From a bacterium (GTDB lineage: Bacteria; UBP4; UBA4092; JAOAEQ01), in NCBI GenBank assembly GCA_026416715.1, contig JAOAEQ010000013.1:1-64000 (forward strand): a stretch of 64,000 nt of DNA, read 5' to 3'. Shown one piece after another: positions 1 through 64,000 of the stretch. Below the pieces are notes generated by a model, which was not told where the DNA came from, did no database searches, and saw nothing but the letters and a program-made list of their open reading frames with translations. Position numbers and translations under genes: made by a program. The stretch's first letter is position 1, and the number at the start of each line of letters is the position of its first letter.

Positions 1-777
1 ACATAGAACTATTCCCGTTCCAACGCCAAGCCCGGTAAATATCCCACCACCGAATATTGTTACGAGCCATAACCAAGCGAATTTACTTCTCCGGAACCGA
101 TAAAGAAGTAACTCTAATCCAATGAATACAACGGTAACACTAAGCGCAATAAACATTGACCATATTGCATTGAATTCAAATCTACCACTTACCGCTGAAC
201 TGAAAATAAGAAATAAGTAATAAATAGTAAATACCGAACCGATACTTGCTGTTACTATCATGCTAATCTTCAAGGCGCGTTCCGGTTTGGTTATTGCGGT
301 TAAAATTATTCCTATTCCAAAACTGACTCCGGCAATAACCCAGAGGATAGAAACCTCATCGGGAACTATTTTAGATTTCAGCATCGAAATTCCCGTAAGG
401 AATATTGCAATTCCAGCCATGAGCAAACCAAGGTCGATACAGAGTTTCGCGATAAATGTTATCTTTTTAAATTTTAGTTTATATAGTAACCAAATTAATA
501 AGCCGTTTCCAGCAAGAAATCCGGCAGTAACTGGAGAGTACATCATAACCACAATAAGAGAAATGGCTATGAATGAGAAAAAAATTAGCCTACTAATTTT
601 AATTTGCCGAAGATATAAACCTATGAGTATTAGCCAGATGATGATTAATACTAAAAATGGTTTTGGATATATCAGAAATGGTCTGCCGAGATAAAATGTA
701 CCAAGCTCATTTGCGAGCAGTCCAACTCCCAAAGCTATTAGTAATATTATAAAACCGGTTAACTTCGATTTAGTCAT
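1..777 (-). CDS. Polytopic membrane protein, partial (C-terminus beyond window)
   Basis: An open frame runs from ATG at 777 to the window edge, about 259 residues, without a stop. It is strongly hydrophobic, with roughly seven or eight predicted membrane spans separated by short basic loops such as YRFRRSK. I do not recognise the family. The ATG lies inside the end of the GspE gene (8-base overlap ATGACTAA), so the two are probably translationally coupled, and it may belong to the same secretion/pilus operon. The function is unknown. It could be a membrane partner of the secretion system or an unrelated passenger. Confidence 0.7.
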   Translation of the reverse strand, partial: MTKSKLTGFIILLIALGVGLLANELGTFYLGRPFLIYPKPFLVLIIIWLILIGLYLRQIKISRLIFFSFIAISLIVVMMYSPVTAGFLAGNGLLIWLLYKLKFKKITFIAKLCIDLGLLMAGIAIFLTGISMLKSKIVPDEVSILWVIAGVSFGIGIILTAITKPERALKISMIVTASIGSVFTIYYLFLIFSSAVSGRFEFNAIWSMFIALSVTVVFIGLELLLYRFRRSKFAWLWLVTIFGGGIFTGLGVGTGIVLC

Positions 778-1969
778 AGATTATCGAGCGTTCGATAACT
801 CGAACGAGTTCTTCTAAGGTAGTTATACCTTGTTTAACCTTTTCGATGCCATCGTCAAGAATATTCTGCATCCCATTATTTCGTGCGGTTTGTTCCAGTT
901 CTTGTGTTGTTGTTTTCGACAACAGTAGCTGACGGATAGATTCGTTCGGAATCAACAATTCGCTTATCGCAGTCCTGCCGAAATAGCCGGTATTCGCACA
1001 GGCATCGCATCCTTTACCATGGTATAACTTCATTGAGGTTAAACAATTAAACGCGGGTATATCATTGACCAATTGAGAACGATATTCTTCTTTACATTGT
1101 TCACAGATTTTACGAACCAGCCGTTGTGCGAGAATCCCGCTCACTGATGAAGCTAATAGATACGGTTCAATGCCCATCTCTAATAAACGGATATAGACTT
1201 CCGTTGCGCGACCAGAATGGACGGTGCTAATTACCAGATGGCCGGTTAATCCTGCAGAAATAGCAATCTGTGCCGTTTCGAAATCCCGGATTTCGCCGAC
1301 AACGATTACTTCCGGATCTTGTCGAAGAACCGAGCGTAATCCTTCCGCAAAAGTTAACCCGAGTTTCGGTTTAACCTGCGTTTGTGCCGCAAACCCCAAA
1401 TCGCATTCAACTGGATCTTCGATCGTAAGAATATTTTTCATCTGTTGGTTCTGTTTATGGATATACCGCAATGCGGAATAAATCGTAGTAGTTTTTCCAC
1501 TTCCAGCGGGACCGGTTAATAAAATCGTACCACGCGGTTGAGTAAACAATTGTTCTAATTGTTTGAGAGTTTGAACTGAGAACCCTAACTCTGCGAGATG
1601 CAATTGATGTTGTGCGAAATCGAATAATCGAATAACCGCTTTTTCCCCGTGAATGGTCGGAATAATAGAAACCCGTAAATCATGGTGCGGATTACCGTCA
1701 TTTTTCCAGACTAACCGCCCGTCGAATGGCGTGTCTCGTAAGTATACCGGAAGTTGTGCTAGAACTTTAATCCGAGCAACTAATTTAATTCCGATATCTA
1801 GATTAGTCTGGTTAACCTGATGTAAAACGCCGTCGCGACGATAGAGTATTCGATACCCATTCTGATGCGGTTCTAGATGGATATCACTGGCACGCCAAGC
1901 ATACGCTTGCGCAATCAATTCATCAACGAGCTGACTTGGTTTTTGGGGTGTATCTTGCAGGTTGAACAT
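770..1969 (-). CDS. gspE: GspE/PilB-type secretion ATPase, short form
   Basis: This is a hexameric cytoplasmic ATPase that drives type II secretion or type IV pilus assembly. Visible motifs are Walker A GPAGSGKT (residues 153-160), the Asp box TIEDPVE (182-188), Walker B VIVVGEIRD (221-229) and the His box GHLVISTVHS (243-252). A zinc-type tetracysteine is formed by C289, C292, C321 and C324. At 399 residues it is clearly shorter than usual GspE/PilB (about 500-570). It begins directly at the N2-like domain and lacks the N-terminal MshEN/N1 domain that normally docks to GspL/PilM-like partners. It starts one base after the gspF stop and overlaps the next membrane gene. The retained cysteine motif argues against PilT. 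Confidence 0.93.
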   Translation of the reverse strand: MFNLQDTPQKPSQLVDELIAQAYAWRASDIHLEPHQNGYRILYRRDGVLHQVNQTNLDIGIKLVARIKVLAQLPVYLRDTPFDGRLVWKNDGNPHHDLRVSIIPTIHGEKAVIRLFDFAQHQLHLAELGFSVQTLKQLEQLFTQPRGTILLTGPAGSGKTTTIYSALRYIHKQNQQMKNILTIEDPVECDLGFAAQTQVKPKLGLTFAEGLRSVLRQDPEVIVVGEIRDFETAQIAISAGLTGHLVISTVHSGRATEVYIRLLEMGIEPYLLASSVSGILAQRLVRKICEQCKEEYRSQLVNDIPAFNCLTSMKLYHGKGCDACANTGYFGRTAISELLIPNESIRQLLLSKTTTQELEQTARNNGMQNILDDGIEKVKQGITTLEELVRVIERSIIYD

Positions 1970-1970
1970 G

Positions 1971-3035
1971 TTATCTAATGAAATTGATTATATTGAATAA
2001 CGGTAAAAACATTGCGGTAACAAAAAATGCGACCATAATCCCAATGATAATGATTACTAACGGTTCGAATATTGCGGTAGCTACCGCGATACTCGATTCA
2101 ACTTGCGTATCGTAATAATCCGCTAGATGGTCAAGCGTTGATTCCAGCGTTCCCTTACCTTCGCCCATTGCAATCATCCAAACCATCGTTTGCGGGAATA
2201 CTTCCGTTCCCGCTAATTTCTGCCCGAATTTTTCTCCTTCTTCAACCTGTTGTTTAACTGCTAAAATCGCTTGTTTAACCGCCTCGTTAAAGCTCGTATC
2301 TGCGGTTAATCGCAACGCTTCTGGCAGAGGAACCCCGCCACGAAGGAGACTGCCAAGAGTCCGAGTGAACCGAGCTGCTGCAATTCTGCGCGTAACAATA
2401 CCGGTTAACGGCAGATTTAATAAGACCCGGTCAATCATAAATTTTCCCTTTCTGGAGCGGATAATCCCAGTTGTATAGTAAAGCATTAGCAATATGATTA
2501 TTCCAGTTATAAATCCACCGAGATAATAGAAAAATCTTTCACCGATAGTAAGCAGTAACGAACTAATCCAAGGCAAATTTGCGCCAAGTTCCATAAATAC
2601 CATTTTAAATCGCGGAATAATTCCTATAAACCCAATGAGAATGATATCTAATAAAATTAATATGCCAACTACTGAAGGATAGGCTAATGCGGCGCGAATC
2701 CGTTTATTCAGTTTATACGTCCGGTCAAGATAATCCCCAAGCTGGTCTAAGATTTCTTTTAATGCATTTCCCTGTTCACCGGCAGCAATTAATCGGCAGT
2801 AGTATTCAGGAAAATATCGGTCGTGTTTCCCTAATGCTTGAGAAAGCGGCGTTCCTTCATCAATCTGTTCTTTAACCTCAGTTAAAGTTCGGCCGAACGC
2901 TCGCCCGTTCATTTCTTTCGCCATAACTTCAAGCGTCTGGCTGACCGGTAATTCCATGCTTACCGCTGCAGATAAATGGCGCGTGAATAATATCAATTCA
3001 TCGTTAACGAACCGTGAACCTTTTGTATTCAGCAT
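1971..3035 (-). CDS. gspF: GspF/PilC-type inner-membrane platform protein
   Basis: This is the inner-membrane platform of a type II secretion or type IV pilus machine, about 354 residues. It has two T2SSF repeats, each rich in the 'GxxLxxAL' type pattern (TPLSQALGKHDRYFP and VPLPEALRLTADTSF). There are three main membrane spans, near residues 120-145 and 165-190 and at the C-terminus (EPLVIIIIGIMVAFFVTAM). I chose the ATG at 3035 because GGAGAAAGGGAA lies 7 bases upstream; an ATG at 3056 in the same frame has no comparable site. It sits between the pseudopilin and the ATPase gene, which begins right after its stop. Confidence 0.92.
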   Translation of the reverse strand: MLNTKGSRFVNDELILFTRHLSAAVSMELPVSQTLEVMAKEMNGRAFGRTLTEVKEQIDEGTPLSQALGKHDRYFPEYYCRLIAAGEQGNALKEILDQLGDYLDRTYKLNKRIRAALAYPSVVGILILLDIILIGFIGIIPRFKMVFMELGANLPWISSLLLTIGERFFYYLGGFITGIIILLMLYYTTGIIRSRKGKFMIDRVLLNLPLTGIVTRRIAAARFTRTLGSLLRGGVPLPEALRLTADTSFNEAVKQAILAVKQQVEEGEKFGQKLAGTEVFPQTMVWMIAMGEGKGTLESTLDHLADYYDTQVESSIAVATAIFEPLVIIIIGIMVAFFVTAMFLPLFNIINFIR

Positions 3036-3126
3036 AATATTTCCCTTTCTCCGCATTATTTATTCTTATGTAAAGATGGCATTCTTAACAAGTTTCGGTT
3101 TTTCGTTTTCCATTCTTCTATTGATT

Positions 3127-3720
3127 CTACGGGCCGGTTAACCAGATATCTCCGTCGCTCGTGGTTCCATTCGTTGGGTCATAAGAAATATACCTATGCG
3201 GTATTGTTAATGTATTATAATCGAGGTCGAAATCCGGTCCTAAACTATTGATAAGATACCAGCTATTCCCACTAAATGGATTTTCTTTCGAAACCTCGCC
3301 TTTTTTCGGTGCTAGTTGTAGATAATTGAGATATCCATATCCGCCGAACCGGTTATCTACCGGTAACGGTTTTTTATTCTTAACATCGTAACCTACGAAA
3401 CGGTTTTCGCGAAGTTCCGGAAACTGGAATTGGTCTTTGGGTAAACTCGTCATATACGCAATCGGTGTCGTTAACGGAATTAAATCTATATCGCTCAATA
3501 ATCCTTTTGTATGGTTTAGTGGATACGTTGTTCTATCTGCAAAATAACTCTGCAGTGCAAGCATCAGCATTTCCTGTTCAGCTCGAGTGCGCGAAACTTT
3601 CGCGCGGGTTCGTGCTGCGAGAAAATTGGGAATAGCTATTGCCGTTAAAATCCCAATTATGCTGGTGACGATGATTAATTCTATCATAGTAAATCCGGTT
3701 ATTTTCTTCATCCGAACCAT
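3127..3720 (-). CDS. Type II secretion-like pseudopilin (prepilin)
   Basis: The N-terminus MVRMKKITG|FTMIELI is a class III prepilin signal: a short basic leader, Gly before the cleavage site, Phe+1 and Glu+5. It is followed by the hydrophobic helix IVTSIIGILTAIAIPNFLAA. The globular part has a GspG-like feel, with an FADRTTYPLN segment and a C-terminal stretch HRYISYDPTNGTTSDGDIW. The 197 residues match large single-cluster pseudopilins common in several environmental phyla. AGGAGG stands 7 bases before the ATG. No prepilin peptidase gene is in the window. With GspF and GspE downstream it forms a minimal secretion/pseudopilus set behind the sigma/anti-sigma pair. Confidence 0.9.
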   Translation of the reverse strand: MVRMKKITGFTMIELIIVTSIIGILTAIAIPNFLAARTRAKVSRTRAEQEMLMLALQSYFADRTTYPLNHTKGLLSDIDLIPLTTPIAYMTSLPKDQFQFPELRENRFVGYDVKNKKPLPVDNRFGGYGYLNYLQLAPKKGEVSKENPFSGNSWYLINSLGPDFDLDYNTLTIPHRYISYDPTNGTTSDGDIWLTGP

Positions 3721-3770
3721 ACATTATCCTCCTAAACCATTAGTTATCTATCTCATAAACATATTTGGTT

Positions 3771-4205
3771 TCAGCGATTCGCTTTTCTAAAAAAACGAAA
3801 TTGATTCGAATCAGAATTTGACGCGAACGATTTGTTTGATTTTCCCAAATGAAAAACCAAAATAGTTATGGTTACGGCACAAACGAACGCGGTTACCCAA
3901 CTTGGTTGTGAAACCACCATCGTTTTCAACCAAAGGATACATTGGTGCAGATAGTTTGGTTTCGGTTTTTGTGTTAACCGTGCAGTTAATGTGGTATGGA
4001 ATTTCTGCCAATCAGATTCGGTAGGAAGGTTAACTTCCGCAACTTCTGTTCGAATGTATCCTAGAACATCTTGCATCGTAGATACTTCTTCGCGACATTG
4101 CTTGCAGGTCAAGATATGCCTATTGAACTTCAGCAATTTGCTCGGCGTCAATTCCCCAAACAGGTATTCCGGAACCAGGGTTTGATACCAGCGACATCGG
4201 CGCAT
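3771..4205 (-). CDS. Zinc-finger anti-sigma factor
   Basis: A short (144 aa) membrane-anchored anti-sigma protein. The zinc anti-sigma motif H-x3-C-x2-C is visible in RHILTCKQC, with an upstream region resembling ZAS domains (LVPEYLFGELTPSKLLKF). One membrane span follows (WVTAFVCAVTITILVFHL, roughly residues 105-125), then a short basic tail. I chose the ATG at 4205 because AAGGAGAA precedes it by about 7 bases. This start lies inside the sigma gene, giving an 86-base overlap in a different frame. By family knowledge it would hold the adjacent ECF sigma factor at the membrane. The released signal is unknown. Confidence 0.85.
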   Translation of the reverse strand: MRRCRWYQTLVPEYLFGELTPSKLLKFNRHILTCKQCREEVSTMQDVLGYIRTEVAEVNLPTESDWQKFHTTLTARLTQKPKPNYLHQCILWLKTMVVSQPSWVTAFVCAVTITILVFHLGKSNKSFASNSDSNQFRFFRKANR

Positions 4206-4794
4206 AGGGTAATTCTCCTTTCTGAAGTTTTGCGAGTTCTTTCCGCATTTTTCGTAGCGCATGGAATACATTCGATTTAACGCTTCCTTCTGAGCACGAT
4301 ACCGATTCCGCAATTTCTGATATCGGCATCTCGTAAATAAACCGTAGGATAAATACTAACTGCTGTTGTTTTGGCAATTTTGAAATTGCATACGTTATCT
4401 GCTGGTTAAGTTCTTTAGTTTCCATTTGGTTTCGCGGATTCCGACTTAAATTGTGCGTCCTGAGTCCACCAGTTTCATCTGCGTTCTGATTACAATTATT
4501 GGCAGTTTGTTTACTCCATTTCCGGTAATTATCTATCGCCTGATTAACTGCAATCCGAATTAACCAAACCCGAAATCGGCTGGTATCATCTAACGTCGCT
4601 AATGAAATATATGCTTTAATAAATGCTTCCTGCATAACATCGAGTGCATCTTCCGCATTTCGGACATAATAATATACGATGCGGTATATCTCATTGCGGT
4701 ATCGGTTAACCAATTCGGAAAAGGCGAGATGGTCGTGTCGGGTTTGACATCTCGTAATCAATTCAGTATCAGAAAGATGAGATAACGTTTGCAT
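4120..4794 (-). CDS. ECF RNA polymerase sigma factor
   Basis: A sigma-70 family ECF factor, 224 aa. Region 2 runs from about residue 20 to 90 (FSELVNRYRNEIYRIVYYYV, DVMQEAFIKAY, FRVWLIRIAVNQAID). Region 4 runs from about 135 to 190 (LPKQQQLVFILRFIYEMPISEIAE, then CSEGSVKSNVFHALRKMR). AAAGGA lies 8 bases before the ATG. The C-terminal tail (SLVSNPGSGIPVWGIDAEQ) overlaps the anti-sigma gene and may be poorly conserved. It is the first gene of the run leading into the pseudopilin-GspF-GspE genes, so it may control them. Confidence 0.93.
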   Translation of the reverse strand: MQTLSHLSDTELITRCQTRHDHLAFSELVNRYRNEIYRIVYYYVRNAEDALDVMQEAFIKAYISLATLDDTSRFRVWLIRIAVNQAIDNYRKWSKQTANNCNQNADETGGLRTHNLSRNPRNQMETKELNQQITYAISKLPKQQQLVFILRFIYEMPISEIAESVSCSEGSVKSNVFHALRKMRKELAKLQKGELPYAPMSLVSNPGSGIPVWGIDAEQIAEVQ

Positions 4795-4873
4795 GTATAT
4801 TCCTTTCTGAATACTAGACGAATCAGGACAGGAAAAGGTTTAATGGATAAGCAACAAATCACCTAAGAATAAT

Positions 4874-4970
4874 AAAAAACGAACTCAGAACGGTAGAACG
4901 ACCGGACTAAAACCCTTCACAACTGCAACTAAGCTTACATTCTAACGTTTTTTCGTTCATCCGTTCTGAG
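4874..4970 (-). terminator. Probable intrinsic terminator after glyA
   Basis: Read on the minus strand, CTCAGAACGG (complement of 4961-4970) pairs perfectly with CCGTTCTGAG (complement of 4884-4893) and is followed by TTCGTTTTTTATT. The stem is 10 bp with a long loop of 67 bases. It starts a few bases after the glyA stop and would separate glyA from the sigma gene. The long loop makes it an atypical terminator. Confidence 0.5.
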
Positions 4971-4976
4971 GTCATT

Positions 4977-6224
4977 TTATAAATTCTTATACAGAGGAAA
5001 TTTCTGGCAGAGTTGTCTAACTTCGTCTCGAATTTTCGCTAATGCAGGTTCATTCGTTCGATTCTCAATAGCACGGTTAATAAACTCGGCGATTAATTCC
5101 ATTTCCGGTTCTTTCATTCCGCGCGTGGTTACGGCTGGAGTCCCGATGCGAATCCCACTAGTTATCGTTGGTTTTTGGGTCTCAAACGGGATAGTATTCC
5201 GGTTAACGGTTATTCCAGCGACTCCTAATATCGTTTCAGCTTCCCGTCCGGTAATCCCTTTATTCTGCAGATTGACGAGCATAAGATGGGTATCGGTTCC
5301 ACCGCTCACCAATCGGTATCCCCGCTGGAGTAATCCTTTTGCTAAAGCTTGCGCGTTATGCACGATCTGCTGTTGATATACCTTAAACTCTGGTTGCAGT
5401 GCTTCTTTGAATGCGACCGCTTTTGCGGCGATTATATGCATCAGTGGTCCCCCTTGGATACCGGGAAACATCATTTTATCGATTTCTTTCGCATATTTCT
5501 CTTTACAGAGGATAAACCCCGCACGAGGGCCTCGTAGTGTTTTATGTGTCGTTGAAGTCACGAAATCAGCATACGGTACTGGGCTTGGATGGAGACCAAC
5601 TGCAACTAGACCAGCAATATGTGCCATATCTACCATAAAATATGCGCCGACTTCATCAGCAATTGCGCGGAATTTAGCGAAATCAATAATTCGCGGATAA
5701 GCGCTAGCTCCTGCTAGAATCAATTTCGGTCGATGTTCTATCGCCAAGGAGCGTACCGCATCATAATCTATGGTTTCGGTGTCGGGTCGAACCCCGTAGG
5801 AGACTATTCGAAAAAATTTTCCCGAAAAGTTTACCGGACTCCCGTGGGTTAAATGCCCACCGTGACTAAGTTGCATCGCGAGAATTGTATCGCCGACATT
5901 CAGCATCGCAAAATATACCGCCATATTCGCTTGGGAACCGCTATGCGCTTGAACATTCGCGTGTTCTGCATTGAAGAGTTGTTTTGCGCGGTCAATCGCT
6001 AATTGTTCCACAATATCAACATATTCGCAGCCACCGTAATATCGTTTCGCAGGATATCCTTCGGCGTATTTATTGGTTAAAACTGAACCCATTGCTTCCA
6101 ATACTGCGGGACTAACAAAATTCTCTGATGCGATCAATTCTAAATTATTCTGCTGCCGACTGATTTCATCCCGAATCGCTTGCGCTATTTCTGGGTCAAC
6201 GGCTGGTAAACTGCTTCCAAACAT
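4977..6224 (-). CDS. glyA: Serine hydroxymethyltransferase
   Basis: A cytosolic PLP enzyme that interconverts serine and glycine while loading tetrahydrofolate with one-carbon units. It is full length (415 aa). The pyridoxal lysine lies in [17 protein letters not shown]. Other hallmarks are [10 protein letters not shown] near the N-terminus, [18 protein letters not shown], the [13 protein letters not shown] stretch and [11 protein letters not shown]. It follows rpiB by about 80 bases and closes the tsaC-phosphatase-rpiB-glyA run, an order known from Firmicutes (the ywlC-ywlE-ywlF...glyA region of Bacillus). No glycine riboswitch is recognisable in the short upstream gap. Confidence 0.98.
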
Positions 6225-6301
6225 AGTCTCATAACTCCTTTATTGAATAAAAAATCTAATGGTAAGGTAAAAAATAAACCTTTAACAATAAATACTCATT
6301 G

Positions 6302-6775
6302 TTATTTGACATAGTTTGTGTATTCATATTTGGTTTCAATCTGGCGGATTTTATCTATTCTCCGCTGGTGTCGTGCTTCTTCGCTAAACGGCGTGGTAAG
6401 CCAAGTTTCTACAATTTTAATCGCTAAATTATGGTCAGTGCCTCTTCCTGCTAGACATAATACATTCGCATTATTATGGGTTCGTGCGGTTATTGCCATT
6501 TCGATCGAAGTACATAACGATGCGCGAATCCCTTTAACCTTATTCGCTACGATGCAAATCCCAATTCCTGAACCACAAACCGCTATCCCATAGGTGTATT
6601 CTTTCCGAGCAACCGCTTCTGCTACCAAGAGTCCATAATCTGGATAATCAACCGACTCTAGTGAATAACATCCGAAATCGCGATAGGGATAGTTATGTTG
6701 CTCTAACCAGATTTTAATTTTTTCTTTCAATTCAAACCCAGCATGGTCTGAACCGAGTGCTATAGATATTGCCAT
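6302..6775 (-). CDS. rpiB: Ribose-5-phosphate isomerase B
   Basis: An RpiB/LacAB family sugar isomerase (157 aa) that interconverts ribose-5-phosphate and ribulose-5-phosphate in the pentose phosphate pathway. Family signatures are ALGSDHAGFELKEKI at the N-terminus, CGSGIGICIVANKVKGIRA with the active-site Cys, and NNANVLCLAGR. The C-terminal helix (RRIDKIRQIETKY) is also typical. The gene lies 11 bases downstream of the phosphatase stop and is probably in one operon with it. RpiB can also act on allose phosphate, but the core-gene context favours ribose. Confidence 0.96.
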   Translation of the reverse strand: MAISIALGSDHAGFELKEKIKIWLEQHNYPYRDFGCYSLESVDYPDYGLLVAEAVARKEYTYGIAVCGSGIGICIVANKVKGIRASLCTSIEMAITARTHNNANVLCLAGRGTDHNLAIKIVETWLTTPFSEEARHQRRIDKIRQIETKYEYTNYVK

Positions 6776-6786
6776 AGTTTAATTCC

Positions 6787-7245
6787 TCACGTAAAATATT
6801 CAGCGACAAAATTTAATAAACATCGTCGAATTTCATCAGCACACCGCCGATATGTTTCGAGCGTTCCGCCAATCGGGTCTTCAATATCCAGATAATTCTT
6901 GGTATCAACCGCAAATTCTCGGACTAACCTGACTTTTCCGTTCGCTTCCGGAAACATACTCTCGATATACTCTTTATGATACTGTTCCATTGCCAAAATG
7001 ATATCGGAATTTTCGATTAACGATACGGTTATTGGACTCGATTTATGACCGGAGATATCTATTCCAAGTTCGCGCATTACTTTAATCGCATTCGCTGACG
7101 CAGTAAATCCTGAACCTGCAGATATTCCCGCTGAACGAACCGTGACCCCGGTTATCTGTTTTTCGGCTAGAATCTGTTTGAGCAATCCTTCACCCATCGC
7201 ACTCCGACAGATATTTGCAGTACACACAATTAACACTGATTTCAT
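6787..7245 (-). CDS. Low-molecular-weight protein phosphatase
   Basis: An LMW-PTP fold protein of about 152 residues. The P-loop C-x5-R is CTANICRS near the N-terminus, and the general-acid aspartate is in DIEDPIGGTLETYRR. In the YwlE arginine phosphatase a Thr in the P-loop favours phospho-arginine; here that position is Ile (CTANIC), as in tyrosine phosphatases, so tyrosine specificity is the better guess. I prefer the ATG at 7245 (GCAGGTAA just upstream) over a TTG at 7263. Its place between tsaC and rpiB reproduces the ywlE position in Bacillus. Confidence 0.92.
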   Translation of the reverse strand: MKSVLIVCTANICRSAMGEGLLKQILAEKQITGVTVRSAGISAGSGFTASANAIKVMRELGIDISGHKSSPITVSLIENSDIILAMEQYHKEYIESMFPEANGKVRLVREFAVDTKNYLDIEDPIGGTLETYRRCADEIRRCLLNFVAEYFT

Positions 7246-7321
7246 AGTAACAGTTACCTGCAATTTCCGTACCGTATTCGTTTTTTATTGAGTCTCAGCG
7301 ATAACCCGATCGTCTTTGCGG

Positions 7322-7972
7322 TTAGCAGGGTTCGATGACACCCAGTATTTCCCGCAGTTGCGCTACGGTTATTTCTCCTTCGCGCAACACTTTCGGTGGT
7401 TCAGCGGTTAAATCTACCACCGTTGATGGTTTCCCGCTTCCGCAGATGCCAGCGTCAAGAATCAAATCGACGCTATCGCCTAATTCCGCAATGACCGCTT
7501 GGGCATCAGTATGACTCGGTTGTTGCGAATGATTTGCGCTCGTACTGGCAAGCGGTATCCCTACCCGCTCGATTAACGATAAAATTAATGCGCTCTGCGG
7601 TATCCGAATGCCTACCGTTTCAGTCTGTGCAGTTACTAGCGTTGGTATTGATTTCCCGCATTTGATTATCACCGTTATTGGTCCCGGAGCATAGTTCCGG
7701 AATAATTGTATCGCTGAATCTGGCACATTCTCCGAACCGATAACGGCAACAATCTGTTCGATGCTACTAAAAAATACCGGAAGCGGTTTATCAAACGTTC
7801 TGCCTTTAATTTCAAAAATTCGTTTCACCGCAGAGTCATCGAAAACTGAACAGACTAATCCGTACACCGTTTCCGTGGGAACAACTACTACTCCATGATT
7901 CTGAATCGTTTGCGCCGCAAGTTCTACAATATTCGGATTGGGAGTTAAACAATTAACTTTGATAATCTGCAT
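7322..7972 (-). CDS. tsaC: Threonylcarbamoyl-AMP synthase (Sua5/YrdC family)
   Basis: The enzyme makes threonylcarbamoyl-AMP for the t6A37 modification of ANN-decoding tRNAs. At 216 aa it is a single YrdC domain without the extra Sua5 C-terminal domain. Characteristic stretches are GVVVVPTETVYGLVC, KGRTFDKPLPVFF, GPITVIIKC, TVGIRIPQ and PLASTSANHS, ending in SGKPSTVVDLT and VLREGEI. It begins the four-gene tsaC-phosphatase-rpiB-glyA order. The other t6A genes (tsaD, tsaB, tsaE) are not in the window. Confidence 0.95.
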   Translation of the reverse strand: MQIIKVNCLTPNPNIVELAAQTIQNHGVVVVPTETVYGLVCSVFDDSAVKRIFEIKGRTFDKPLPVFFSSIEQIVAVIGSENVPDSAIQLFRNYAPGPITVIIKCGKSIPTLVTAQTETVGIRIPQSALILSLIERVGIPLASTSANHSQQPSHTDAQAVIAELGDSVDLILDAGICGSGKPSTVVDLTAEPPKVLREGEITVAQLREILGVIEPC

Positions 7973-8042
7973 AGAATTCTCCTAACGACAAAAGAACTTA
8001 AGTACAGAAAAAATCAAGCTTATGTCCGCTCGTTTTTCCTAG

Positions 8043-8702
8043 TTACATTGTTGGTTTTTCCGGCTGTGCAATGAAGGTACTGATTTTAGTAAACAAATAG
8101 TCGTAGGTCTGGTTAATCCGTTTTTCTGCAACTTCTAAACTATTTATCGGCAACGGGAATTCGCTGCGTAGTTCGATGAAAAGATACTTCAAATCACGGA
8201 ACCACGGCTCGATTCGGAAATCAAACGTATCTTCGCCTTTTGGCGAATTAAACCGTAACCCAATTCCAGCAAATGGCCGGTCTAACACCTGCAGTTCTTC
8301 CGGTGTAATTTTTAAAAACCGCTGATGGATAAACTCTGAAGCATTGGTCTCTTTATCGCAATCCCATATTCCACGGAGCGTTACCACCTGTAGGAAAAAA
8401 ACCGGAATAGCATATTTCGCTTGCGTCATTTTTAAAATATCGAGTACTTTCTCTTTATAAATCTGGATATCCGCTTGCAGGTTCTCTTCCTTAAATTGGA
8501 TTCGATCGCGTAGGATATGGCAGACCGAGATATCCTGCTCCGAGAACACCGCACCGTTCTGAATCAATGCAAACGTCGAATAATGATAGCGTTGATTGAC
8601 ACTACCATACAGTTCCGTCAAGTTCGTTTTATCCATTTTCATTATCGGCGGATACACTGTTTCTAACGCAAAATAGATAGTTCGTAATAATTCAGGATTC
8701 AT
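8043..8702 (-). CDS. Conserved hypothetical protein
   Basis: A 219-residue soluble protein with no signal peptide or membrane span. I do not recognise the family. It has an alpha/beta look: a charged middle (RDRIQFKEENLQADIQIYKE), an IPVFFLQVVTLRGIWDC strand region, and a C-terminal half with RPFAGIGLRFNSP, FRIEPWFRDLKYLFIEL and a closing helix. The aromatic-rich strands and the GIGLRF motif recall some toxin-antitoxin-associated or phage-proximal proteins, but this is too weak to name. It precedes tsaC by 70 bases on the same strand. No clear ribosome site precedes its ATG. Confidence 0.7.
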   Translation of the reverse strand: MNPELLRTIYFALETVYPPIMKMDKTNLTELYGSVNQRYHYSTFALIQNGAVFSEQDISVCHILRDRIQFKEENLQADIQIYKEKVLDILKMTQAKYAIPVFFLQVVTLRGIWDCDKETNASEFIHQRFLKITPEELQVLDRPFAGIGLRFNSPKGEDTFDFRIEPWFRDLKYLFIELRSEFPLPINSLEVAEKRINQTYDYLFTKISTFIAQPEKPTM

Positions 8703-8710
8703 AATAAATG

Positions 8711-8784
8711 AGCTCCACCACGGAGAACGCCGCAGCCGCTATTGTTTGCATTCTCTGCGTTCTTTACGCTCTCTGCGGTTAGGT
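8711..8784. repeat. Dispersed repeat, CCGCAGAGAACGC family, copy 1
   Basis: The gap between the hypothetical gene and the DUF2062 gene carries CTCTGCGTTCTTTACG and CTCTGCGGTTAGG, plus CCACGGAGAACGCCGC. These are relatives (reverse orientation) of the CCGCAGAGAACGCAGAGA sequence at 58711. Another relative is at 38308-38400. The flanking parts can pair with each other as an imperfect inverted repeat. Confidence 0.6.
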
Positions 8785-9273
8785 TTATGTTTTGTTATGA
8801 TGCAATTTTTCTAATTTCCGTTTCTGATATATTATAACCAATCTTAAGATAAACCAATAACTCAATGCGGTTCCAATAATCGTTACGATAGTTATCCCAA
8901 TAAGATAGGGAACGATAACATCTTTTCCAAACCATTCAATGACGCTGCTTTGTTTCATCACGAGAAACGGGTTCTGAAGCCCCTGCCCGAGTAGAAAAAC
9001 TCCGAGCGTATAACTCACGGCATAAACAAACGGCGAGGTAAACGGGTTCATCACCAGCGTGCCGAGAATTGAAGCGACGCGATTCCGTTTCAAAATCGTG
9101 GCTAAAAACGGCGCGAGAATTAACCCTATCCACGGCGTTGGAAATAACCCGATAAACACTCCGATGGCGAACCCGCCAGCAATTTTTTCCGGCGTATCCT
9201 TCAGACGCAGGATTTTTAAATAATGGAGTTTAATCCACCGTTTAGGTTGACATTGTAGTTTCGAATATTTCAT
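8785..9273 (-). CDS. DUF2062 family membrane protein
   Basis: A 162-residue integral membrane protein of the DUF2062 family. It shows the signature GGFAIGVFIGLFPTPWIG and the later RVASILGTLVMNPFTSPFVYA, with hydrophobic spans near residues 35-75, 85-105 and 125-155. The positively charged N-terminus (KLQCQPKRWIKLHYLKILRL) fits a cytoplasmic start. The family is widespread and sometimes fused to glycosyltransferases, but its biochemical role is not established. It is divergent from ylxM across a palindromic gap. Confidence 0.85.
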   Translation of the reverse strand: MKYSKLQCQPKRWIKLHYLKILRLKDTPEKIAGGFAIGVFIGLFPTPWIGLILAPFLATILKRNRVASILGTLVMNPFTSPFVYAVSYTLGVFLLGQGLQNPFLVMKQSSVIEWFGKDVIVPYLIGITIVTIIGTALSYWFILRLVIIYQKRKLEKLHHNKT

Positions 9274-9336
9274 TTGTTTAATAGATAATATCTCAAAAAC
9301 CGAGTCAGTGCAAATGGTATTTTTCGTATTTCATGG

Positions 9337-9409
9337 TCTTGGGATACTCTGGAGTTGAATGAGAATTGAACGGTTCAATTCTCATTGCACTCCCTATGTT
9401 CTCCCAAGA
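9337..9409. repeat. TGAGAATTGAAC palindrome, copy 1 (extended dyad)
   Basis: A 14-bp perfect arm (9358-9371, half-site TGAGAATTGAAC plus two bases) mirrors 9373-9386 around a single central base. Outside it, GGAGT (9351-9355) pairs with ACTCC (9389-9393), and TCTTGGGA (9337-9344) pairs with TCCCAAGA (9402-9409). The whole forms one imperfect 73-base hairpin or operator. Related copies are at 29009-29041 and 57372-57398. All three lie between divergently transcribed genes. Confidence 0.85.
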
Positions 9410-9423
9410 GCAAATCATTTTAC

Positions 9424-9453
9424 TTGACAGCGTGCCGAGTTTTCGGGTATGAT
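9424..9453 (+). promoter_or_regulatory. Sigma-70-type promoter of ylxM-ffh
   Basis: TTGACA (9424-9429) and TATGAT (9448-9453) are separated by 18 bases. This near-consensus promoter would start transcription around 9460, about 38 bases before the preferred ylxM ATG. It lies just outside the 73-base palindrome, which could therefore influence it. Confidence 0.75.
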
Positions 9454-9497
9454 TTTACGTAAAGATACCTTGCTTGACGGTTGACCCTGGATTCGTT

Positions 9498-9935
9498 ATG
9501 CCGAAAGAAACGGAATTATTAAACGATTTGGTGCGGATAAATCTGCTGTTCGATTATTATGGCGAGTTGCTAACCGAGAAGCAGAAACAATTTTTAACCA
9601 TGCATTATTTTCAAGACCAATCGCTGCCGGAAATTGCCAGTCAGTTTATCAATCCGGAAAATAATAAACCGTTAACCCGTCAAGCGGTATTCGATTCGAT
9701 TAAACATGCAATAGAATCGCTCGAAGAATATGATCGGAAACTCGGCTGGATTAACGAGGATATCCAACATAAAGAGAAACTGAAAAGGATTTGCGACCAG
9801 GTGCATAACCTTGCGCAACGATTGAGAACCGATGATATCATCTACGATACGCATCGGATCGTACAATCGCTTCGTGAAATAGAAGGAGAATTGAAGCAGT
9901 TGATCGGCGAATCGGAACCAGAAGAAACCGAATAA
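9498..9935 (+). CDS. ylxM: YlxM-like helix-turn-helix protein
   Basis: A YlxM/p13-like protein of about 145 residues; this family is usually encoded immediately upstream of ffh and is thought to modulate the signal recognition particle. The sigma-4-like DNA-binding half reads LLTEKQKQFLTMHYFQDQSLPEIA with the recognition helix around TRQAVFDSIKHAIESLEEY. The family-typical start is the ATG at 9498 (MPKETELLNDLVRINLLFDYY). A TTG at 9474 would add eight residues but lies only about 14 bases from the likely transcription start. The charged C-terminus (EIEGELKQLIGESEPEETE) is longer than in Bacillus YlxM. Confidence 0.85.
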   Translation: MPKETELLNDLVRINLLFDYYGELLTEKQKQFLTMHYFQDQSLPEIASQFINPENNKPLTRQAVFDSIKHAIESLEEYDRKLGWINEDIQHKEKLKRICDQVHNLAQRLRTDDIIYDTHRIVQSLREIEGELKQLIGESEPEETE

Positions 9936-9970
9936 CCTTATTCCAGCGAAAGACTAACTAATTTTTCTTC

Positions 9971-10005
9971 GCGGCATTAGCCGCTGGTAGGTAACCTTCA
10001 GGTTA
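9971..10005. other. Two adjacent hairpins between ylxM and ffh
   Basis: GCGGC-ATTA-GCCGC (9971-9984) is followed by TAACC-TTCA-GGTTA (9992-10005) and then a T-rich stretch (TTGTTATTTCTTC). This could be a weak terminator or a structured leader between ylxM and ffh. It does not resemble the SRP RNA. Confidence 0.4.
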
Positions 10006-10107
10006 TTGTTATTTCTTCGAGGTACATAGGATAGGCTAAGTAGAGGGTTCCCCGATTGAAACACGAAACGGAGATAAGCTATATAATGTTTGCTATGTAG
10101 GTGAGGT

Positions 10108-11466
10108 ATGTTTGAAAGTCTAACGAATAAACTGGAATCGGTTTTCAAACGATTGCGTGGAACCGTAACGCTGAATGAAAGAAATATCGCGGATGCAATG
10201 CGGGAAGTTCGGTTAGCATTGCTAGAAGCGGATGTGAACTTTAAGGTTGTTCGCGATTTCACCGAACGGGTTAAATCTCGCGCAGTCGGTCAGGAAGTTC
10301 TGCAGAGTTTAACTCCAGCGCAGCAGGTGATTAAAATCGTTCATGAAGAGTTAATCGCATTAATGGGCGGCAGGACGGAAGTTGGTGCCAGCGGTATTTC
10401 GCCATTAAACCTTTACCCAGATAAACTCAATTCCATTATGCTGATAGGACTTCAAGGTTCTGGGAAAACCACTGCCTGCGTTAAACTCGCAAAACATTTC
10501 CGCAGTAAAGGGTATCGACCGATGTTAGTTGCAGCGGATATTTATCGTCCGGCAGCGATTAAACAGTTGGAAACGTTAGGGAAACAAATCCAGGTTCCGG
10601 TGTTCTCGGTAGGTACTGAGGTTGCTCCGCCGAAAATCGCAAAAACTGCAATTGCATCTGCGCATGAACAGAATTATAATTTGGTTATCATTGATACCGC
10701 TGGTCGGTTGCATATTGATACCGAATTAATGCAAGAGTTGCAAGAGATGAAATCTAGTATTTCACCGAATGAAATCTGGTTAGTATGCGATGCAATGACT
10801 GGTCAGGATGCGGTGAATGTCGCCCAGCAGTTTCATCAGGAGATTGGAATAACCGGCGTTATTCTGACCAAAGTAGATGGCGATGCGCGCGGTGGCGCAG
10901 TGTTATCAATTCGGGCAGTAACCGGAGCGCCAATTCGGTTTGTCGGCGTTGGCGAAAAACTAGACGACCTCGAATATTTCCATCCGGAACGAATGGCATC
11001 GCGAATCCTCGGAATGGGCGATGTTCTAACCTTGATTGAAAAAGCGGAAGCGACACTCGATGCGAAAAAAGCTAAGGAGATGGAAGAGAAACTGCGGAAA
11101 GCAACGTTTACCTTAGAAGATTTCCGTGAGCAGTTATTATCCGTTCGCAAGATGGGGTCGTTAGAATCGTTATTCAGTATGATTCCGGGAATGGGCAAAA
11201 TCAGCGACCCGGCATTGATGCAGCAATCGGAACAGGAGTTGAAAAAAATCGAAGCAATCATCAATTCGATGACGCCGGCAGAACGACGTGACCCGCAGAT
11301 TATCAGCGGGAGTCGCCGGTTACGAATTGCGAAAGGTAGCGGCACTTCGGTGCAGGATATTAACCGGCTATTGAAACAGTACGAACAGATGCGAAAAATG
11401 TTTAAACAATTCGCATCCGGTGGAAAACACATGCCGAAATTAGGCAAAATAAAATTCGGGTTTTAA
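10108..11466 (+). CDS. ffh: Signal recognition particle protein Ffh
   Basis: The SRP54-type GTPase that binds signal sequences and 4.5S/6S RNA and targets ribosomes to FtsY, 452 aa. The N domain covers about residues 1-85. The G domain has G1 GLQGSGKTT, the DTAGR motif, TKVDGDARGG and GVGEKLDDLE. The methionine-rich M domain (from about 300) includes FSMIPGMGKI and RLRIAKGSGTSVQDINRLLKQ, the RNA-binding helix-loop. GTGAGGT precedes the ATG. It continues into rpsP as expected for the ffh-rpsP-khpA-trmD-rplS block. Confidence 0.98.
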   Translation: MFESLTNKLESVFKRLRGTVTLNERNIADAMREVRLALLEADVNFKVVRDFTERVKSRAVGQEVLQSLTPAQQVIKIVHEELIALMGGRTEVGASGISPLNLYPDKLNSIMLIGLQGSGKTTACVKLAKHFRSKGYRPMLVAADIYRPAAIKQLETLGKQIQVPVFSVGTEVAPPKIAKTAIASAHEQNYNLVIIDTAGRLHIDTELMQELQEMKSSISPNEIWLVCDAMTGQDAVNVAQQFHQEIGITGVILTKVDGDARGGAVLSIRAVTGAPIRFVGVGEKLDDLEYFHPERMASRILGMGDVLTLIEKAEATLDAKKAKEMEEKLRKATFTLEDFREQLLSVRKMGSLESLFSMIPGMGKISDPALMQQSEQELKKIEAIINSMTPAERRDPQIISGSRRLRIAKGSGTSVQDINRLLKQYEQMRKMFKQFASGGKHMPKLGKIKFGF

Positions 11467-11555
11467 ATCTTTACACCAAAATGAATAAAGATGATAAAAA
11501 ATATTTATGGTACTAGGTACGTCATACTTCGTACTTATAACAGGAGGTGAGCGCT

Positions 11556-11891
11556 TTGGCAGTAAAAATCAGGTTACGGCGGGTTGGGAAAAAGAAAAAA
11601 CCGTCATATCGGTTAGTGGTAACTGATTCACGGTCACCGCGTGACGGGCGGTTTATCGAAATTGTCGGCATATATCAGCCGTTAACCAACCCTGCGGTAA
11701 CAAAAGTAGATACTGAACGGATACTCTACTGGTTAAAAAACGGAGCGAAACCGTCGGATACGGTTCGGAGTATTTTAGTTAAAACCGGCGTGATGAAACA
11801 ATTTCAGGAAAGTAAATCAGCAAGTAAAAAAGAACCTACGATTGTAGAACCGGCAGCAATTGAACAGAATCAACCAACCGCAACGGCTTAA
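11556..11891 (+). CDS. rpsP: 30S ribosomal protein S16
   Basis: Ribosomal protein bS16, recognised from [38 protein letters not shown] and the [19 protein letters not shown] end of the fold. I place the start at TTG 11556, since AGGAGG (11542-11547) stands 8 bases upstream and the next residues match the family start (M-AVKIRL). A GTG at 11547 overlaps that ribosome site. The protein is about 111 residues, longer than the usual 80-90, because of a C-terminal tail rich in Lys, Ala, Glu and Gln. Confidence 0.97.
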
Positions 11892-12020
11892 TACTCCTTG
11901 GATTGCATAACTTGGCAATCTAAGGTATTATTAAACAAACGGTGGCACTAGAGAGAATACCGAGACAACTTAACTGAAGCAGATTCAGTAGAATCCAAAC
12001 TTTGATTAAAGTTTCGGATT
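11889..12020 (+). other. Structured leader between rpsP and khpA (three hairpins)
   Basis: Three stems follow one another. At 11889-11930, TAATAC-CTT-GATTGC pairs with GCAATC-AAG-GTATTA around an 8-base loop; it begins on the rpsP stop codon. At 11974-11988, CTGAA-GCAGA-TTCAG. At 11992-12020, AATCC-AAACTTT pairs with AAAGTTT-C-GGATT. None has a long U tract, so they look more like processing, stability or regulatory structures than terminators. Confidence 0.5.
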
Positions 12021-12330
12021 ACGCTAGTAAAAATCGAGACGGAGGTAACGTATGGACGTGAAATTGAAAGATTTAGTTGAATACCTTGCGAAAGCATTGG
12101 TTGACCATCCAAACGAAGTTAAAGTCACTGAAGTTGAAGGTGAACAAACCACTATCTATGAACTGAAAGTCGCTCCTGGTGACATTGGGAAAATCATCGG
12201 AAAACAAGGGCGTACTGCCCGCTCAATTCGTACCATTCTCTCAGCCGCAGCGGCTAAACAGAAAAAGCGTGCGGTAATGGAAATTATTGAAGAAGGCAAA
12301 TAGGGTCGGTGTTCAAATCTAGTGCCACCG
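11940..12330. repeat. 13-bp inverted repeats bracketing khpA
   Basis: CGGTGGCACTAGA at 11940-11952 recurs as its exact reverse complement TCTAGTGCCACCG at 12318-12330. The pair encloses the khpA leader and gene (391 bases in all). The right arm lies between the khpA stop and the conserved start of TrmD. No duplication of target bases is obvious next to the arms. Confidence 0.7.
12052..12303 (+). CDS. khpA: KH-domain RNA-binding protein KhpA
   Basis: A single KH domain of 83 residues; family knowledge links KhpA (with KhpB/Jag) to RNA chaperoning and cell-elongation control. The GxxG loop and its helix are in [20 protein letters not shown]. The N-terminal start [19 protein letters not shown] and the ending AVMEIIEEG are typical. 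GGAGG stands 6 bases before the ATG. It sits between rpsP and trmD as in many bacteria, but rimM, usually next, is absent. The gene is bracketed by 13-bp inverted repeats and preceded by a structured leader. Confidence 0.95.
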
Positions 12331-12353
12331 ATGTATTATCCGAATTTCGTTCC

Positions 12354-13100
12354 ATGATGCATATTGATATCCTGACATTGTTCCCTGGCATTTTCACTGG
12401 ACCGTTGCAGGAAAGTATCCTGAAAATTGCACAGGAAAAAAAGTTGCTATCAATAACCTTAGTCGATATTCGGGAGTTCTGTTCTGATAAACATAAAACT
12501 GCAGATGATGAACCGTATGGCGGCGGACCGGGTATGGTAATAAAACCGGAACCGCTGACCGCAGCGATAGAATCGCGATTAGCAAAATATCCGGATGCAG
12601 AATTGATTTTTTTATCCCCGCAAGGGAAATTATTTAATCAGCAGCTGGCGCGCGAGTTGGCAAACAAACCCAATTTGGTATTAGTTTGCGGGAGATACGA
12701 AGGAATCGACGAACGGGTTAAACAGTTATTCAACCATCAGGAGATTTCGATTGGCGATTATGTATTGACTGGCGGAGAAATCCCGGCATTGGTGATTATC
12801 GATGCGGTGAGTAGACTATTGCCCGGGGTAGTAGGCAATCCAGAATCGGTTATTGCGGATTCGTTTTCTGAATGGGCAGGATTTGATTATCCGCATTATA
12901 CGCGCCCGGCGGTTTTCCGTGGATTAGCTGTTCCCGAAGTATTAACCAGCGGCAATCACGAACGAATTCGGCGCTGGCGCAGAAAACAAGCGCTTAAAAA
13001 AACAAGATTAGTTCGTCCTGAGTTAATCAAGGCGGATTTGATGACCGCGGAAGATAAACAGCTCATTGCTGAAATTGAAGCTGAATTAAATGTAAAATAA
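12354..13100 (+). CDS. trmD: tRNA (guanine-N1-)-methyltransferase
   Basis: The SPOUT enzyme that makes m1G37 in tRNA and prevents frameshifting. Hallmarks: IDILTLFPGIF, DIREFCSDKHKTADDEPYGGGPGMV, the knotted SAM site LVCGRYEGIDERV, EISIGDYVLTGGEIPALV and the HYTRPAVFRGL stretch. Starting at 12354 gives 248 residues, the normal size. A GTG at 12309 in the same frame would add 15 residues (FKSSATDVLSEFRS) unlike the family, though it has slightly better ribosome-site purines; the true start is therefore uncertain. It lies right after khpA, with no rimM between. Confidence 0.96.
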   Translation: MMHIDILTLFPGIFTGPLQESILKIAQEKKLLSITLVDIREFCSDKHKTADDEPYGGGPGMVIKPEPLTAAIESRLAKYPDAELIFLSPQGKLFNQQLARELANKPNLVLVCGRYEGIDERVKQLFNHQEISIGDYVLTGGEIPALVIIDAVSRLLPGVVGNPESVIADSFSEWAGFDYPHYTRPAVFRGLAVPEVLTSGNHERIRRWRRKQALKKTRLVRPELIKADLMTAEDKQLIAEIEAELNVK

Positions 13101-13119
13101 ACTATCATTGATACCATTG

Positions 13120-13698
13120 ATGTCACCTCGGGTTTATGTTGCACTAGTGCATTATCCAGTTCGTAATCGCGAAGGGAAACTGGTTACCACATCAATTACG
13201 AACTACGATTTGCATGATATCGCGCGAACCTGTCGAACGTTTGGGATAATAAAGTATTATCTGGTTAACCCACTGGAATCGCAGTTGATGCTCGCGGAAC
13301 GAATTGCGTTTTACTGGCAACACGGATTAGGTAGTCGGCTTATCCCCGACCGTAAGGAAGCATTCACGCTCGTTCGAGTTAAAGAAACGATTGAACAGGT
13401 TATCGCCGAAATTCAGGACGAAGAAGGTAGTAACCCGGTTCTGGTAGGAACGGATGCGCGAGAAATGCCGAATACCATTTCCTATTCAGCGTTACGAGGA
13501 GCAATGAATGAATCGTCCCGACCTTATCTGCTTATTTTCGGTACCGGTTGGGGAATAGAACAAACCTGGCTGAATTCTTTGGATTATCGGCTAGAACCGA
13601 TTCGTGGTACCGTTGATGCATATAATCATTTATCGGTTCGCGCAGCGGTTGCGATAATTTTAGATCGATTATTAGGCGAACGTAAACTGGAGAAGTAG
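13120..13698 (+). CDS. SPOUT-type RNA methyltransferase (PF09936 family)
   Basis: A SAM-dependent RNA methyltransferase family protein of about 192 residues, often encoded beside trmD in deltaproteobacteria and relatives. The N-terminal strand RVYVALVHYPVRNREGKL is followed by TSITNYDLHDIARTCRTFG, VLVGTDAR, and the knot-like FGTGWGIEQTWLNS with PIRGTVDAYNHLSVRAAVAI. The start at ATG 13120 is preceded by no clear ribosome site; a TTG at 13108 is possible. The RNA target is not known to me. The gene lies between trmD and rplS. Confidence 0.85.
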   Translation: MSPRVYVALVHYPVRNREGKLVTTSITNYDLHDIARTCRTFGIIKYYLVNPLESQLMLAERIAFYWQHGLGSRLIPDRKEAFTLVRVKETIEQVIAEIQDEEGSNPVLVGTDAREMPNTISYSALRGAMNESSRPYLLIFGTGWGIEQTWLNSLDYRLEPIRGTVDAYNHLSVRAAVAIILDRLLGERKLEK

Positions 13699-13781
13699 TA
13701 TAATTCAAAATCTTAACCTAACATATAACCATATAAAACTATAATCTTGGTTTTTCTTAGTAGGAGGGATAACTATTCATT

Positions 13782-14216
13782 ATGAAACCGGTAATAGCAC
13801 AAATTGAAAAAACGTATCTAAAAAAAGGAAAGTTACCGGAATTTTCACCCGGCGATACCATTCGGGTATATTCAAAAGTGATTGAGGGTGATAAGGAACG
13901 TTCGCAAGCGTTTGAAGGAATCGTTATTGCGAAACGTGGTTCCGGATTGCGGGAAACGTTCACGGTTCGGAAAGTATCATTTGGAGTTGGTATCGAACGA
14001 ACCTTCTTTCTCCATTCCCCGAATGTACAACGAATCCGGTTGGTAAGAAAAGGAAAAGTCCGTCGGGCTAAACTATACTATTTACGCGATTTATCTGGGA
14101 AAAAAGCGCGAATCACAGAAAAAATTTCTCAGGAGGTAAAACCGACATCTGATGTCACGGCAACTCCGCCTGCAGTTTCACCACCAAGTGAAACGAAAGA
14201 ACAGACCACAACCTAA
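13782..14216 (+). CDS. rplS: 50S ribosomal protein L19
   Basis: Ribosomal protein bL19 at the subunit interface. The core reads [51 protein letters not shown] and [19 protein letters not shown]. The 144 residues exceed the usual 115 because of a C-terminal tail rich in Thr, Pro and Ser ([16 protein letters not shown]). AGGAGGG stands about 13 bases before the ATG, farther than usual. The last 65 bases overlap the rnhB start. Confidence 0.97.
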
Positions 14217-14820
14217 CTGCGATTTTGAACAGCAGTATTATAATCAGGGATATCAGCGTATCGCTGGTATCGATGAAGCAGGACGTGGTCCGTTAGCGGG
14301 ACCGGTGGTAGCGGCGGCGGTCATATTACCGGCTGAATGTTTATTACCGGGAATTAACGATTCGAAAAAATTAACCGCTAAACAACGGGACAAATTATAC
14401 CAGTTGATTGTTGAACAAGCGGTCAGTGTCGGCGTTGGGATTGTTTCCGAAAAGGTCATTGATGAAATTAATATTCTACAAGCGAGTATTCAAGCGATGC
14501 TAATGGCAATAGAAAAATTATCAGTTCAGCCGGAATGCTTGTTAATCGATGCGGTAACCCTACCCGACTGTCCGCTACCGCAACAAGGCATTATTAAAGG
14601 AGACCAGAAAAGTGTTTCGATTGCTGCGGCATCAATCGTCGCAAAAGTTGTTCGCGATACTATAATGCACGATTATGAACGGCAGTATCCGAATTATCAT
14701 TTCGCAAAACATAAAGGATACGCAACGAAACAACATATCGCTGAAATCAAGCAGTTCGGATTATGCGAAATTCATCGGCGCAGTTTTTGTACCGCTTATC
14801 TCAGTTGTGGGATACAATAA
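14152..14820 (+). CDS. rnhB: Ribonuclease HII
   Basis: The RNase HII endonuclease cleaves RNA in RNA-DNA hybrids and removes misincorporated ribonucleotides. Catalytic region: [20 protein letters not shown] (the D-E pair), then [23 protein letters not shown] and [15 protein letters not shown], with the distal HKGYAT. Length is 222 aa. The only plausible ATG (14152) lies within rplS; AGGAGG is 15 bases upstream. The gene in turn overlaps yraN by 58 bases, a tightly packed block. Confidence 0.96.
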
Positions 14821-15215
14821 TCGCAAGGTTCAAACGCACATCTGCGGATAACGATAGAATTGCTATCGGTAAATATGGCGAGCACGTAGCAGTGGAACAT
14901 TTAAAAGAAAAAGGATTTCAAATTATCGCTCGGAATTGGCGATGTTTTTACGGCGAAATCGATATTATCGCGCGAGATAAAACGGAATTAGCTTTTATTG
15001 AAGTCAAAACGCGGCGGAATACCTGGACGGAATTTTGGTCGCCGGAATCAGCGGTTGATGAAAATAAACGGCGGCGATTACGGCGATTAGCGCAATGTTA
15101 TATCGCCCGAAATCGGAATATTGCATTTACCGAAGTGCGATTCGATATTATCAGTGTCGTATTAACGCAACGAGCAAACGTAGATTCAATCACGCATATA
15201 CCAGATGCGTTTTAA
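14763..15215 (+). CDS. yraN: YraN/UPF0102 family nuclease-fold protein
   Basis: A UPF0102 protein of 150 residues with a restriction-endonuclease-like fold. The visible motif is GEIDIIARDKTELAFIEVKTRR, containing the E-x-D...E-x-K pattern of that fold, preceded by GKYGEHVAVEHLKEKGFQIIARNWR. The N-terminal 30 residues before the conserved domain are longer than usual. It overlaps rnhB, a common neighbour. Its exact substrate is not established. Confidence 0.92.
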   Translation: MRNSSAQFLYRLSQLWDTIIARFKRTSADNDRIAIGKYGEHVAVEHLKEKGFQIIARNWRCFYGEIDIIARDKTELAFIEVKTRRNTWTEFWSPESAVDENKRRRLRRLAQCYIARNRNIAFTEVRFDIISVVLTQRANVDSITHIPDAF

Positions 15216-15237
15216 GTTAAAATAATAAGGAGAAGGT

Positions 15238-15513
15238 ATGGCAAAACGACATAAATCAGCGTTAAAACAGTTACGAAAATCACTCAAGAATCGGGAACGT
15301 AACCGAAAAATTAAATCGCAGTTACGGAATGCGGTGAAAAAGATTGATGGGTTAGTTGCGGCAAAAGATATCGAAACTGCGAAATCAGTTTTAGCTAAAA
15401 CTATTCCGATGCTAAATCGTGCCGCAACGAAAGGGATTATCCATAAAAATACTGCTGCGCGGTTAGTATCGCGCTTAACGAAAAGTGTGAATAAACTCGC
15501 TGCGTCAGCATGA
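15238..15513 (+). CDS. rpsT: 30S ribosomal protein S20
   Basis: Ribosomal protein bS20, 91 residues, recognised by the basic helical start AKRHKSALKQLRKSLKNRERN, KSQLRNAVKKID and the KGIIHKNTAARLVSRLTKSV end. AAGGAGAAGG precedes the ATG by a few bases. It follows yraN in the same direction, ending the ribosomal block. A small TGTAAC-TGT-GTTACA hairpin lies after it (15550-15564). Confidence 0.97.
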   Translation: MAKRHKSALKQLRKSLKNRERNRKIKSQLRNAVKKIDGLVAAKDIETAKSVLAKTIPMLNRAATKGIIHKNTAARLVSRLTKSVNKLAASA

Positions 15514-15594
15514 GAAGTTGTTCCTCAGCTCGATGCATGACATGTAACTGTGTTACAACGGGCTATATTCTCGTTTCAATAGGTTCGGGGTAAC

Positions 15595-16470
15595 ATGAAA
15601 CTGAGTAAAAAAATTAAACATAATGCCGTATATTGGCTGATTATCGGATGTAAAAAACTCGTACAATGGGTTCCGTTAAAGGTAGCTCTGGCTATAAGCA
15701 GTATATTCGCTACCATAGGATATTATATGGTAGCGAAAAATCGTAAGCGAATATTAACTAACTTAACGAATATATATTCGTCTCGGTTAAGCAAAAAGGA
15801 AATTAAATCATTAGCGCTTGCCACCTATCGACATTGGGCAAAAAGTATTATCGAATTATTGAGTATCGAGCATTGGACTCCGGAACAATTCAATCAAATT
15901 ATTCAAATTGAAGGGCGCGAAAATCTTGATGCGGTTTGGAATGGACAGCAAGGGTTAGTTTGCGTTCTCGCCCATTATGGTAACTGGGAATTAGCTGGTG
16001 CTTATTTCGCTAAAGTCTGGCAAATACCAATCAATGTAGTTGGCAATGTATTATACGATAAAAAAGTTGACCGATTGTTGAACGAGTTGCGGGTAAAAGT
16101 AGGTCTGAAAATTTTATCGCGTGGAAATGCATTAAAAGCATCGTTAACTGCTTTGAAACAGAACGAGGTTCTTGCGATTATGGCAGATTACGACGCTGGC
16201 GGTAAAACAATGCGATTTCCGTTTTTAGAAAGCTCGATTGATTTTCCGGTAGCGTCGTTATATTTTGCATATCGGAGTAAGGTTCCGGTGTTGCCACTGT
16301 TTGTGGTTCGGCAAGATAATAATACACATCGGATTTGTTTTGAAAAGCCATTACAAAAAGGGCAATATCTGGAACCTGAAGCTGACTTCAAACATTTTGT
16401 AAGTCAATTTGTATCATTGATAGAAACCTATATCCGCCGTGCACCAACTCAATGGGCTTGGATGGAATAG
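15595..16470 (+). CDS. LpxL/HtrB-family lipid A acyltransferase
   Basis: A late lipid A acyltransferase-type protein (291 aa) that adds secondary acyl chains at the inner membrane. The H-x4-E catalytic motif is AHYGNWELAGAY. Family context follows in KLRVKVGLKILSRGN-like and LAIMADYDAGGKTMRFPFL segments, and the C-terminus TYIRRAPTQWAWM matches the family's 'P.qw.Wm' end. A hydrophobic N-terminal anchor lies around residues 20-45. Its position before LptC and LptA supports an LPS or lipooligosaccharide-type outer membrane. Confidence 0.9.
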   Translation: MKLSKKIKHNAVYWLIIGCKKLVQWVPLKVALAISSIFATIGYYMVAKNRKRILTNLTNIYSSRLSKKEIKSLALATYRHWAKSIIELLSIEHWTPEQFNQIIQIEGRENLDAVWNGQQGLVCVLAHYGNWELAGAYFAKVWQIPINVVGNVLYDKKVDRLLNELRVKVGLKILSRGNALKASLTALKQNEVLAIMADYDAGGKTMRFPFLESSIDFPVASLYFAYRSKVPVLPLFVVRQDNNTHRICFEKPLQKGQYLEPEADFKHFVSQFVSLIETYIRRAPTQWAWME

Positions 16471-16485
16471 GAAATATCATAACTT

Positions 16486-17058
16486 ATGTTGCGAAGACTG
16501 TCGTGTTTATTGATAATGATATCGATTGATATGCAACTTGCGAGTGGATACGCGATATCTCATGAAATGACGCAAGGTTCAGCATATATAAATACTGAGG
16601 GATTGGTTTTGAAAGAGTATCTATCGGGTCAGGAACATCGTTCGCTACGAACGAAACGAGCGATTTTCAATCAAAAGGATAATATTGTAGAATTAATTGA
16701 ACCGAATTTTTTCCTTTTTAATTCTCAGGGAAAGCCGATGTTAAGTCTCACGGCAGCGAGTAGTCAGGTTGATTTAAAGAATCAGCTTATTCAAATACAG
16801 GGTAATGTTCATGTTCGGTTAACCGACCAAACCGATTTTTATACAACCCAATTATTCTGGAATACGCGAGAGAAAACATTTTATACTAATGCGGCAATTA
16901 AACTTATTCGCGATAATCATCAAATCGACGGAAAAGGTTTAATTGCCGACGAGGCGTTTGAAAATATACAGATACAACAATTTGCAGCGAAACGAACGCT
17001 AAGCGTTCCTGCAACTCATACTACCAAACCGAATCAAGCGATTCAATCGAAAAAATGA
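16486..17058 (+). CDS. lptC: LptC-like LPS export protein
   Basis: A 190-residue protein with an N-terminal hydrophobic segment (LSCLLIMISIDMQLASGYA) and an OstA-like beta-jellyroll region. It shows EGLVLKEYLSGQEHRSLRTK, PMLSLTAASSQVDLKNQLIQIQGNV, the YTTQLFWN strand and IDGKGLIADEAFE, in the style of LptC (bitopic, inner membrane). Sequence support alone is moderate. It overlaps the LptA-like gene by four bases and follows the acyltransferase by 16 bases, which makes the assignment more convincing. Confidence 0.8.
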   Translation: MLRRLSCLLIMISIDMQLASGYAISHEMTQGSAYINTEGLVLKEYLSGQEHRSLRTKRAIFNQKDNIVELIEPNFFLFNSQGKPMLSLTAASSQVDLKNQLIQIQGNVHVRLTDQTDFYTTQLFWNTREKTFYTNAAIKLIRDNHQIDGKGLIADEAFENIQIQQFAAKRTLSVPATHTTKPNQAIQSKK

Positions 17059-17588
17059 ATAAGATACGATTTATTTCAGGAATAGTAGCCATTTATATCA
17101 TGCTAGTTTCTAGCGGGTATCCGCAGAGTTTGTCTGTCTCTACAACGGGGAAGCCTATCTTGAGCACAGACCAGCCGTATGAAATGTATGGCGACAAATT
17201 CATCTCTTCAGTGGTCAATAACCAGCGAATTTCAAAATTAATCGGCCATGCGAAATTAGTTCTCAAAAACGATAATATTACGGTTACCGCTACCGAAATC
17301 TGGTATCATTCAGATGAGAAAAAAATGCAAGCGTTCAAAAACGTGGTTATCGTGAAAGAAGATGCGGTTAATGGGAAAATCGTTGCGACTGCAGATATGA
17401 TAGAATATTATGAAATAGCGAAAAAGGTACTATTAACCGGAGCACCCAAAGTGACACAGGAAAAAAATGAAATTAAAGGGGATTCTATCACTATTGAATT
17501 TGCTGATACGGGTGCTATAATAGAAATCGAAGGTAATGTTAACGCAATGATTTATCCGAGAACGAAAGAAACTAAATCGGTAGAATAA
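17055..17588 (+). CDS. lptA: LptA/OstA-like periplasmic LPS transport protein
   Basis: An LptA-type protein (177 aa) that forms the periplasmic bridge for lipopolysaccharide. It has a signal peptide (IRFISGIVAIYIMLVSSGYPQS) and repeating OstA strands: ISKLIGHAKLVLKNDNITVTA, EIWYHSDEKKMQAFKNVVIV, TADMIEYYEIAKKVLLTGAP and EIKGDSITIEFADTGAIIEIEG. It overlaps the upstream LptC-like gene (ATGA). LptB is not in the window. Confidence 0.85.
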   Translation: MNKIRFISGIVAIYIMLVSSGYPQSLSVSTTGKPILSTDQPYEMYGDKFISSVVNNQRISKLIGHAKLVLKNDNITVTATEIWYHSDEKKMQAFKNVVIVKEDAVNGKIVATADMIEYYEIAKKVLLTGAPKVTQEKNEIKGDSITIEFADTGAIIEIEGNVNAMIYPRTKETKSVE

Positions 17589-17638
17589 CCAGTGTTTGGT
17601 TTTTACCGTTTTCGGAATAGTTTTAGTAAGAGCAAACT

Positions 17639-18943
17639 ATGGCACATGAGTTAATGGATAAAGCTACCGCATATCAAATCTTACAGATTCCTAAAGAAGC
17701 GACTGAGGATGAAATTAAACATGCATATATTCAGCTGGTAAAAAAACATCCGCCAGAACTTGACCCGGATAATTTTATTAAAATTCGGAAAGCGTATGAG
17801 AATCTGAAAGACCCGGTTAAACGCGCTCGCGAAGATTTATTTACCTTCAACTTCATCCACGACCAATTCCGGTTCAGCGATGAAATGAAACAACCTACCC
17901 CACTCCAGCGAATCAATGAAGATATTGACGCATTATCTATGCAGTTAGAATCAGGCGCTGCGGATAGCGAAACCAAAAACCAATTAATTCTCGCGTATGC
18001 GAAACGCGCCTACGATTATGTAAAGAAAAAACTCTGGTCTGAAGCAATTCAGGATTGGGAAGCAATACGCAAACTAGATGAAACGAACGAAGATATTGCC
18101 CATAACCTGTTTTATGGATATAGCACAATGGGATATTATTATGGAGTGCACGAACGATATCAAGAGGCAATCCAATGTTGGTTAAAAGCTCTTGCCTTAC
18201 GGGAAAATACCCCTGCCCTCTATCACAATTTAGCGATTGCGTATGATAAAATCGGCGATAAGGAAAATAGTGAAAAATATTGGCGCGAAACCTTGAAACG
18301 ATGGGAAATGCGACTACGTGAAGACCCGGCGGATGAATATTTAAAAACCTGTATTGTTGAACTACATAAGTTTTTCGGTGGCAGACTGTTAAGTACCTCT
18401 CCAGATAAGAAAGCGAATATCGAAGAAGCGATTGCCGAATATCGGGAAGTATTAAAAATTTCACCGGATAATTTCCATGCCCAACTCCAGATAACCACCG
18501 CTCTTATGCAAGAGGGAAAATGGAATGAAGCAATTAAAGAACTTAACCAAATGCTTCGAGTTCATCGGGACAATCTTGAGGTACTCAATATGCTCGGCTG
18601 GGCATATTTGAATAGCGGGAAAGTAGACGAATCGTTTGCTGTCTGGAATCGTTGCATTGCGCTCGACCCGAAAAACCAAATGGCGAGAGATAATATTATC
18701 CGTGGACATTTAACCGTTGGGAAAAAACTACGCGAACGTGGATTATATAACGCAGCCTTAGTTCATTTCAAAAGTGTGTTAAAATATTTACCATCGAAAC
18801 CGGATATTCATCTAGAAATCGGCAATACCTATGCAATGAAAGGAGATTATCGTTCTGCGGTTGCTTGCTGGCAAACCGTGTTACAGTTAGACCCGAAAAA
18901 TAAGATTGCGAAGAAAGCAATTGCTGAAACCCGATTCCGCTAA
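17639..18943 (+). CDS. J-domain protein with TPR repeats (HPP variant)
   Basis: A 434-residue cytoplasmic protein. A J domain occupies about residues 9-68 (AYQILQIPKEATEDEIKHAY, then IRKAYENLKDPVKRARE), but the helix II-III loop reads KKHPPELDPDNF, so the canonical HPD tripeptide is HPP. The remainder (about 115-434) is built of TPR units, with clear ones at LFYGYSTMGYYYGVHERYQE, ALYHNLAIAYDKIGDKEN and the final DIHLEIGNTYAMKGDYRSAV. It overlaps grpE (TAATG) and is followed by hsp70, so it is probably the client or targeting co-chaperone of that Hsp70. Confidence 0.9.
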   Translation: MAHELMDKATAYQILQIPKEATEDEIKHAYIQLVKKHPPELDPDNFIKIRKAYENLKDPVKRAREDLFTFNFIHDQFRFSDEMKQPTPLQRINEDIDALSMQLESGAADSETKNQLILAYAKRAYDYVKKKLWSEAIQDWEAIRKLDETNEDIAHNLFYGYSTMGYYYGVHERYQEAIQCWLKALALRENTPALYHNLAIAYDKIGDKENSEKYWRETLKRWEMRLREDPADEYLKTCIVELHKFFGGRLLSTSPDKKANIEEAIAEYREVLKISPDNFHAQLQITTALMQEGKWNEAIKELNQMLRVHRDNLEVLNMLGWAYLNSGKVDESFAVWNRCIALDPKNQMARDNIIRGHLTVGKKLRERGLYNAALVHFKSVLKYLPSKPDIHLEIGNTYAMKGDYRSAVACWQTVLQLDPKNKIAKKAIAETRFR

Positions 18944-19488
18944 TGCATGCATTGAAATTGAAACGAGAACAGTTTGTTATTGACGAACCGAAAGAGCCAG
19001 TGATTTCTGAAGACCAGAATTCCCTAACCCAACCGAAATCTTATGGTGATTTAGTCGAAGAAATTTCGGCGTTACTGCGACAACAGCAATCTAAACAAAA
19101 TAATCAATTTCAGCCGAGTGTTTCCCAGGCAACCGTTGATCCTATCATTGGTCTGGTTGAAGATTTAATTCCTATCCTCGATAGTTTTGAAAGAACCCTT
19201 GACTTAGCGAAGAGTTTCAGCGATAATGAGGTATTGTCAAATTGGATGAAAAATATTGAAGCGATATATCGAAAATTAAAACTGATATTATTTCGACTCG
19301 GACTCCGTGAAATCGAAAGTATCGGTCAACCAATTGATTATAATAAACATGAAGTAGTAGAATATCAGGAAACGAATGAGGTTCCGGAGAATACTATCAT
19401 TGCAGAAAAACAACGGGGTTATTCATTCCGGGATAAAGTTATCCGGGATGCTAAAGTTGTTGTAGCGAAAAGAATTGCTCATTCTTAA
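18943..19488 (+). CDS. grpE: GrpE nucleotide exchange factor
   Basis: GrpE-like exchange factor for Hsp70 (181 aa). The N-terminal half is charged and probably coiled (EEISALLRQQQSKQNNQF). The conserved head follows: VEDLIPILDSFERTLDLAKS, LKLILFRLGLREIESIGQPIDYNKHEVVEY, and the terminal GYSFRDKVIRDAKVVVAK. Its ATG is shared with the stop of the J-TPR gene and it ends 18 bases before the Hsp70 gene, so the three are almost certainly cotranscribed. It is more divergent than a typical housekeeping GrpE. Confidence 0.93.
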   Translation: MHALKLKREQFVIDEPKEPVISEDQNSLTQPKSYGDLVEEISALLRQQQSKQNNQFQPSVSQATVDPIIGLVEDLIPILDSFERTLDLAKSFSDNEVLSNWMKNIEAIYRKLKLILFRLGLREIESIGQPIDYNKHEVVEYQETNEVPENTIIAEKQRGYSFRDKVIRDAKVVVAKRIAHS

Positions 19489-19506
19489 AAAAAGGGGTAT
19501 TTATAT

Positions 19507-21261
19507 ATGGGTAAGATAATTGGTATCGATTTAGGGACAACCACTTCGTTAATGGCGTTTATGGATAAAGATAAACCAGCGATTATACCGAATAATCTTG
19601 GAGAACGGATCACGCCATCGGTTGTCTGTTTTACTAAATCGGGTGAAATTCTTGTTGGGAAAAAAGCGAAAAAAGCTGCTATTATGAATGTCGGCAGAAC
19701 GATATTTAGTATCAAACGGCATATGGGAACCGATTATCGCGTGAAAATCGATAACAAGTCATATACGCCACAAGAAATTTCGTCTATGATTTTACAGAAG
19801 TTGAAACATGATGCGGAAGAATATTTTGGCGAAGAAGTCAATCAGGCGGTGATAACCGTTCCGGCTTATTTTACCGATAAACAGCGCACCGCAACGAAAG
19901 ATGCGGGCGAAATTGCCGGATTTAATGTTCGGCGGATCATTGATGAACCGACTGCTGCGGCGTTAGCGTATGGGTTGGATAAAGAAGAAGACCAGAAATT
20001 GCTCGTGTATGACTTCGGTGGTGGAACGTTTGACGTTTCCGTTATTGAAGTTATCTCTGGCGTATTCCAGGTATTAGCTATTCAGGGGAACACCCATCTC
20101 GGTGGCGATGATATCGATAACCGGATTGTGCATTATCTCGTGGAAGAGTTTAAGAAAAAAGAAGGAATAAACCTAGCAGAAGATGAAACTGCAATGTTCC
20201 GATTAAAAGAAGCTGCAGAAGAAGCGAAAATTGAATTATCAGAAGTGTTAGAAACCGAAATTATTTTGGATGCGATTGCCACTACCGAAAAAGGTCCCTT
20301 AACGTTAACCACGACGTTAACTCGGTCGAAATTAGAATCGTTGATTTACGATATTATTGAGCGAACGATTGAACCGACTCGGCAGGCGATTGAAGATGCG
20401 GGATTAACCCCAGCGGAAATCGACCGGGTTATTCTCGTTGGAGGAACAACTCGCATTCCGGCAGTTCAGCGGCTGGTAAAAGAAATCGTGAAAAAAGACC
20501 CGCATAAAGATATCGTTCCGGAAGAAGTTGTTGCGTTAGGTGCGGCGGTGCAATCGTTAGTTCTCGCACCGTTAGAAGGAGAATTAGAAGATACGCTAGC
20601 AGCGCGATATGGCAAGGAAGCGCCGGTAATCGTCCACTTAACTCCGTTTTCGCTCGGAGTCGGGCTAATCAACGATCAATTTGGCGTGCTTATCGAACGG
20701 AATTCAACCTACCCGACTGAAGCGAAAGATATATTTACGACAACGCGCGATTTTCAGGAAGCGATTTCATTCCCGGTGTATGAAGGAGAAAGTCCGATTG
20801 CTTCCGAGAATACGTTTCTTGATATGTTGCGAATTGATGGGATAACCCCAGCGCCGCGTGGGGTGCCTCGGATTGAAGTAACGTTCCGCATCAATCCGGA
20901 TCGGATTCTTGAAGCGAAAGCAGTAGATTTAGCTACCGGAAAAGAAAAACAAATTACGGTTAAGGCTACCGATAGTCGGTTGACCGAAAAAGAGAAACAG
21001 CGGATGATTCAAGAAGCGAAAGCGCGTGTTGCCAAGATGCTCAAACAGCAGGTTAAAGAAACCGTGCAACAGGATGCGGAATCGTTAATTTTCCGAGCAG
21101 AAAAAGCGATTGCGGAAAGTGATGATTTTCTCGTTGAAGATATCGAAAATGCCATTAAAGAGTTAAAATCTGCGCTCGAAGGAAAAGATACGAGTAAAAT
21201 CGAGTCGAAAATGGAAGTGTTGAATTCGTTACTGAACCGACTCGGGGAATCCGCTGGTTAA
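19507..21261 (+). CDS. dnaK: Hsp70 (DnaK family, short C-terminus)
   Basis: An Hsp70 ATPase of 584 residues. The nucleotide-binding domain is canonical: GIDLGTTTSLMA, AVITVPAYFTDKQRTATKDAG, IIDEPTAAALAYGLD, YDFGGGTFDVSV and ILVGGTTRIPAV. The substrate domain starts near PVIVHLTPFSLGVGL, where DnaK normally has VTPLSLGIET, and continues to TPAPRGVPRIEVTF. A linker expansion (EGELEDTLAARYGKEA) precedes it. The C-terminal lid stops at NRLGESAG without the long flexible tail of DnaK. It is therefore more likely a second, specialised Hsp70 than the housekeeping one. A terminator follows. Confidence 0.94.
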   Translation: MGKIIGIDLGTTTSLMAFMDKDKPAIIPNNLGERITPSVVCFTKSGEILVGKKAKKAAIMNVGRTIFSIKRHMGTDYRVKIDNKSYTPQEISSMILQKLKHDAEEYFGEEVNQAVITVPAYFTDKQRTATKDAGEIAGFNVRRIIDEPTAAALAYGLDKEEDQKLLVYDFGGGTFDVSVIEVISGVFQVLAIQGNTHLGGDDIDNRIVHYLVEEFKKKEGINLAEDETAMFRLKEAAEEAKIELSEVLETEIILDAIATTEKGPLTLTTTLTRSKLESLIYDIIERTIEPTRQAIEDAGLTPAEIDRVILVGGTTRIPAVQRLVKEIVKKDPHKDIVPEEVVALGAAVQSLVLAPLEGELEDTLAARYGKEAPVIVHLTPFSLGVGLINDQFGVLIERNSTYPTEAKDIFTTTRDFQEAISFPVYEGESPIASENTFLDMLRIDGITPAPRGVPRIEVTFRINPDRILEAKAVDLATGKEKQITVKATDSRLTEKEKQRMIQEAKARVAKMLKQQVKETVQQDAESLIFRAEKAIAESDDFLVEDIENAIKELKSALEGKDTSKIESKMEVLNSLLNRLGESAG

Positions 21262-21282
21262 CAAGGTTTATGGTGCTCAACC

Positions 21283-21353
21283 AGAAGTTTTGAAGTTTTG
21301 GAGTTGTGGAGGTTAGAACTTCATAATTTCAAAACTGCATAACTTCTTTTTTT
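21283..21353 (+). terminator. Intrinsic terminator after the Hsp70 gene
   Basis: AGAAGTTTTGAAGTTTTG (21283-21300) pairs with CAAAACTGCATAACTTCT (21330-21347), with two mismatches in 18, and runs straight into seven T (21347-21353). The loop is 29 bases and contains TGGAGG. The next gene's ATG is only six bases after the T tract. Confidence 0.75.
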
Positions 21354-21358
21354 ATTCT

Positions 21359-23011
21359 ATGCGCTGTCCTGTATGTTCGACAGAAAATCGTGATGACCGA
21401 ACAGAATGTTATCATTGTCAGAGCGATTTAACGATTCTCCGGACGATAATCAATCGCGCGAAACAACATTACAATAATGCTCTCGAACATGCAGAACGTG
21501 GTCGGACTTCTGAAGCCATCGCTGAATTAAAAACAGCGCTTGAATTGAACTCGAGTCATGCGCCATCACATAATGTTCTCGGCACTCTCTATGCGAAAAA
21601 AGGGTTATACAAAGAAGCGATTGCCGAGTGGGAACGGGCGTTATCGCTCGACCCGACGTTAAAAAAATCGCATGAGTATATTCAGCAAGCGTTAAAATTT
21701 ACCCAGAGGTCAAATTTAGCGAAAAGAGTCGCCCAATTAACCAATCTCACGTTTCTACTCGCCGGGTTATTGCTCATCTCGTGCAGTATCATATTGTATT
21801 TCTTCTATCTCGATAAGTTATATCAGAAAGGTCAGCACGCGTTCAATAACAACGATTTCCAAAGTGCATATACTATTTTCCATCAAGTAGCAAACAATAA
21901 CATTTCAACGACGATGACGCAAGGCGCTCGATTAGCGATAGCAAAAATAGATGCACAACTACAAACTGCACTAACGAATATAGAACAGAAACGGTTACTG
22001 AAACAATACGAAGACGGCATCGCACTTTGTCTGCGAATGGAAAAAATCTCGTTACCGTCGGTTTGGCAACAGAAATTCAAAGAACAAAAACGGGCATTAT
22101 TAACCGCGATACTCGAACGTGATTTACCCGGCGCACTTAATGTTTATTATCAAAAAAATGATTTTCAAGCTGCAGTGCAATCTGTCAACCAGCTTAAATC
22201 AAAATATCCTGATATTGGCAACTTACCAGAATATATCACTGCAGTAGCAAAACTGCAGAATGATTATTTATCCAAACAGATGCAGAATATCGAGCAACTT
22301 CAGCGACAGAAGAAATTTCAATTAGCTATTGAGTTCGCTCAGAGCATTATTAGCACCAACCCGCCAGAAGAATGGAAATTTAAATTGACGCAACTCGTTA
22401 CCACATTGAAAAAAGAAAAAACGCAATCTGAATTTCAACAAATTCAATCCAGTTATCAAAATAAACGATACGAAATCGCGTATACGCTGTTGACCGCAAT
22501 TGATGTTGCTGGATTAGACCCACCGCAACAAGTTTGGTTACATAACGAATTGCCCAATATCAAATCCGGATTAATCAAAGCATATTGGAAAGATATGAGC
22601 GAGCAGAGCGAATCAATCTTTAGCCAGAATTTAACAGCGGATTCCGCGCAGGGAATCATAAAAAAAGCAGACTTTATCGTTCGTGCTGCGCCGGATGCGC
22701 AATTTGCGGATGACGCGTTATATTTTAAAGGATTAGCGCAGGAGCAATTGCGACAATGGAATAATGCGATTGCGAGTTATCTGCAACTCAATAAACAATT
22801 CCCGAAAAGTTCTTTGGTACCTGATGCGTTATACCGCATGGGATTCTGCTACGAACAACTGAAACAATCTGATTCCGCACTCGCAACCTATCAGAAACTA
22901 ATTCAGCTTTATCCTAAAGGGAAATATACCAGTTTAGCAAATGCAAGAATTAAAGCGGTACAGAAGCTATCGAAAGAACTGAAAAGCGGTAGAACTGAAA
23001 AACAAAAGTAA
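21359..23011 (+). CDS. Zinc-ribbon, TPR, single-span membrane protein
   Basis: A 550-residue protein. Four cysteines at the N-terminus (CPVCSTEN...CYHCQ, residues 3, 6, 17, 20) form a zinc ribbon. TPR units follow (about 35-120, AIAELKTALELNSSHAPSHN and LGTLYAKKGLYKEAIAEWER). There is one membrane span (LTFLLAGLLLISCSIILYFF, about 138-158), then a long helical periplasmic part, and TPR again at the end (ALYRMGFCYEQLKQSDSALA). The ATG has no ribosome site and sits just past a terminator, so the start is uncertain, though it fits the zinc motif. It may be a membrane partner of the J-GrpE-Hsp70 set. The function is unknown. Confidence 0.85.
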   Translation: MRCPVCSTENRDDRTECYHCQSDLTILRTIINRAKQHYNNALEHAERGRTSEAIAELKTALELNSSHAPSHNVLGTLYAKKGLYKEAIAEWERALSLDPTLKKSHEYIQQALKFTQRSNLAKRVAQLTNLTFLLAGLLLISCSIILYFFYLDKLYQKGQHAFNNNDFQSAYTIFHQVANNNISTTMTQGARLAIAKIDAQLQTALTNIEQKRLLKQYEDGIALCLRMEKISLPSVWQQKFKEQKRALLTAILERDLPGALNVYYQKNDFQAAVQSVNQLKSKYPDIGNLPEYITAVAKLQNDYLSKQMQNIEQLQRQKKFQLAIEFAQSIISTNPPEEWKFKLTQLVTTLKKEKTQSEFQQIQSSYQNKRYEIAYTLLTAIDVAGLDPPQQVWLHNELPNIKSGLIKAYWKDMSEQSESIFSQNLTADSAQGIIKKADFIVRAAPDAQFADDALYFKGLAQEQLRQWNNAIASYLQLNKQFPKSSLVPDALYRMGFCYEQLKQSDSALATYQKLIQLYPKGKYTSLANARIKAVQKLSKELKSGRTEKQK

Positions 23012-23031
23012 TCTCACCATTAGAATCCACC

Positions 23032-23440
23032 ATAAATGGCTGGCTACATTCACTCATCCCTTCGAGATTAACAAATAGCCCTGGTAAGGGCGATTGAGAT
23101 TAGCCCAGCATGAAATGCTGGGGAAGTGGTATGAGAAAAACCGTTAGTCCCGCTCGGAACAGCTGAATACATGATCATTATCGAGACGTGAAATTCAATC
23201 GTCCCTAACGGGACTTGCGGATACGGGGTTCACGGGAACCCAGCCATAAATGGCTGGGCTAGTCTCAATCATCCCTAACGGGATTAATAAAATGCTATTC
23301 ATTTGGCATCCCCAGTAGCTATGAATGGCTGGGCTAGTATAACTCATTCCGTCGTGATTAACAAAATGCCATTCATTTGTGGTATTCTCAGCGGCTAGGG
23401 AATGAATGGGATTAGCAAAATGCATGGGATACGGAAGCGG
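23032..23440. repeat. CCCAGCC-stem repeat array (about four units)
   Basis: This 445-base convergent gap holds no credible gene. It carries units of about 75-80 bases. Each has a palindrome such as CCCAGCAT-GAA-ATGCTGGG (23104-23122) or CCCAGCCAT-AA-ATGGCTGGG (23239-23258), then GCTAGT, a TCATCCCTAACGGGATTA segment, and AAAATGCTATTCATTTGG. The spacing of clear units is 75 bases (23250 to 23325). Two more units, in the other orientation, lie at 38165-38275. The palindromes suggest a REP-like dispersed element. Confidence 0.8.
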
Positions 23441-23456
23441 AATCTATTGAACTAAT

Positions 23457-24146
23457 CTACCAATTATTTTCTTCTTTAGTAACTTCGGTGAAATCCTCGA
23501 TACTCCCGATATCTTTCCAATATTCGGTTATTTCGTAGAGAGAAATCGGTTTATTTTCAGCGATAATACGTTGAATGACCTCGGTTATATCGAGATAATC
23601 TTGACCGGAGATATAGTGTAACACCGCTGGACTAATCACATATATCCCTGCGAGAATCTGCAAGTGCAGGTTCGGTTTTTCGGTGATGTGCAATAACTTT
23701 CCGTTCTTAATTTCAGCGACACCGAATGGAATTGGGAACGATTGGGTTCGAATAGCAACCGTCATGAAGGAATCGGGGTGGTGGAGATGGTAGTCATAGA
23801 GCTGTTTGAAATTCGTTTTCGTTAAAATATCGCCGTTGATTAATAGCGCAGGTTCATCGAGCCAATCCCGCAGTTTTCCCAATCCGCCAGCGGTACCGAG
23901 TCGTTGTTCTTCAACCACGTAACGAATGGTTACTCCGAAATTTTTCCCGTCTTGGAAATAAGCGGAAATTAAATCGGATTTATATTCAGTGGTTATCGCA
24001 ATATCGGAGAATCCGAACCGGTGCAATTGTTCGATAATAATCTGTAGAATCGGTTTCCGCCCGACCGGGAGCAACGGTTTCGGAATTGTATGGGTAAATG
24101 GCTGGAGTCGAGTCCCCTGCCCGCCAGCCATAATGATTGCTTTCAT
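23457..24146 (-). CDS. Sugar-1-phosphate nucleotidyltransferase
   Basis: A nucleotidyl transferase (229 aa) that activates a sugar-1-phosphate. The N-terminal pyrophosphorylase signature is AIIMAGGQGTRLQPFTHTIPKPLLPV, followed by GTAGGLGKLRDWL and LLINGDILTKTNF, with the C-terminal EYWKDIGSIEDF. It has a single catalytic domain with no CBS or hexapeptide repeats, resembling mannose- or glucosamine-phosphate guanylyl/uridylyl transferases. It starts 20 bases after the LegB-like gene ends, pointing to a nucleotide-sugar pathway feeding a glycan. The exact sugar and nucleotide cannot be read from the sequence. Confidence 0.9.
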   Translation of the reverse strand: MKAIIMAGGQGTRLQPFTHTIPKPLLPVGRKPILQIIIEQLHRFGFSDIAITTEYKSDLISAYFQDGKNFGVTIRYVVEEQRLGTAGGLGKLRDWLDEPALLINGDILTKTNFKQLYDYHLHHPDSFMTVAIRTQSFPIPFGVAEIKNGKLLHITEKPNLHLQILAGIYVISPAVLHYISGQDYLDITEVIQRIIAENKPISLYEITEYWKDIGSIEDFTEVTKEENNW

Positions 24147-24165
24147 AGAAAATAATTACCCTACG

Positions 24166-25161
24166 TTAGATATTATAGATATTCGCTTTGTATAACGTGA
24201 TATATTCGCTAATCCATTCGATAGTTTTTTTCAGTCCATCATCGAGACTGGTTTTCGGTTTCCAGCCGGTAGCGTGCATCAATTTCCGTGAATCCGCCAT
24301 CAGTTCGCCGACTTCACTCGTTGCCGGGCGGATTCGGGTCGCATCGAAAATAATATCAACTTTTTTATCCATCAAGGTAATGATTTTTTCCGCTAAATCG
24401 CCGATTGATATCTCGAAGTTACTCCCCGCATTATACACTTCACCAATCGTTTTCTCAGATTCAGCGACGGCAAAAAATGCGTCTATCGTATCTTCGATGT
24501 AGGTAAAGTCACGTTTCGGATTCATTGCGCCGAGGAAAATCGTAGTTTGCGTTAACGCTTGCGAGATGATAGTCGGGATAACCGCTCGACCTGATTGCCG
24601 TGGTCCGTAGGTGTTAAACGGTCGTAATATGGTTATCGGTAATCCGTATGATTTAACGAAACTTTCAACGATTTTATCTGCACCGATTTTACTTGCCGCA
24701 TATGGCGATTGCGCTTGCAATGGATGTTGTTCATCTATCGGAACATATTGAGCAGTGCCATAAACTTCACTGCTGGATGCGTGGATGATTCGTTTTGTGC
24801 CGAGTTTTTTTGCGCTCAACAGGATATTCGTTGTTCCCAAGATATTCGTTTCGATAACATCTTTCGGGTAGCGATAGGAATACGGAATCGCAATCAGTGC
24901 GCCGAGATGAAATACGGTATCTACATCTCGCATTGCGGATTCAACTGCGTCCGGGTTCCGTAAATCGCCGGCGATAATTTCGATTTTCTCCTGTACGAGC
25001 GGAGATAGCCATTCTAATGCGCCACGGTCATTGCGCGAGTTATATCGGATAAACGCTTTAACCTTAGCTTTCTTTTCAACTAATTGTTCAACTAAATGAC
25101 TCCCGATAAACCCGCCAGCGCCAGTGACGAGCACCGGTTTATTTTCCCAATAGGTAGACAT
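24166..25161 (-). CDS. NAD-dependent sugar-nucleotide dehydratase/epimerase, LegB-like
   Basis: An extended SDR protein of 331 aa. Rossmann motif GAGGFIGSHLVEQLV, then ALIAIPYSYRYP, the catalytic SSSEVYGTAQYVP with Y-x3-K (YAASKIGADK), RPFNTYGPRQSGRAVIPTI and SNFEISIGDLAEKIITL. These stretches closely resemble the NAD-dependent 4,6-dehydratase LegB subgroup of legionaminic-acid and related pathways. The rest of that pathway (legC, legH, legI) is not in the window, so a legionaminate product is unproven. I prefer ATG 25161 (GGAGGG upstream) over starts that add a basic leader. Confidence 0.87.
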   Translation of the reverse strand: MSTYWENKPVLVTGAGGFIGSHLVEQLVEKKAKVKAFIRYNSRNDRGALEWLSPLVQEKIEIIAGDLRNPDAVESAMRDVDTVFHLGALIAIPYSYRYPKDVIETNILGTTNILLSAKKLGTKRIIHASSSEVYGTAQYVPIDEQHPLQAQSPYAASKIGADKIVESFVKSYGLPITILRPFNTYGPRQSGRAVIPTIISQALTQTTIFLGAMNPKRDFTYIEDTIDAFFAVAESEKTIGEVYNAGSNFEISIGDLAEKIITLMDKKVDIIFDATRIRPATSEVGELMADSRKLMHATGWKPKTSLDDGLKKTIEWISEYITLYKANIYNI

Positions 25162-25237
25162 ATTTCCCTCCATCAATGAACGGAATAACGGAAAGACTTC
25201 CGACCATCTTGGCAATTCGAGAGTGGTTTTTCGTTCT

Positions 25238-27565
25238 TTAGTTTCTCCGTGTATCCGTTACCATTATTTTACCACAAATAACCAGCGGATTCGGTTCTTT
25301 TTGACTCGGGATAACTGCGGGAACGTTCTGTTTTTCATCGAATACCGTCATGGTTAAATGATATTCATCTGCCGGAAGGTTCAGCGGAATCATGAACCGA
25401 TATTGTTCCGTATAAACCGTTCCGGGTTGCCATTGGCTCGTAGAATAGACGCTATAAATCGGGGTAAATTTATATGCGAAAATCGGTTTGGTTGTATATG
25501 CGTCGGTATAAATTGTTCCGGCGGTATTTGGGAGCAGTAAGAATCCGCGATAATTGGTATGTGTTTTTTTCTCTGTTTCCCAGAAGAAAGTTACGGTAAA
25601 AACATCGCCCGGTTGTAATGGCAGCGAATGCTCGATTAAGCATTGCCGCAGGTAGATAGTTCCATCAAATTGAGCGATATACGTTTTCGGATTTTGGATG
25701 GTGAACTTTGGATTGAGCATTTCGTGATTGAGTTTTTCTGGTTTGATTAGCCGATAGAGGAACCCGTCGGATAAAACGATTCGCTCTCGCATCACTGGCA
25801 GATTCGGTAAGAAATTACCGACCGGAATAAACGTTCGCCGTTGCGCTAAATACGGATCGTAAAAGGTGATATAGAACTGGTATTTCGGTTCGTTCGGTTC
25901 GATAATATTCGCGAACAATCCATCAAGCCAAGCTTTCCGAGATGGATATAACTGGGTAACCAAGCGGAGGTGAAATTCCGGATTCGCAATGAAAAACGTT
26001 TGATACCACGGTGAGGTTAAAAAGTTACTCCCGAAGATAATCACGTCCGGGTTGAACTTTTCAACGTATTTTCCATACCACAGTGGGAAGATATCGTTAT
26101 CGCCTGCAGTCAGAATCACCGCATTTTTTTCGATTGATTGCAAGGTATTTTTCGCATAGTAGTATGCGGTATAATCATTCTTGCGTTTGATGAGCGCATA
26201 ATGCGAGACTAACGGAATTAAGCAGAGCACAATCGGAACGGTAATCGGCAGAATAGTTAATTGCGGAATATTCTTTTTCAGCCAAGCGCTGAGCGTATAT
26301 ATCCCGAGAGTGAACCATACAATACCGATAAGGTATACCGATAAATAATACGGTTCGATATCCGCAATTTGATAATTGAACACTGCACCGAGCGTTATAC
26401 TTACGATAATCAGACTTAACCCGAACCAGAATCGGTTCAATCGAAATCCCTGGATTATTCCGATTATTCCTAATCCAACGAACAGACAGCGAACGAGTAT
26501 CACCAACCAAACGCTGATTATCCCAAACTGGATATTTGCTGGAATCCACTGCTGACCAAGTAACGAGATAAACCGAGTGATATTTTGGGCTAGAATCCCG
26601 AGATATACGCTGCCGCTTTCCATTCCTAACCCTGGGCTGGTTGAAAACATCCGGAGTTTAAATTGACCGCCGGTTAAACAGCTCAAGAATCCGCTAAGAT
26701 TATTCGGTGCATTCCAGTTAATCAGCGGAGTTTGGCTAGCGCGAATCGGAAGATAGAGATAACAGCTCCAGCCCAGCAGAATCAGGAGAAACGCATACAG
26801 TATCGGTTTACGTTTTGAACTTTTTACTGTGTATTCTGAATCGTCGCGCTGGCTGTTATTCTGGATATTTCGGGGTATATTCACGCCAAACAAGCAGCGA
26901 TACGTTATGAAAACAAACGCCGGAAAAAGTAATAAGCTCAAGTAGTGGTGGGCTAGCATCAATCCGTAGGTTAGTGCACTCGCATATAAGAACCGTAGTT
27001 CGTAGGTTTTCCACCATTGTAGCCAGAGGAAGAATAATGAAACCGTCAGCAGGATTTGGAGTGTATGCACTTCAGCGATGACAGCATAGTCCCAGAACGT
27101 CAGCGAAAACGCAAATAGAAGACTTCCACTGGCTGCAGATAATTGAATGAGGATTGAGGATTGTGGATTGCGATGAGAACCTATTTCAGGTTTCTGCCTG
27201 CTGATTTCTGTCCGCTTGCTTTCAATTTCTGGTTGCGGGAGTGTTGGGTTCATTTTCTCAACGATTATGGTTAATAAATCTCGGAGGAAAAAATACAGAA
27301 CCGCAATACTTAATGCTGCGGCGATTGCGGAAAGTAGGTTCAATCTCCAGCCGATATTTCCTAAGGGAACCGAGGTAGCGAGTTTTCCAAGTAAAGTATA
27401 AAACGGATAGCAGGTCGGATGGCCAATTCCAAGCGTATACGCGACTGTGATAAACTCACCGGAATCGCCCCAAGTTACCGTTGGTGCTAACGTTGAGAAA
27501 TAAACGAGAAACGAGATTAAAAAGAGAGAAACTGCTCCGATGGTATATCTTTGCTTACTATCCAT
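25238..27565 (-). CDS. DUF2723 polytopic membrane protein (GT-C-like)
   Basis: A 775-residue membrane protein of the DUF2723 family. The signature region is LAPTVTWGDSGEFITVAYTLGIGHPTCYPFY just after the first span (residues 12-30); note the conserved GDSGEF acidic cluster. Roughly ten to eleven further spans run to about residue 460, followed by a soluble periplasmic domain (LTAGDNDIFPLWYGKYVEK, and a beta-rich C-terminus). The family is related to protein O-mannosyltransferase-type GT-C enzymes. Its neighbours make nucleotide sugars, which fits a glycan-transfer role. That is inferred, not shown. Confidence 0.88.
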   Translation of the reverse strand: MDSKQRYTIGAVSLFLISFLVYFSTLAPTVTWGDSGEFITVAYTLGIGHPTCYPFYTLLGKLATSVPLGNIGWRLNLLSAIAAALSIAVLYFFLRDLLTIIVEKMNPTLPQPEIESKRTEISRQKPEIGSHRNPQSSILIQLSAASGSLLFAFSLTFWDYAVIAEVHTLQILLTVSLFFLWLQWWKTYELRFLYASALTYGLMLAHHYLSLLLFPAFVFITYRCLFGVNIPRNIQNNSQRDDSEYTVKSSKRKPILYAFLLILLGWSCYLYLPIRASQTPLINWNAPNNLSGFLSCLTGGQFKLRMFSTSPGLGMESGSVYLGILAQNITRFISLLGQQWIPANIQFGIISVWLVILVRCLFVGLGIIGIIQGFRLNRFWFGLSLIIVSITLGAVFNYQIADIEPYYLSVYLIGIVWFTLGIYTLSAWLKKNIPQLTILPITVPIVLCLIPLVSHYALIKRKNDYTAYYYAKNTLQSIEKNAVILTAGDNDIFPLWYGKYVEKFNPDVIIFGSNFLTSPWYQTFFIANPEFHLRLVTQLYPSRKAWLDGLFANIIEPNEPKYQFYITFYDPYLAQRRTFIPVGNFLPNLPVMRERIVLSDGFLYRLIKPEKLNHEMLNPKFTIQNPKTYIAQFDGTIYLRQCLIEHSLPLQPGDVFTVTFFWETEKKTHTNYRGFLLLPNTAGTIYTDAYTTKPIFAYKFTPIYSVYSTSQWQPGTVYTEQYRFMIPLNLPADEYHLTMTVFDEKQNVPAVIPSQKEPNPLVICGKIMVTDTRRN

Positions 27566-27795
27566 AAGGTTGATATTATAATATACTTTACGAACAATGG
27601 AGAAGAGAAAAACCGTTACCCATTAAAAGCTTACCAAACTCATATCCTTGATGATGGTTGATATCTGAATTTTACGAAACGACGTTTCTTTTCGTTATCT
27701 TTTGCGAAAATTATCCACATCTAGAACCTCCGAGAACGTATTATGTTGCCTATGTAAACCATTAACCCTAATTAAATCAAACGTTATATCTTGCT

Positions 27796-27843
27796 AAATA
27801 AATAATATTAATTATAGGTTCTCCTATATTCTCTTATTTATTT
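27796..27843 (-). terminator. Nested AT-rich hairpin, possible terminator
   Basis: AAATAAATAA (27796-27805) pairs with TTATTTATTT (27834-27843), and inside it TATAGG-TTCT-CCTATA (27813-27828) forms a second stem. Either direction ends in a U-rich stretch. It lies between the winged-helix gene and the DUF2723 gene, both on the minus strand. AT-rich stems are weak, so the call is tentative. Confidence 0.35.
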
Positions 27844-27915
27844 ATTTTTAGAATCGGGTTCCCATGTTGCATAGTAAGGGGTTATCTCAATTGTATGTGT
27901 ATCCATAAGATATAG

Positions 27916-27960
27916 GATGTATCTCGCCAAGATATATGGAATGTCTTAGCGAGACACATC
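27916..27960 (-). terminator. Strong stem just after the winged-helix gene
   Basis: TGTATCTCGCCAAGA (27918-27932) pairs with TCTTAGCGAGACACA (27944-27958) with two G-U type differences, extended by GA/TC, around an 11-base loop. It starts about 11 bases past the stop codon at 27971. There is no clean U run after it, so it may be a stabilising or Rho-assisted structure. Confidence 0.45.
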
Positions 27961-27970
27961 TGAACGAAGA

Positions 27971-28513
27971 TTAGAATCCGAACAGGGTATCTTGCGGGTG
28001 ATGTGTATCCTGGGATCGAGTTTGGCTGGGGTGCGGTTCCGAATTGGGATATTGTCTTCGGCAAGAATCCGGTAAGAAATCACGGCGCCCGTGTTTTCGT
28101 TTCATTGCAGTATAGTTGATTTGTTCCAGCAGCCGTTCTTTATCGAGAAACCGTTTAACATTCCATTCTGAAATGTTAGGATTGACGGAAAGTTCATACC
28201 ATTCAACCGCGCCATTTTTCCGCTGTCGATATGGTTTCCCGTTCAGGATTTTCTTTTCAATGAGTTTGGTTATAACGCGATTAATTCGACTCGGATGAAT
28301 TGGGATAAACTTACGAATCATTTGCGTGGATATGACCGCAGTTGACAATCCGAATCCGAGCGAATACCGATTAACCAATATGACGAGTTCGCGCTCGATT
28401 ACCGGCAGATTCGAGACGAGCATCTTCTCATAGACCGGATTCGGCAGGATGGTAAAATTCGCTAATCCATTATTTCCTACACGCTGATTCAGACGTGGTT
28501 CTATTTGATTCAT
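27971..28513 (-). CDS. Winged-helix protein, phage replication protein O-like
   Basis: A 180-residue protein. Its first hundred residues look like the N-terminal winged-helix domain of phage replication initiators (lambda O family). NPVYEKMLVSNLPVIERELVILV is followed by NRYSLGFGLST and HPSRINRVITKLIEKKIL, the 'elkvll.i.R.tyG' and recognition-helix pattern. The C-terminal tail is hydrophilic and low complexity (NSEPHPSQTRSQDTHHPQD). No helicase loader or helicase gene accompanies it. Together with the next gene it looks like an accessory or relic phage island. No ribosome site precedes the ATG. Confidence 0.6.
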   Translation of the reverse strand: MNQIEPRLNQRVGNNGLANFTILPNPVYEKMLVSNLPVIERELVILVNRYSLGFGLSTAVISTQMIRKFIPIHPSRINRVITKLIEKKILNGKPYRQRKNGAVEWYELSVNPNISEWNVKRFLDKERLLEQINYTAMKRKHGRRDFLPDSCRRQYPNSEPHPSQTRSQDTHHPQDTLFGF

Positions 28514-28544
28514 AATTATTTATATCCGATAGATACATTCGGTA

Positions 28545-28979
28545 TCATTGAACTACCGAGCGGGTCAATTGCTCTTGACAAAACAGACTTATTCCGGTCA
28601 TCGGGGTCGGTTTGAGTTTCGCCCGATTCCGATACGCTTGTTTTTCTTCTGGCGATAATAATTTCCACGATTGAACCGCTTGACGGAACTTATTGCGTTG
28701 CGCTCGTTGTTTCGTGGTATTTGGGTTCCTCGGCTTCGTATATGGTTTGAGATAGGTTTTCCCGTTGCGGGTAACGAAAATATAATCCCGGAATTTCCCG
28801 GACGCTTGCAAACTCCCGAGCGGAAATCCACGTAATACAATTTCATCTACCTGAACTACATACGGGCGACCTAGCGTAGATAACGCTGTTTTAACCGCAT
28901 ATACCGGGTCAGCATGAATTTTTGACTGTTTCTCGAGTTCTTGATAAAATGCTTCAATTGGAAAATGGATATTCACCAT
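28545..28979 (-). CDS. Hypothetical accessory-island protein
   Basis: A 144-residue protein with ribosome site AAGGA 8 bases before the ATG. The N-terminal half is alpha/beta (YAVKTALSTLGRPYVVQVDE). The C-terminal half reads KPRNPNTTKQRAQRNKF, followed by a helix SWKLLSPEEKQAYRNRA and TPMTGISLFCQEQ. This pattern (paired N-T/Q-R segments, then W..L..eeK..y...A) recurs in many phage- and island-associated proteins of unknown role. It lies 31 bases upstream of the replication-O-like gene, on the same strand. I do not assign a function. Confidence 0.6.
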   Translation of the reverse strand: MVNIHFPIEAFYQELEKQSKIHADPVYAVKTALSTLGRPYVVQVDEIVLRGFPLGSLQASGKFRDYIFVTRNGKTYLKPYTKPRNPNTTKQRAQRNKFRQAVQSWKLLSPEEKQAYRNRAKLKPTPMTGISLFCQEQLTRSVVQ

Positions 28980-29008
28980 GTCGGGTATCCTTAAACTATC
29001 AACGGCGC

Positions 29009-29041
29009 AGTATGAGAATTGAACTGTTCAATTCTCATACT
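29009..29041. repeat. TGAGAATTGAAC palindrome, copy 2
   Basis: Sixteen-base arms (29009-29024 and 29026-29041, half-site TGAGAATTGAAC plus four bases) flank one central T. Outer AACGG / CCGTT bases also pair. It lies in the divergent 400-base gap 28980-29379 between an island gene and the HD-GYP gene. The rest of that gap is AT-rich, with a run of TA-rich dinucleotides around 29085-29107 and no recognisable gene. Confidence 0.85.
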
Positions 29042-29379
29042 TCTCCGTTATCACACCACTCATAATTATACCATATAAATTTATTATGCTATATATAATA
29101 TACTATATAAGTAGTTAGTTTGTCAAGGGGTGAATTGTAACTTTAATTTAAAATTTAATATATCTATTTACTGTTTCGTTTTTGTAGTTATATTGACTTG
29201 TCTTTGTATTAGGTCATTAGTTGGGTAAAAACCAAAACAGGCGTATATTTTTTTATCCCAAAATTTAATATTACTTTTATAATTTGCAAAAGCGAATTTT
29301 TTTAAAATATCTTATCAAAATATGTTAAAATATTTTGTAATCGTTTCCCTAATTATATTTTATCATTTTGTTGTTCGCA

Positions 29380-31233
29380 ATGTTTCGCAAATCGAAAACA
29401 AAATGGTTTTATATAAATTTTACCTTACTTGGGCTTATCGGGTACCTTGATTATCTCACCGGACAAGAGATTTGGCTTCTACCCTTGTATTTTATTCCGA
29501 TTGGACTCGCTGCGTGGTTTTTAAACCTTTGGGCAGGTGTTGCTATTTCAATACTAAGCACTATCATTTGGTTGACAGCAGAATATTCCTATGGAACAGT
29601 ATATCGCCAAAAAATTTTGGTTTTGAATGCTGGAATTTGGCTGGTTTTATTTCTTGGCATAGCGTATTTATTCACTAAACTCAAAGAAACCCGTATTAAA
29701 CTGCTTCAAGTATTAAGCGAGCGAACCGAGCAACTCACGGAAGAAATATCTGACCATAAAAAAACACAAGTGGAATTACAATTCGCTGAACAAAAATACC
29801 GCAATTTGGTTGAAACCGCACTAACTGGAATATTTCAAACTGAACTTGATGGCACATTTATTTATGCGAATCCTGCGTTAGCAAAAATATTTGAGTTTAA
29901 CTCGGCACAGGAATTAATTGGCACCAGCGTTCGCGACCGATATAAAAATCCAAATGACCGCATCCGGTTACTCGCTGAACTACAGAAAAATCGGTCGGTA
30001 ACCGATTTCGAACACGAAGTACTTACCAAAACTGGGAAAACCAAAACACTGTTAGTAAGCGCAACCTTGATTGACCATATCATTTCTGGAATGGTTTTAG
30101 ATATCACCGAACGCAAACAAGCAGAAGAAAAAATTAAACGGCACATAAAGCAACTTACTGCTTTACGTAATATAGATTTAGCGATTACGGCGAGTCTAGA
30201 TTTGCGGCTTACTTTGGAAGTAGTGCTTGACCAGGTAACAAGTCAACTCGGTGTTGATGCTAGTTCGATTCTCTTGTTGAATCCGTATAGTCAAACCCTG
30301 AATTTTATTGTAGCTCGCGGATTTAACCAGCCACAGGTTTTGCAACGTACAAAACTTAGAATCGGAGAAGGATATGCGGGTCGTGCGGCATTCGAACGGA
30401 AAATAATTAACATTGAAAATCTGCAGGAAACACCTGGCGAATTTGCGCAAGCAACAAAATTTCAAGATGAAAAATTTATCAGCTATTATGCAGTTCCGTT
30501 AATTGCTAAAGGAAAGGTGAATGGCGTATTAGAATTATTCCATCGCGAGCCACTCAATCCCGAGCAAGATTGGCTTAATTTTCTTGAAATGTTAGCTAGT
30601 CAAGCAGCAATCGCGATTGATAATGCGAAGTTGTTTGATGACCTACAAAAGTCAAATATCGAATTGGTAGTAGCATACGATGCTACAATCGAAGGATGGT
30701 CAAAAGCGATGGACTTACGGGATAAAGAAACCGAAGGACATACACTCCGGGTTACCGAAATTACTGAACGGCTTGCGCGAAAAATCGGGGTTCCCGATTC
30801 GGAAATAGTGCATATTCGGCGTGGCGCTCTGTTACACGATATTGGGAAATTGGGCGTTCCGGACGCTATCTTACACAAACCGGACAAGTTGAATGATGAA
30901 GAATGGGCGATCATGAAAAAACATCCGGTCTATGCTTATGAATGGCTCTATCCTATTGTATATCTCCGCCCGGCACTGGATATTCCATATTGTCACCATG
31001 AGAAATGGAACGGAACCGGATATCCACGCGGACTGAAAGGAGAATCTATCCCTCTTGCCGCACGGATATTTGCCATAATTGACGTCTGGGATGCACTACG
31101 GTCAGATCGTCCATATCGTCCTGCTTTGCCAGAAGAAATAGTTATTGCGTATCTGAACGAACAAGCTGGGATCCACTTTGACCCCAATATCGTCCCCAAA
31201 TTTATTGAACTCCTTCGCGAACAAGTGGAATAA
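29380..31233 (+). CDS. Membrane PAS-GAF-HD-GYP phosphodiesterase
   Basis: A 617-residue signalling protein. Four membrane spans lie in residues 9-100, then a coiled segment, a PAS domain (about 137-245, FAEQKYRNLVETALTGIFQT), a GAF domain (about 275-418, IGEGYAGRAAFERK) and an HD-GYP domain (about 437-617). The latter has H486-D487 in LLHDIGKLGVP, HHEKWNGTGYPRGLKG with GYP, and DVWDALRSDRPYR. HD-GYP domains hydrolyse cyclic di-GMP. All metal-binding residues I can place appear present. The ATG at 29380 lacks a ribosome site; a TTG at 29368 is an alternative. Confidence 0.93.
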   Translation: MFRKSKTKWFYINFTLLGLIGYLDYLTGQEIWLLPLYFIPIGLAAWFLNLWAGVAISILSTIIWLTAEYSYGTVYRQKILVLNAGIWLVLFLGIAYLFTKLKETRIKLLQVLSERTEQLTEEISDHKKTQVELQFAEQKYRNLVETALTGIFQTELDGTFIYANPALAKIFEFNSAQELIGTSVRDRYKNPNDRIRLLAELQKNRSVTDFEHEVLTKTGKTKTLLVSATLIDHIISGMVLDITERKQAEEKIKRHIKQLTALRNIDLAITASLDLRLTLEVVLDQVTSQLGVDASSILLLNPYSQTLNFIVARGFNQPQVLQRTKLRIGEGYAGRAAFERKIINIENLQETPGEFAQATKFQDEKFISYYAVPLIAKGKVNGVLELFHREPLNPEQDWLNFLEMLASQAAIAIDNAKLFDDLQKSNIELVVAYDATIEGWSKAMDLRDKETEGHTLRVTEITERLARKIGVPDSEIVHIRRGALLHDIGKLGVPDAILHKPDKLNDEEWAIMKKHPVYAYEWLYPIVYLRPALDIPYCHHEKWNGTGYPRGLKGESIPLAARIFAIIDVWDALRSDRPYRPALPEEIVIAYLNEQAGIHFDPNIVPKFIELLREQVE

Positions 31234-31279
31234 TGATAAATGGAACTGAAACCAAAATGAACGAGCAATTCGCCGATTG

Positions 31280-31434
31280 AAAGTGCTTTACGGTCATTTT
31301 AGAAAATAGCAATTTCTCGGGAGATGTCGACGATTTTACGTTGGCTAAACGCTATAATCAAATTGAAGAAGGATTAACTCGGTTATCATTCGAATTAGCG
31401 AAACAAATCGTGCACCAACCGGTTGCTAACAAAT
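31280..31434 (+). pseudogene. Possible gene remnant after HD-GYP gene
   Basis: A short frame opens at 31280 after a stop and reads ILENSNFSGDVDDFTLAKRY, ending in LTRLSFELAKQIVHQPVANK and a stop. The amphipathic pattern looks like the C-terminus of a real protein, but no start codon exists and a shifted frame upstream is equally open. It may be a decayed fragment. The evidence is weak. Confidence 0.3.
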
Positions 31435-31479
31435 AATTATCTCTGTTTTTCTCTGGGTCACAGTGGTAAAGATTTCATT

Positions 31480-32289
31480 TCACTTTCCGAAGATTAATAC
31501 AACTAACCAGATTAGGATGCAATAGATGGCGAAGATGGAAAGGCTATTTTTCTGAACATAGCGCAAGAAGTATTTTATCGCGAGATATCCGCTGAACCCA
31601 GCGGTGATAAATCCGATAGCAAGAATCAGCAGATAATCCCAGCTAACCTGCATGTGGAGTAAATCGTTCAATTGAACCAATCCGGCACCGAGAATTATCG
31701 GAACTGAGAGCAGAAACGAGAATCGCGCCGCGGTCGCCCGATTGAGTCCAGTTAACATACCGACCGCTATGGTTGCGCCTGATCTGGAGATACCCGGCGC
31801 AATCGCTAGCGCTTGCGCGAACCCGATAATCACTCCACGCAATAACGTTACTTCCTGCACTGGCATAATCAATCGGTTATTAACATATTCGCTCACGATT
31901 AATAGTATCGCGGTAACGAGCAAGAACCACCCTACCAGATGCGGTTTCGCAAACAGCAATTCAAACTTCGATTCGAATAAGTATCCAAGCAATCCGGCAG
32001 GAATCGTAGCCACAATAATTATCCAAGCTAACCGGGCATCCGGTTCTGAGCGAAAATTCGGATTGCTTAAACTTCGGATAAACATTATCCCCAGTTTAAT
32101 GATATCTTTCCAGAAATAGCTCACCACCGCAACCAGCGTTCCTAAATGAACGCCAACATCGAATATCACATCCGGTTCTCCCCAACGCATAAAATAGGGT
32201 ACTAAAACTAAATGCGCAGAACTGCTAATCGGCAAGAATTCGGTTAGTCCTTGAACCAGCCCGAGAACGATAGCTTGGAACATGCTCAT
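31480..32289 (-). CDS. uppP: Undecaprenyl-diphosphatase UppP/BacA
   Basis: An integral membrane phosphatase (about 269 aa) that regenerates undecaprenyl phosphate for peptidoglycan and glycan carriers. Signatures: GLVQGLTEFLPISSSAHLV with the active-site Glu and Ser, and ALAIAPGISRSGATIAVGM with the Arg. About eight spans fit the BacA fold. I prefer the start MSMFQAIVLG at 32289, with no strong ribosome site; an upstream start would add eight residues. Convergent with the HD-GYP gene. Confidence 0.95.
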   Translation of the reverse strand: MSMFQAIVLGLVQGLTEFLPISSSAHLVLVPYFMRWGEPDVIFDVGVHLGTLVAVVSYFWKDIIKLGIMFIRSLSNPNFRSEPDARLAWIIIVATIPAGLLGYLFESKFELLFAKPHLVGWFLLVTAILLIVSEYVNNRLIMPVQEVTLLRGVIIGFAQALAIAPGISRSGATIAVGMLTGLNRATAARFSFLLSVPIILGAGLVQLNDLLHMQVSWDYLLILAIGFITAGFSGYLAIKYFLRYVQKNSLSIFAIYCILIWLVVLIFGK

Positions 32290-32302
32290 AATAATAAAAA
32301 AA

Positions 32303-32385
32303 CCTAATGTCAAATCTCAAAACGCAAATGTCACATAACCTGCTAAACTCACATTTCAAATGCTAGAATAATTTTTGACATTAGG
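32303..32385. repeat. 12-bp inverted repeat upstream of uppP
   Basis: CCTAATGTCAAA (32303-32314) matches TTTGACATTAGG (32374-32385) in reverse. The intervening bases and the following stretch to 32432 are full of short TTTGACATT/AAATGTCA variants. The gap looks like degenerate short-repeat DNA and contains no gene. Confidence 0.55.
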
Positions 32386-32436
32386 TGTTGTAGGATTCAT
32401 TTAGCATTGGGATTTGGATATTTGACATTGCAACAT

Positions 32437-32757
32437 CTACTTTTGCGCAGTAGTTGTTGTCGATAGCTTATATACCACTTCGCCAGGTTTTACGAAATTC
32501 AGTTCTTCCCTCGCTTCTTTTTCAATCAGGAACGGATCGCCTTGTTCCCACTGCTTTTTTAACCATTTCTTTTCTTCAATTTCCTTAGACAACTGTTGTT
32601 GTTTCTGCTGTTCAGATTCCAATTGTTGGTTATACGACCGTAGTTCAAGATATGCACGGAATAATACCGCAAGCGGAATCGCTAATACCGCAAGCCAAAA
32701 AAATAATCGCGGCTTAAACGTATGCGGTTGGATTGAAGTATCGTTGTCGTGCTTCAT
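32437..32757 (-). CDS. ftsB: FtsB/DivIC-like septum protein
   Basis: A 106-residue bitopic protein. The N-terminus is cytoplasmic, there is one span (FFWLAVLAIPLAVLFRAYL), and then a coiled coil (NQQLESEQQKQQQLSKEIE) ends in FLIEKEAREELNFVKPGEVVYKL. That Glu-Lys-Ala-Arg-Glu-Leu and PGE pattern is characteristic of FtsB/DivIC cell-division proteins. Enolase and other usual neighbours are absent. Confidence 0.88.
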   Translation of the reverse strand: MKHDNDTSIQPHTFKPRLFFWLAVLAIPLAVLFRAYLELRSYNQQLESEQQKQQQLSKEIEEKKWLKKQWEQGDPFLIEKEAREELNFVKPGEVVYKLSTTTTAQK

Positions 32758-32871
32758 ATAAGCGATAATTTAATACTACATTGCGGCAAATGTCAAATGG
32801 TATTTCCAGAAGAACTGAAAAACGATAGAATGGAATAACTAAGCGAATAATCATGGTTTGATTTTCTCTGG

Positions 32872-33663
32872 TTACTCCAGTAACGTTATTTCGCCACTGA
32901 CAATTTTCCGCACGACGCCACTACTCGACCGAAGTATCAAACTGCCATCTAAATCGATATCCGCAACATATCCGGTCGTTTTCTGGTTCAACCCTTCTAC
33001 CTGAACCAGTTTCCCGAGTATATCCGAAAGCCGTTTCCATTCCAGCATTGCAGTTCGGGTTCCTTCGTTTAAACAATGCACATAATGTTTTTCAAAATAT
33101 CGTAGTATCTCAGCCAGCACCATGGCACGAGAGATAGATTTCTCTTTTCCGAGTTCAATCTGCAACGAAGTTGACCGGTTCCGTAACTCTTCCGGAAACT
33201 CTTCCTTGGCAATCGAGATATTAACGCCAATACCGACAATCGCAAATTGAATTCGCGCCTGTACGATTTCTAATTCGGTCAGAATCCCCGCAACTTTCTT
33301 GCCATGGATGCGGATATCGTTTGGCCACTTGATTGATGCAGGTAAACCGGTAGACTTCCGAATCGCTTCTGCTACCGCAATCGCTGCAATTGCAGTTAAT
33401 CGCGCAGCGTGGTTCGGTTCCCAATCTGGGCGAAGGATAAGCGAGAATAACAGTGATTTCTTTTTCGGCGAAAACCAGTTCCGATGGTTTCGACCCCGAC
33501 CCTGCGTCTGCTCTTCAGCGAGAACCAGCGTTCCTTCCGGCGCATTCGATTTCGCTAACTCCAGCGCAATATCGTTCGTTGACCCGACGGTTGCATAATA
33601 ATGAATCCGACAACCGAATATCTTGGTTGTTAGAGCATCGGCAAATTCTTGTGCTGTTGTCAT
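32872..33663 (-). CDS. birA: Biotin--[acetyl-CoA-carboxylase] ligase
   Basis: A BPL/LplA-like biotin protein ligase (about 263 aa). The catalytic segment is ATVGSTNDIALELAK, QTQGRGRNHRNWFSPKK, SIKWPNDIRIHGKKVAGILTE and VGIGVNIS, with a C-terminal SH3-like region (GYVADIDLDGSLILRSSSG). The DNA-binding domain of E. coli BirA is absent, so it is a ligase only and not a repressor. ATG 33663 starts the MTTAQEF reading. Confidence 0.95.
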   Translation of the reverse strand: MTTAQEFADALTTKIFGCRIHYYATVGSTNDIALELAKSNAPEGTLVLAEEQTQGRGRNHRNWFSPKKKSLLFSLILRPDWEPNHAARLTAIAAIAVAEAIRKSTGLPASIKWPNDIRIHGKKVAGILTELEIVQARIQFAIVGIGVNISIAKEEFPEELRNRSTSLQIELGKEKSISRAMVLAEILRYFEKHYVHCLNEGTRTAMLEWKRLSDILGKLVQVEGLNQKTTGYVADIDLDGSLILRSSSGVVRKIVSGEITLLE

Positions 33664-33725
33664 ATACACGATTACCCGGCGTTATGCTTTTAATCGCTGG
33701 AATATATGTTCATTAATCTGCGGAA

Positions 33726-34598
33726 TCAATTTGATTGGATTTCTAACGAAATATCGAGCGCAGGCGAAGAATGGGTTAACGCACCTACGGATATCATATC
33801 AACGCCGGTTTTAGCAATCGCACGAACGGTTTTTAAGGTTACACCGCCGGAAACTTCAATTAACGCCTGTTCGCGAATCAGGTTAACCGCTTCTTTAATC
33901 TTCGGAATCGGCATATTATCCAGCATAATGATATCAACTCTTGCCTTCATCGCTTCTTGAACCTCTTTCAGATTCTTGGTCTCAACTTCAATCAAGAAGT
34001 TTTTTTTCTTAACCGATTTCCGAACTCGAGCAACCGCTTCGGTAATACTTCCGGCAATAGCGATATGATTATCTTTAATCAGAATTTGATCGTAGAGTCC
34101 AAACCGATGATTATATCCGCCTCCGACGCGAACCGCATATTTCTCGAGCGATCGCAATAACGGGGTCGTTTTCCGGGTATCTAATATTTTCACCGGATAC
34201 GGGTTAACCGCATCAACATATCTCCGGGTTAGCGTAGCAATTCCAGATAACCGCTGGATGAAATTCAAAAGAACGCGTTCTCGAGAAAGGAGTAGGTTCG
34301 CGGGCGATTCAATTTCAGCAATGACCGAGCCCGGCTTCAGTTTCGCTCCGTCGTTGACATAAAACGTATAAGTCGCTTTCTGCCCTAAAATCAACGGTAG
34401 CAACGGTAACCCGGCAATGATACCTGCTGATTTCGCAACTAATTGTGCGGTGCAAAGGGTAGTATCAGAAACAATGCTTGATGTGGTTATATCGCCGGAA
34501 CCAATATCTTCGCTAAGCGCTGCGGCAATTAATCGTTTAACTTCTTTTTGGTTAACCGATTGATTAAATTCAGAAAAATGTGGTATATTACATTCCAT
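33726..34598 (-). CDS. nadC: Nicotinate-nucleotide pyrophosphorylase (quinolinate phosphoribosyltransferase)
   Basis: NadC converts quinolinate and PRPP to nicotinate mononucleotide in NAD synthesis. Diagnostic stretches: ALSEDIGSGDITTSSIV, the KILDTRKTTPLLRSLEKYAV phosphate site, VGGGYNHRFGLYDQILIKDNH, and IMLDNMPIPKIKEAV. Starting at MECNIP (34598) gives 290 residues, the normal length; a further start would add 17. TTTACA-N17-TAAACT upstream may be a promoter that leaves almost no leader. nadA and nadB are not in the window. Divergent from pdhA. Confidence 0.95.
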   Translation of the reverse strand: MECNIPHFSEFNQSVNQKEVKRLIAAALSEDIGSGDITTSSIVSDTTLCTAQLVAKSAGIIAGLPLLPLILGQKATYTFYVNDGAKLKPGSVIAEIESPANLLLSRERVLLNFIQRLSGIATLTRRYVDAVNPYPVKILDTRKTTPLLRSLEKYAVRVGGGYNHRFGLYDQILIKDNHIAIAGSITEAVARVRKSVKKKNFLIEVETKNLKEVQEAMKARVDIIMLDNMPIPKIKEAVNLIREQALIEVSGGVTLKTVRAIAKTGVDMISVGALTHSSPALDISLEIQSN

Positions 34599-34787
34599 AA
34601 TGATATAATAGTTTACAGCGGAATTAGAACGGTGTAAAGGGAAAACCATGGGAACTGCACAAGCTTGCTTGCGCTTTTAGCCATAGAAGCTGGCTGCTAT
34701 TAAATTCGAAAGTAAGCTTTCTAAAAGCAAAGCGGTAATAAACTACCGTTCTTTTAAGAAGACGGAGGTAACAGTTATTTTCATCGA

Positions 34788-35780
34788 GTGAAAATTTCAG
34801 GAATTATGAATTCAACCACTTTGTCACCAGAGCAATTAATCCACCTATACGAGCAGATGTTGTTAATCCGCCGGTTTGAAGAGAAATGCGCTGAAATGTA
34901 TACGCTGCAGAAAATCACCGGATTCTGTCATCTCTATATCGGACAGGAAGCGATTGCCGTCGGCGCAATGAGTGCAATCCGACCGGATGATTATATTCTA
35001 ACCGCATATCGCGATCACGGTCATGCCTTAGCAAAAGGTTCCGACCCGAAACTGGTCATGGCGGAACTATTCGGGAAATATACTGGTCTCTGCAAAGGGA
35101 AAGGCGGGTCGATGCATCTGTTCGATATCGAACATAATATGCTCGGCGGATATGCGATTGTTGCTGGGCATCTGCCGATAGCAACGGGAGTAGCGTTTGC
35201 CATTAAATATCTGAAGAAAGACCAAGTTGTGCTCTGTTTCTTCGGAGAAGGCGCAGTGAACGCAGGAGTATTCCACGAATCGCTGAACCTCGCTGAACTC
35301 TGGAAACTGCCGATTGTCTATATCTGCGAAAATAACCGATACGGTATGGGAACTCCGGTTGAACGCGCATCGTCTATCTACAATATTGCCCAGAAAGCGT
35401 GTGCGTATGAAATGCGGAGAGAACATATTGACGGTATGAACGTATTAGAAGTGCGCGAGCATGTTCTGCAAGCAGTTGAACTCGCTAGAACGAAACAGTT
35501 ACCATCGTTTATCGAAATGAAAACGTTCCGGTTTATGGGACATTCGATGTCCGACCCAGCGCATGGCCATTACCGAACGAAAGAAGAACTTGAAGAACAA
35601 AAGAAACTCGACCCGATTGTTTCATTCCAGAACCGGTTAGTTGAACAGAACATTCTGAATCAAGCGAAAATAGAACAAATCGAACAGCAGGTAGCCCAGC
35701 AAGTTGAAGAAGCAGTCGAATTTGCGGAACACAGTCCGTTTCCACCGATAGAATCGGTAGCAACAGATGTCTACATCTGA
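34788..35780 (+). CDS. pdhA: Pyruvate dehydrogenase E1 component, alpha subunit
   Basis: Thiamine-diphosphate E1-alpha (330 aa) of pyruvate or branched-chain oxoacid dehydrogenase. It shows MLLIRRFEEKCAEMYT, GFCHLYIGQEAIAVGA, CKGKGGSMHLFDIEHN, the TPP motif FFGEGAVNAGVFHESLNLAEL...ENN, and MKTFRFMGHSMSDPAHGHYR. GGAGG lies 19 bases before the GTG at 34788, too far, so the exact start (GTG 34788 or ATG 34806) is unclear. It is followed by E1-beta and E2. An E3 gene is not seen in the window. Confidence 0.95.
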   Translation: MKISGIMNSTTLSPEQLIHLYEQMLLIRRFEEKCAEMYTLQKITGFCHLYIGQEAIAVGAMSAIRPDDYILTAYRDHGHALAKGSDPKLVMAELFGKYTGLCKGKGGSMHLFDIEHNMLGGYAIVAGHLPIATGVAFAIKYLKKDQVVLCFFGEGAVNAGVFHESLNLAELWKLPIVYICENNRYGMGTPVERASSIYNIAQKACAYEMRREHIDGMNVLEVREHVLQAVELARTKQLPSFIEMKTFRFMGHSMSDPAHGHYRTKEELEEQKKLDPIVSFQNRLVEQNILNQAKIEQIEQQVAQQVEEAVEFAEHSPFPPIESVATDVYI

Positions 35781-35833
35781 TAAGGTAAAAACGAAGTAAT
35801 GTTTAACAATTCTATCGTTCTTTAGGTAACGTT

Positions 35834-36808
35834 ATGCCAGAAATTACTTACCGAGAAGCATTAAATCAAGCGATGCGAGAAGAAATGCGGCGTGACCCAA
35901 TGGTATTTCTTATGGGAGAAGAAGTCGGATTCTATCAAGGGGCGTATAAGGTTTCTAAAGGATTACTTGAAGAATTTGGTCCTAACCGTGTCATTGATAC
36001 GCCGATAACCGAACCAGCGTTTGCAGGGGTTGGTATCGGTGCTGCGTTAATCGGATTACGCCCAATCATTGAAATGATGACGTTCAATTTTGCGATTCTC
36101 GCTCTTGACCAGATTATCAACCATGCAGCGAAAATTACGTATATGTCAGGCGGACAACTGAAAGTCCCGATAGTTTTCCGCGGTCCGGGCGGCGCAGCGC
36201 ATCAATTAGCAGCACAACATTCGCAAAGTATCGAATCGTTTTTCTGTCATACCCCGGGACTGAAAGTTGTTATGCCAGCAACGCCAAAAGATGCTAAAGG
36301 ATTGCTCAAATCGGCTATTCGCGATGATAATCCGGTCATTTGCATTGAAGCGGAATTGCTCTATGGAACTAAAGGCGAAGTCCCGGATGGAGAATATCTG
36401 ATTCCGCTCGGTCAAGCGGAAATTAAACGTGAAGGGAAAGATATAACCTTAATCGCTTGGTCGAAAATGGTTTTGTTAGCATTGCGCGCTGCGGAACAGC
36501 TTGAATCGGAAGGAATATCCGTTGAGGTTATCGACCCGAGAACATTACGACCGCTGGATAGCGAAACGCTCGTTACCTCAGTGAAAAAAACTAGCCGAGT
36601 AGTCATTGTTGAAGAAGGTTGGCCATTTGCGGGAGTCGGCGCAGAAATCGCATATCAGATATCACAACAAGCGTTCGGATATCTTGATGCACCGATTGAA
36701 CGGGTTACCAGCCTCGATGTCCCGATGCCATATGCGAAAAACCTTGAACAAGCGGTGTTACCTAACGTCGATAAAATAATAAATAGCATTAAAACGGTTT
36801 TAAGATAA
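35834..36808 (+). CDS. pdhB: Pyruvate dehydrogenase E1 component, beta subunit
   Basis: E1-beta (324 aa). It shows ITYREALNQAMREEMRRDP, MGEEVGFYQGAYKVSKGLLE, IDTPITEPAFAGVGIGAALIGLRPIIEMM, the PIVFRGPGGAAHQLAAQHSQ stretch and RVVIVEEGWPFAGVGAEIA. The C-terminus (RVTSLDVPMPYAKNLEQAVLP) matches the family. It lies 53 bases after pdhA in one operon, with pdhC 121 bases further on. Confidence 0.96.
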   Translation: MPEITYREALNQAMREEMRRDPMVFLMGEEVGFYQGAYKVSKGLLEEFGPNRVIDTPITEPAFAGVGIGAALIGLRPIIEMMTFNFAILALDQIINHAAKITYMSGGQLKVPIVFRGPGGAAHQLAAQHSQSIESFFCHTPGLKVVMPATPKDAKGLLKSAIRDDNPVICIEAELLYGTKGEVPDGEYLIPLGQAEIKREGKDITLIAWSKMVLLALRAAEQLESEGISVEVIDPRTLRPLDSETLVTSVKKTSRVVIVEEGWPFAGVGAEIAYQISQQAFGYLDAPIERVTSLDVPMPYAKNLEQAVLPNVDKIINSIKTVLR

Positions 36809-36839
36809 AACTAAATCTAACATCCAAAATGCAAAATCC

Positions 36840-36885
36840 AAATAAATCAATCACTTAATTCTTGAACTGATTGGCTGATTTATTT
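36840..36885 (+). other. Inverted repeat between pdhB and pdhC
   Basis: AAATAAATCA (36840-36849) pairs with TGATTTATTT (36876-36885). The pdhB-pdhC gap is AT-rich and repeat-like (several CAAAATCCAAAT and TGATTGG relatives). The stem might adjust relative expression or simply be a degenerate repeat. Confidence 0.4.
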
Positions 36886-36929
36886 AATATTAGGGTTTAT
36901 CATTAGAATTTCCTTACGGAGTAAGTTCT

Positions 36930-38117
36930 ATGGCTAATAAAGTTGTGATGCCGAAATTAAGCGATACGATGGAAGAAGGGGTTATCGTCCAATGGCATAA
37001 AAAAGAAGGTGATGTGGTTAGTTCTGGCGATATTCTTGCGGAAATTGAAACGGATAAAGCAATCGTTGAACTGCAATCGTTCGCTAACGGAATCCTGCGG
37101 AAAATCCTGGTTCCGGAAGAAGGGAAAGCGCCGGTTGGTAAATTGATTGCAATTATCGGAAAAGCTGATGAAGATATTTCTGCGATTCTCCATGAAGCGG
37201 AACAACAGCCTGAATCGAAACCGATTGTATCGGAACCGGTTAGAGAACCGGCAAAGACCGAAGCGGAACAAGGTCAAGGACGCTCAGGAAAAATCATTGC
37301 GTCACCACTAGCGAAACGGCTAGCGGAAGAAGCTGGACTTGATTTAACGCTAGTTACCGGCACTGGACCGGACGGGAGAATAACGGAGAAAGATGTTAAA
37401 CAATATCTTGCGGAACATCGAGCACAACCGGCAATTGATTATACGGAACAAGAATTAAGCCCGATGTGGAAAGCACTCGCACGGAAAATGGTTGAAAGTA
37501 AATCGCCAGTTCCGCAATTTTATGTAACCGTTGAAATCGAAATGGACGAAGTGCTGAAAACCAAGCGAGCGATGGCGGAAATAACTCCGCAGGAAAAAGT
37601 TACCATTACCGATATTTTGGTTAAAGCGGTAGCGAAAACATTAGAACAGCATCCAGAAATTAATGTTAGCTATGCCAATGGAAACATTCGGACGTATAAC
37701 CATATTAATGTCGGGATTGCCGTGGCGTTAGATGATGGATTGATTGTTCCAGTTATAAAAGATGCGGATAAAAAACCGTTGCTCCAAATTGCGAAAGAAA
37801 CGAAAGAATTGATTCAAAAGGCAAAAACGAGAACTATCCACCCGACAGAATATTCTGGTAGTACATTCACCATCTCAAACCTCGGAATGTTTCCGGTATC
37901 GCATTTTATTGCAATTGTTCCGCCGCCGGAATCCGCAATTCTCGCTGTCGGAACAATCCAAGCGAAACCGGTAGTTAAAGATGGCCAAATCGTCATTCGT
38001 CAGATTATGGCAGTTACCTTATCCTGCGACCATCGAGTTATCGACGGAGCGCGAGCTGCAATTTTCTTGAAAGACCTAAAACAACGGCTCGAACAACCGA
38101 CGAAAGTGTTTTCTTAA
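36930..38117 (+). CDS. pdhC: Dihydrolipoamide acyltransferase (E2)
   Basis: E2 core of the pyruvate dehydrogenase complex, 395 aa. One lipoyl domain (residues 1-80) has the lipoyl lysine in EIETDKAIVELQSF. The peripheral E1/E3-binding domain is around 125-165 (ASPLAKRLAEEAGLDL, DGRITEKDVKQYL). The catalytic domain ends with SCDHRVIDGARAAIFLKDLK, including the His-Asp pair. One lipoyl domain is the short bacterial form. The downstream gap holds repeats and a small CTATTGC...GCAATAG stem (38129-38150). Confidence 0.96.
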   Translation: MANKVVMPKLSDTMEEGVIVQWHKKEGDVVSSGDILAEIETDKAIVELQSFANGILRKILVPEEGKAPVGKLIAIIGKADEDISAILHEAEQQPESKPIVSEPVREPAKTEAEQGQGRSGKIIASPLAKRLAEEAGLDLTLVTGTGPDGRITEKDVKQYLAEHRAQPAIDYTEQELSPMWKALARKMVESKSPVPQFYVTVEIEMDEVLKTKRAMAEITPQEKVTITDILVKAVAKTLEQHPEINVSYANGNIRTYNHINVGIAVALDDGLIVPVIKDADKKPLLQIAKETKELIQKAKTRTIHPTEYSGSTFTISNLGMFPVSHFIAIVPPPESAILAVGTIQAKPVVKDGQIVIRQIMAVTLSCDHRVIDGARAAIFLKDLKQRLEQPTKVFS

Positions 38118-38164
38118 AAAATCATTTTCTATTGCAAAAATTAGCAATAGTGTTTGGTCAATTC

Positions 38165-38275
38165 CGAAATGATGGGTGATTCTACCCCAGCTATTTATAG
38201 CTGACGGGGATACCAAATAGCTTTTGTTAACGCCGAAGGGATGATTGATACTAGCCCAGCCATTCAAGGCTGGGT
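38165..38275. repeat. CCCAGCC-stem repeat, two units in reverse orientation
   Basis: Within the 448-base gap 38118-38565, CCCAGCTATTTATAGCTG...GGGG (around 38188-38212) and CCCAGCC-N6-GGCTGGG (38255-38274) are relatives of the array at 23032-23440, including the TCATCCCTTCGG and TTAACAAAA parts when read in reverse. The gap contains no convincing gene. Confidence 0.75.
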
Positions 38276-38302
38276 CGCCTATGCTCCGCCGCAACGAAAC
38301 TT

Positions 38303-38400
38303 TACTCACCGCAGAGAACGCTGAGGTCGTGGAGAAAAAATTGATTTCGTTTATAACCAAGAAGAACCTCTGCGCTCTCTACGGTCTCAGCGGTGAAAAG
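38303..38400. repeat. CCGCAGAGAACGC family repeat, copy 2
   Basis: CTCACCGCAGAGAACGCTGA at 38307-38326 and CTCTGCGCTCTCTACG near 38370-38385, with GTCTCAGCGGTGAA beyond, form an imperfect inverted pair. Parts match the sequences at 8711-8784 and 58709-58735. A frame across this block encodes nothing recognisable. Confidence 0.6.
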
Positions 38401-38565
38401 ATTCTTTTCATTCAGCCGTCCCGAACAGAGGCTAACAACCGTCAGACTAACTTGTCTCCTAACGCTTCTTGGTGGCCTGCAAAAGCTCTGCTATTGGTTT
38501 GTCGTTCAGAAGCGCTCGATTATTCACTGTCTATCATGCAACACTTCAGTTACGTTCAAAATGAA

Positions 38566-39336
38566 CTATTGTTTGTGGAATATTGTATAAAGCCCTTTTA
38601 AGGTAAGCAGCGGGTCAACTTTTTGGATAGTTCTTGACGCTGGAGCGATTAACGACGCTAAGCCACCTGTAGCAATTACAAGCGGTAGTTGTGATAACTC
38701 TTTTTTCATTCGGTTAACCATTCCGTCAATCAGTTCGTTAAATCCATAATAAAACCCAGATTGCAGGTTCGTAATCGTCGTATTCCCAATCACGGGTAAT
38801 GCGGTAGCTGTTTTCGTGCGCAACGCTATCAACGGTAATTGCGCAGTTTCCTGATGCAGTGATTCGATAGCAGTCCGTAATCCGATTGTAATCGCTCCGC
38901 CGATTATTTCGCCTTTCTCGGAAACAACCGTAAACGTAGTTGCGGTGCCTAAATCAACAATTATTATTGGTAGTTTTTTATAATACTCAATCGCTCCGAC
39001 AGCGTTCGCAACTCGGTCAACTCCGATACTATCCGGCGGATAATATTTAATCGGGATAATGGTATTCTTTGCAGAAATCGCAATAAACGGTTTCTGATTA
39101 ACTATCTTTTGACAGAATCGCACAATCCGCTTTGTTTCTTTCGGAACCACTGACCCAATCACCGCTGATTCTATCCGGGAAACATGTATTCTTTTTCGAT
39201 TTAACCAAGATAATACCGCCCGTTCTAGATTGACTGTTCCAATCTGAAATGAACAAAAATGTTTTGGCGCACTCGTTGGTGTCGAGAATAATGCTATATC
39301 AATTTCACTATTTCCAATATCGAATACAATGGTCAT
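38566..39336 (-). CDS. coaX: Type III pantothenate kinase
   Basis: CoaX phosphorylates pantothenate in the first committed step of coenzyme A synthesis (about 256 aa from ATG 39336). Family motifs: MTIVFDIGNSEIDIALF (the phosphate-binding D-x-G-N; here NSE rather than NTN), PPDSIGVDRVANAVGAI, IIVDLGTATTFTVV, GGAITIGLRTAIESL and VIATGGLASLI. A longer frame adds 19 residues of doubtful value. No ribosome site is evident; a TAGTATCT stretch lies just before the ATG. It is commonly near birA, and birA is only 5 kb away here. Confidence 0.93.
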   Translation of the reverse strand: MTIVFDIGNSEIDIALFSTPTSAPKHFCSFQIGTVNLERAVLSWLNRKRIHVSRIESAVIGSVVPKETKRIVRFCQKIVNQKPFIAISAKNTIIPIKYYPPDSIGVDRVANAVGAIEYYKKLPIIIVDLGTATTFTVVSEKGEIIGGAITIGLRTAIESLHQETAQLPLIALRTKTATALPVIGNTTITNLQSGFYYGFNELIDGMVNRMKKELSQLPLVIATGGLASLIAPASRTIQKVDPLLTLKGLYTIFHKQ

Positions 39337-39441
39337 AGATACTAAATAGTTTAGACTGTTATGCTGAATTTTGTAAAGTAAAGCACAGACCAATGATTAG
39401 TTTTCAGGTATAGAACAAAAAAACGGATATTCAGCTTATTT

Positions 39442-39450
39442 TGGTATAAT
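39442..39450 (+). promoter_or_regulatory. Extended -10 promoter of rodA
   Basis: TGGTATAAT (39442-39450) is an extended -10 element. No good -35 is visible. It would start transcription near 39457, about 120 bases before rodA. The same nine bases occur upstream of ddl (57507-57515). Confidence 0.45.
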
Positions 39451-39576
39451 ATTAGTAACAATATCAAACGGTATCGCCGAAATGGCTCATATCACTTTCT
39501 AGCAGTTGAAGTCAATTGCTTTTATTTGGCATTCGGATTTCAGGTTTTAAAATTCTTTTCGAAGAAAAGTTAGTCT

Positions 39577-40662
39577 ATGTGGAAACAACAATTCGCTGAA
39601 CATATTGATTATCCAACGGTGATTATCGTTGCGCTCTTAGTCTGTATCGGATTAGCGATGATTTATAGCACAACGCATACCTTAAAATCGCCATATACGT
39701 ATTTTAACAAACAACTCCTATGGGTAATTTTGGCAGTGTTATGGTTAATTATAATCACCGGGATAGATTATAACTTTTTCTATCGGTATGCTTGGTATTT
39801 CTATTTGCTTAATATCCTTCTGTTATTAGCTGTTTTCATTACTGGTCACCGAGCGATGGGTGCGGTTCGTTGGTTGAACATTTTAGGGCTAAAATTTCAA
39901 CCTTCGGAATTATCGAAAATAATCATTATTTTTGCGCTCGGGAGTTACCTGTCAACAATCGGCGAAAATATTAAACAGGTCAAATTTATCATCGGCGCAT
40001 TAATCATCGTCGGAATACCGATGGGCTTGATTGTCAAACAACCTGATTTAGGAACCGCAATGGTGTTAGTCCCGATATTATTTGTCATGTTATTTTTAGC
40101 CGGCGCTAGAATTAAACATCTGGTATCAATAATCGGTATCGGAATTCTAGCATCTCCTTTCTTATATATGACCTTGAAAGAATATCAGAAAAAAAGACTG
40201 TTAGTATTTCTTGACCCGGAAAGCGACCCGCTCGGTGCAGGATATAATATCATTCAATCAAAAATTGCTATCGGTTCCGGCGGTCTTTTCGGTAAAGGGT
40301 GGCTTCAGGGAACCCAAACCCAACTAGAGTTCATCCCAGAACATCATACGGATTTTATTTTTTCTGCTTTCGCTGAAGAATTCGGGTTCTGCGGTGCAAT
40401 CGTGTTAATTATTCTGTATGGTCTATTATTGTATCGTCTCTTTTCCTGGATAAAGCTCATTGAAGATAAACAGGGTATGTTAGCCATCGCCGGATTAGCT
40501 ACCTTGCTTACAGCACATATCTTTATCAATATCGGGATGACAATAGGAATTATGCCGGTTACCGGATTACCGCTGCCGTTTATCAGTTACGGCGGTACCG
40601 CATTGCTCACGTTTGCTACCGCAGTCGGATTAGCAATGAACATCCATAAGCGCAGTGTATAA
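39577..40662 (+). CDS. rodA: RodA/FtsW-family peptidoglycan glycosyltransferase
   Basis: A SEDS glycosyltransferase (361 aa) that polymerises lipid II during elongation. There are about nine spans, with family stretches RWLNILGLKFQPSELSKIIII, QPDLGTAMVLVPI, SGGLFGKGWLQGTQTQLEFIPEHHTDFIFS and PLPFISYGGTALL. The PEHHTDFI loop is typical of RodA. No PBP2 or mreBCD gene is adjacent. Confidence 0.94.
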   Translation: MWKQQFAEHIDYPTVIIVALLVCIGLAMIYSTTHTLKSPYTYFNKQLLWVILAVLWLIIITGIDYNFFYRYAWYFYLLNILLLLAVFITGHRAMGAVRWLNILGLKFQPSELSKIIIIFALGSYLSTIGENIKQVKFIIGALIIVGIPMGLIVKQPDLGTAMVLVPILFVMLFLAGARIKHLVSIIGIGILASPFLYMTLKEYQKKRLLVFLDPESDPLGAGYNIIQSKIAIGSGGLFGKGWLQGTQTQLEFIPEHHTDFIFSAFAEEFGFCGAIVLIILYGLLLYRLFSWIKLIEDKQGMLAIAGLATLLTAHIFINIGMTIGIMPVTGLPLPFISYGGTALLTFATAVGLAMNIHKRSV

Positions 40663-40764
40663 CGTGCGAATGCTAAATAGATAATCAGCACATAACGTCA
40701 TCCTCGTCAAGACGGAAAGAATCTCCGAAGACAGGACGGAATATTTCGATTGGCTTTTAACCAT

Positions 40765-43416
40765 ATGAATTCAATTCAAACCATACTGTACAATACCATC
40801 CTTCCATTAGTAACCAAACCAGCGCGATATCTCGGAAACGAATATAATGCAATCCATAAAGATTTCAAAAAGGCGGAAGTAAAAGTCGCTTTAGCGTTTC
40901 CGGATATCTATGATATTGCGATGTCTCATTTAGGGTTGAAAATTCTCTACGGGATTATCAATCAACAGACGGAATGGCTCGCTGAACGGGTGTTCGCTCC
41001 TTGGCCAGATATGGAAACTGAACTACGAAAACATAATATTCCGTTATATTCACTTGAATCGTTAACCCCGATAAATCAGTTTGATATCATCGGGTTTTCG
41101 CTCCAGCACGAGTTAACCTATACCAACGTTCTCAATATGCTCGATTTAGCTGGAATCCCGATTTTTGCAAAAGACCGAACGCGAGAGCATCCGCTCATCA
41201 TCGCTGGCGGACCTTGCTGTTATAATCCTGAGCCGATGAGTGATTTTATTGACGCGTTTGTTATCGGAGACGGAGAAGAAGTTATCGTCGACCTTATTCA
41301 TTGTTATAGAACTAATAAAATTACAAAACAAACTCGCGAAACCTTATTAGAAACATTAGCTGATATTGAAGGAATCTATGTTCCCAAAATAAATTCAAAA
41401 TCGAAATTGATCAGACGGCGGTTGGTAGATTTAGAACATGCATATTATCCTACTCAGCAAATTGTTCCGTATATTGAAACGGTACATGACCGGGCGACGA
41501 TTGAAATCCAACGGGGCTGTACGCGCGGATGCCGTTTCTGTCAAACCGGATATACGACTCGTCCGCGACAGGAACGCTCGATTCCAACGATTCTTCGATT
41601 AGCTGAAGAAACATTGAACCATACGGGATATACTGAATTATCTTTGCTTTCATTAAGTGCTACCGATTACTCTAATATTCAAGAACTAATCCACCAACTG
41701 ATTACTAAATTAGAACCACAAAAAATTTCGTTATCATTACCTTCGCTACGCATTGATACCTTCTCGGTTGAACTCGCCCGGCAGATTCAGAAAATTCGGA
41801 AAACCGGATTCACGTTTGCTATAGAAGCGGGTTCGGAACGATTGCGTAATGTTATCAATAAACCGATTTCAGATGCAGAATGCCTGAATACAATTAAACA
41901 AGTGTTTGCTACCGGCTGGCAGCTGGTGAAACTATACTTTATCATCGGATTACCGACTGAAACAGACCAAGATATAATCCAATTAATTAATTTAGTCAAC
42001 CACATCGGGAACCTCGCTAAATCCGCACCAGGAAAACATGCTAAGGTAAACGTAGCACTTGCATCGTTTATTCCAAAACCACATACGCCATTCCAATGGC
42101 TCGCTCAACTTCCAATGGAGACGTTAGACCAGCGCATCCGTTGGATTGATAGTCAACTTAATCATTCGCGAATCGAATTGAAATGGCATGACGTTAAACA
42201 GAGTTATCTAGAAGCAGTATTCGCTCGTGGTGACCGAAACCTCGGGCGAGTTATTTATACTGCTTGGAAAAAAGGTTGTAAATTCGATAGCTGGTCGGAT
42301 CAATTTGCGTTTACCACATGGATAGATGCGTTTAACGAATGTACCCTAAATCCGGATGATTATGCGCTTCGAACTTGGAAACTAGATGAACTATTACCCT
42401 GGGAAAACATTGATACTGGAGTATCAAAAACATTTTTAAGACAGGAATATATAAAATCTTTAAATATGGATCTAACCCCTGATTGCCGAACCGAACCGTG
42501 TAATCGCTGCGGAATAACAGAATCAGGGTTAAAATTCACCTGCAGACACGCTCAATCACCGCTGAATAGAACCGAGTCTATTTTGCTGCAACCGCCAGCT
42601 ACAACCATAGCTGATAGCAAAAAGAACGTATCTGAAATCGACCGATGGAAAATTAGACTCAAATTTTCGAAAGGTGATCCGGTCAGATTTATATCACATC
42701 TCGATCTGATGAAAACATTTATCAGTGCAATGCTTCGTGCGAAATTACCGATTGCCTACTCCCAAGGATTCAATCCGCAACCGCGATTGAGTTTTGCTAA
42801 TGCGTTACCACTAGGATATACAAGCGTTGCGGAATATTTAGAATGTGAACTAACTTGCTATCTTTCGCCGGAAACATTTCTAACCCGGTTGAGTGCAGTT
42901 ATCCCAGCAGGAATAACTCTGCTTGATTGCTGGCTTGTCCCGTTTAATGCACCAGCGTTGTCATCGATTATCACTTCAGCTTCGTATCGAATAACGAATC
43001 TTCCTCGCGAGATAACTCGAATGCAACTAACTGATCGAATTAAACGAGTATTATCTCAAAAGGAAATTATTGTGCAAAAGGTTCACCCGAATAAAGTAAC
43101 TCCGATGAATATCCGGCCGTATATCGCTACACTTGATGTGTTTGACCAGACGAATCTATCCGCTGCAGATTCGATTGGTGTGCCGAATAACTCTCCGATA
43201 GGCATCAACCTAACGATTAATATCTGCAATCAAAAAACCGCTCGACCAACAGACATTATATCAATTCTACTTGATTTATCTGACGAACGGATTAAACAAC
43301 TCTATATCGAACGAACCGGATTGTTTTATACACACAACAATCAATTCATTCCACTTGACCGGGTCGGTGAAGAACTCGTATTACGTTTCCGTAAAACTAT
43401 GCAATTGATTGAATAA
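40765..43416 (+). CDS. TIGR03960-type radical SAM protein fused to DUF2344
   Basis: An 883-residue fusion. The first two thirds is a radical SAM enzyme of the TIGR03960 family, with the cluster motif C252-x3-C256-x2-C259 in QRGCTRGCRFCQTGY and a B12-binding-like region ahead of it (VALAFPDIYDIAMSHLGLKI). The last third is DUF2344 (TIGR03936): LKFSKGDPVRFISHLDLMKT, AYSQGFNPQPRLSF and LPLGYTSVAEYLE. In many bacteria it is found just before RNase E/G and ribosomal protein L21; here rng follows. I chose the ATG at 40765 over TTG 40750. The substrate is not established. Confidence 0.93.
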   Translation: MNSIQTILYNTILPLVTKPARYLGNEYNAIHKDFKKAEVKVALAFPDIYDIAMSHLGLKILYGIINQQTEWLAERVFAPWPDMETELRKHNIPLYSLESLTPINQFDIIGFSLQHELTYTNVLNMLDLAGIPIFAKDRTREHPLIIAGGPCCYNPEPMSDFIDAFVIGDGEEVIVDLIHCYRTNKITKQTRETLLETLADIEGIYVPKINSKSKLIRRRLVDLEHAYYPTQQIVPYIETVHDRATIEIQRGCTRGCRFCQTGYTTRPRQERSIPTILRLAEETLNHTGYTELSLLSLSATDYSNIQELIHQLITKLEPQKISLSLPSLRIDTFSVELARQIQKIRKTGFTFAIEAGSERLRNVINKPISDAECLNTIKQVFATGWQLVKLYFIIGLPTETDQDIIQLINLVNHIGNLAKSAPGKHAKVNVALASFIPKPHTPFQWLAQLPMETLDQRIRWIDSQLNHSRIELKWHDVKQSYLEAVFARGDRNLGRVIYTAWKKGCKFDSWSDQFAFTTWIDAFNECTLNPDDYALRTWKLDELLPWENIDTGVSKTFLRQEYIKSLNMDLTPDCRTEPCNRCGITESGLKFTCRHAQSPLNRTESILLQPPATTIADSKKNVSEIDRWKIRLKFSKGDPVRFISHLDLMKTFISAMLRAKLPIAYSQGFNPQPRLSFANALPLGYTSVAEYLECELTCYLSPETFLTRLSAVIPAGITLLDCWLVPFNAPALSSIITSASYRITNLPREITRMQLTDRIKRVLSQKEIIVQKVHPNKVTPMNIRPYIATLDVFDQTNLSAADSIGVPNNSPIGINLTINICNQKTARPTDIISILLDLSDERIKQLYIERTGLFYTHNNQFIPLDRVGEELVLRFRKTMQLIE

Positions 43417-43459
43417 CAGGTGAGTATACTCCGAGTTATCGAATAATCGCTACGAATTC

Positions 43460-43476
43460 TGTTATAATATAACATT
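43460..43476 (+). promoter_or_regulatory. Extended -10 palindrome abutting the rng start
   Basis: TGTTATA-A-TATAACA (43460-43474) is a perfect odd palindrome and contains an extended -10, TGTTATAAT (43460-43468). Transcription would start close to 43475, next to the rng ATG at 43477. No ribosome-binding site separates them, so the message may be leaderless, or the dyad may be an operator. Confidence 0.45.
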
Positions 43477-45063
43477 ATGGGACGAAAAAATACCGCTAAA
43501 TTAAAAGCAGGTTTGCGAATTATCTCCGACCAGAAAAAACGGATTTTAATTACTATCGCACCATACGAGACCCGAGTTGCGTTATTGGAAGGGGCAACGT
43601 TAGCGGAATTGTTTATCGAACGTGCTGCTGAACGCGGAATCGTTGGAAATATATATAAAGCGAAAGTAACTAGTGTTCTCCCTGGTATGCAAGCGGCGTT
43701 TCTAGATATCGGTTTCGGTAAAAATGCGTTTTTATACGTCTCAGATATTTTTTATGACCAAGAGGAATACGAACGAATTCTTGAATTAGACGAAGAACAT
43801 ACTCGACCGTATATTTCGGAAGATAAGAAAAAAAGACGACGAATATCCGCTCCGGTAACCATAGACGATTTAGTCCGAAAAAATCAGGAGTTATTAATTC
43901 AGATTTCTAAAGAACCGATCGGGAGAAAAGGACCACGGGCAACTACCCATATAACCCTGCCAGGACGGTATATTGTTTTAATGCCGACTATTCAACATAT
44001 CGGGGTATCGCGACGTATCCAATCTGAAGAAGAACGGAACCGATTGAAAGAATTGATTAAAAAAATCGCTCCGCCAGCGATGGGAGTTATTGTTCGAACC
44101 GCTGGAGAAGGCAAACGAGAAACCGATTTTGAACGCGATTTACAAATGCTGATGAATTTGTGGAATCGTATTAAACTCCACAGTGAACGAATGGCAGCGC
44201 CATCGTTAATCCATCAGGATTTAGGAATTATCTATCGGGTAGTCCGCGATTCTTTTACCGATGATACCGCCGAACTTATCATCGATTCAGAAGAAGAATT
44301 TCACCGGATAACCGACTTAATTGAAGTAATTTCACCGGAGCTGCGGAATCGGATTAAACTGTATGAAGGCAGAGAGTTATTATTCGATGCGTATGGAATT
44401 GAATCACAAATTGATAGTTTACTGCATCGAAAAGTGTGGTTGAAAAGTGGTGGATATATTTGCATTGATGAAGCGGAAGCACTGGTAGCTATTGATGTCA
44501 ATACCGGCAAATTTAGCGGTGGGAAAGATTTGGAAGCGACGGTGTTTAAAACTAATATGGAAGCAGCGAAAGAAATTGCAAATCAAATTCGTGCTCGGGC
44601 ACTCGGTGGATTGATTGTAATTGATTTTATTGATATGCAAAAAAAAGAAAATCAGGAGCGGGTATTTAAAACTTTTACTGAATATTTGAGTAAAGATCGT
44701 GAGCGAATTAACGTCCTCGAATTAACTGAACTCGGTCTGGTAGAAATGACACGACGTCGTGTTCGTCAGAGTATTGGCAAAACGTTAACTCAGCCATGCC
44801 CGTATTGTAATGGTGATGGCGTGATTTTATCGGAAACAACGATGGCAATTAAAGTTTTACAAGAGTTAAGAAAACTCTGTATGTTTACCAGTAAACCAAA
44901 TATAACAATTCGAGTACACCCAACCATTGCAAGTAATTTAACTACAGAAATGAATGAAGTAGTGCAGCAGTTACGCAAAACGTATCGGAAGAATATTGTC
45001 ATTCATCCGGATGAAAAGTTACATTTTGAAAAATATAATATTGAACTACTTGATAGTGAATAA
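43477..45063 (+). CDS. rng: Ribonuclease E/G family endoribonuclease
   Basis: An RNase G-type enzyme (528 aa) for rRNA and mRNA processing. The S1 segment has GIVGNIYKAKVTSVLPGMQAAF and IGFGKNAFLYVSDI. The catalytic core shows GVIVRTAGEG, WLKSGGYICIDEAEALVAID with VNTGKFSGGKDLEAT, and the zinc-link CPYCNGDG. The long C-terminal degradosome scaffold of RNase E is absent. Residues about 105-130 carry an extra charged insertion (EDKKKRRRI). Confidence 0.95.
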   Translation: MGRKNTAKLKAGLRIISDQKKRILITIAPYETRVALLEGATLAELFIERAAERGIVGNIYKAKVTSVLPGMQAAFLDIGFGKNAFLYVSDIFYDQEEYERILELDEEHTRPYISEDKKKRRRISAPVTIDDLVRKNQELLIQISKEPIGRKGPRATTHITLPGRYIVLMPTIQHIGVSRRIQSEEERNRLKELIKKIAPPAMGVIVRTAGEGKRETDFERDLQMLMNLWNRIKLHSERMAAPSLIHQDLGIIYRVVRDSFTDDTAELIIDSEEEFHRITDLIEVISPELRNRIKLYEGRELLFDAYGIESQIDSLLHRKVWLKSGGYICIDEAEALVAIDVNTGKFSGGKDLEATVFKTNMEAAKEIANQIRARALGGLIVIDFIDMQKKENQERVFKTFTEYLSKDRERINVLELTELGLVEMTRRRVRQSIGKTLTQPCPYCNGDGVILSETTMAIKVLQELRKLCMFTSKPNITIRVHPTIASNLTTEMNEVVQQLRKTYRKNIVIHPDEKLHFEKYNIELLDSE

Positions 45064-45175
45064 TCTGAATAAGTGAGAACATTCAAAATCTGACGGTTTG
45101 TTTCAAAAAGGCAATACTTATGTTCGGAATTCTGATATTCGAATTTCGGAATAATTAGTATTACTAAATTTTACT

Positions 45176-46342
45176 ATGTATCATTTTGACTGTCGATATT
45201 TTGTTGGTGAAAAACCATGTAAGTTTAAAGTTGTTTGTCAAGGATGTTCTCATTACGCCCCGGTAAGTGAACGGATTCTGATCATTAAACTTGCTGCTAT
45301 TGGAGATGTCCTGCGCACGACCCCCCTTCTGACCGGATTAAAAAAGAAGTATCCTCGTTCGTTCATAACCTGGTTAACCGATCCCGGTGCAGCAGAACTA
45401 TTGAACAATATTCCCGAACTTGACCGCCTGTTGAGGTATAACGGAGCGGAAACATTAACTCGTTTACTCGTTGAACGATTTGATATTTTGATTTGTTTGG
45501 ATAAGGAAGTTCGGGCAACGGGATTAGCAATGCTGGTTAATGCGCAGGATAAAATTGGTTTTGGATTAAATCAGTTTGGAACAATATTCCCATTTGATAC
45601 TCGCAGCGAATATGCGTTTGAACTTGGGGTGAATGATGAATTGAAATTTCGGTTGAATCGAAAAACCTATCCGGAAATTCTCTATGAAATGGTTGGGTTA
45701 CCGTACCATAAAGAAGAATATGTATTTCAGCTGGCAGAATCATCCTGGCAAAAAGCTAAAGAAAAAGCTAAACAATGGAAATTCGCTCCGACGGATTTAA
45801 TCGTCGGATTAAACACTGGCGCTGGTTCAGTGTTCGCAACGAAAAAATGGACGATTTCGGGATTCATAAAGCTTGCGGAATTGATTTATAAAAAATATCA
45901 ACCAAAGGTTAAACTCCTTCTCCTTGGGGGACCGGAAGAAATCGGACGAAATCAGGAAATCTTGAAAAACAGTAGAGTTCCGCTTATTGATACTGGCACC
46001 GATAATAGTTTAACGGATTTTAGCGGACTGATTAACCTATGCGATATCGTTATCACTGCTGACTCTCTAGCAATGCATTTAGCAATCGCGTTGAAGAAAC
46101 ATGTGGTTGCATTGTTCGGACCAACGGTAGCGCAGGAAATAGAATTCTATGGTCGTGGCGAACCGGTTATTGCTCGGGCGGATTGTGCGCCTTGCTATCG
46201 ACAAAAATGCAATCAATTGATCAGCTGTATGGATCGGCTTGAAGCGAAAACGGTATTTCGTGCTGTTGAAAAAGTAGTGGACAAACTTAATAGGAAGAAG
46301 ACTCGAAAAACGAAAATGCGGTTGTCTTCGTCTCGGCTTTAG
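45176..46342 (+). CDS. GT9 heptosyltransferase-like glycosyltransferase
   Basis: A glycosyltransferase family 9 protein (388 aa), usually adding heptose or a related sugar to the LPS core from an ADP-activated donor. Key region: ILIIKLAAIGDVLRTTPLLTGL, TGAGSVFATKKWTISGF, VKLLLLGGPEEI and NLCDIVITADSLAMHLAIAL, followed by ALFGPT. Before the domain is a cysteine-rich N-terminus (C6, C15, C21, C24 in FDCRYFVGEKPCKFKVVCQGC). The C-terminal KKTRKTKMRLSSSRL tail is basic. It is in line with the following HypD-like gene. Confidence 0.88.
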   Translation: MYHFDCRYFVGEKPCKFKVVCQGCSHYAPVSERILIIKLAAIGDVLRTTPLLTGLKKKYPRSFITWLTDPGAAELLNNIPELDRLLRYNGAETLTRLLVERFDILICLDKEVRATGLAMLVNAQDKIGFGLNQFGTIFPFDTRSEYAFELGVNDELKFRLNRKTYPEILYEMVGLPYHKEEYVFQLAESSWQKAKEKAKQWKFAPTDLIVGLNTGAGSVFATKKWTISGFIKLAELIYKKYQPKVKLLLLGGPEEIGRNQEILKNSRVPLIDTGTDNSLTDFSGLINLCDIVITADSLAMHLAIALKKHVVALFGPTVAQEIEFYGRGEPVIARADCAPCYRQKCNQLISCMDRLEAKTVFRAVEKVVDKLNRKKTRKTKMRLSSSRL

Positions 46343-46348
46343 CCGAGA
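46331..46348 (+). other. Hairpin across the GT9 stop codon
   Basis: TCTCGGCT-TT-AGCCGAGA (46331-46348) is a perfect 8-bp stem with a two-base loop that includes part of the stop codon (46340-46342). There is no U tract, so it looks like an attenuating or processing stem before the HypD-like gene. Confidence 0.5.
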
Positions 46349-46396
46349 GTGGTACCCAATTTATGGGATATGTTAGCACTGGAGGTTAAGTAGCTT

Positions 46397-47275
46397 TTGT
46401 TATACTCGCATCACTATTTCAAACAGATTATTCTAAACGAAATTAACCAGCGAATTGTTCGGCCAGTGCGGATTCTCAACTTCAACCCAATTGCTGAACA
46501 TGACTTGATGCAAAAGCTCCAAGTCCAACTGCCGCAACAGATAACTATTATTAATCCATACAACTTGTTTCCTGAATCCATAATCCGAAAGAAAATTGCT
46601 GAACTTCAACCGTTGTTCCACACCCAGCCTAAATCTCATATAGTTCTCCTCTATGATTTTAGTCAAACAGAAGTCGGAACTGAAATCATTAGCACATTGA
46701 AAACCGACGGTATCTCGGTTAAGATAATCGCCTCACCACCTGAAATAATTAAACTAGCCCGGGAAAATAAAGACTGCGAATTCTATGTAATTGCTGCGGG
46801 ATATGAACCATTAGCCGCCTTGATTGCCGCAACTATTTTGACCGCAAAACATCAACAATTAACCAATATCCATCTCTTGGCTGAATTATATATTACTTCG
46901 GCGATTGTTCCAGTTGTTTATCATCAACTCAACGATGGTGTAGATGGTATGTTTCTGCCCGGTGAACCTGCGGCAATATCAGGATTTAAAATTTATGAAA
47001 AGTTAATTCGTCAACTTGCGGTTCCCTGTATTATCGTAGGTAGTGAACCGATCGATATTCTCCAAGCCATATCCATGCTGTTAGCGCAAATTGAACAGAA
47101 TACGACAAAATTGGAAATCCAATATCGACATGCGATCCGACCAGAGGGAAATCCGATTGCGTGCACCAAATTGGAATCAGTATTTCGTGTGGTTGAAAGT
47201 TTTTGGCGCGAGTATGGAACGATACCGGCAAGTCAATTTGTTCTCAAAGATGAATTTGCCCAGTTTCAAGGTTAG
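46397..47275 (+). CDS. HypD-like protein lacking all functional cysteines
   Basis: A 292-residue protein clearly related to hydrogenase maturation factor HypD. Matching stretches: RPVRIL at 22-27, IKLAREN (118-123), FYVIAAGYEPLAALIAATIL (129-148), FLPGEPAAISGFKIYE (186-201), PCIIVGSEPIDILQAISMLL (210-229), QYRHAIRPEGN (242-252) and a WREYGTIPASQFVLKDEFA end. But CGTHT is replaced by NPIAE (30-34), GPGCPVC by an INPYNLF-like segment (about 52-58), and the C-terminal 4Fe-4S cysteine region is missing. It cannot do HypD chemistry as known. GGAGG lies 11 bases before the TTG start. It is followed 30 bases later by the transporter genes. Confidence 0.85.
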   Translation: MLYSHHYFKQIILNEINQRIVRPVRILNFNPIAEHDLMQKLQVQLPQQITIINPYNLFPESIIRKKIAELQPLFHTQPKSHIVLLYDFSQTEVGTEIISTLKTDGISVKIIASPPEIIKLARENKDCEFYVIAAGYEPLAALIAATILTAKHQQLTNIHLLAELYITSAIVPVVYHQLNDGVDGMFLPGEPAAISGFKIYEKLIRQLAVPCIIVGSEPIDILQAISMLLAQIEQNTTKLEIQYRHAIRPEGNPIACTKLESVFRVVESFWREYGTIPASQFVLKDEFAQFQG

Positions 47276-47304
47276 GGGTAAGCTCATTGTTTCCGGTGGA
47301 TACA

Positions 47305-49686
47305 ATGCAAAAAACTAATTTGTTGTATTTAACCCTATTGCTGATACTATCGCTAACACTATTTTCTTTCGCACAGGATAAAACGCGGTTGGTTATCTGG
47401 GGATTTCCGGAAGATGAATCCTGGGTAGGCGTCCATGCGCAAGCGAAATATTTCGAAAAACTCCATCCAAATGTTGAAGTTGTTATGGGAGTTCCGGGCG
47501 GTCGTGGTGGAATGGATCCGCAGAAATTGATGACCGCTATCGCCGGCGGGACACCGCCAGACTTGATTTGGCAAGATAGATTTGCGGTTGGCAGCTGGGC
47601 AGCCCGTGATGCTTTTCTTGCCCTAGATGATTTAATCGCGCGTGATTCTGTTAACCCGAATGAATATTATCCCGCTTGCTGGCAAGAAACGATATATCAA
47701 GGACACGTGTATGCCCTACCCTATAACACTGACGCACGCGCTTTATATTACAACAAAGATTTATTCCGTGAAGTTGGACTTGACCCTAATCGCCCACCTA
47801 AAGATTGGGATGAATTGGAAGTATATGCAAAAAAACTAACTAAATTCGAGAATGGCAAACCGATTCGTATGGGGTTTATTCCGAATTTTGGCAATTCTTG
47901 GTTATATCTCTACGGATGGCAAAATGGTGGCGAGTTTATGAGTCCGGATGGAAAAATCTGTACGCTAAATGACCAAAGAATTGTTGAAGCGTTAGAATGG
48001 ATGGTTAAAGTTTATGATATGCTTGGCGGTCGAGCGAAAGTCGTTAGCGGTTTCGAAGCTGGTTTTCAAGGACAGATAACGGATGCGTTTAATATTGGCA
48101 AAGTTGCAATGAAAATTGATGGCGACTGGTGTTTAGATGGGATAGCTCGGTATGCACCGAACTTGAATTTTGGAGTTGCTCCGCCACCTTCACCGAAAGG
48201 TAAACCAATTATCACCTGGTCTGGTGGATTTTCACTTGCAATACCAGTCAGTGCAAAACATCCGGAACTCGCTTGGCAATTCGCAAAATGGATGAACTCA
48301 ATCGAGGGCAATATTTACGGAGGTAAAATTCAGCAAGAGTTTAACCGAAAGCATGGTAAACCATTTTATATTCCACGAATGTCTGCAAATAAACAAGTCA
48401 ATCAAGTGCTGTTTTCTACCTTTCTTCCCGATGACCCGAATTATCAATCAGCAATAAAAACATTTCTCGATTTACTTGAAGTTAGTCGATTTCGACCTGT
48501 TACTCCAGTCGGTCAATTACTTTGGGACGAACATGTTCGTGCATTCGATGACGCAAGCTATCACATTCGGACTCCAAAGGAAGCATTAGATTTTGGAACT
48601 AAAAATGTTCAAAAAGAATTAGATAAAATATTTAAAAAGAAACCATATAAACTTCTGAATGTTCCGATTACTTTAACGATCGTCTTTCTTTTAGTAGGAA
48701 TGGTATTTTTGTATTTAATAATTCGTTTCCTTATTGCGCTTCCTCGAAATGCTATTGGAAGACAAGAAGCGTTTACTGGGTTATTATTCGCTTCTCCATG
48801 GCTCTTGGGATTTTTGATTTTTACTATCGGACCGATAGTTGCAAGTATCATATTTAGTTTTTGCGAATACGACGTACTCCATCCAGCAAAATGGGTCGGA
48901 TTCGATAACTACCTCAATCTGTTATGGTTCAAAGTTGAGACAAGTAGTGAATCAGCTACCTATACTAAAGTTTTTACAGTGAATGACCCACTCTTCTGGA
49001 AAAGTATCTGGAATACCGTTTATATGGCAATTTTTGGGGTACCACTTTCGATGCTCCTCAGTTTATCTATTGCGATGCTCTTAAACACTAACGTTCGCGG
49101 CATGACACTATATCGGACTATTTTCTATCTTCCAGCGATTGTTCCGGTAGTAGCAAGTACTATCTTATGGCGTTGGTTTTTAAATCCGCAGACCGGAATA
49201 ATGAATGTCCTTCTTTCTTATATTGGAATTACCGGACCGAATTGGATTGGTGACCCTCTATGGACGAAACCTGCATTAATTATCATGCTTCTCTGGGGTG
49301 CAGGTGGGGGAATGATAATTTGGCTAGCGGGATTGAAAGGTATCCCGGAACAACTCTATGAAGCAGCAGAAATTGACGGCAGCAATTGGTGGCAACGATT
49401 CTGGCATATCACCATTCCGATGTTAACCCCGTATATTTTCTTCAATCTGATTATGGGCATTATTGGATATTTTCAAATATTCACGCAAGCATATTTATTG
49501 GGTGGACCAGCGGATTCATTATTATTTTATGTATTAAATTTGTTTTTCCAAGCATTTCAATATTTTAAAATGGGATATGCTTGTGCAATGGCATGGATTT
49601 TATTTTTGATTATCCTTGGGTTGACTATTGTCCAAATTAAACTTGCCCCACGCTGGGTACATTATGAGCTAGAACGGAAGTTCTAA
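47305..49686 (+). CDS. Sugar ABC transporter: solute-binding protein fused to permease
   Basis: A 793-residue fusion. A signal peptide (LLYLTLLLILSLTLFSFAQ) leads into a family 1 extracellular solute-binding domain (about residues 25-430; GGTPPDLIWQ, YALPYNTDARALYYNKDLF, GKVAMKIDGDW). A hydrophobic linker (TLTIVFLLVGMVFLYLIIRF) then joins a MalF-type permease (about 480-793) with the EAA loop GIPEQLYEAAEIDGSNWWQR. Binding and translocation subunits are thus covalently tethered. The substrate is probably an oligosaccharide or sugar, by family. I chose ATG 47305 (GGTGG 7 bases upstream) over TTG 47287. Confidence 0.92.
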   Translation: MQKTNLLYLTLLLILSLTLFSFAQDKTRLVIWGFPEDESWVGVHAQAKYFEKLHPNVEVVMGVPGGRGGMDPQKLMTAIAGGTPPDLIWQDRFAVGSWAARDAFLALDDLIARDSVNPNEYYPACWQETIYQGHVYALPYNTDARALYYNKDLFREVGLDPNRPPKDWDELEVYAKKLTKFENGKPIRMGFIPNFGNSWLYLYGWQNGGEFMSPDGKICTLNDQRIVEALEWMVKVYDMLGGRAKVVSGFEAGFQGQITDAFNIGKVAMKIDGDWCLDGIARYAPNLNFGVAPPPSPKGKPIITWSGGFSLAIPVSAKHPELAWQFAKWMNSIEGNIYGGKIQQEFNRKHGKPFYIPRMSANKQVNQVLFSTFLPDDPNYQSAIKTFLDLLEVSRFRPVTPVGQLLWDEHVRAFDDASYHIRTPKEALDFGTKNVQKELDKIFKKKPYKLLNVPITLTIVFLLVGMVFLYLIIRFLIALPRNAIGRQEAFTGLLFASPWLLGFLIFTIGPIVASIIFSFCEYDVLHPAKWVGFDNYLNLLWFKVETSSESATYTKVFTVNDPLFWKSIWNTVYMAIFGVPLSMLLSLSIAMLLNTNVRGMTLYRTIFYLPAIVPVVASTILWRWFLNPQTGIMNVLLSYIGITGPNWIGDPLWTKPALIIMLLWGAGGGMIIWLAGLKGIPEQLYEAAEIDGSNWWQRFWHITIPMLTPYIFFNLIMGIIGYFQIFTQAYLLGGPADSLLFYVLNLFFQAFQYFKMGYACAMAWILFLIILGLTIVQIKLAPRWVHYELERKF

Positions 49687-49710
49687 TAAAACGATGCAAA
49701 TGAAAAACTG

Positions 49711-50574
49711 ATGGTGATTTATCTGTTTAATCCTATGAAACAGAAAGAGATAATTAAACATATCATTTTGCATACCGTATTAATCATCGGTGCAATAATT
49801 TTCGCGCTGCCATTCGTGTGGATGCTGGCAACGTCGTTAAAAACTGATTTACAGATTGAAGATGTCAGTTCAATCTATCGCATGCTCGTCCCGAATCCGG
49901 TGCAATGGAGTAATTATTATAAAGCATTAACCTATATATCCTTTTTGAAATATCTGTGGAATACAATATATGTAACCATTATGTCAATTATTGGAGTAAT
50001 TATTTCATGTTCTTTAGTCGCCTATTCTTTTGCGCGACTCCGCTGGCCAGGTCGTGATGCAACGTTTCTTGTTCTCTTAAGCACTATGATGTTACCTGCG
50101 CAAGTTACCATGATTCCGATATTTTTGATTTTTACTAAACTTGGGTGGGTTAACACCTTAAAACCACTTTGGGTACCAGCATTTTTAGGCAATGCGTTTT
50201 TTATCTTCTTATTACGTCAATTCTTTTTAACCATCCCGACTGATTTAGAAGATGCGGCGAAAATTGATGGCTGTTCGTATTTCTCAATTTTTGTTAGGAT
50301 TATGCTCCCGTTAATCCGTCCAGCAATTGCCACAGTAGTTATCTTCCAATTTATGGGTGCGTGGAACGATTTTTTAAATCCATTGATTTATATTCATGAT
50401 AAAGATTTAATGACACTTTCTCTTGGACTTCAATCTTTTTTTAATCTCCACGGCGCTGAATGGAGCAAACTTATGGCAGCATCGACAATGATGACACTTC
50501 CGGTCATCCTTCTCTTCTTTTTCGCACAAAAACATTTTATTCAAGGAATAACCTTAACCGGTATTAAAGGATAA
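49711..50574 (+). CDS. Carbohydrate ABC transporter permease (MalG-type)
   Basis: The partner inner-membrane permease (about 287 aa): six spans, with the EAA loop IPTDLEDAAKIDGCSYFSI followed by LPLIRPAIATVVIFQFMGAWNDF. It begins 24 bases after the fusion gene. ATG 49711 and ATG 49735 are both possible starts, neither with a strong ribosome site. No ABC ATPase gene follows, so a shared MsmX/MalK-type ATPase encoded elsewhere is probably used. Confidence 0.93.
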   Translation: MVIYLFNPMKQKEIIKHIILHTVLIIGAIIFALPFVWMLATSLKTDLQIEDVSSIYRMLVPNPVQWSNYYKALTYISFLKYLWNTIYVTIMSIIGVIISCSLVAYSFARLRWPGRDATFLVLLSTMMLPAQVTMIPIFLIFTKLGWVNTLKPLWVPAFLGNAFFIFLLRQFFLTIPTDLEDAAKIDGCSYFSIFVRIMLPLIRPAIATVVIFQFMGAWNDFLNPLIYIHDKDLMTLSLGLQSFFNLHGAEWSKLMAASTMMTLPVILLFFFAQKHFIQGITLTGIKG

Positions 50575-50600
50575 AGTAGCTTACCTTCATCAGCTGATAT

Positions 50601-50652
50601 CCAAAATAGAATCGGGGTTTAGTCTTTAACTTGAACCCAATGCAAATTTTGG
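50601..50652. terminator. Possible bidirectional terminator
   Basis: CCAAAAT (50601-50607) pairs with ATTTTGG (50646-50652), and inside it GGGTT (50615-50619) pairs with AACCC (50634-50638). It lies in the 86-base convergent gap between the permease and the exporter genes. The stem is interrupted, so the call is tentative. Confidence 0.35.
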
Positions 50653-50660
50653 GGTTATAC

Positions 50661-51788
50661 TTACTCTAGCCGTTTATGGAATCGAAGGATAGCAACGGTA
50701 AATAATATGCTACCAATAAGCATGAGCGGAATAACTTGATTCCATAGTTCGGCAAGTCCGATTCCTTTTAAGAAAATTCCACGGATGATAATTAAAAAGT
50801 ACCGTAACGGAATTAGATAGGTCAAATATTGAATTAAAGTAGGCATAGAGGCAATCGGAAAAACGAAACCAGATAACATTAACGCAGTATTCGTTGAAAA
50901 GAATGAAAGCATCATCGCTTGCTGTTGTGTTTTACTCACGGTAGAAATTAACAACCCTAACCCGAGCGTATTTAAAAGAAATACTACGGTCAATATTAAC
51001 AGCACGAAGAGATTTCCTCGTAGCGGAATCTCAAACCAAAATAATGCTATTGAAAGGATAAAAAATACTTCAATAAACCCGATGATAATGAATGGAATCA
51101 GTTTCCCCAACATTAGTTCATAGGATTTAAGCGGGGTTACTATCAATTGTTCAAGTGTCCCTTGTTCTCGCTCTTTAACAATTGCTCCCGAAGTCAAAGA
51201 AACCGTAATAATCGTTAAAATAAGGCAGAGTATTCCTGGAACCATATAATTCCGACTTGCTAAATCTTCGTTATACCAGACACGCGTTCGGCAATCAATC
51301 GCAGCAAGTTGAGTTAGTCGGATTCCTTTCTTGATAAATCGTTCTGCGATAAACTGTTGATTTTGTGTCCGCATAATTCCATTGATATATCCAATAGCAA
51401 TATTAGCGGTATTCGAATCGGAACCGTCGATGAGAATTTGAATCGGAACTGTTTCATAGTTAGTTAATTTCTCCATAAAACGATGCGGAATATGAACTGC
51501 TACTTTCGCTTTTCCAGAATCGAGATATGCATCGATTTGCTGTGGGCTGGTAACCCGATATTTAATGGTAAAATACCCTGCGTGGGTAAACGAATCGACC
51601 ACTTGTCGGCTGACAGGGGTATTATCTAAATCGCAGACTACCATTGAGATATGTTTAATATCAGTAGTAATAACATAACCGAACACGATAAGTTGGAAGA
51701 TGGGTGCAATAAAAATCGGCGGTAAGGATTTTTTATCCCGAAATAATTGGATGAATTCTTTACGAACAATGTGGAGGATTCGATTCAT
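50661..51788 (-). CDS. ABC-2 type transport permease (YbhR-like)
   Basis: A 375-residue permease of the ABC-2 family: an N-terminal span (PIFIAPIFQLIVFGYVITT), a large periplasmic domain (VVCDLDNTPVSRQVVDSF, PVQILIDGSDSNTANIA), then five spans including the FVFPIASMP end. The conserved KEREQGTLEQL motif marks the ABC-2 family. It is last in a run of TetR, HlyD, two ATPases and two permeases and pairs with the permease upstream. I start at ATG 51788; an upstream ATG adds 14 residues. Confidence 0.9.
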   Translation of the reverse strand: MNRILHIVRKEFIQLFRDKKSLPPIFIAPIFQLIVFGYVITTDIKHISMVVCDLDNTPVSRQVVDSFTHAGYFTIKYRVTSPQQIDAYLDSGKAKVAVHIPHRFMEKLTNYETVPIQILIDGSDSNTANIAIGYINGIMRTQNQQFIAERFIKKGIRLTQLAAIDCRTRVWYNEDLASRNYMVPGILCLILTIITVSLTSGAIVKEREQGTLEQLIVTPLKSYELMLGKLIPFIIIGFIEVFFILSIALFWFEIPLRGNLFVLLILTVVFLLNTLGLGLLISTVSKTQQQAMMLSFFSTNTALMLSGFVFPIASMPTLIQYLTYLIPLRYFLIIIRGIFLKGIGLAELWNQVIPLMLIGSILFTVAILRFHKRLE

Positions 51789-51909
51789 AACTATGTTAAT
51801 TAATTTTCCGTTTTCAAAATAATCCATCAAAGCCAGATGGTTCTTAGAGCGTTAAATCGGCACTATCGCTTTTATGTAACCAGAATATCATTTGTCTAAT
51901 TGAATGTAT

Positions 51910-53055
51910 TTAATCCAGTTTTTTCTTAAACCGCTTAGCAGCGATGGATAATAAGACGAACGCAAATAAGATTAAAATAATCGTTTCTTTCCATAATACA
52001 CTTAGGCCTATTCCTTTCAAGAAAATCCCGCGAACAATAACCAGATAATATCGCGCTGGAACCAGATAGGTTATCGGCTGAATAAACTTCGGCATAGTTT
52101 CTATCGGAAATGCAAATCCGGATAATAAAAATGTCGGTAACATAGTCAATAATAATGCAGTTAGCATAGCAGCGGCTTGGTTTGACGCAGTAGCGGAAAT
52201 GAGCAATCCGACCGCTAATGAAGTTATGAGAAAAACCATCGAAAGGATAAGTAGTAAGGTGATACTTCCATAAATTGGAACTTCAAACCAGAACCGCGCT
52301 AAAACCAGAGTTAGCAGAACGTCAAAAAAAGCAATGACAATATACGGTAAAAGTTTCCCGATAATTAACTCTCGTGGTTTTAATGGACTTACCATAAGTT
52401 GTTCAATGGTTCCACGTTCACGTTCACGCACAACCGATAATGCTGTAAGTAGCGCACTTGACATCGTCATAATAATCGCAATCAAACCCGGAACGAGAAA
52501 ATTAATGCTACGTAATTCTGGATTATACCAAACGCGTAACCGATCTTCTATCGGTGGTAACCCTGCGATTATCGATCGCGCTTGTGTTGGAATTCGTTTA
52601 AGCATCAGACGATTCGAATACGTTTGGACGATTGCATTGAGATAACTTAAGGTAATAATTGCGGTATTAGAATCAGAACCGTCACATATTGCGTAGAGTA
52701 TTGCAGGTTTATCTGATTTTAACTTTTTCTCAAAATCCGGCGGAAACCAGAGCACGAGATTAACTTTTCCACGATCAAGCAAATCGTTAATTTCCGTCGG
52801 ATGGATAAGGTTATATTTCAAACGAAAATACCCAGATTTTTCCAGACTAGTTAAAAGCTCTCGGCTTGCTTGACTTTTATCAAGGTCATACACTGCCGTA
52901 ACAATATTTTTTACATCATACGATATTCCATATCCATAGAGAAACAACATAATTACTGGCAGCATAATTACGATAAATAACGAGAACGGGTCACGCCAAA
53001 TATGGATAAATTCTTTTTTCGCAATGGTTATTGTTCTCGGTTGACTTGTCATCAT
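51910..53055 (-). CDS. ABC-2 type transport permease (YbhS-like)
   Basis: A 381-residue ABC-2 permease with the same layout as its downstream neighbour: a first span LFIVIMLPVIMLFLYGYG, the periplasmic ICDGSDSNTAIITLSYLNAI, VVRERERGTIEQLMVSPLKP, then five more spans. The two permeases are clear paralogues and would form a heterodimer. By comparison with E. coli YbhS/YbhR the complex would export drugs or ions such as cefoperazone or chloramphenicol; here the substrate is unknown. Confidence 0.92.
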   Translation of the reverse strand: MMTSQPRTITIAKKEFIHIWRDPFSLFIVIMLPVIMLFLYGYGISYDVKNIVTAVYDLDKSQASRELLTSLEKSGYFRLKYNLIHPTEINDLLDRGKVNLVLWFPPDFEKKLKSDKPAILYAICDGSDSNTAIITLSYLNAIVQTYSNRLMLKRIPTQARSIIAGLPPIEDRLRVWYNPELRSINFLVPGLIAIIMTMSSALLTALSVVRERERGTIEQLMVSPLKPRELIIGKLLPYIVIAFFDVLLTLVLARFWFEVPIYGSITLLLILSMVFLITSLAVGLLISATASNQAAAMLTALLLTMLPTFLLSGFAFPIETMPKFIQPITYLVPARYYLVIVRGIFLKGIGLSVLWKETIILILFAFVLLSIAAKRFKKKLD

Positions 53056-53241
53056 AATAGTTCGGATTAAAACCTAGGTAGATTATATTATTCTCTACGG
53101 TTCCGATTTAGACTTATAACTCTATTTGCTTTATTCTATCTAATTCAGCTTAAATTTAACCCTATCTTCAATTGGAGGCACAACGAATAACTCGAAACAG
53201 TACTTAATTTTTGATTTTATCTGATGTCTCAAATTAAACAA

Positions 53242-54237
53242 TCACCATTTGTTATCAGTTTTTATTTCCATTGGAACGTTTCCCCTAAATTCTTTCCTTA
53301 ACTCTTCTCGTTGCGCTTGGTCAACTAAAGATACAAAAATATCTTCTAAGCTTGGTGGAATGTGCGTATAACGAGTAACCGTAATTCCATTCTCTTTCAA
53401 GGATGAGATAATGGTATGTTTCATTGCATTGGCATCTTTAGTAACAAAATGAATTAATGAACCATAAAATGTTACATCGGTAATCTCTTTCATTTGTTTT
53501 AAGTTCTCAATCGCGCACATCATCGGTTGGGCATCGAGTTCAACTAATTCACCCTGCATATTTTTCTGCTTTAATTCACTCGGGCTCCCTTCAGCAATAA
53601 GTTTTCCGCCGTAGATAAATCCAAGTCGGTCGCAATGTTCTGCTTCATCCATATAATGGGTAGTAACCATAATCGTTACCCCTTTTTCAGAGAAAGAATA
53701 AATCAAATCCCAGAAGTTGCGCCGCGAAATTGGGTCAACACCGCTGGTCGGCTCATCGAGAAATAACAGTTCTGGTTTGTGCATGATGGCACAAGCAAGA
53801 GCTAACCGCTGTTTCCAACCACCAGCAAGATTTCGGGTAAGTTCATTTTTCCGATCAGATAACCCGGATAACGCTAGCATCGAGTTAATTCGTTCATTTT
53901 TTTCATGTTCAGGAACAGAATAAATTCCTGCATAAAATAATAGGTTTTCTAGTACGGTTAAATCCTCATATAATGAAAATTTTTGGCTCATATACCCGAT
54001 GCGTAACCGGATCTGTTCAACATCTTTGACGATATCATAATCGAGCACTTTTCCGGTGCCTGATGTCGGTGCGATTATCCCGCAGAGCATTCGAACCGTA
54101 GTAGATTTTCCAGCTCCGTTCGGACCAAGGAATCCATATATTTCACCTTTTTTAATTCGGAGATTAACCTTATCTACGGCAACGAATTTATGAAATGTTT
54201 TCGTTAAATTATCGGTATATACCGCATAATCGTTCAT
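53242..54237 (-). CDS. ABC transporter ATPase, canonical site
   Basis: An ATPase of 331 aa. Walker A is GPNGAGKSTT, the signature is LAGGWKQRLALACAI, Walker B is LLFLDEPTSGVD and the H-loop is VTTHYMDEAEHC with its His. A C-terminal extension (about 225-331, including LKENGITVTRYTHIPPSLED) matches the YbhF-type regulatory end. Together with the next ATPase gene it corresponds to the two halves of the fused E. coli YbhF. Confidence 0.93.
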   Translation of the reverse strand: MNDYAVYTDNLTKTFHKFVAVDKVNLRIKKGEIYGFLGPNGAGKSTTVRMLCGIIAPTSGTGKVLDYDIVKDVEQIRLRIGYMSQKFSLYEDLTVLENLLFYAGIYSVPEHEKNERINSMLALSGLSDRKNELTRNLAGGWKQRLALACAIMHKPELLFLDEPTSGVDPISRRNFWDLIYSFSEKGVTIMVTTHYMDEAEHCDRLGFIYGGKLIAEGSPSELKQKNMQGELVELDAQPMMCAIENLKQMKEITDVTFYGSLIHFVTKDANAMKHTIISSLKENGITVTRYTHIPPSLEDIFVSLVDQAQREELRKEFRGNVPMEIKTDNKW

Positions 54238-54299
54238 AGTTATAATATTTTGGGTTAAGCCCCAACCATATTGTTATATTTTCGGACTATACTTTCGGG

Positions 54300-55226
54300 C
54301 TAAGGATTTTGTTTAATCAAACGAACAAAAATATCCTCTAATGAAGGATTGATTTTTCGAATCGAATTTAACTGGAACTGATTTGTTAGCATTAATTCGG
54401 TTACTGCAGATGCCGCCTGTTCGATATCGGTTACTGTCAGATGCAGTTTATCTCCGAAGATAATCACTTCGTTTACTTCGGGAACAGATTTAACAAGTTT
54501 AGCGAGTTCACGTAGCGGTTCCGCTTTCACTTCCAGCACGTGCCCGGTATAATTCGATTTCAGATTTTGCGGTGTGTCAATGGCAATCAATTTCCCTTGA
54601 TGCATAAATCCGACCCGATTGCATAGTTCTGCTTCATCCATATATGGAGTTGAAACAAAAATCGTTATACCCTGTTCATTTAATGTATAGATAATCTTCC
54701 AAAACTCGCGACGTGAAACCGGATCAACTCCCGCAGTAGGTTCATCAAGAAACAGGATTTCTGGTTCGTGAATAAGCGTGCAGCATAATGCGAGTTTCTG
54801 TTTCATACCACCGGAAAGTTTTTCAGCTAATCGGTTAACAAACGGGGTTAATCGACTGAACTCGAGAAGTTGAGCTGTTTTCTGTTTCCGGCTATTGTGC
54901 GGAACCTGATAAAGCTCAGCAAAAAAATCCAGATTCTCGTGCACGGTTAAATCGCCATATAAACTAAACCGTTGTGACATATATCCAACTTTTCGTTTCA
55001 CGGCTTCAGCATCAGTCTTGACACTAATGCCGGAAACAATCGCATCTCCTTCAGTTATATTCAACAAACCGCAAAGCATTCGAATAGTAGTAGTTTTCCC
55101 TGCTCCATCAGGTCCAACGAGTCCATAAATTTCGCCTTTATAAACTTGAAGTGAAAGATTATCTACCGCAGTAAGTTTATCAAATCGTTTGGTAAGTTTT
55201 TCAGTTGTTATCGCCCAATCTGGCAT
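54300..55226 (-). CDS. ABC transporter ATPase with H-loop His replaced
   Basis: An ATPase of 308 aa, paralogue of the gene downstream. Walker A is GPDGAGKTTT, the signature is LSGGMKQKLALCC and Walker B is ILFLDEPTAGVD. The H-loop reads VSTPYMDEAELC, so the catalytic His is a Pro. The pair therefore probably has one intact and one degenerate ATP site, as in several heteromeric exporters. The C-terminus (LNSIRKINPSLEDIFVRL) matches YbhF ends. Gap to the downstream gene is 62 bases. Confidence 0.92.
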   Translation of the reverse strand: MPDWAITTEKLTKRFDKLTAVDNLSLQVYKGEIYGLVGPDGAGKTTTIRMLCGLLNITEGDAIVSGISVKTDAEAVKRKVGYMSQRFSLYGDLTVHENLDFFAELYQVPHNSRKQKTAQLLEFSRLTPFVNRLAEKLSGGMKQKLALCCTLIHEPEILFLDEPTAGVDPVSRREFWKIIYTLNEQGITIFVSTPYMDEAELCNRVGFMHQGKLIAIDTPQNLKSNYTGHVLEVKAEPLRELAKLVKSVPEVNEVIIFGDKLHLTVTDIEQAASAVTELMLTNQFQLNSIRKINPSLEDIFVRLIKQNP

Positions 55227-55282
55227 ATATATTATAGGAAGATGATAGAAGTTAAATAAGAACTGTTGCTAAGCTTTGAGTT

Positions 55283-56455
55283 CTAACTGCTTAATTTTTC
55301 TTTTTCGTCAGCTATGATTATTTCTGCATCTGCTGGCATACCGGGTTTGAGGAGATAGTCCGGATTCAATAACCTGATTTTAACTCCGAAAACCAGATTA
55401 ACCCGTTCTTTTTTCGTTTGAATATTTTTCGGGGTAAATTCCGCTTGATTTGCAATCTCACTCACTTTTCCCGGAAACTTTTTATTCGGAAATGAATCTA
55501 CGGAAATAATCGCATCTTGTCCTAACTTGATTTTCCCGATATCCGATTCCGGAACATAAATCCGCAACCAGACATTATCTAAATCGGCAATCGTTACTAT
55601 TGGACTCCCAACATTTACCAGTTCACCCACTTCTTTATTAACAACTATCACAAATCCCTTTAATGGCGAGCGGATAACGGTATTTTCATATTGCACCTGA
55701 ACCTGCTCTAGCGTCGCTTGCGCTTGTTTCACTCGCGCTCGAGCAGCTGCGATCGCTTCTGGCCGAGACCCAGCTAACAATAAATCCAGTTGCTTTTGCG
55801 CATATTCATATTGTTGTTTCGCCGTCTCTACCTGTTGGGGACGATAACCGGCGAGAAGAAGGTCTAGTTGTGCTTTTGCAGCGTCGCGATAACTTACTGC
55901 AGATTCAAATGCGGTTTTCGCTGCATCTCGTTGCTGCGCAGAAATCGCTCCATCTGCAAATAAACTCTGCATTCGTTCCCAATCCTTACTCGCTTGAGCC
56001 AGGTTCGCTTCCGCTTGCGACAACGCTGCTTTTGCCGCATCAATTTCCTGCGGTCGCGGACCGGCAACCATATTTTCCCAGTTCGATTTCGCTGCAGCTA
56101 CATTCGCGCGCGCTTGTTCAATTTCTTCTTTTCGAGCACCAGCAAGCAAATCCGCTAGATTCGATTTCGCTGCTTCAACTGCTGCTTTCGCTTGCGCTAC
56201 CGCAGCCGATAATTCGGATTCATCAAGTGTTGCAATTAATTGCCCTGGTTCAACAAAATCACCTTCTTTGACTTTCAACGCAACGATTTTTTCCGCAATT
56301 TTTGCGCTGATATCAACTTCAGTCGCTTCAATCGTTCCATTACCGGAAATCGTTACTACTCCTGTTTGTCTCGAACACCCTGAAAACAACAGAATTCCGA
56401 CCGCAACACTGAATTTGATGACATCGAGAAATTTAAAAAATGGCATTCGCTTCAT
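55283..56455 (-). CDS. HlyD-family periplasmic adaptor lipoprotein
   Basis: A membrane-fusion protein of about 390 aa. The N-terminal lipobox is LLFSGC, giving a lipoprotein anchor. The lipoyl-like half (GNGTIEATEVDISAKIAEKI) is followed by a long coiled-coil hairpin with four repeated units of LLAGxRPxxI type (for example LLAGARKEEIEQA and LLAGSRPEAIAAA). The second half (VRLSPLKGFVIVVN-like RSPLKGFVI, GSPIVTIADLDNVWLRIYV) is the beta-barrel region. GGAGGG stands 9 bases before the ATG. It matches the YbhG slot of the exporter. Confidence 0.93.
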   Translation of the reverse strand: MKRMPFFKFLDVIKFSVAVGILLFSGCSRQTGVVTISGNGTIEATEVDISAKIAEKIVALKVKEGDFVEPGQLIATLDESELSAAVAQAKAAVEAAKSNLADLLAGARKEEIEQARANVAAAKSNWENMVAGPRPQEIDAAKAALSQAEANLAQASKDWERMQSLFADGAISAQQRDAAKTAFESAVSYRDAAKAQLDLLLAGYRPQQVETAKQQYEYAQKQLDLLLAGSRPEAIAAARARVKQAQATLEQVQVQYENTVIRSPLKGFVIVVNKEVGELVNVGSPIVTIADLDNVWLRIYVPESDIGKIKLGQDAIISVDSFPNKKFPGKVSEIANQAEFTPKNIQTKKERVNLVFGVKIRLLNPDYLLKPGMPADAEIIIADEKEKLSS

Positions 56456-56487
56456 ATTGGTTTACCCTCCAAAATAATGGTTGAAAT

Positions 56488-57090
56488 TTAAACATTTTGC
56501 TTGTTCTTTAGTGAAGATAAAATGAAATCAATGGTATCCTGAATTGCGATTTCGATAAACGGTTCGTCGTATCGTTCGAGTTTAAACAACCGCTGTAGTA
56601 TCGGTTGCGCAGTAATAAAATGCGCACAAACGCTAAAAATATGAAATGCCGTTAATTGGATATCTACATTTCTAAATTCACCGGACTTTATTCCTGATTC
56701 AAGAATGTTCATTAATGTTCTAGAATTGGATATGATATAAGGAGCCAAGACATTCATCAATCTTTTTTTGCCTAGACTCATTTCCATCAGAACCATGCGC
56801 GCTTGATTTGGATTCCGCAATAGCATGGTCATATAACTGCGAATGAATGACGCAAGTTTTTCTGTAGCTGAAACATCTAAGGTTTCCAGTTTTTCAATTT
56901 CATTGCGAAGTTTTATTGCGAGGTTAAGTATCATTTCGCGATATAACGCTTCTTTGCCGCCAAAATGATAGGTTATCGCGCCAAGGTTAACTTTCGCTTT
57001 CCGAACGATATCGCGAACGGAAACCGCATCATATCCATATTGAGCGAATAACTCGCTAGCAGCTTTCATAATAAGTTGCTTGGTATCCAT
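56488..57090 (-). CDS. TetR-family repressor (CecR/YbiH-like)
   Basis: A 200-residue TetR regulator. The N-terminal helix-turn-helix is AASELFAQYGYDAVSVRDIV, then RKAKVNLGAITYHFGGKEALYREMI, and the rest is the ligand domain (FIRSYMTMLLRNPNQARMVLMEMS). The next gene, 33 bases away, is the HlyD adaptor, so it probably controls the exporter run and itself. A promoter with overlapping palindromes sits just upstream, at 57132-57171. Confidence 0.92.
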   Translation of the reverse strand: MDTKQLIMKAASELFAQYGYDAVSVRDIVRKAKVNLGAITYHFGGKEALYREMILNLAIKLRNEIEKLETLDVSATEKLASFIRSYMTMLLRNPNQARMVLMEMSLGKKRLMNVLAPYIISNSRTLMNILESGIKSGEFRNVDIQLTAFHIFSVCAHFITAQPILQRLFKLERYDEPFIEIAIQDTIDFILSSLKNKQNV

Positions 57091-57131
57091 AATCTAAAAA
57101 CGTTCCCATATTTTAAAGGATGCAAATAATT

Positions 57132-57171
57132 CATACGTATGTATGATAACATACAGGGATAATCCTGTCAA
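57132..57171 (-). promoter_or_regulatory. TetR promoter with overlapping operator palindromes
   Basis: Read on the minus strand, TTGACA (57171-57166) and TATCAT (57148-57143) are 17 bases apart, a near-consensus promoter. The -10 sits in GTATG-TTAT-CATAC (57141-57154 region), and CATACGTATG (57132-57141) adjoins it. These dyads are good candidate sites for the TetR protein, giving autoregulation. Confidence 0.7.
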
Positions 57172-57371
57172 GTAAACGCTGACCGACTTTTAAGTTCGCA
57201 GTTATGGCTGCAAGTACGATTCTATTATCGGAAGTTGGGGTAGCAAATCCGTTATGGAATAAATCGTCCCCAACCTCAGTTCAGGGTTTATCACCCTTTA
57301 GGATTAAAAGATTATTGAGATTAAAATTTGAATAACATATAGATTTTATTTCGGTTTGATAGTGGGGTAAT

Positions 57372-57398
57372 ATGAGAATTGAACCGTTCAATTCTCAT
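57372..57398. repeat. TGAGAATTGAAC palindrome, copy 3
   Basis: Thirteen-base arms (57372-57384 and 57386-57398) flank a central C, with the half-site TGAGAATTGAAC. Downstream bases TCCCTA and AGAGCAAA (57403-57426) also match those after copy 1 (9391-9413). It sits between divergent tetR and ddl. Confidence 0.85.
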
Positions 57399-57506
57399 TC
57401 TTGTCCCTAACCTACCCAGAGCAAAGTTACATTTAAGCCATTTTGAGATTGGGAGAAGTAGGTCTTTTCTTGTGTTTATCAGTTTTTATATTTTTTATTA
57501 CCAAAA

Positions 57507-57515
57507 TGGTATAAT
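57507..57515 (+). promoter_or_regulatory. Extended -10 promoter of ddl
   Basis: TGGTATAAT (57507-57515), the same nine bases as upstream of rodA, is an extended -10. It would start transcription around 57522, some 100 bases before ddl. No strong -35 is visible. Confidence 0.4.
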
Positions 57516-57621
57516 TCTTGTTTTCATTTGATTAAATTGGTATTAACAAGTAAAATTTTTAGAAACTGTTTAAAAATATCAACGAAACTGTGAATTTTAT
57601 ACACAAAAAGGATTAAACCGA

Positions 57622-58707
57622 ATGAAAACTAAATTACGTATTGCCGTGTTAATGGGTGGGAAAACCGCAGAACATGAAGTATCATTGAACAGCGGAATGA
57701 TGGTAGTAAATCATCTCGATAAGCAGAAATATTTGGTTAAACCGGTTATAATCACTAAACAGGGGTTATGGTTAGTTCCAGATAGCTATATTTCAAAACA
57801 AAGTAATTTTCAGCATCCGAAAGAACTCATTCATGATATTAAAACTAACCAGGTGACAATTGGAATTGGAATTGATAAACTCTTACATTCCAAAATTGAA
57901 GTAGTGTTTCTAGCAATGCATGGACCGTATGGCGAAGATGGAACGATTCAAGGGTTATTAGAATTAGCAGAATTGCCCTATACCGGTTCCGGCGTGCTCG
58001 CTTCGAGTCTGGCGATGAATAAAGTTAAAACACTCGAAATGTTGGAATATTGGGGTATCTTAACTCCGAAACGACTCGTTGTTACAGAAGTTAAAGGTCA
58101 AAGGTTAGCGGTTAGAAAAATTCAAAACGAAGTGAAAAGAGAACTTGGATATCCCTGCGTGGTGAAACCGAACGAATTAGGGTCAAGTGTTGCAATTCAA
58201 ATCATCAAACAGCCGAACGACTTAATTCCAGCGATGAAACTTGCATTACAATATGACCGACAGGTTATTGTCGAGCAATACATCTCTGGCAAAGAAGTTA
58301 CTTGCGCAGTTCTTGGTTGCGGATTTGGTAAAGAACCCATCGCATTACCACCAACCTTAATTATTCCGAAAACCAGCGAGTTTTTCGACTACCAAGCGAA
58401 ATATACCGCCGGTGCAACGGATGAAATCACCCCTGCTCCACTTAACCGTAATCTGATTAAAAAAGTTCAACGCATCGCAGTTACTGTACATAAAGCGTTA
58501 TGTTGCGGCAGTATGTCGCGAACCGATATGATAATTAACAAGAATAAAATCTATGTTTTCGAAACTAATACCATCCCCGGCATGACCGCAGTGAGTCTCT
58601 ATCCGCAAGCAGCGAAAGCTGCAGGAATATCTTTTCCGCAATTGCTGGATAAATTGATTGCGTTAGCGATTGATGAATTCAGGAGTAGAAAGAAAATAAA
58701 AACTTAA
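57622..58707 (+). CDS. ddl: D-alanine--D-alanine ligase
   Basis: An ATP-grasp ligase that makes D-Ala-D-Ala for peptidoglycan (361 aa). It shows VLMGGKTAEHEVSLNSG, AMHGPYGEDGTIQGLLEL, PYTGSGVLASSLAMNK, PCVVKPNELGSSV, the binding site YQAKYTAGATDEITPAP and ETNTIPGMTAVSLYP. The conserved glutamate and asparagine of the metal site appear in VFETNTIPG. It is not adjacent to murC/ftsQ, and is preceded by AAGGA. Confidence 0.96.
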   Translation: MKTKLRIAVLMGGKTAEHEVSLNSGMMVVNHLDKQKYLVKPVIITKQGLWLVPDSYISKQSNFQHPKELIHDIKTNQVTIGIGIDKLLHSKIEVVFLAMHGPYGEDGTIQGLLELAELPYTGSGVLASSLAMNKVKTLEMLEYWGILTPKRLVVTEVKGQRLAVRKIQNEVKRELGYPCVVKPNELGSSVAIQIIKQPNDLIPAMKLALQYDRQVIVEQYISGKEVTCAVLGCGFGKEPIALPPTLIIPKTSEFFDYQAKYTAGATDEITPAPLNRNLIKKVQRIAVTVHKALCCGSMSRTDMIINKNKIYVFETNTIPGMTAVSLYPQAAKAAGISFPQLLDKLIALAIDEFRSRKKIKT

Positions 58708-58708
58708 C

Positions 58709-58735
58709 CGCAGAGAACGCAGAGAAGGCGTAAAA
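58709..58735. repeat. CCGCAGAGAACGC family repeat, copy 3
   Basis: CCGCAGAGAACGCAGAGA (58711-58728) follows ddl within three bases of the stop. It is the tidiest copy of the sequence seen in variant form at 8711-8784 and 38303-38400. Confidence 0.6.
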
Positions 58736-58754
58736 TTCGGTAAGAGTCAAACGA

Positions 58755-58785
58755 AAATACTTAAGCAGTTTTCCTTAAGTTTTTA
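58755..58785 (+). terminator. Possible terminator after ddl
   Basis: ACTTAAG (58759-58765) pairs with CTTAAGT (58774-58780), flanked by AAAA on one side and TTTT on the other, giving a short stem followed by TTTTT. The stem is AT-rich and therefore only moderately convincing. Confidence 0.45.
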
Positions 58786-58888
58786 GACGTTCTATTCTTT
58801 GAAATTCTTTCATTAATAAAGACCAAAAGTCTTGTTTTTTCTCACTTAAAAATCTCTCAATTTATTTTAAGATAAATAGGATTTAACC

Positions 58889-58917
58889 TTGCTAAAATCA
58901 ATGATTTATGCTATTCT
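58889..58917 (+). promoter_or_regulatory. Promoter of the TPR gene
   Basis: TTGCTA (58889-58894) and TATTCT (58912-58917) are separated by 17 bases. Transcription would start near 58924. AGGGGGG stands before the ATG at 58970. Confidence 0.5.
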
Positions 58918-58969
58918 ATATATGTAAATAATCAAGTTAAATATGCCTTAAAAATAGGGGGGCAAACCG

Positions 58970-59827
58970 ATGAAAAACCGTTCTATCCAAAAGTCAAAAA
59001 AAGTTGATAATTCAGATTTAATTTCAATCCTTTTTCAGCAAGCGGAAGCAGCAGAAAACTTAGGGAATTATCCAGATGCGCTACAAAAATATGAGCAAGT
59101 ATTAGCACTCGATTCAGAAAACTTGGAAGCGAAAGAAGGGATTATCAATTTAGGATTAGCTGATTCAAGTGGTAAACTTTATACCAAATGTTTTCGATAT
59201 ATTCAGGAGCTGGTGAAACAAGAGCCGGATAATCCACTGTTCTTAACATTTCTCGGTTTTTACCATCACTTTCAAAAAAATAAAGCGTTGCGAAAGAAAG
59301 CGCGGGAATACTATGAGCAAGCATTAGATTTGGACCCACTACAAGAACGTGCGTGGCTCGGATTAGGGTATTATTTCACTAAAATCGAAATAGATGTAGA
59401 GAAAGCAGCAGAATGTTTCCAATGTGCGATTCAAACCTATATTATCAATCGAGGAGAAGAAACTGGTAATGGAGTGTATCAGCTTAATTCAACCGCGCCG
59501 TTAGGTGAAATCTATCTCGAACTCGGAGTATGCTATGTTGAACTAGAGAACTACGATGAGGCAATAGACTGTTTTAAAAATTCGATTCTGATTGATAGAA
59601 CCCGGTTGCGGGCGTATCGGTATTTAGCGGAAGTATATGAACAGAAAGGCTGGTTGAAACGCGCGCTACAAACCTATCAGAAAATGCTGAAAATTACTCT
59701 TAAAGACTTAGCGGAATCTGAAATGGATTGGGCAACCTTCCCGAATGGAATTAAAGATTATTCTACGGATAGAAAGTTCGCGGAAAAAAGAATAAAGAAA
59801 TTAAAGAAATTAATGAAAATAGATTAA
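58970..59827 (+). CDS. Cytoplasmic TPR protein
   Basis: A 285-residue protein built mainly of tetratricopeptide repeats: ISILFQQAEAAENLGNYPDA, AREYYEQALDLDPLQERAWL, LELGVCYVELENYDEAIDCF and LAEVYEQKGWLKRALQTYQK. It has no signal peptide or membrane span, and the tail is very basic (KFAEKRIKKLKKLMKID). TPR proteins are scaffolds; no partner is indicated by the neighbours. Ribosome site AGGGGGG precedes the ATG. Confidence 0.85.
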   Translation: MKNRSIQKSKKVDNSDLISILFQQAEAAENLGNYPDALQKYEQVLALDSENLEAKEGIINLGLADSSGKLYTKCFRYIQELVKQEPDNPLFLTFLGFYHHFQKNKALRKKAREYYEQALDLDPLQERAWLGLGYYFTKIEIDVEKAAECFQCAIQTYIINRGEETGNGVYQLNSTAPLGEIYLELGVCYVELENYDEAIDCFKNSILIDRTRLRAYRYLAEVYEQKGWLKRALQTYQKMLKITLKDLAESEMDWATFPNGIKDYSTDRKFAEKRIKKLKKLMKID

Positions 59828-59889
59828 AACTAATTAGCAATTTTTTGTAATATATAAACAAATTTTTATATCGGGCAGCAAGTGGGAAA

Positions 59890-60075
59890 TTGAGACACAC
59901 AAGATATAACAAGGGATGGCTGCAATTTGAATCTACTTTGGGTAGTATAGTTACAGTAATTATTAAAAGTAGAGCAAGTCAAGGTGATGAATCAGATATA
60001 CTTAGGGCTTTTATTGAATTTATTTCGAGACATTTTTTAGAAGAAGTAAGAGCAGTTAATATACAATTTGAATAA
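59890..60075 (+). CDS. Doubtful short reading frame
   Basis: A 61-residue frame beginning at TTG, with a plausible-looking end (DILRAFIEFISRHFLEEVRA). No ribosome site or start ATG supports it, and it lies in an AT-rich 540-base gap (59828-60369) in which I see no other feature. It may be a remnant or chance. Confidence 0.25.
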   Translation: MRHTRYNKGWLQFESTLGSIVTVIIKSRASQGDESDILRAFIEFISRHFLEEVRAVNIQFE

Positions 60076-60369
60076 TGTTAATCTCAATAATATCATGATT
60101 ATATTGACAGAATTACTTCTACATGATTTTAACAGATAGCTAAAAATTAATTTTATTATTCAATTTTGAAAATACCTTATCCTAGAATGTGACTAGAAGC
60201 TATCTTACCAATACATTTGCATATATCTATACGTCTTTCTATTGGAACTTACCTATTAATTTTGCAATCTCCATCAAACTTTGATAATATAATTTAAAAT
60301 AATTTCAAAGTTCAAATTTGAAGACTAAATACTAATCTTAATCTTTTTTATTTAACAGGGATTTAAATT

Positions 60370-61581
60370 ATGCAAAAAAATCGTATTCTTGATACAGTAG
60401 TTACTGGTCATATTTGTATCGATATTATTCCTTCATTTCCGAAGTTGGCAGCGAAAACCATGGGACAGATATTCGTTCCTGGGACGCTGGTTAAAATCGG
60501 GAAAGCAGCAATTTCAACCGGCGGACCGGTATCGAATACGGGGCTCGCCTTAAAAAAGCTCGGAATAAACGTTGCGTTAATCGCAAAAGTTGCCGATGAT
60601 TTTTTCGGAAATGCAACCATCGAATTATTGAAACAATCTGGAATGGAAAAAGGAATTCATAAAGTAAAACCGGGAGATGAAGTGAGTTCGTATACTATCG
60701 CGCTAGCTCCACCAGGATTCGACCGAATGTTTCTGCATAATCCGGGAACGAATAATACGTTCGGTTATGCGGATATTGATTTCGAGCTGGTTCGACAAGC
60801 GAAATTATTCCATCTGGGGTATCCACCAGCGATGCGGAAAATGTATGCAGATAATGGAAAAGAAATGGTAAAAATATTTAAGAAGGTTAAACAGCTTGGA
60901 GTAACCACTTCGTTAGATATGTCGTTACCCGACCCAGAATCTGAATCCGGAAAAGCGGATTGGAATAAAATTTTAAAAAATACTCTACCATATATAGATA
61001 TTTTTCTGCCGAGCGTCGAAGAGACGCTATTTATGCTAGATAAACCGAAATACCTGCAAATTAAAAAACAGGCAAAAGGACAGCAAATGCTGGATAGTAT
61101 TCCTGCAGAATTATATAGCTGGCTAGCAGAAAAATGTCTTGAATACGGTGCAAAAATCGTCGGTCTCAAATGCGCACATAAAGGATTCTATCTGCGTACT
61201 TCGGATGAACAAACTTTATCGAAAATCGGATTCGCGAAACCCAATAATCTTAAAACCTGGGCAAATCGAGAACTCTGGGAACCGAGTTTCCATGTCGAAC
61301 CGATAGCGAGTGCAACCGGCTCCGGCGATTCAGCTATTGCAGGATTTCTCGCGGCATATTTGCGTGGGAAAACAATTGAAGTGACACTCCGTTACGCCTG
61401 CGCGGTCGGCGGAGATAACCTCTATGCGTTAGATGCATTAAGTAGTATCAGAAATTGGCAGGAAACAACGCGGCAGATTCAATCAGGATGGAAGAAGAAT
61501 AAACTGATAATTAAAACCGCCGGTTGGAAATACGACAACCGAAACCAGCTATGGTATGGTCCGAATGATAGAACATCTTAA
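60370..61581 (+). CDS. PfkB-family sugar kinase
   Basis: A ribokinase/PfkB carbohydrate kinase (403 aa). Early stretch VTGHICIDIIPSFPKLAAKT, then STGGPVSNTGLALKKLGINV, and the catalytic motif ATGSGDSAIAGFLAAYL near residue 315 (the GxGD Asp). It is unusually long for the family, with a C-terminal tail. AGGGA precedes the ATG. The end overlaps the frame of the next gene. It probably phosphorylates a sugar taken up or released by the following hydrolases. Confidence 0.9.
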   Translation: MQKNRILDTVVTGHICIDIIPSFPKLAAKTMGQIFVPGTLVKIGKAAISTGGPVSNTGLALKKLGINVALIAKVADDFFGNATIELLKQSGMEKGIHKVKPGDEVSSYTIALAPPGFDRMFLHNPGTNNTFGYADIDFELVRQAKLFHLGYPPAMRKMYADNGKEMVKIFKKVKQLGVTTSLDMSLPDPESESGKADWNKILKNTLPYIDIFLPSVEETLFMLDKPKYLQIKKQAKGQQMLDSIPAELYSWLAEKCLEYGAKIVGLKCAHKGFYLRTSDEQTLSKIGFAKPNNLKTWANRELWEPSFHVEPIASATGSGDSAIAGFLAAYLRGKTIEVTLRYACAVGGDNLYALDALSSIRNWQETTRQIQSGWKKNKLIIKTAGWKYDNRNQLWYGPNDRTS

Positions 61582-61642
61582 ATTTAGTATTTTTCATGCT
61601 ATATTGATGTTAATTATAATAATCAAACATAGGAAAATTGTT

Positions 61643-62689
61643 GTGAAAAATCTTATTACCTTATTAATTTTTATAACCGTCTGGATAATGATTGTTGTTT
61701 TAACTGGTTGTGCGACATTATCAAATCAGGTAGCGGAACCCACGTTATGGCAGAGTCCGTTATCAAGTTTGCCGATAATCTCCGGAGGAGAAACGAAACG
61801 AGTAAGTAACGTTGTTCGGCTGGAATCCGGTGCGAAACAGGTTATGGCTGATATCCAAGGTACGGGGATAATCCATCATATATGGCTTACCGCAATGCAT
61901 AATAGCCAGTTGAGTTTACGGGAATTAGTGCTTCGTGTATATTGGGATAATGAACCGGAGCCAAGTATCGAAGTACCATTAGGTGACTTTTTCGGGGTTG
62001 GGTTTGCTAAAGAAAAAGAGTTTAAAAGTCTTCTATTAGAAATGTTTCCTGCTGGCGGTGAGAATCGGCCAGCGTTGAACTGTTATATTCCGATGCCGTT
62101 CAGTTACCGAGCGAAACTGGAAATCGAAAATCAAGGAAAACAACCGGTTTCGCTTATGTTCTGGCAGATAAATTATGAGCTGGTTAAAAAACTGCCGCAC
62201 GATTATGGGCGGTTGCATGCGCAATGGCGACGCGAGAATCCGGTTAAACGTGGTGTACCCTATACTATTCTCGAAGCCAAAGGGGAAGGACGCTATCTCG
62301 GAACCGTATTCAATTATCATTTGCTCGAGCCCGGCGCTTGGGTTGAAGGTGGTGACGATTTCTATATTGATGTTGATAATGCTACGACTCCAACTTTGAA
62401 AGGAATCGGTGCAGAAGATTATTTCGGGCATGCTTGGGGATTCCGAACCGAAAATAATAGTTTATTCCACGGAACATCTTTTGGTCCGGAAGAACATCGA
62501 ATGACCGCATATCGGTTCCATATCTTAGACCCGATTCGGTTCAAGAAATCGATCAAAGTTACAATGCGTTGTCACGGTTGGGATGTGCAAGATCGGGCAG
62601 ATGATTATTCCAGTATCGCGTATTGGTATCAGAAAGAACCGCATTTGCCGTTTCCAGCATTTCCACCACTTGAACAGCGTTTGCCTTAA
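61643..62689 (+). CDS. DUF2961/GH172-family lipoprotein
   Basis: A lipoprotein (about 348 aa) of the DUF2961 family, which includes GH172 enzymes such as difructose-anhydride and alpha-arabinofuranosidase-type hydrolases. Signal LLIFITVWIMIVVLTGC with lipobox LTGC. Domain: GIIHHIWLTAMHNSQL, VYWDNEPEPSIEVPLGDFFG, NCYIPMPFSYRAKLEIEN and GIGAEDYFGHAWGF. I chose GTG 61643 (AGGAAAA upstream, clean signal peptide); a frame from 61556 overlaps the kinase gene and adds 29 odd residues. The substrate is not resolved. Confidence 0.88.
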   Translation: MKNLITLLIFITVWIMIVVLTGCATLSNQVAEPTLWQSPLSSLPIISGGETKRVSNVVRLESGAKQVMADIQGTGIIHHIWLTAMHNSQLSLRELVLRVYWDNEPEPSIEVPLGDFFGVGFAKEKEFKSLLLEMFPAGGENRPALNCYIPMPFSYRAKLEIENQGKQPVSLMFWQINYELVKKLPHDYGRLHAQWRRENPVKRGVPYTILEAKGEGRYLGTVFNYHLLEPGAWVEGGDDFYIDVDNATTPTLKGIGAEDYFGHAWGFRTENNSLFHGTSFGPEEHRMTAYRFHILDPIRFKKSIKVTMRCHGWDVQDRADDYSSIAYWYQKEPHLPFPAFPPLEQRLP

Positions 62690-62763
62690 AATCTAACTAA
62701 AGTGAACATAGAAAAAATCGCTGAATTCGCAGTAGAGATATAAATAAGAGAAAGGTTTTGCTA

Positions 62764-64000
62764 ATGTTCAAAAATATTATTATTTTGATTATTCTAGGTT
62801 ATTCATTATTTTTAAATTTTGGTCATTGTGACCAGTATAAACATGAACCGAATCGATGCCAATTCGGAATTAATGCTTTAAAAACGTTCCATATACCCGA
62901 TGAATTATATACTACAGTTTCAACGCGGATGGGATATATGCAGGAGCTAGGAGTTAAATGGGATCGGTCAGATTTCTGGTGGCATAAAATTGAACAAAAA
63001 CAGGGAATATTTGATTTCACGTTCCCAGATACTGCAATTCAATTTTATGAACAAAATGGTATCCAGATGTTTCCGATTCTATGCTATCATTCAAACTGGG
63101 CGAACAATGGCGCTGCGCCGGCAACCATTGAAGAACAGGAGTTGTTTGCTCGATATGTTGAACACTGCGTTCGACGATATAAAAATCAAATAACCTATTG
63201 GGAATTATGGAATGAACCGAACATTCTCCCATTCTGGAAACCGAATCCGAATGTTGCGGATTATACCGCTTTATTAAAAAAATCATATATCGCGGCCAAA
63301 AAAGCTAACCCGAATTGCCAGATTGTTGGTGTCTGTATGGCAGGATATGACCCGGAATTTCTCGAACGACTATATCAGTTAGGAGGTAAAGATTATTTTG
63401 ACGTGCTCTCATATCATTATTATCGAACTATCCCGCCAGAATATGAAGTACCGAAAGAATTGGACGATATACATAATTTAATGGCTCGTTATAACGATGG
63501 AAATAAACGGATTTGGATAACTGAACTCGGTGTATCCAACCATCCGAAATTTGGTGTTCCTGACGATTTACATGCCGCTTATTTAGTTCGGAATCATCTA
63601 CTCTGTTTCGGCAGTGGATATGTTGATCGAATCTTCCAATTCGATATGATAAATTGGACTGATGATATTAACGCAACTTGGGACGGTATGCTTGGTCTGA
63701 TGAAAACTAGCGGACAACGGAAACCGGCATATTATGCATATCAAACTATGGTTAACCTGCTTGATGGTGCTAGGATTATCGGGAGAGTTCCTTTCGAAGG
63801 AAAAGACGATATTTATGCCTATGTATTTGAAAAAGATAAACAGCTTATTTTCGTTTTCTGGACAATGAAAGGAGAGAAAAAATTCAGGATTAACAACAAT
63901 AATCGACAGATTACGCTAATAAATTTGTTTGGGGAAAAAAGCATTATCCAAAATCAATCGAACGAACTAGAATTAACCGCAACTGAATTCCCCCAATATC
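62764..64000 (+). CDS. GH39-like glycoside hydrolase, partial (window end)
   Basis: A clan GH-A (beta/alpha)8-barrel hydrolase with at least 412 residues, running off the window. Signal peptide (IIILIILGYSLFLNFGHC). Acid/base Glu at 151 in WELWNEPN and nucleophile Glu at 254 in IWITELGVS, both consistent with GH39/GH5-type enzymes. KWDRSDFWW and DVLSYHYYR are also visible. AGAAAGG stands 9 bases before the ATG. The kinase-GH172-hydrolase order looks like a small glycan-use locus, perhaps linked to the sugar transporter at 47 kb. The specificity cannot be read. Confidence 0.9.
   Translation, partial: MFKNIIILIILGYSLFLNFGHCDQYKHEPNRCQFGINALKTFHIPDELYTTVSTRMGYMQELGVKWDRSDFWWHKIEQKQGIFDFTFPDTAIQFYEQNGIQMFPILCYHSNWANNGAAPATIEEQELFARYVEHCVRRYKNQITYWELWNEPNILPFWKPNPNVADYTALLKKSYIAAKKANPNCQIVGVCMAGYDPEFLERLYQLGGKDYFDVLSYHYYRTIPPEYEVPKELDDIHNLMARYNDGNKRIWITELGVSNHPKFGVPDDLHAAYLVRNHLLCFGSGYVDRIFQFDMINWTDDINATWDGMLGLMKTSGQRKPAYYAYQTMVNLLDGARIIGRVPFEGKDDIYAYVFEKDKQLIFVFWTMKGEKKFRINNNNRQITLINLFGEKSIIQNQSNELELTATEFPQY

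Follow-up and report, generated by a model that had tools for sequence, protein, structure and literature searches.

We asked what a relative of HypD that has lost its cysteine motifs might do in line with sugar-transporter genes, as found in a 64,000-nucleotide stretch of bacterial DNA (the window). HypD, the maturation scaffold of [NiFe]-hydrogenases (PF01924, TIGR00075, PDB 2z1d/3vyr), is usually regarded as having one conserved function, with every cysteine important. The original prediction had recognised the family from sequence motifs, and a profile search confirmed the relationship: HypD (PF01924) was the sole Pfam match of the 292-residue protein (7.4e-45, 154 bits, cut-off 25), spanning approximately 270 residues and profile positions 18-287 of 351. 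A phmmer comparison with the HypD entry 2z1d gave 4.6e-23. The NCBIfam hypD equivalog (TIGR00075) was matched at 145.8 bits, which is under its cut-off of 192.8 and places the protein outside that group, and comparison with PHROGs returned nothing meaningful. Judged from homology, a HypD-like fold of domains 1-2 is likely. A single-sequence AlphaFold2 model was of poor reliability (pLDDT 43, pTM 0.40).

The HypD-like protein was aligned with 50 canonical HypDs drawn from genome searches, using MAFFT and in addition a second alignment. Seventy-four columns are at least 90% conserved in the canonical proteins; the HypD-like protein retains 25 of these, another 20 lie in gaps or past its end, and the remaining ones are changed. 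The predicted loss of the catalytic and cluster cysteines was borne out at each site (Table 1). N30, within the NPIAE that stands for CGTHT, occupies the position of C41, which is Cys in 100% of the canonical set. The GPGCPVC segment is Cys-free, although its NPYNLF replacement lies at a 4-residue gap in the MAFFT alignment and its register is uncertain. The protein terminates ahead of C323-C360, so that the four-Cys 4Fe-4S region is missing. Three Cys are present (126, 209 and 256), none of them at a functional HypD site. Elsewhere PGHVS reads PGEPA and GFEP reads GSEP. In HypD, the proposed role of C41 is to bind the iron jointly with C2 of HypC, C69 and C72 form a thiol pair, and the four C-terminal Cys bind the 4Fe-4S cluster (PMC12134894). 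The single exchanges C69A or C72A abolish hydrogenase maturation, as does exchange of a single cluster Cys; exchanges in GFETT alone were tolerated (PMC9900092), and the change of GFETT to GYEPL therefore says little. With all of the catalytic sites gone, and in light of these published mutants, the HypD-like protein by its sequence cannot carry out the known chemistry of HypD.

The losses are unevenly spread. The first third is 16-18% identical to canonical HypDs, which are 43-44% identical to one another there, whereas the last third reaches 38% against 44-48% among the canonical proteins and keeps GSEPIDILQAI, PEGN, WR and GTIPxS. One functional HypD residue is still present, the equivalent of D98, which in HypD helps to place the HypE tail (PMC12130793). 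The protein thus resembles HypD in its homologous core, in the patterns EPxDILQAI, Yx(6)EGNxxA, WR and GTIPxS and in the D98 equivalent, and differs from it in the absence of C41, C69, C72 and the four cluster Cys, in the changed GFETT and PGH motifs, in its early end, in its score below the equivalog cut-off and in the position of its gene away from hyp genes.

Table 1. Features of the HypD-like gene, its product and its neighbours (positions in the window).
Feature	Position	Strand	Basis
GT9 glycosyltransferase gene, 5' neighbour	45176..46342	+	Pfam PF01075; block conserved in sister genome G001
GGAGG, ribosome-binding-like sequence	46381..46385	+	11 nt 5' of TTG; read from sequence
HypD-like ORF, 292 aa, cysteine motifs gone, no 4Fe-4S region	46397..47275	+	ORF list, profiles, alignments
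NPIAE, replacing HypD CGTHT (C41 Fe ligand, E. coli numbering)	46484..46498	+	50-HypD alignment
NPYNLF region, replacing GPGCPVC (C69/C72 thiol pair), no Cys	46553..46570	+	both alignments
D87, equivalent of E. coli HypD D98 (HypE tail contact), kept	46655..46657	+	both alignments
GYEPL, replacing GFETT	46799..46813	+	50-HypD alignment
PGEP, replacing PGHV; His 100% conserved in canonical set	46958..46969	+	50-HypD alignment
C-terminal third, residues 206-292, near-normal HypD conservation	47012..47272	+	identity by thirds
Solute-binding protein-ABC permease fusion, 3' neighbour	47287..49686	+	PF01547, PF00528
Second ABC permease	49711..50574	+	PF00528

By the available signs in the sequence, namely start, frame and codon use, the HypD-like ORF looks like a working gene. 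It begins with TTG at 46397 and stops 11 nt short of where the following ORF could first start. Its own frame has a codon-use coding score of 0.263, within the range of the window genes (0.225-0.523), while its other frames score from -0.36 to -0.92. The synonymous codon bias of 0.066 is the lowest among the 52 window ORFs, as would be expected of weak expression or of a recent relaxation. When the genome's own hypD was allowed to decay neutrally to 35% identity, the sequences acquired a mean of 11.3 stops and an intact frame survived in 0 of 400 runs. This simulation used substitutions only, and speaks for most of the divergence and not for the present day. Since simulated decay always brought stops and the real frame is intact, the frame was kept by selection through most of the divergence. 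A frameshifted copy of hypD, which had been named as an outcome that would undo the prediction, is ruled out by the intact frame and its gene-like codon use, and there is no space for the missing region ahead of the next ORF.

The host genome (2.96 Mb in 64 contigs) carries a canonical hypD on another contig (C2:92374-93429, 509 bits), adjoined by hypC, hypF and hypA in a hypA-hypF-hypC-hypD cluster, and it encodes two [NiFe]-hydrogenase large subunits. No HypE was found in those parts of the genome that were read. Linkage of hypD to hyp or hydrogenase genes is usual and not strictly defining. As predicted, hydrogenase genes are absent from the neighbourhood: a motif scan of the rest of the 91-kb contig that holds the HypD-like gene found no hyp or hydrogenase motifs. 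The canonical HypD of the genome is of the same family and is 46% identical to the HypD-like protein in the last third; overall the identity is 26%, which ranks 30th of the 50 HypDs. It also shares fewer rare residues with the HypD-like protein than do the best dozen other HypDs, and a recent local duplication is therefore not indicated. The HypD tree gives the HypD-like protein a branch length of 9.15 changes per column, and it neither establishes nor rejects a common clade with the canonical HypD of the host genome (p-AU 0.52).

No closer relatives were found in approximately 520 genomes, in plasmid and phage records, or in two narrow scans of approximately 85,000 species. A survey of 386 spread genomes gave best matches of 120-124 bits, in open frames of canonical length, and left a few low-scoring HypD matches uninspected (for example in G349, G324 and G370). 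In G001, the only other genome of the phylum that was compared, there is a single canonical HypD, and the HypD-like gene is missing. Neighbouring phyla picked by Ffh similarity yielded only canonical-looking HypDs or nothing, at E limits of 1e-33 to 1e-36 that would miss more distant forms. Plasmids (114 records) gave an annotated hypD as the best match, and viral contigs scanned with canonical HypD patterns again gave only canonical-looking HypDs or nothing. One phage record (MT836795.1:5319-6158; 8.7 kb, Bacteriophage sp., human faeces) contains a HypD-like stretch with 24% identity to the window protein; this is probably a bacterial sequence that entered a phage collection. The first pattern scan of the approximately 85,000 species was built from the single protein, and the second from invented degenerate variants of it that served solely to widen the patterns; the scans are narrow, and a thinly spread subfamily could thus have been missed. 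The literature searched held no report of HypD-like proteins acting outside maturation.

The HypD-like gene lies on the same strand as its neighbours, 54 nt after the GT9 gene and 11 nt ahead of the ORF for the solute-binding protein-permease fusion. The block FtsW/RodA, radical SAM, RNase G and GT9 is also present in G001; there the GT9 gene is followed by an M48-type peptidase (named by how its sequence looks rather than from a profile match), with neither a HypD-like gene nor an ABC transporter. The HypD-like gene thus stands at a synteny break relative to G001. The host genome has an orthologue of this peptidase (43.6% over 562 aa) near its canonical hyp cluster, and this position suggests a rearrangement between the GT9 region and the canonical hyp region; the two peptidase places are L062:17826-19511 and L086:9530-11146. 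The GT9 protein has an N-terminal Cys-rich stretch, C-x8-C-x5-C-x2-C (DCRYFVGEKPCKFKVVCQGC), which recurs in the GT9 homologues of G001, G220 and G078 and may be a metal site. A perfect hairpin with no T tract (CTCGGC-TTTA-GCCGAG, 46332-46349) lies between the GT9 and HypD-like genes and is not repeated within the window. The solute-binding protein-permease fusion is a single ORF of 799 aa, and no ATPase gene lies directly beside the permeases on that strand.

The reading that we prefer, with a probability of about 0.55, is of a pseudo-HypD: a strongly diverged and shortened HypD relative that is kept as a coding gene and has lost the chemistry of HypD. Such a HypD-derived pseudo-maturase, known from a single genome, would probably be a binding or scaffold protein. 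It would retain the two-lobed alpha/beta core of HypD, act by binding a partner protein or a small ligand, be constrained mainly in its last third, and have no catalytic part in Fe(CN)2CO assembly. The gene might instead be a relic, a hypD copy that was long under selection and is now decaying while still free of stops. Its low codon bias, the loss of the 3' domain of hypD, its position at a synteny break with the sister genome and its absence from G001 are all in keeping with such a history; we regard it as unlikely, however, given the intact 292-codon frame with a good start signal and a clean end just before the next ORF, the gene-like codon use and the C-terminal third that is still conserved.

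Other roles can be envisaged for the protein. It could bind canonical HypC or HypE with no chemistry of its own and so regulate hydrogenase maturation or act as a decoy, for which the genome offers canonical hypC and hypD, two [NiFe]-hydrogenases and, in the protein itself, the residue equivalent to the HypE-tail contact (PMC12130793). Little weight can be put on a single Asp kept in a part of the protein where conservation is poor, though, and C41, the partner Cys for HypC, is gone, HypE was not found in the stretches read, and the gene has no hyp or hydrogenase neighbour; we consider this role quite improbable. The earlier proposal of re-use in carbohydrate metabolism would make the protein a cytoplasmic binding or regulatory partner of the adjacent ABC sugar importer or of GT9, in line with the shared strand and the short spacings. 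This proposal was not supported. The GT9 block of G001 continues with the M48-type peptidase, and conserved linkage to GT9 is thereby ruled out; the GT9 gene is part of another block, itself conserved, and the searches found no second case of the HypD-like gene that could show linkage to transporter or glycosyltransferase genes. With adjacency in one genome and no promoter or terminator signal beyond chance, we hold such a partnership to be highly doubtful.

For the pseudo-HypD, a further step is possible, which we advance tentatively: the HypD fold would have been taken wholly out of metal-cofactor assembly, and the protein would now bind, sense or regulate while carrying out neither metal nor redox chemistry. 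If true, HypD would for the first time have a branch whose function lies outside hydrogenase maturation. A relative under selection without the cysteine motifs would show that the two-lobed HypD core is useful without metal chemistry, and would be a natural tool for parting scaffold binding from the redox steps. A case from a single genome is a lead only. For annotators it is a caution that a Pfam HypD match alone does not imply hydrogenase maturation.

The hydrogenase genes of the host genome offered observations of their own. An MvhA-like [NiFe]-hydrogenase large subunit (genome G000, contig C36, L069:1387-2850; approximately 16550-18013 in L098) reads TGA, in frame, in place of the second Cys codon of its L1 motif (RICGV-TGA-PGAHH) and has a normal L2 motif (DPCFSCATH). 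Since the genome encodes a tRNA-Sec (70.7 bits; ARAGORN anticodon tca), this unusual L1 site likely carries selenocysteine; a hairpin 3' of the TGA was no stronger than those of shuffled sequences. A selenocysteine-containing MvhA2DG has been reported in Desulfobacterium autotrophicum (PMC2702500). In the same hydrogenase cluster an HdrA-like ORF (L098:9999-10826) stops early, at 275 aa.
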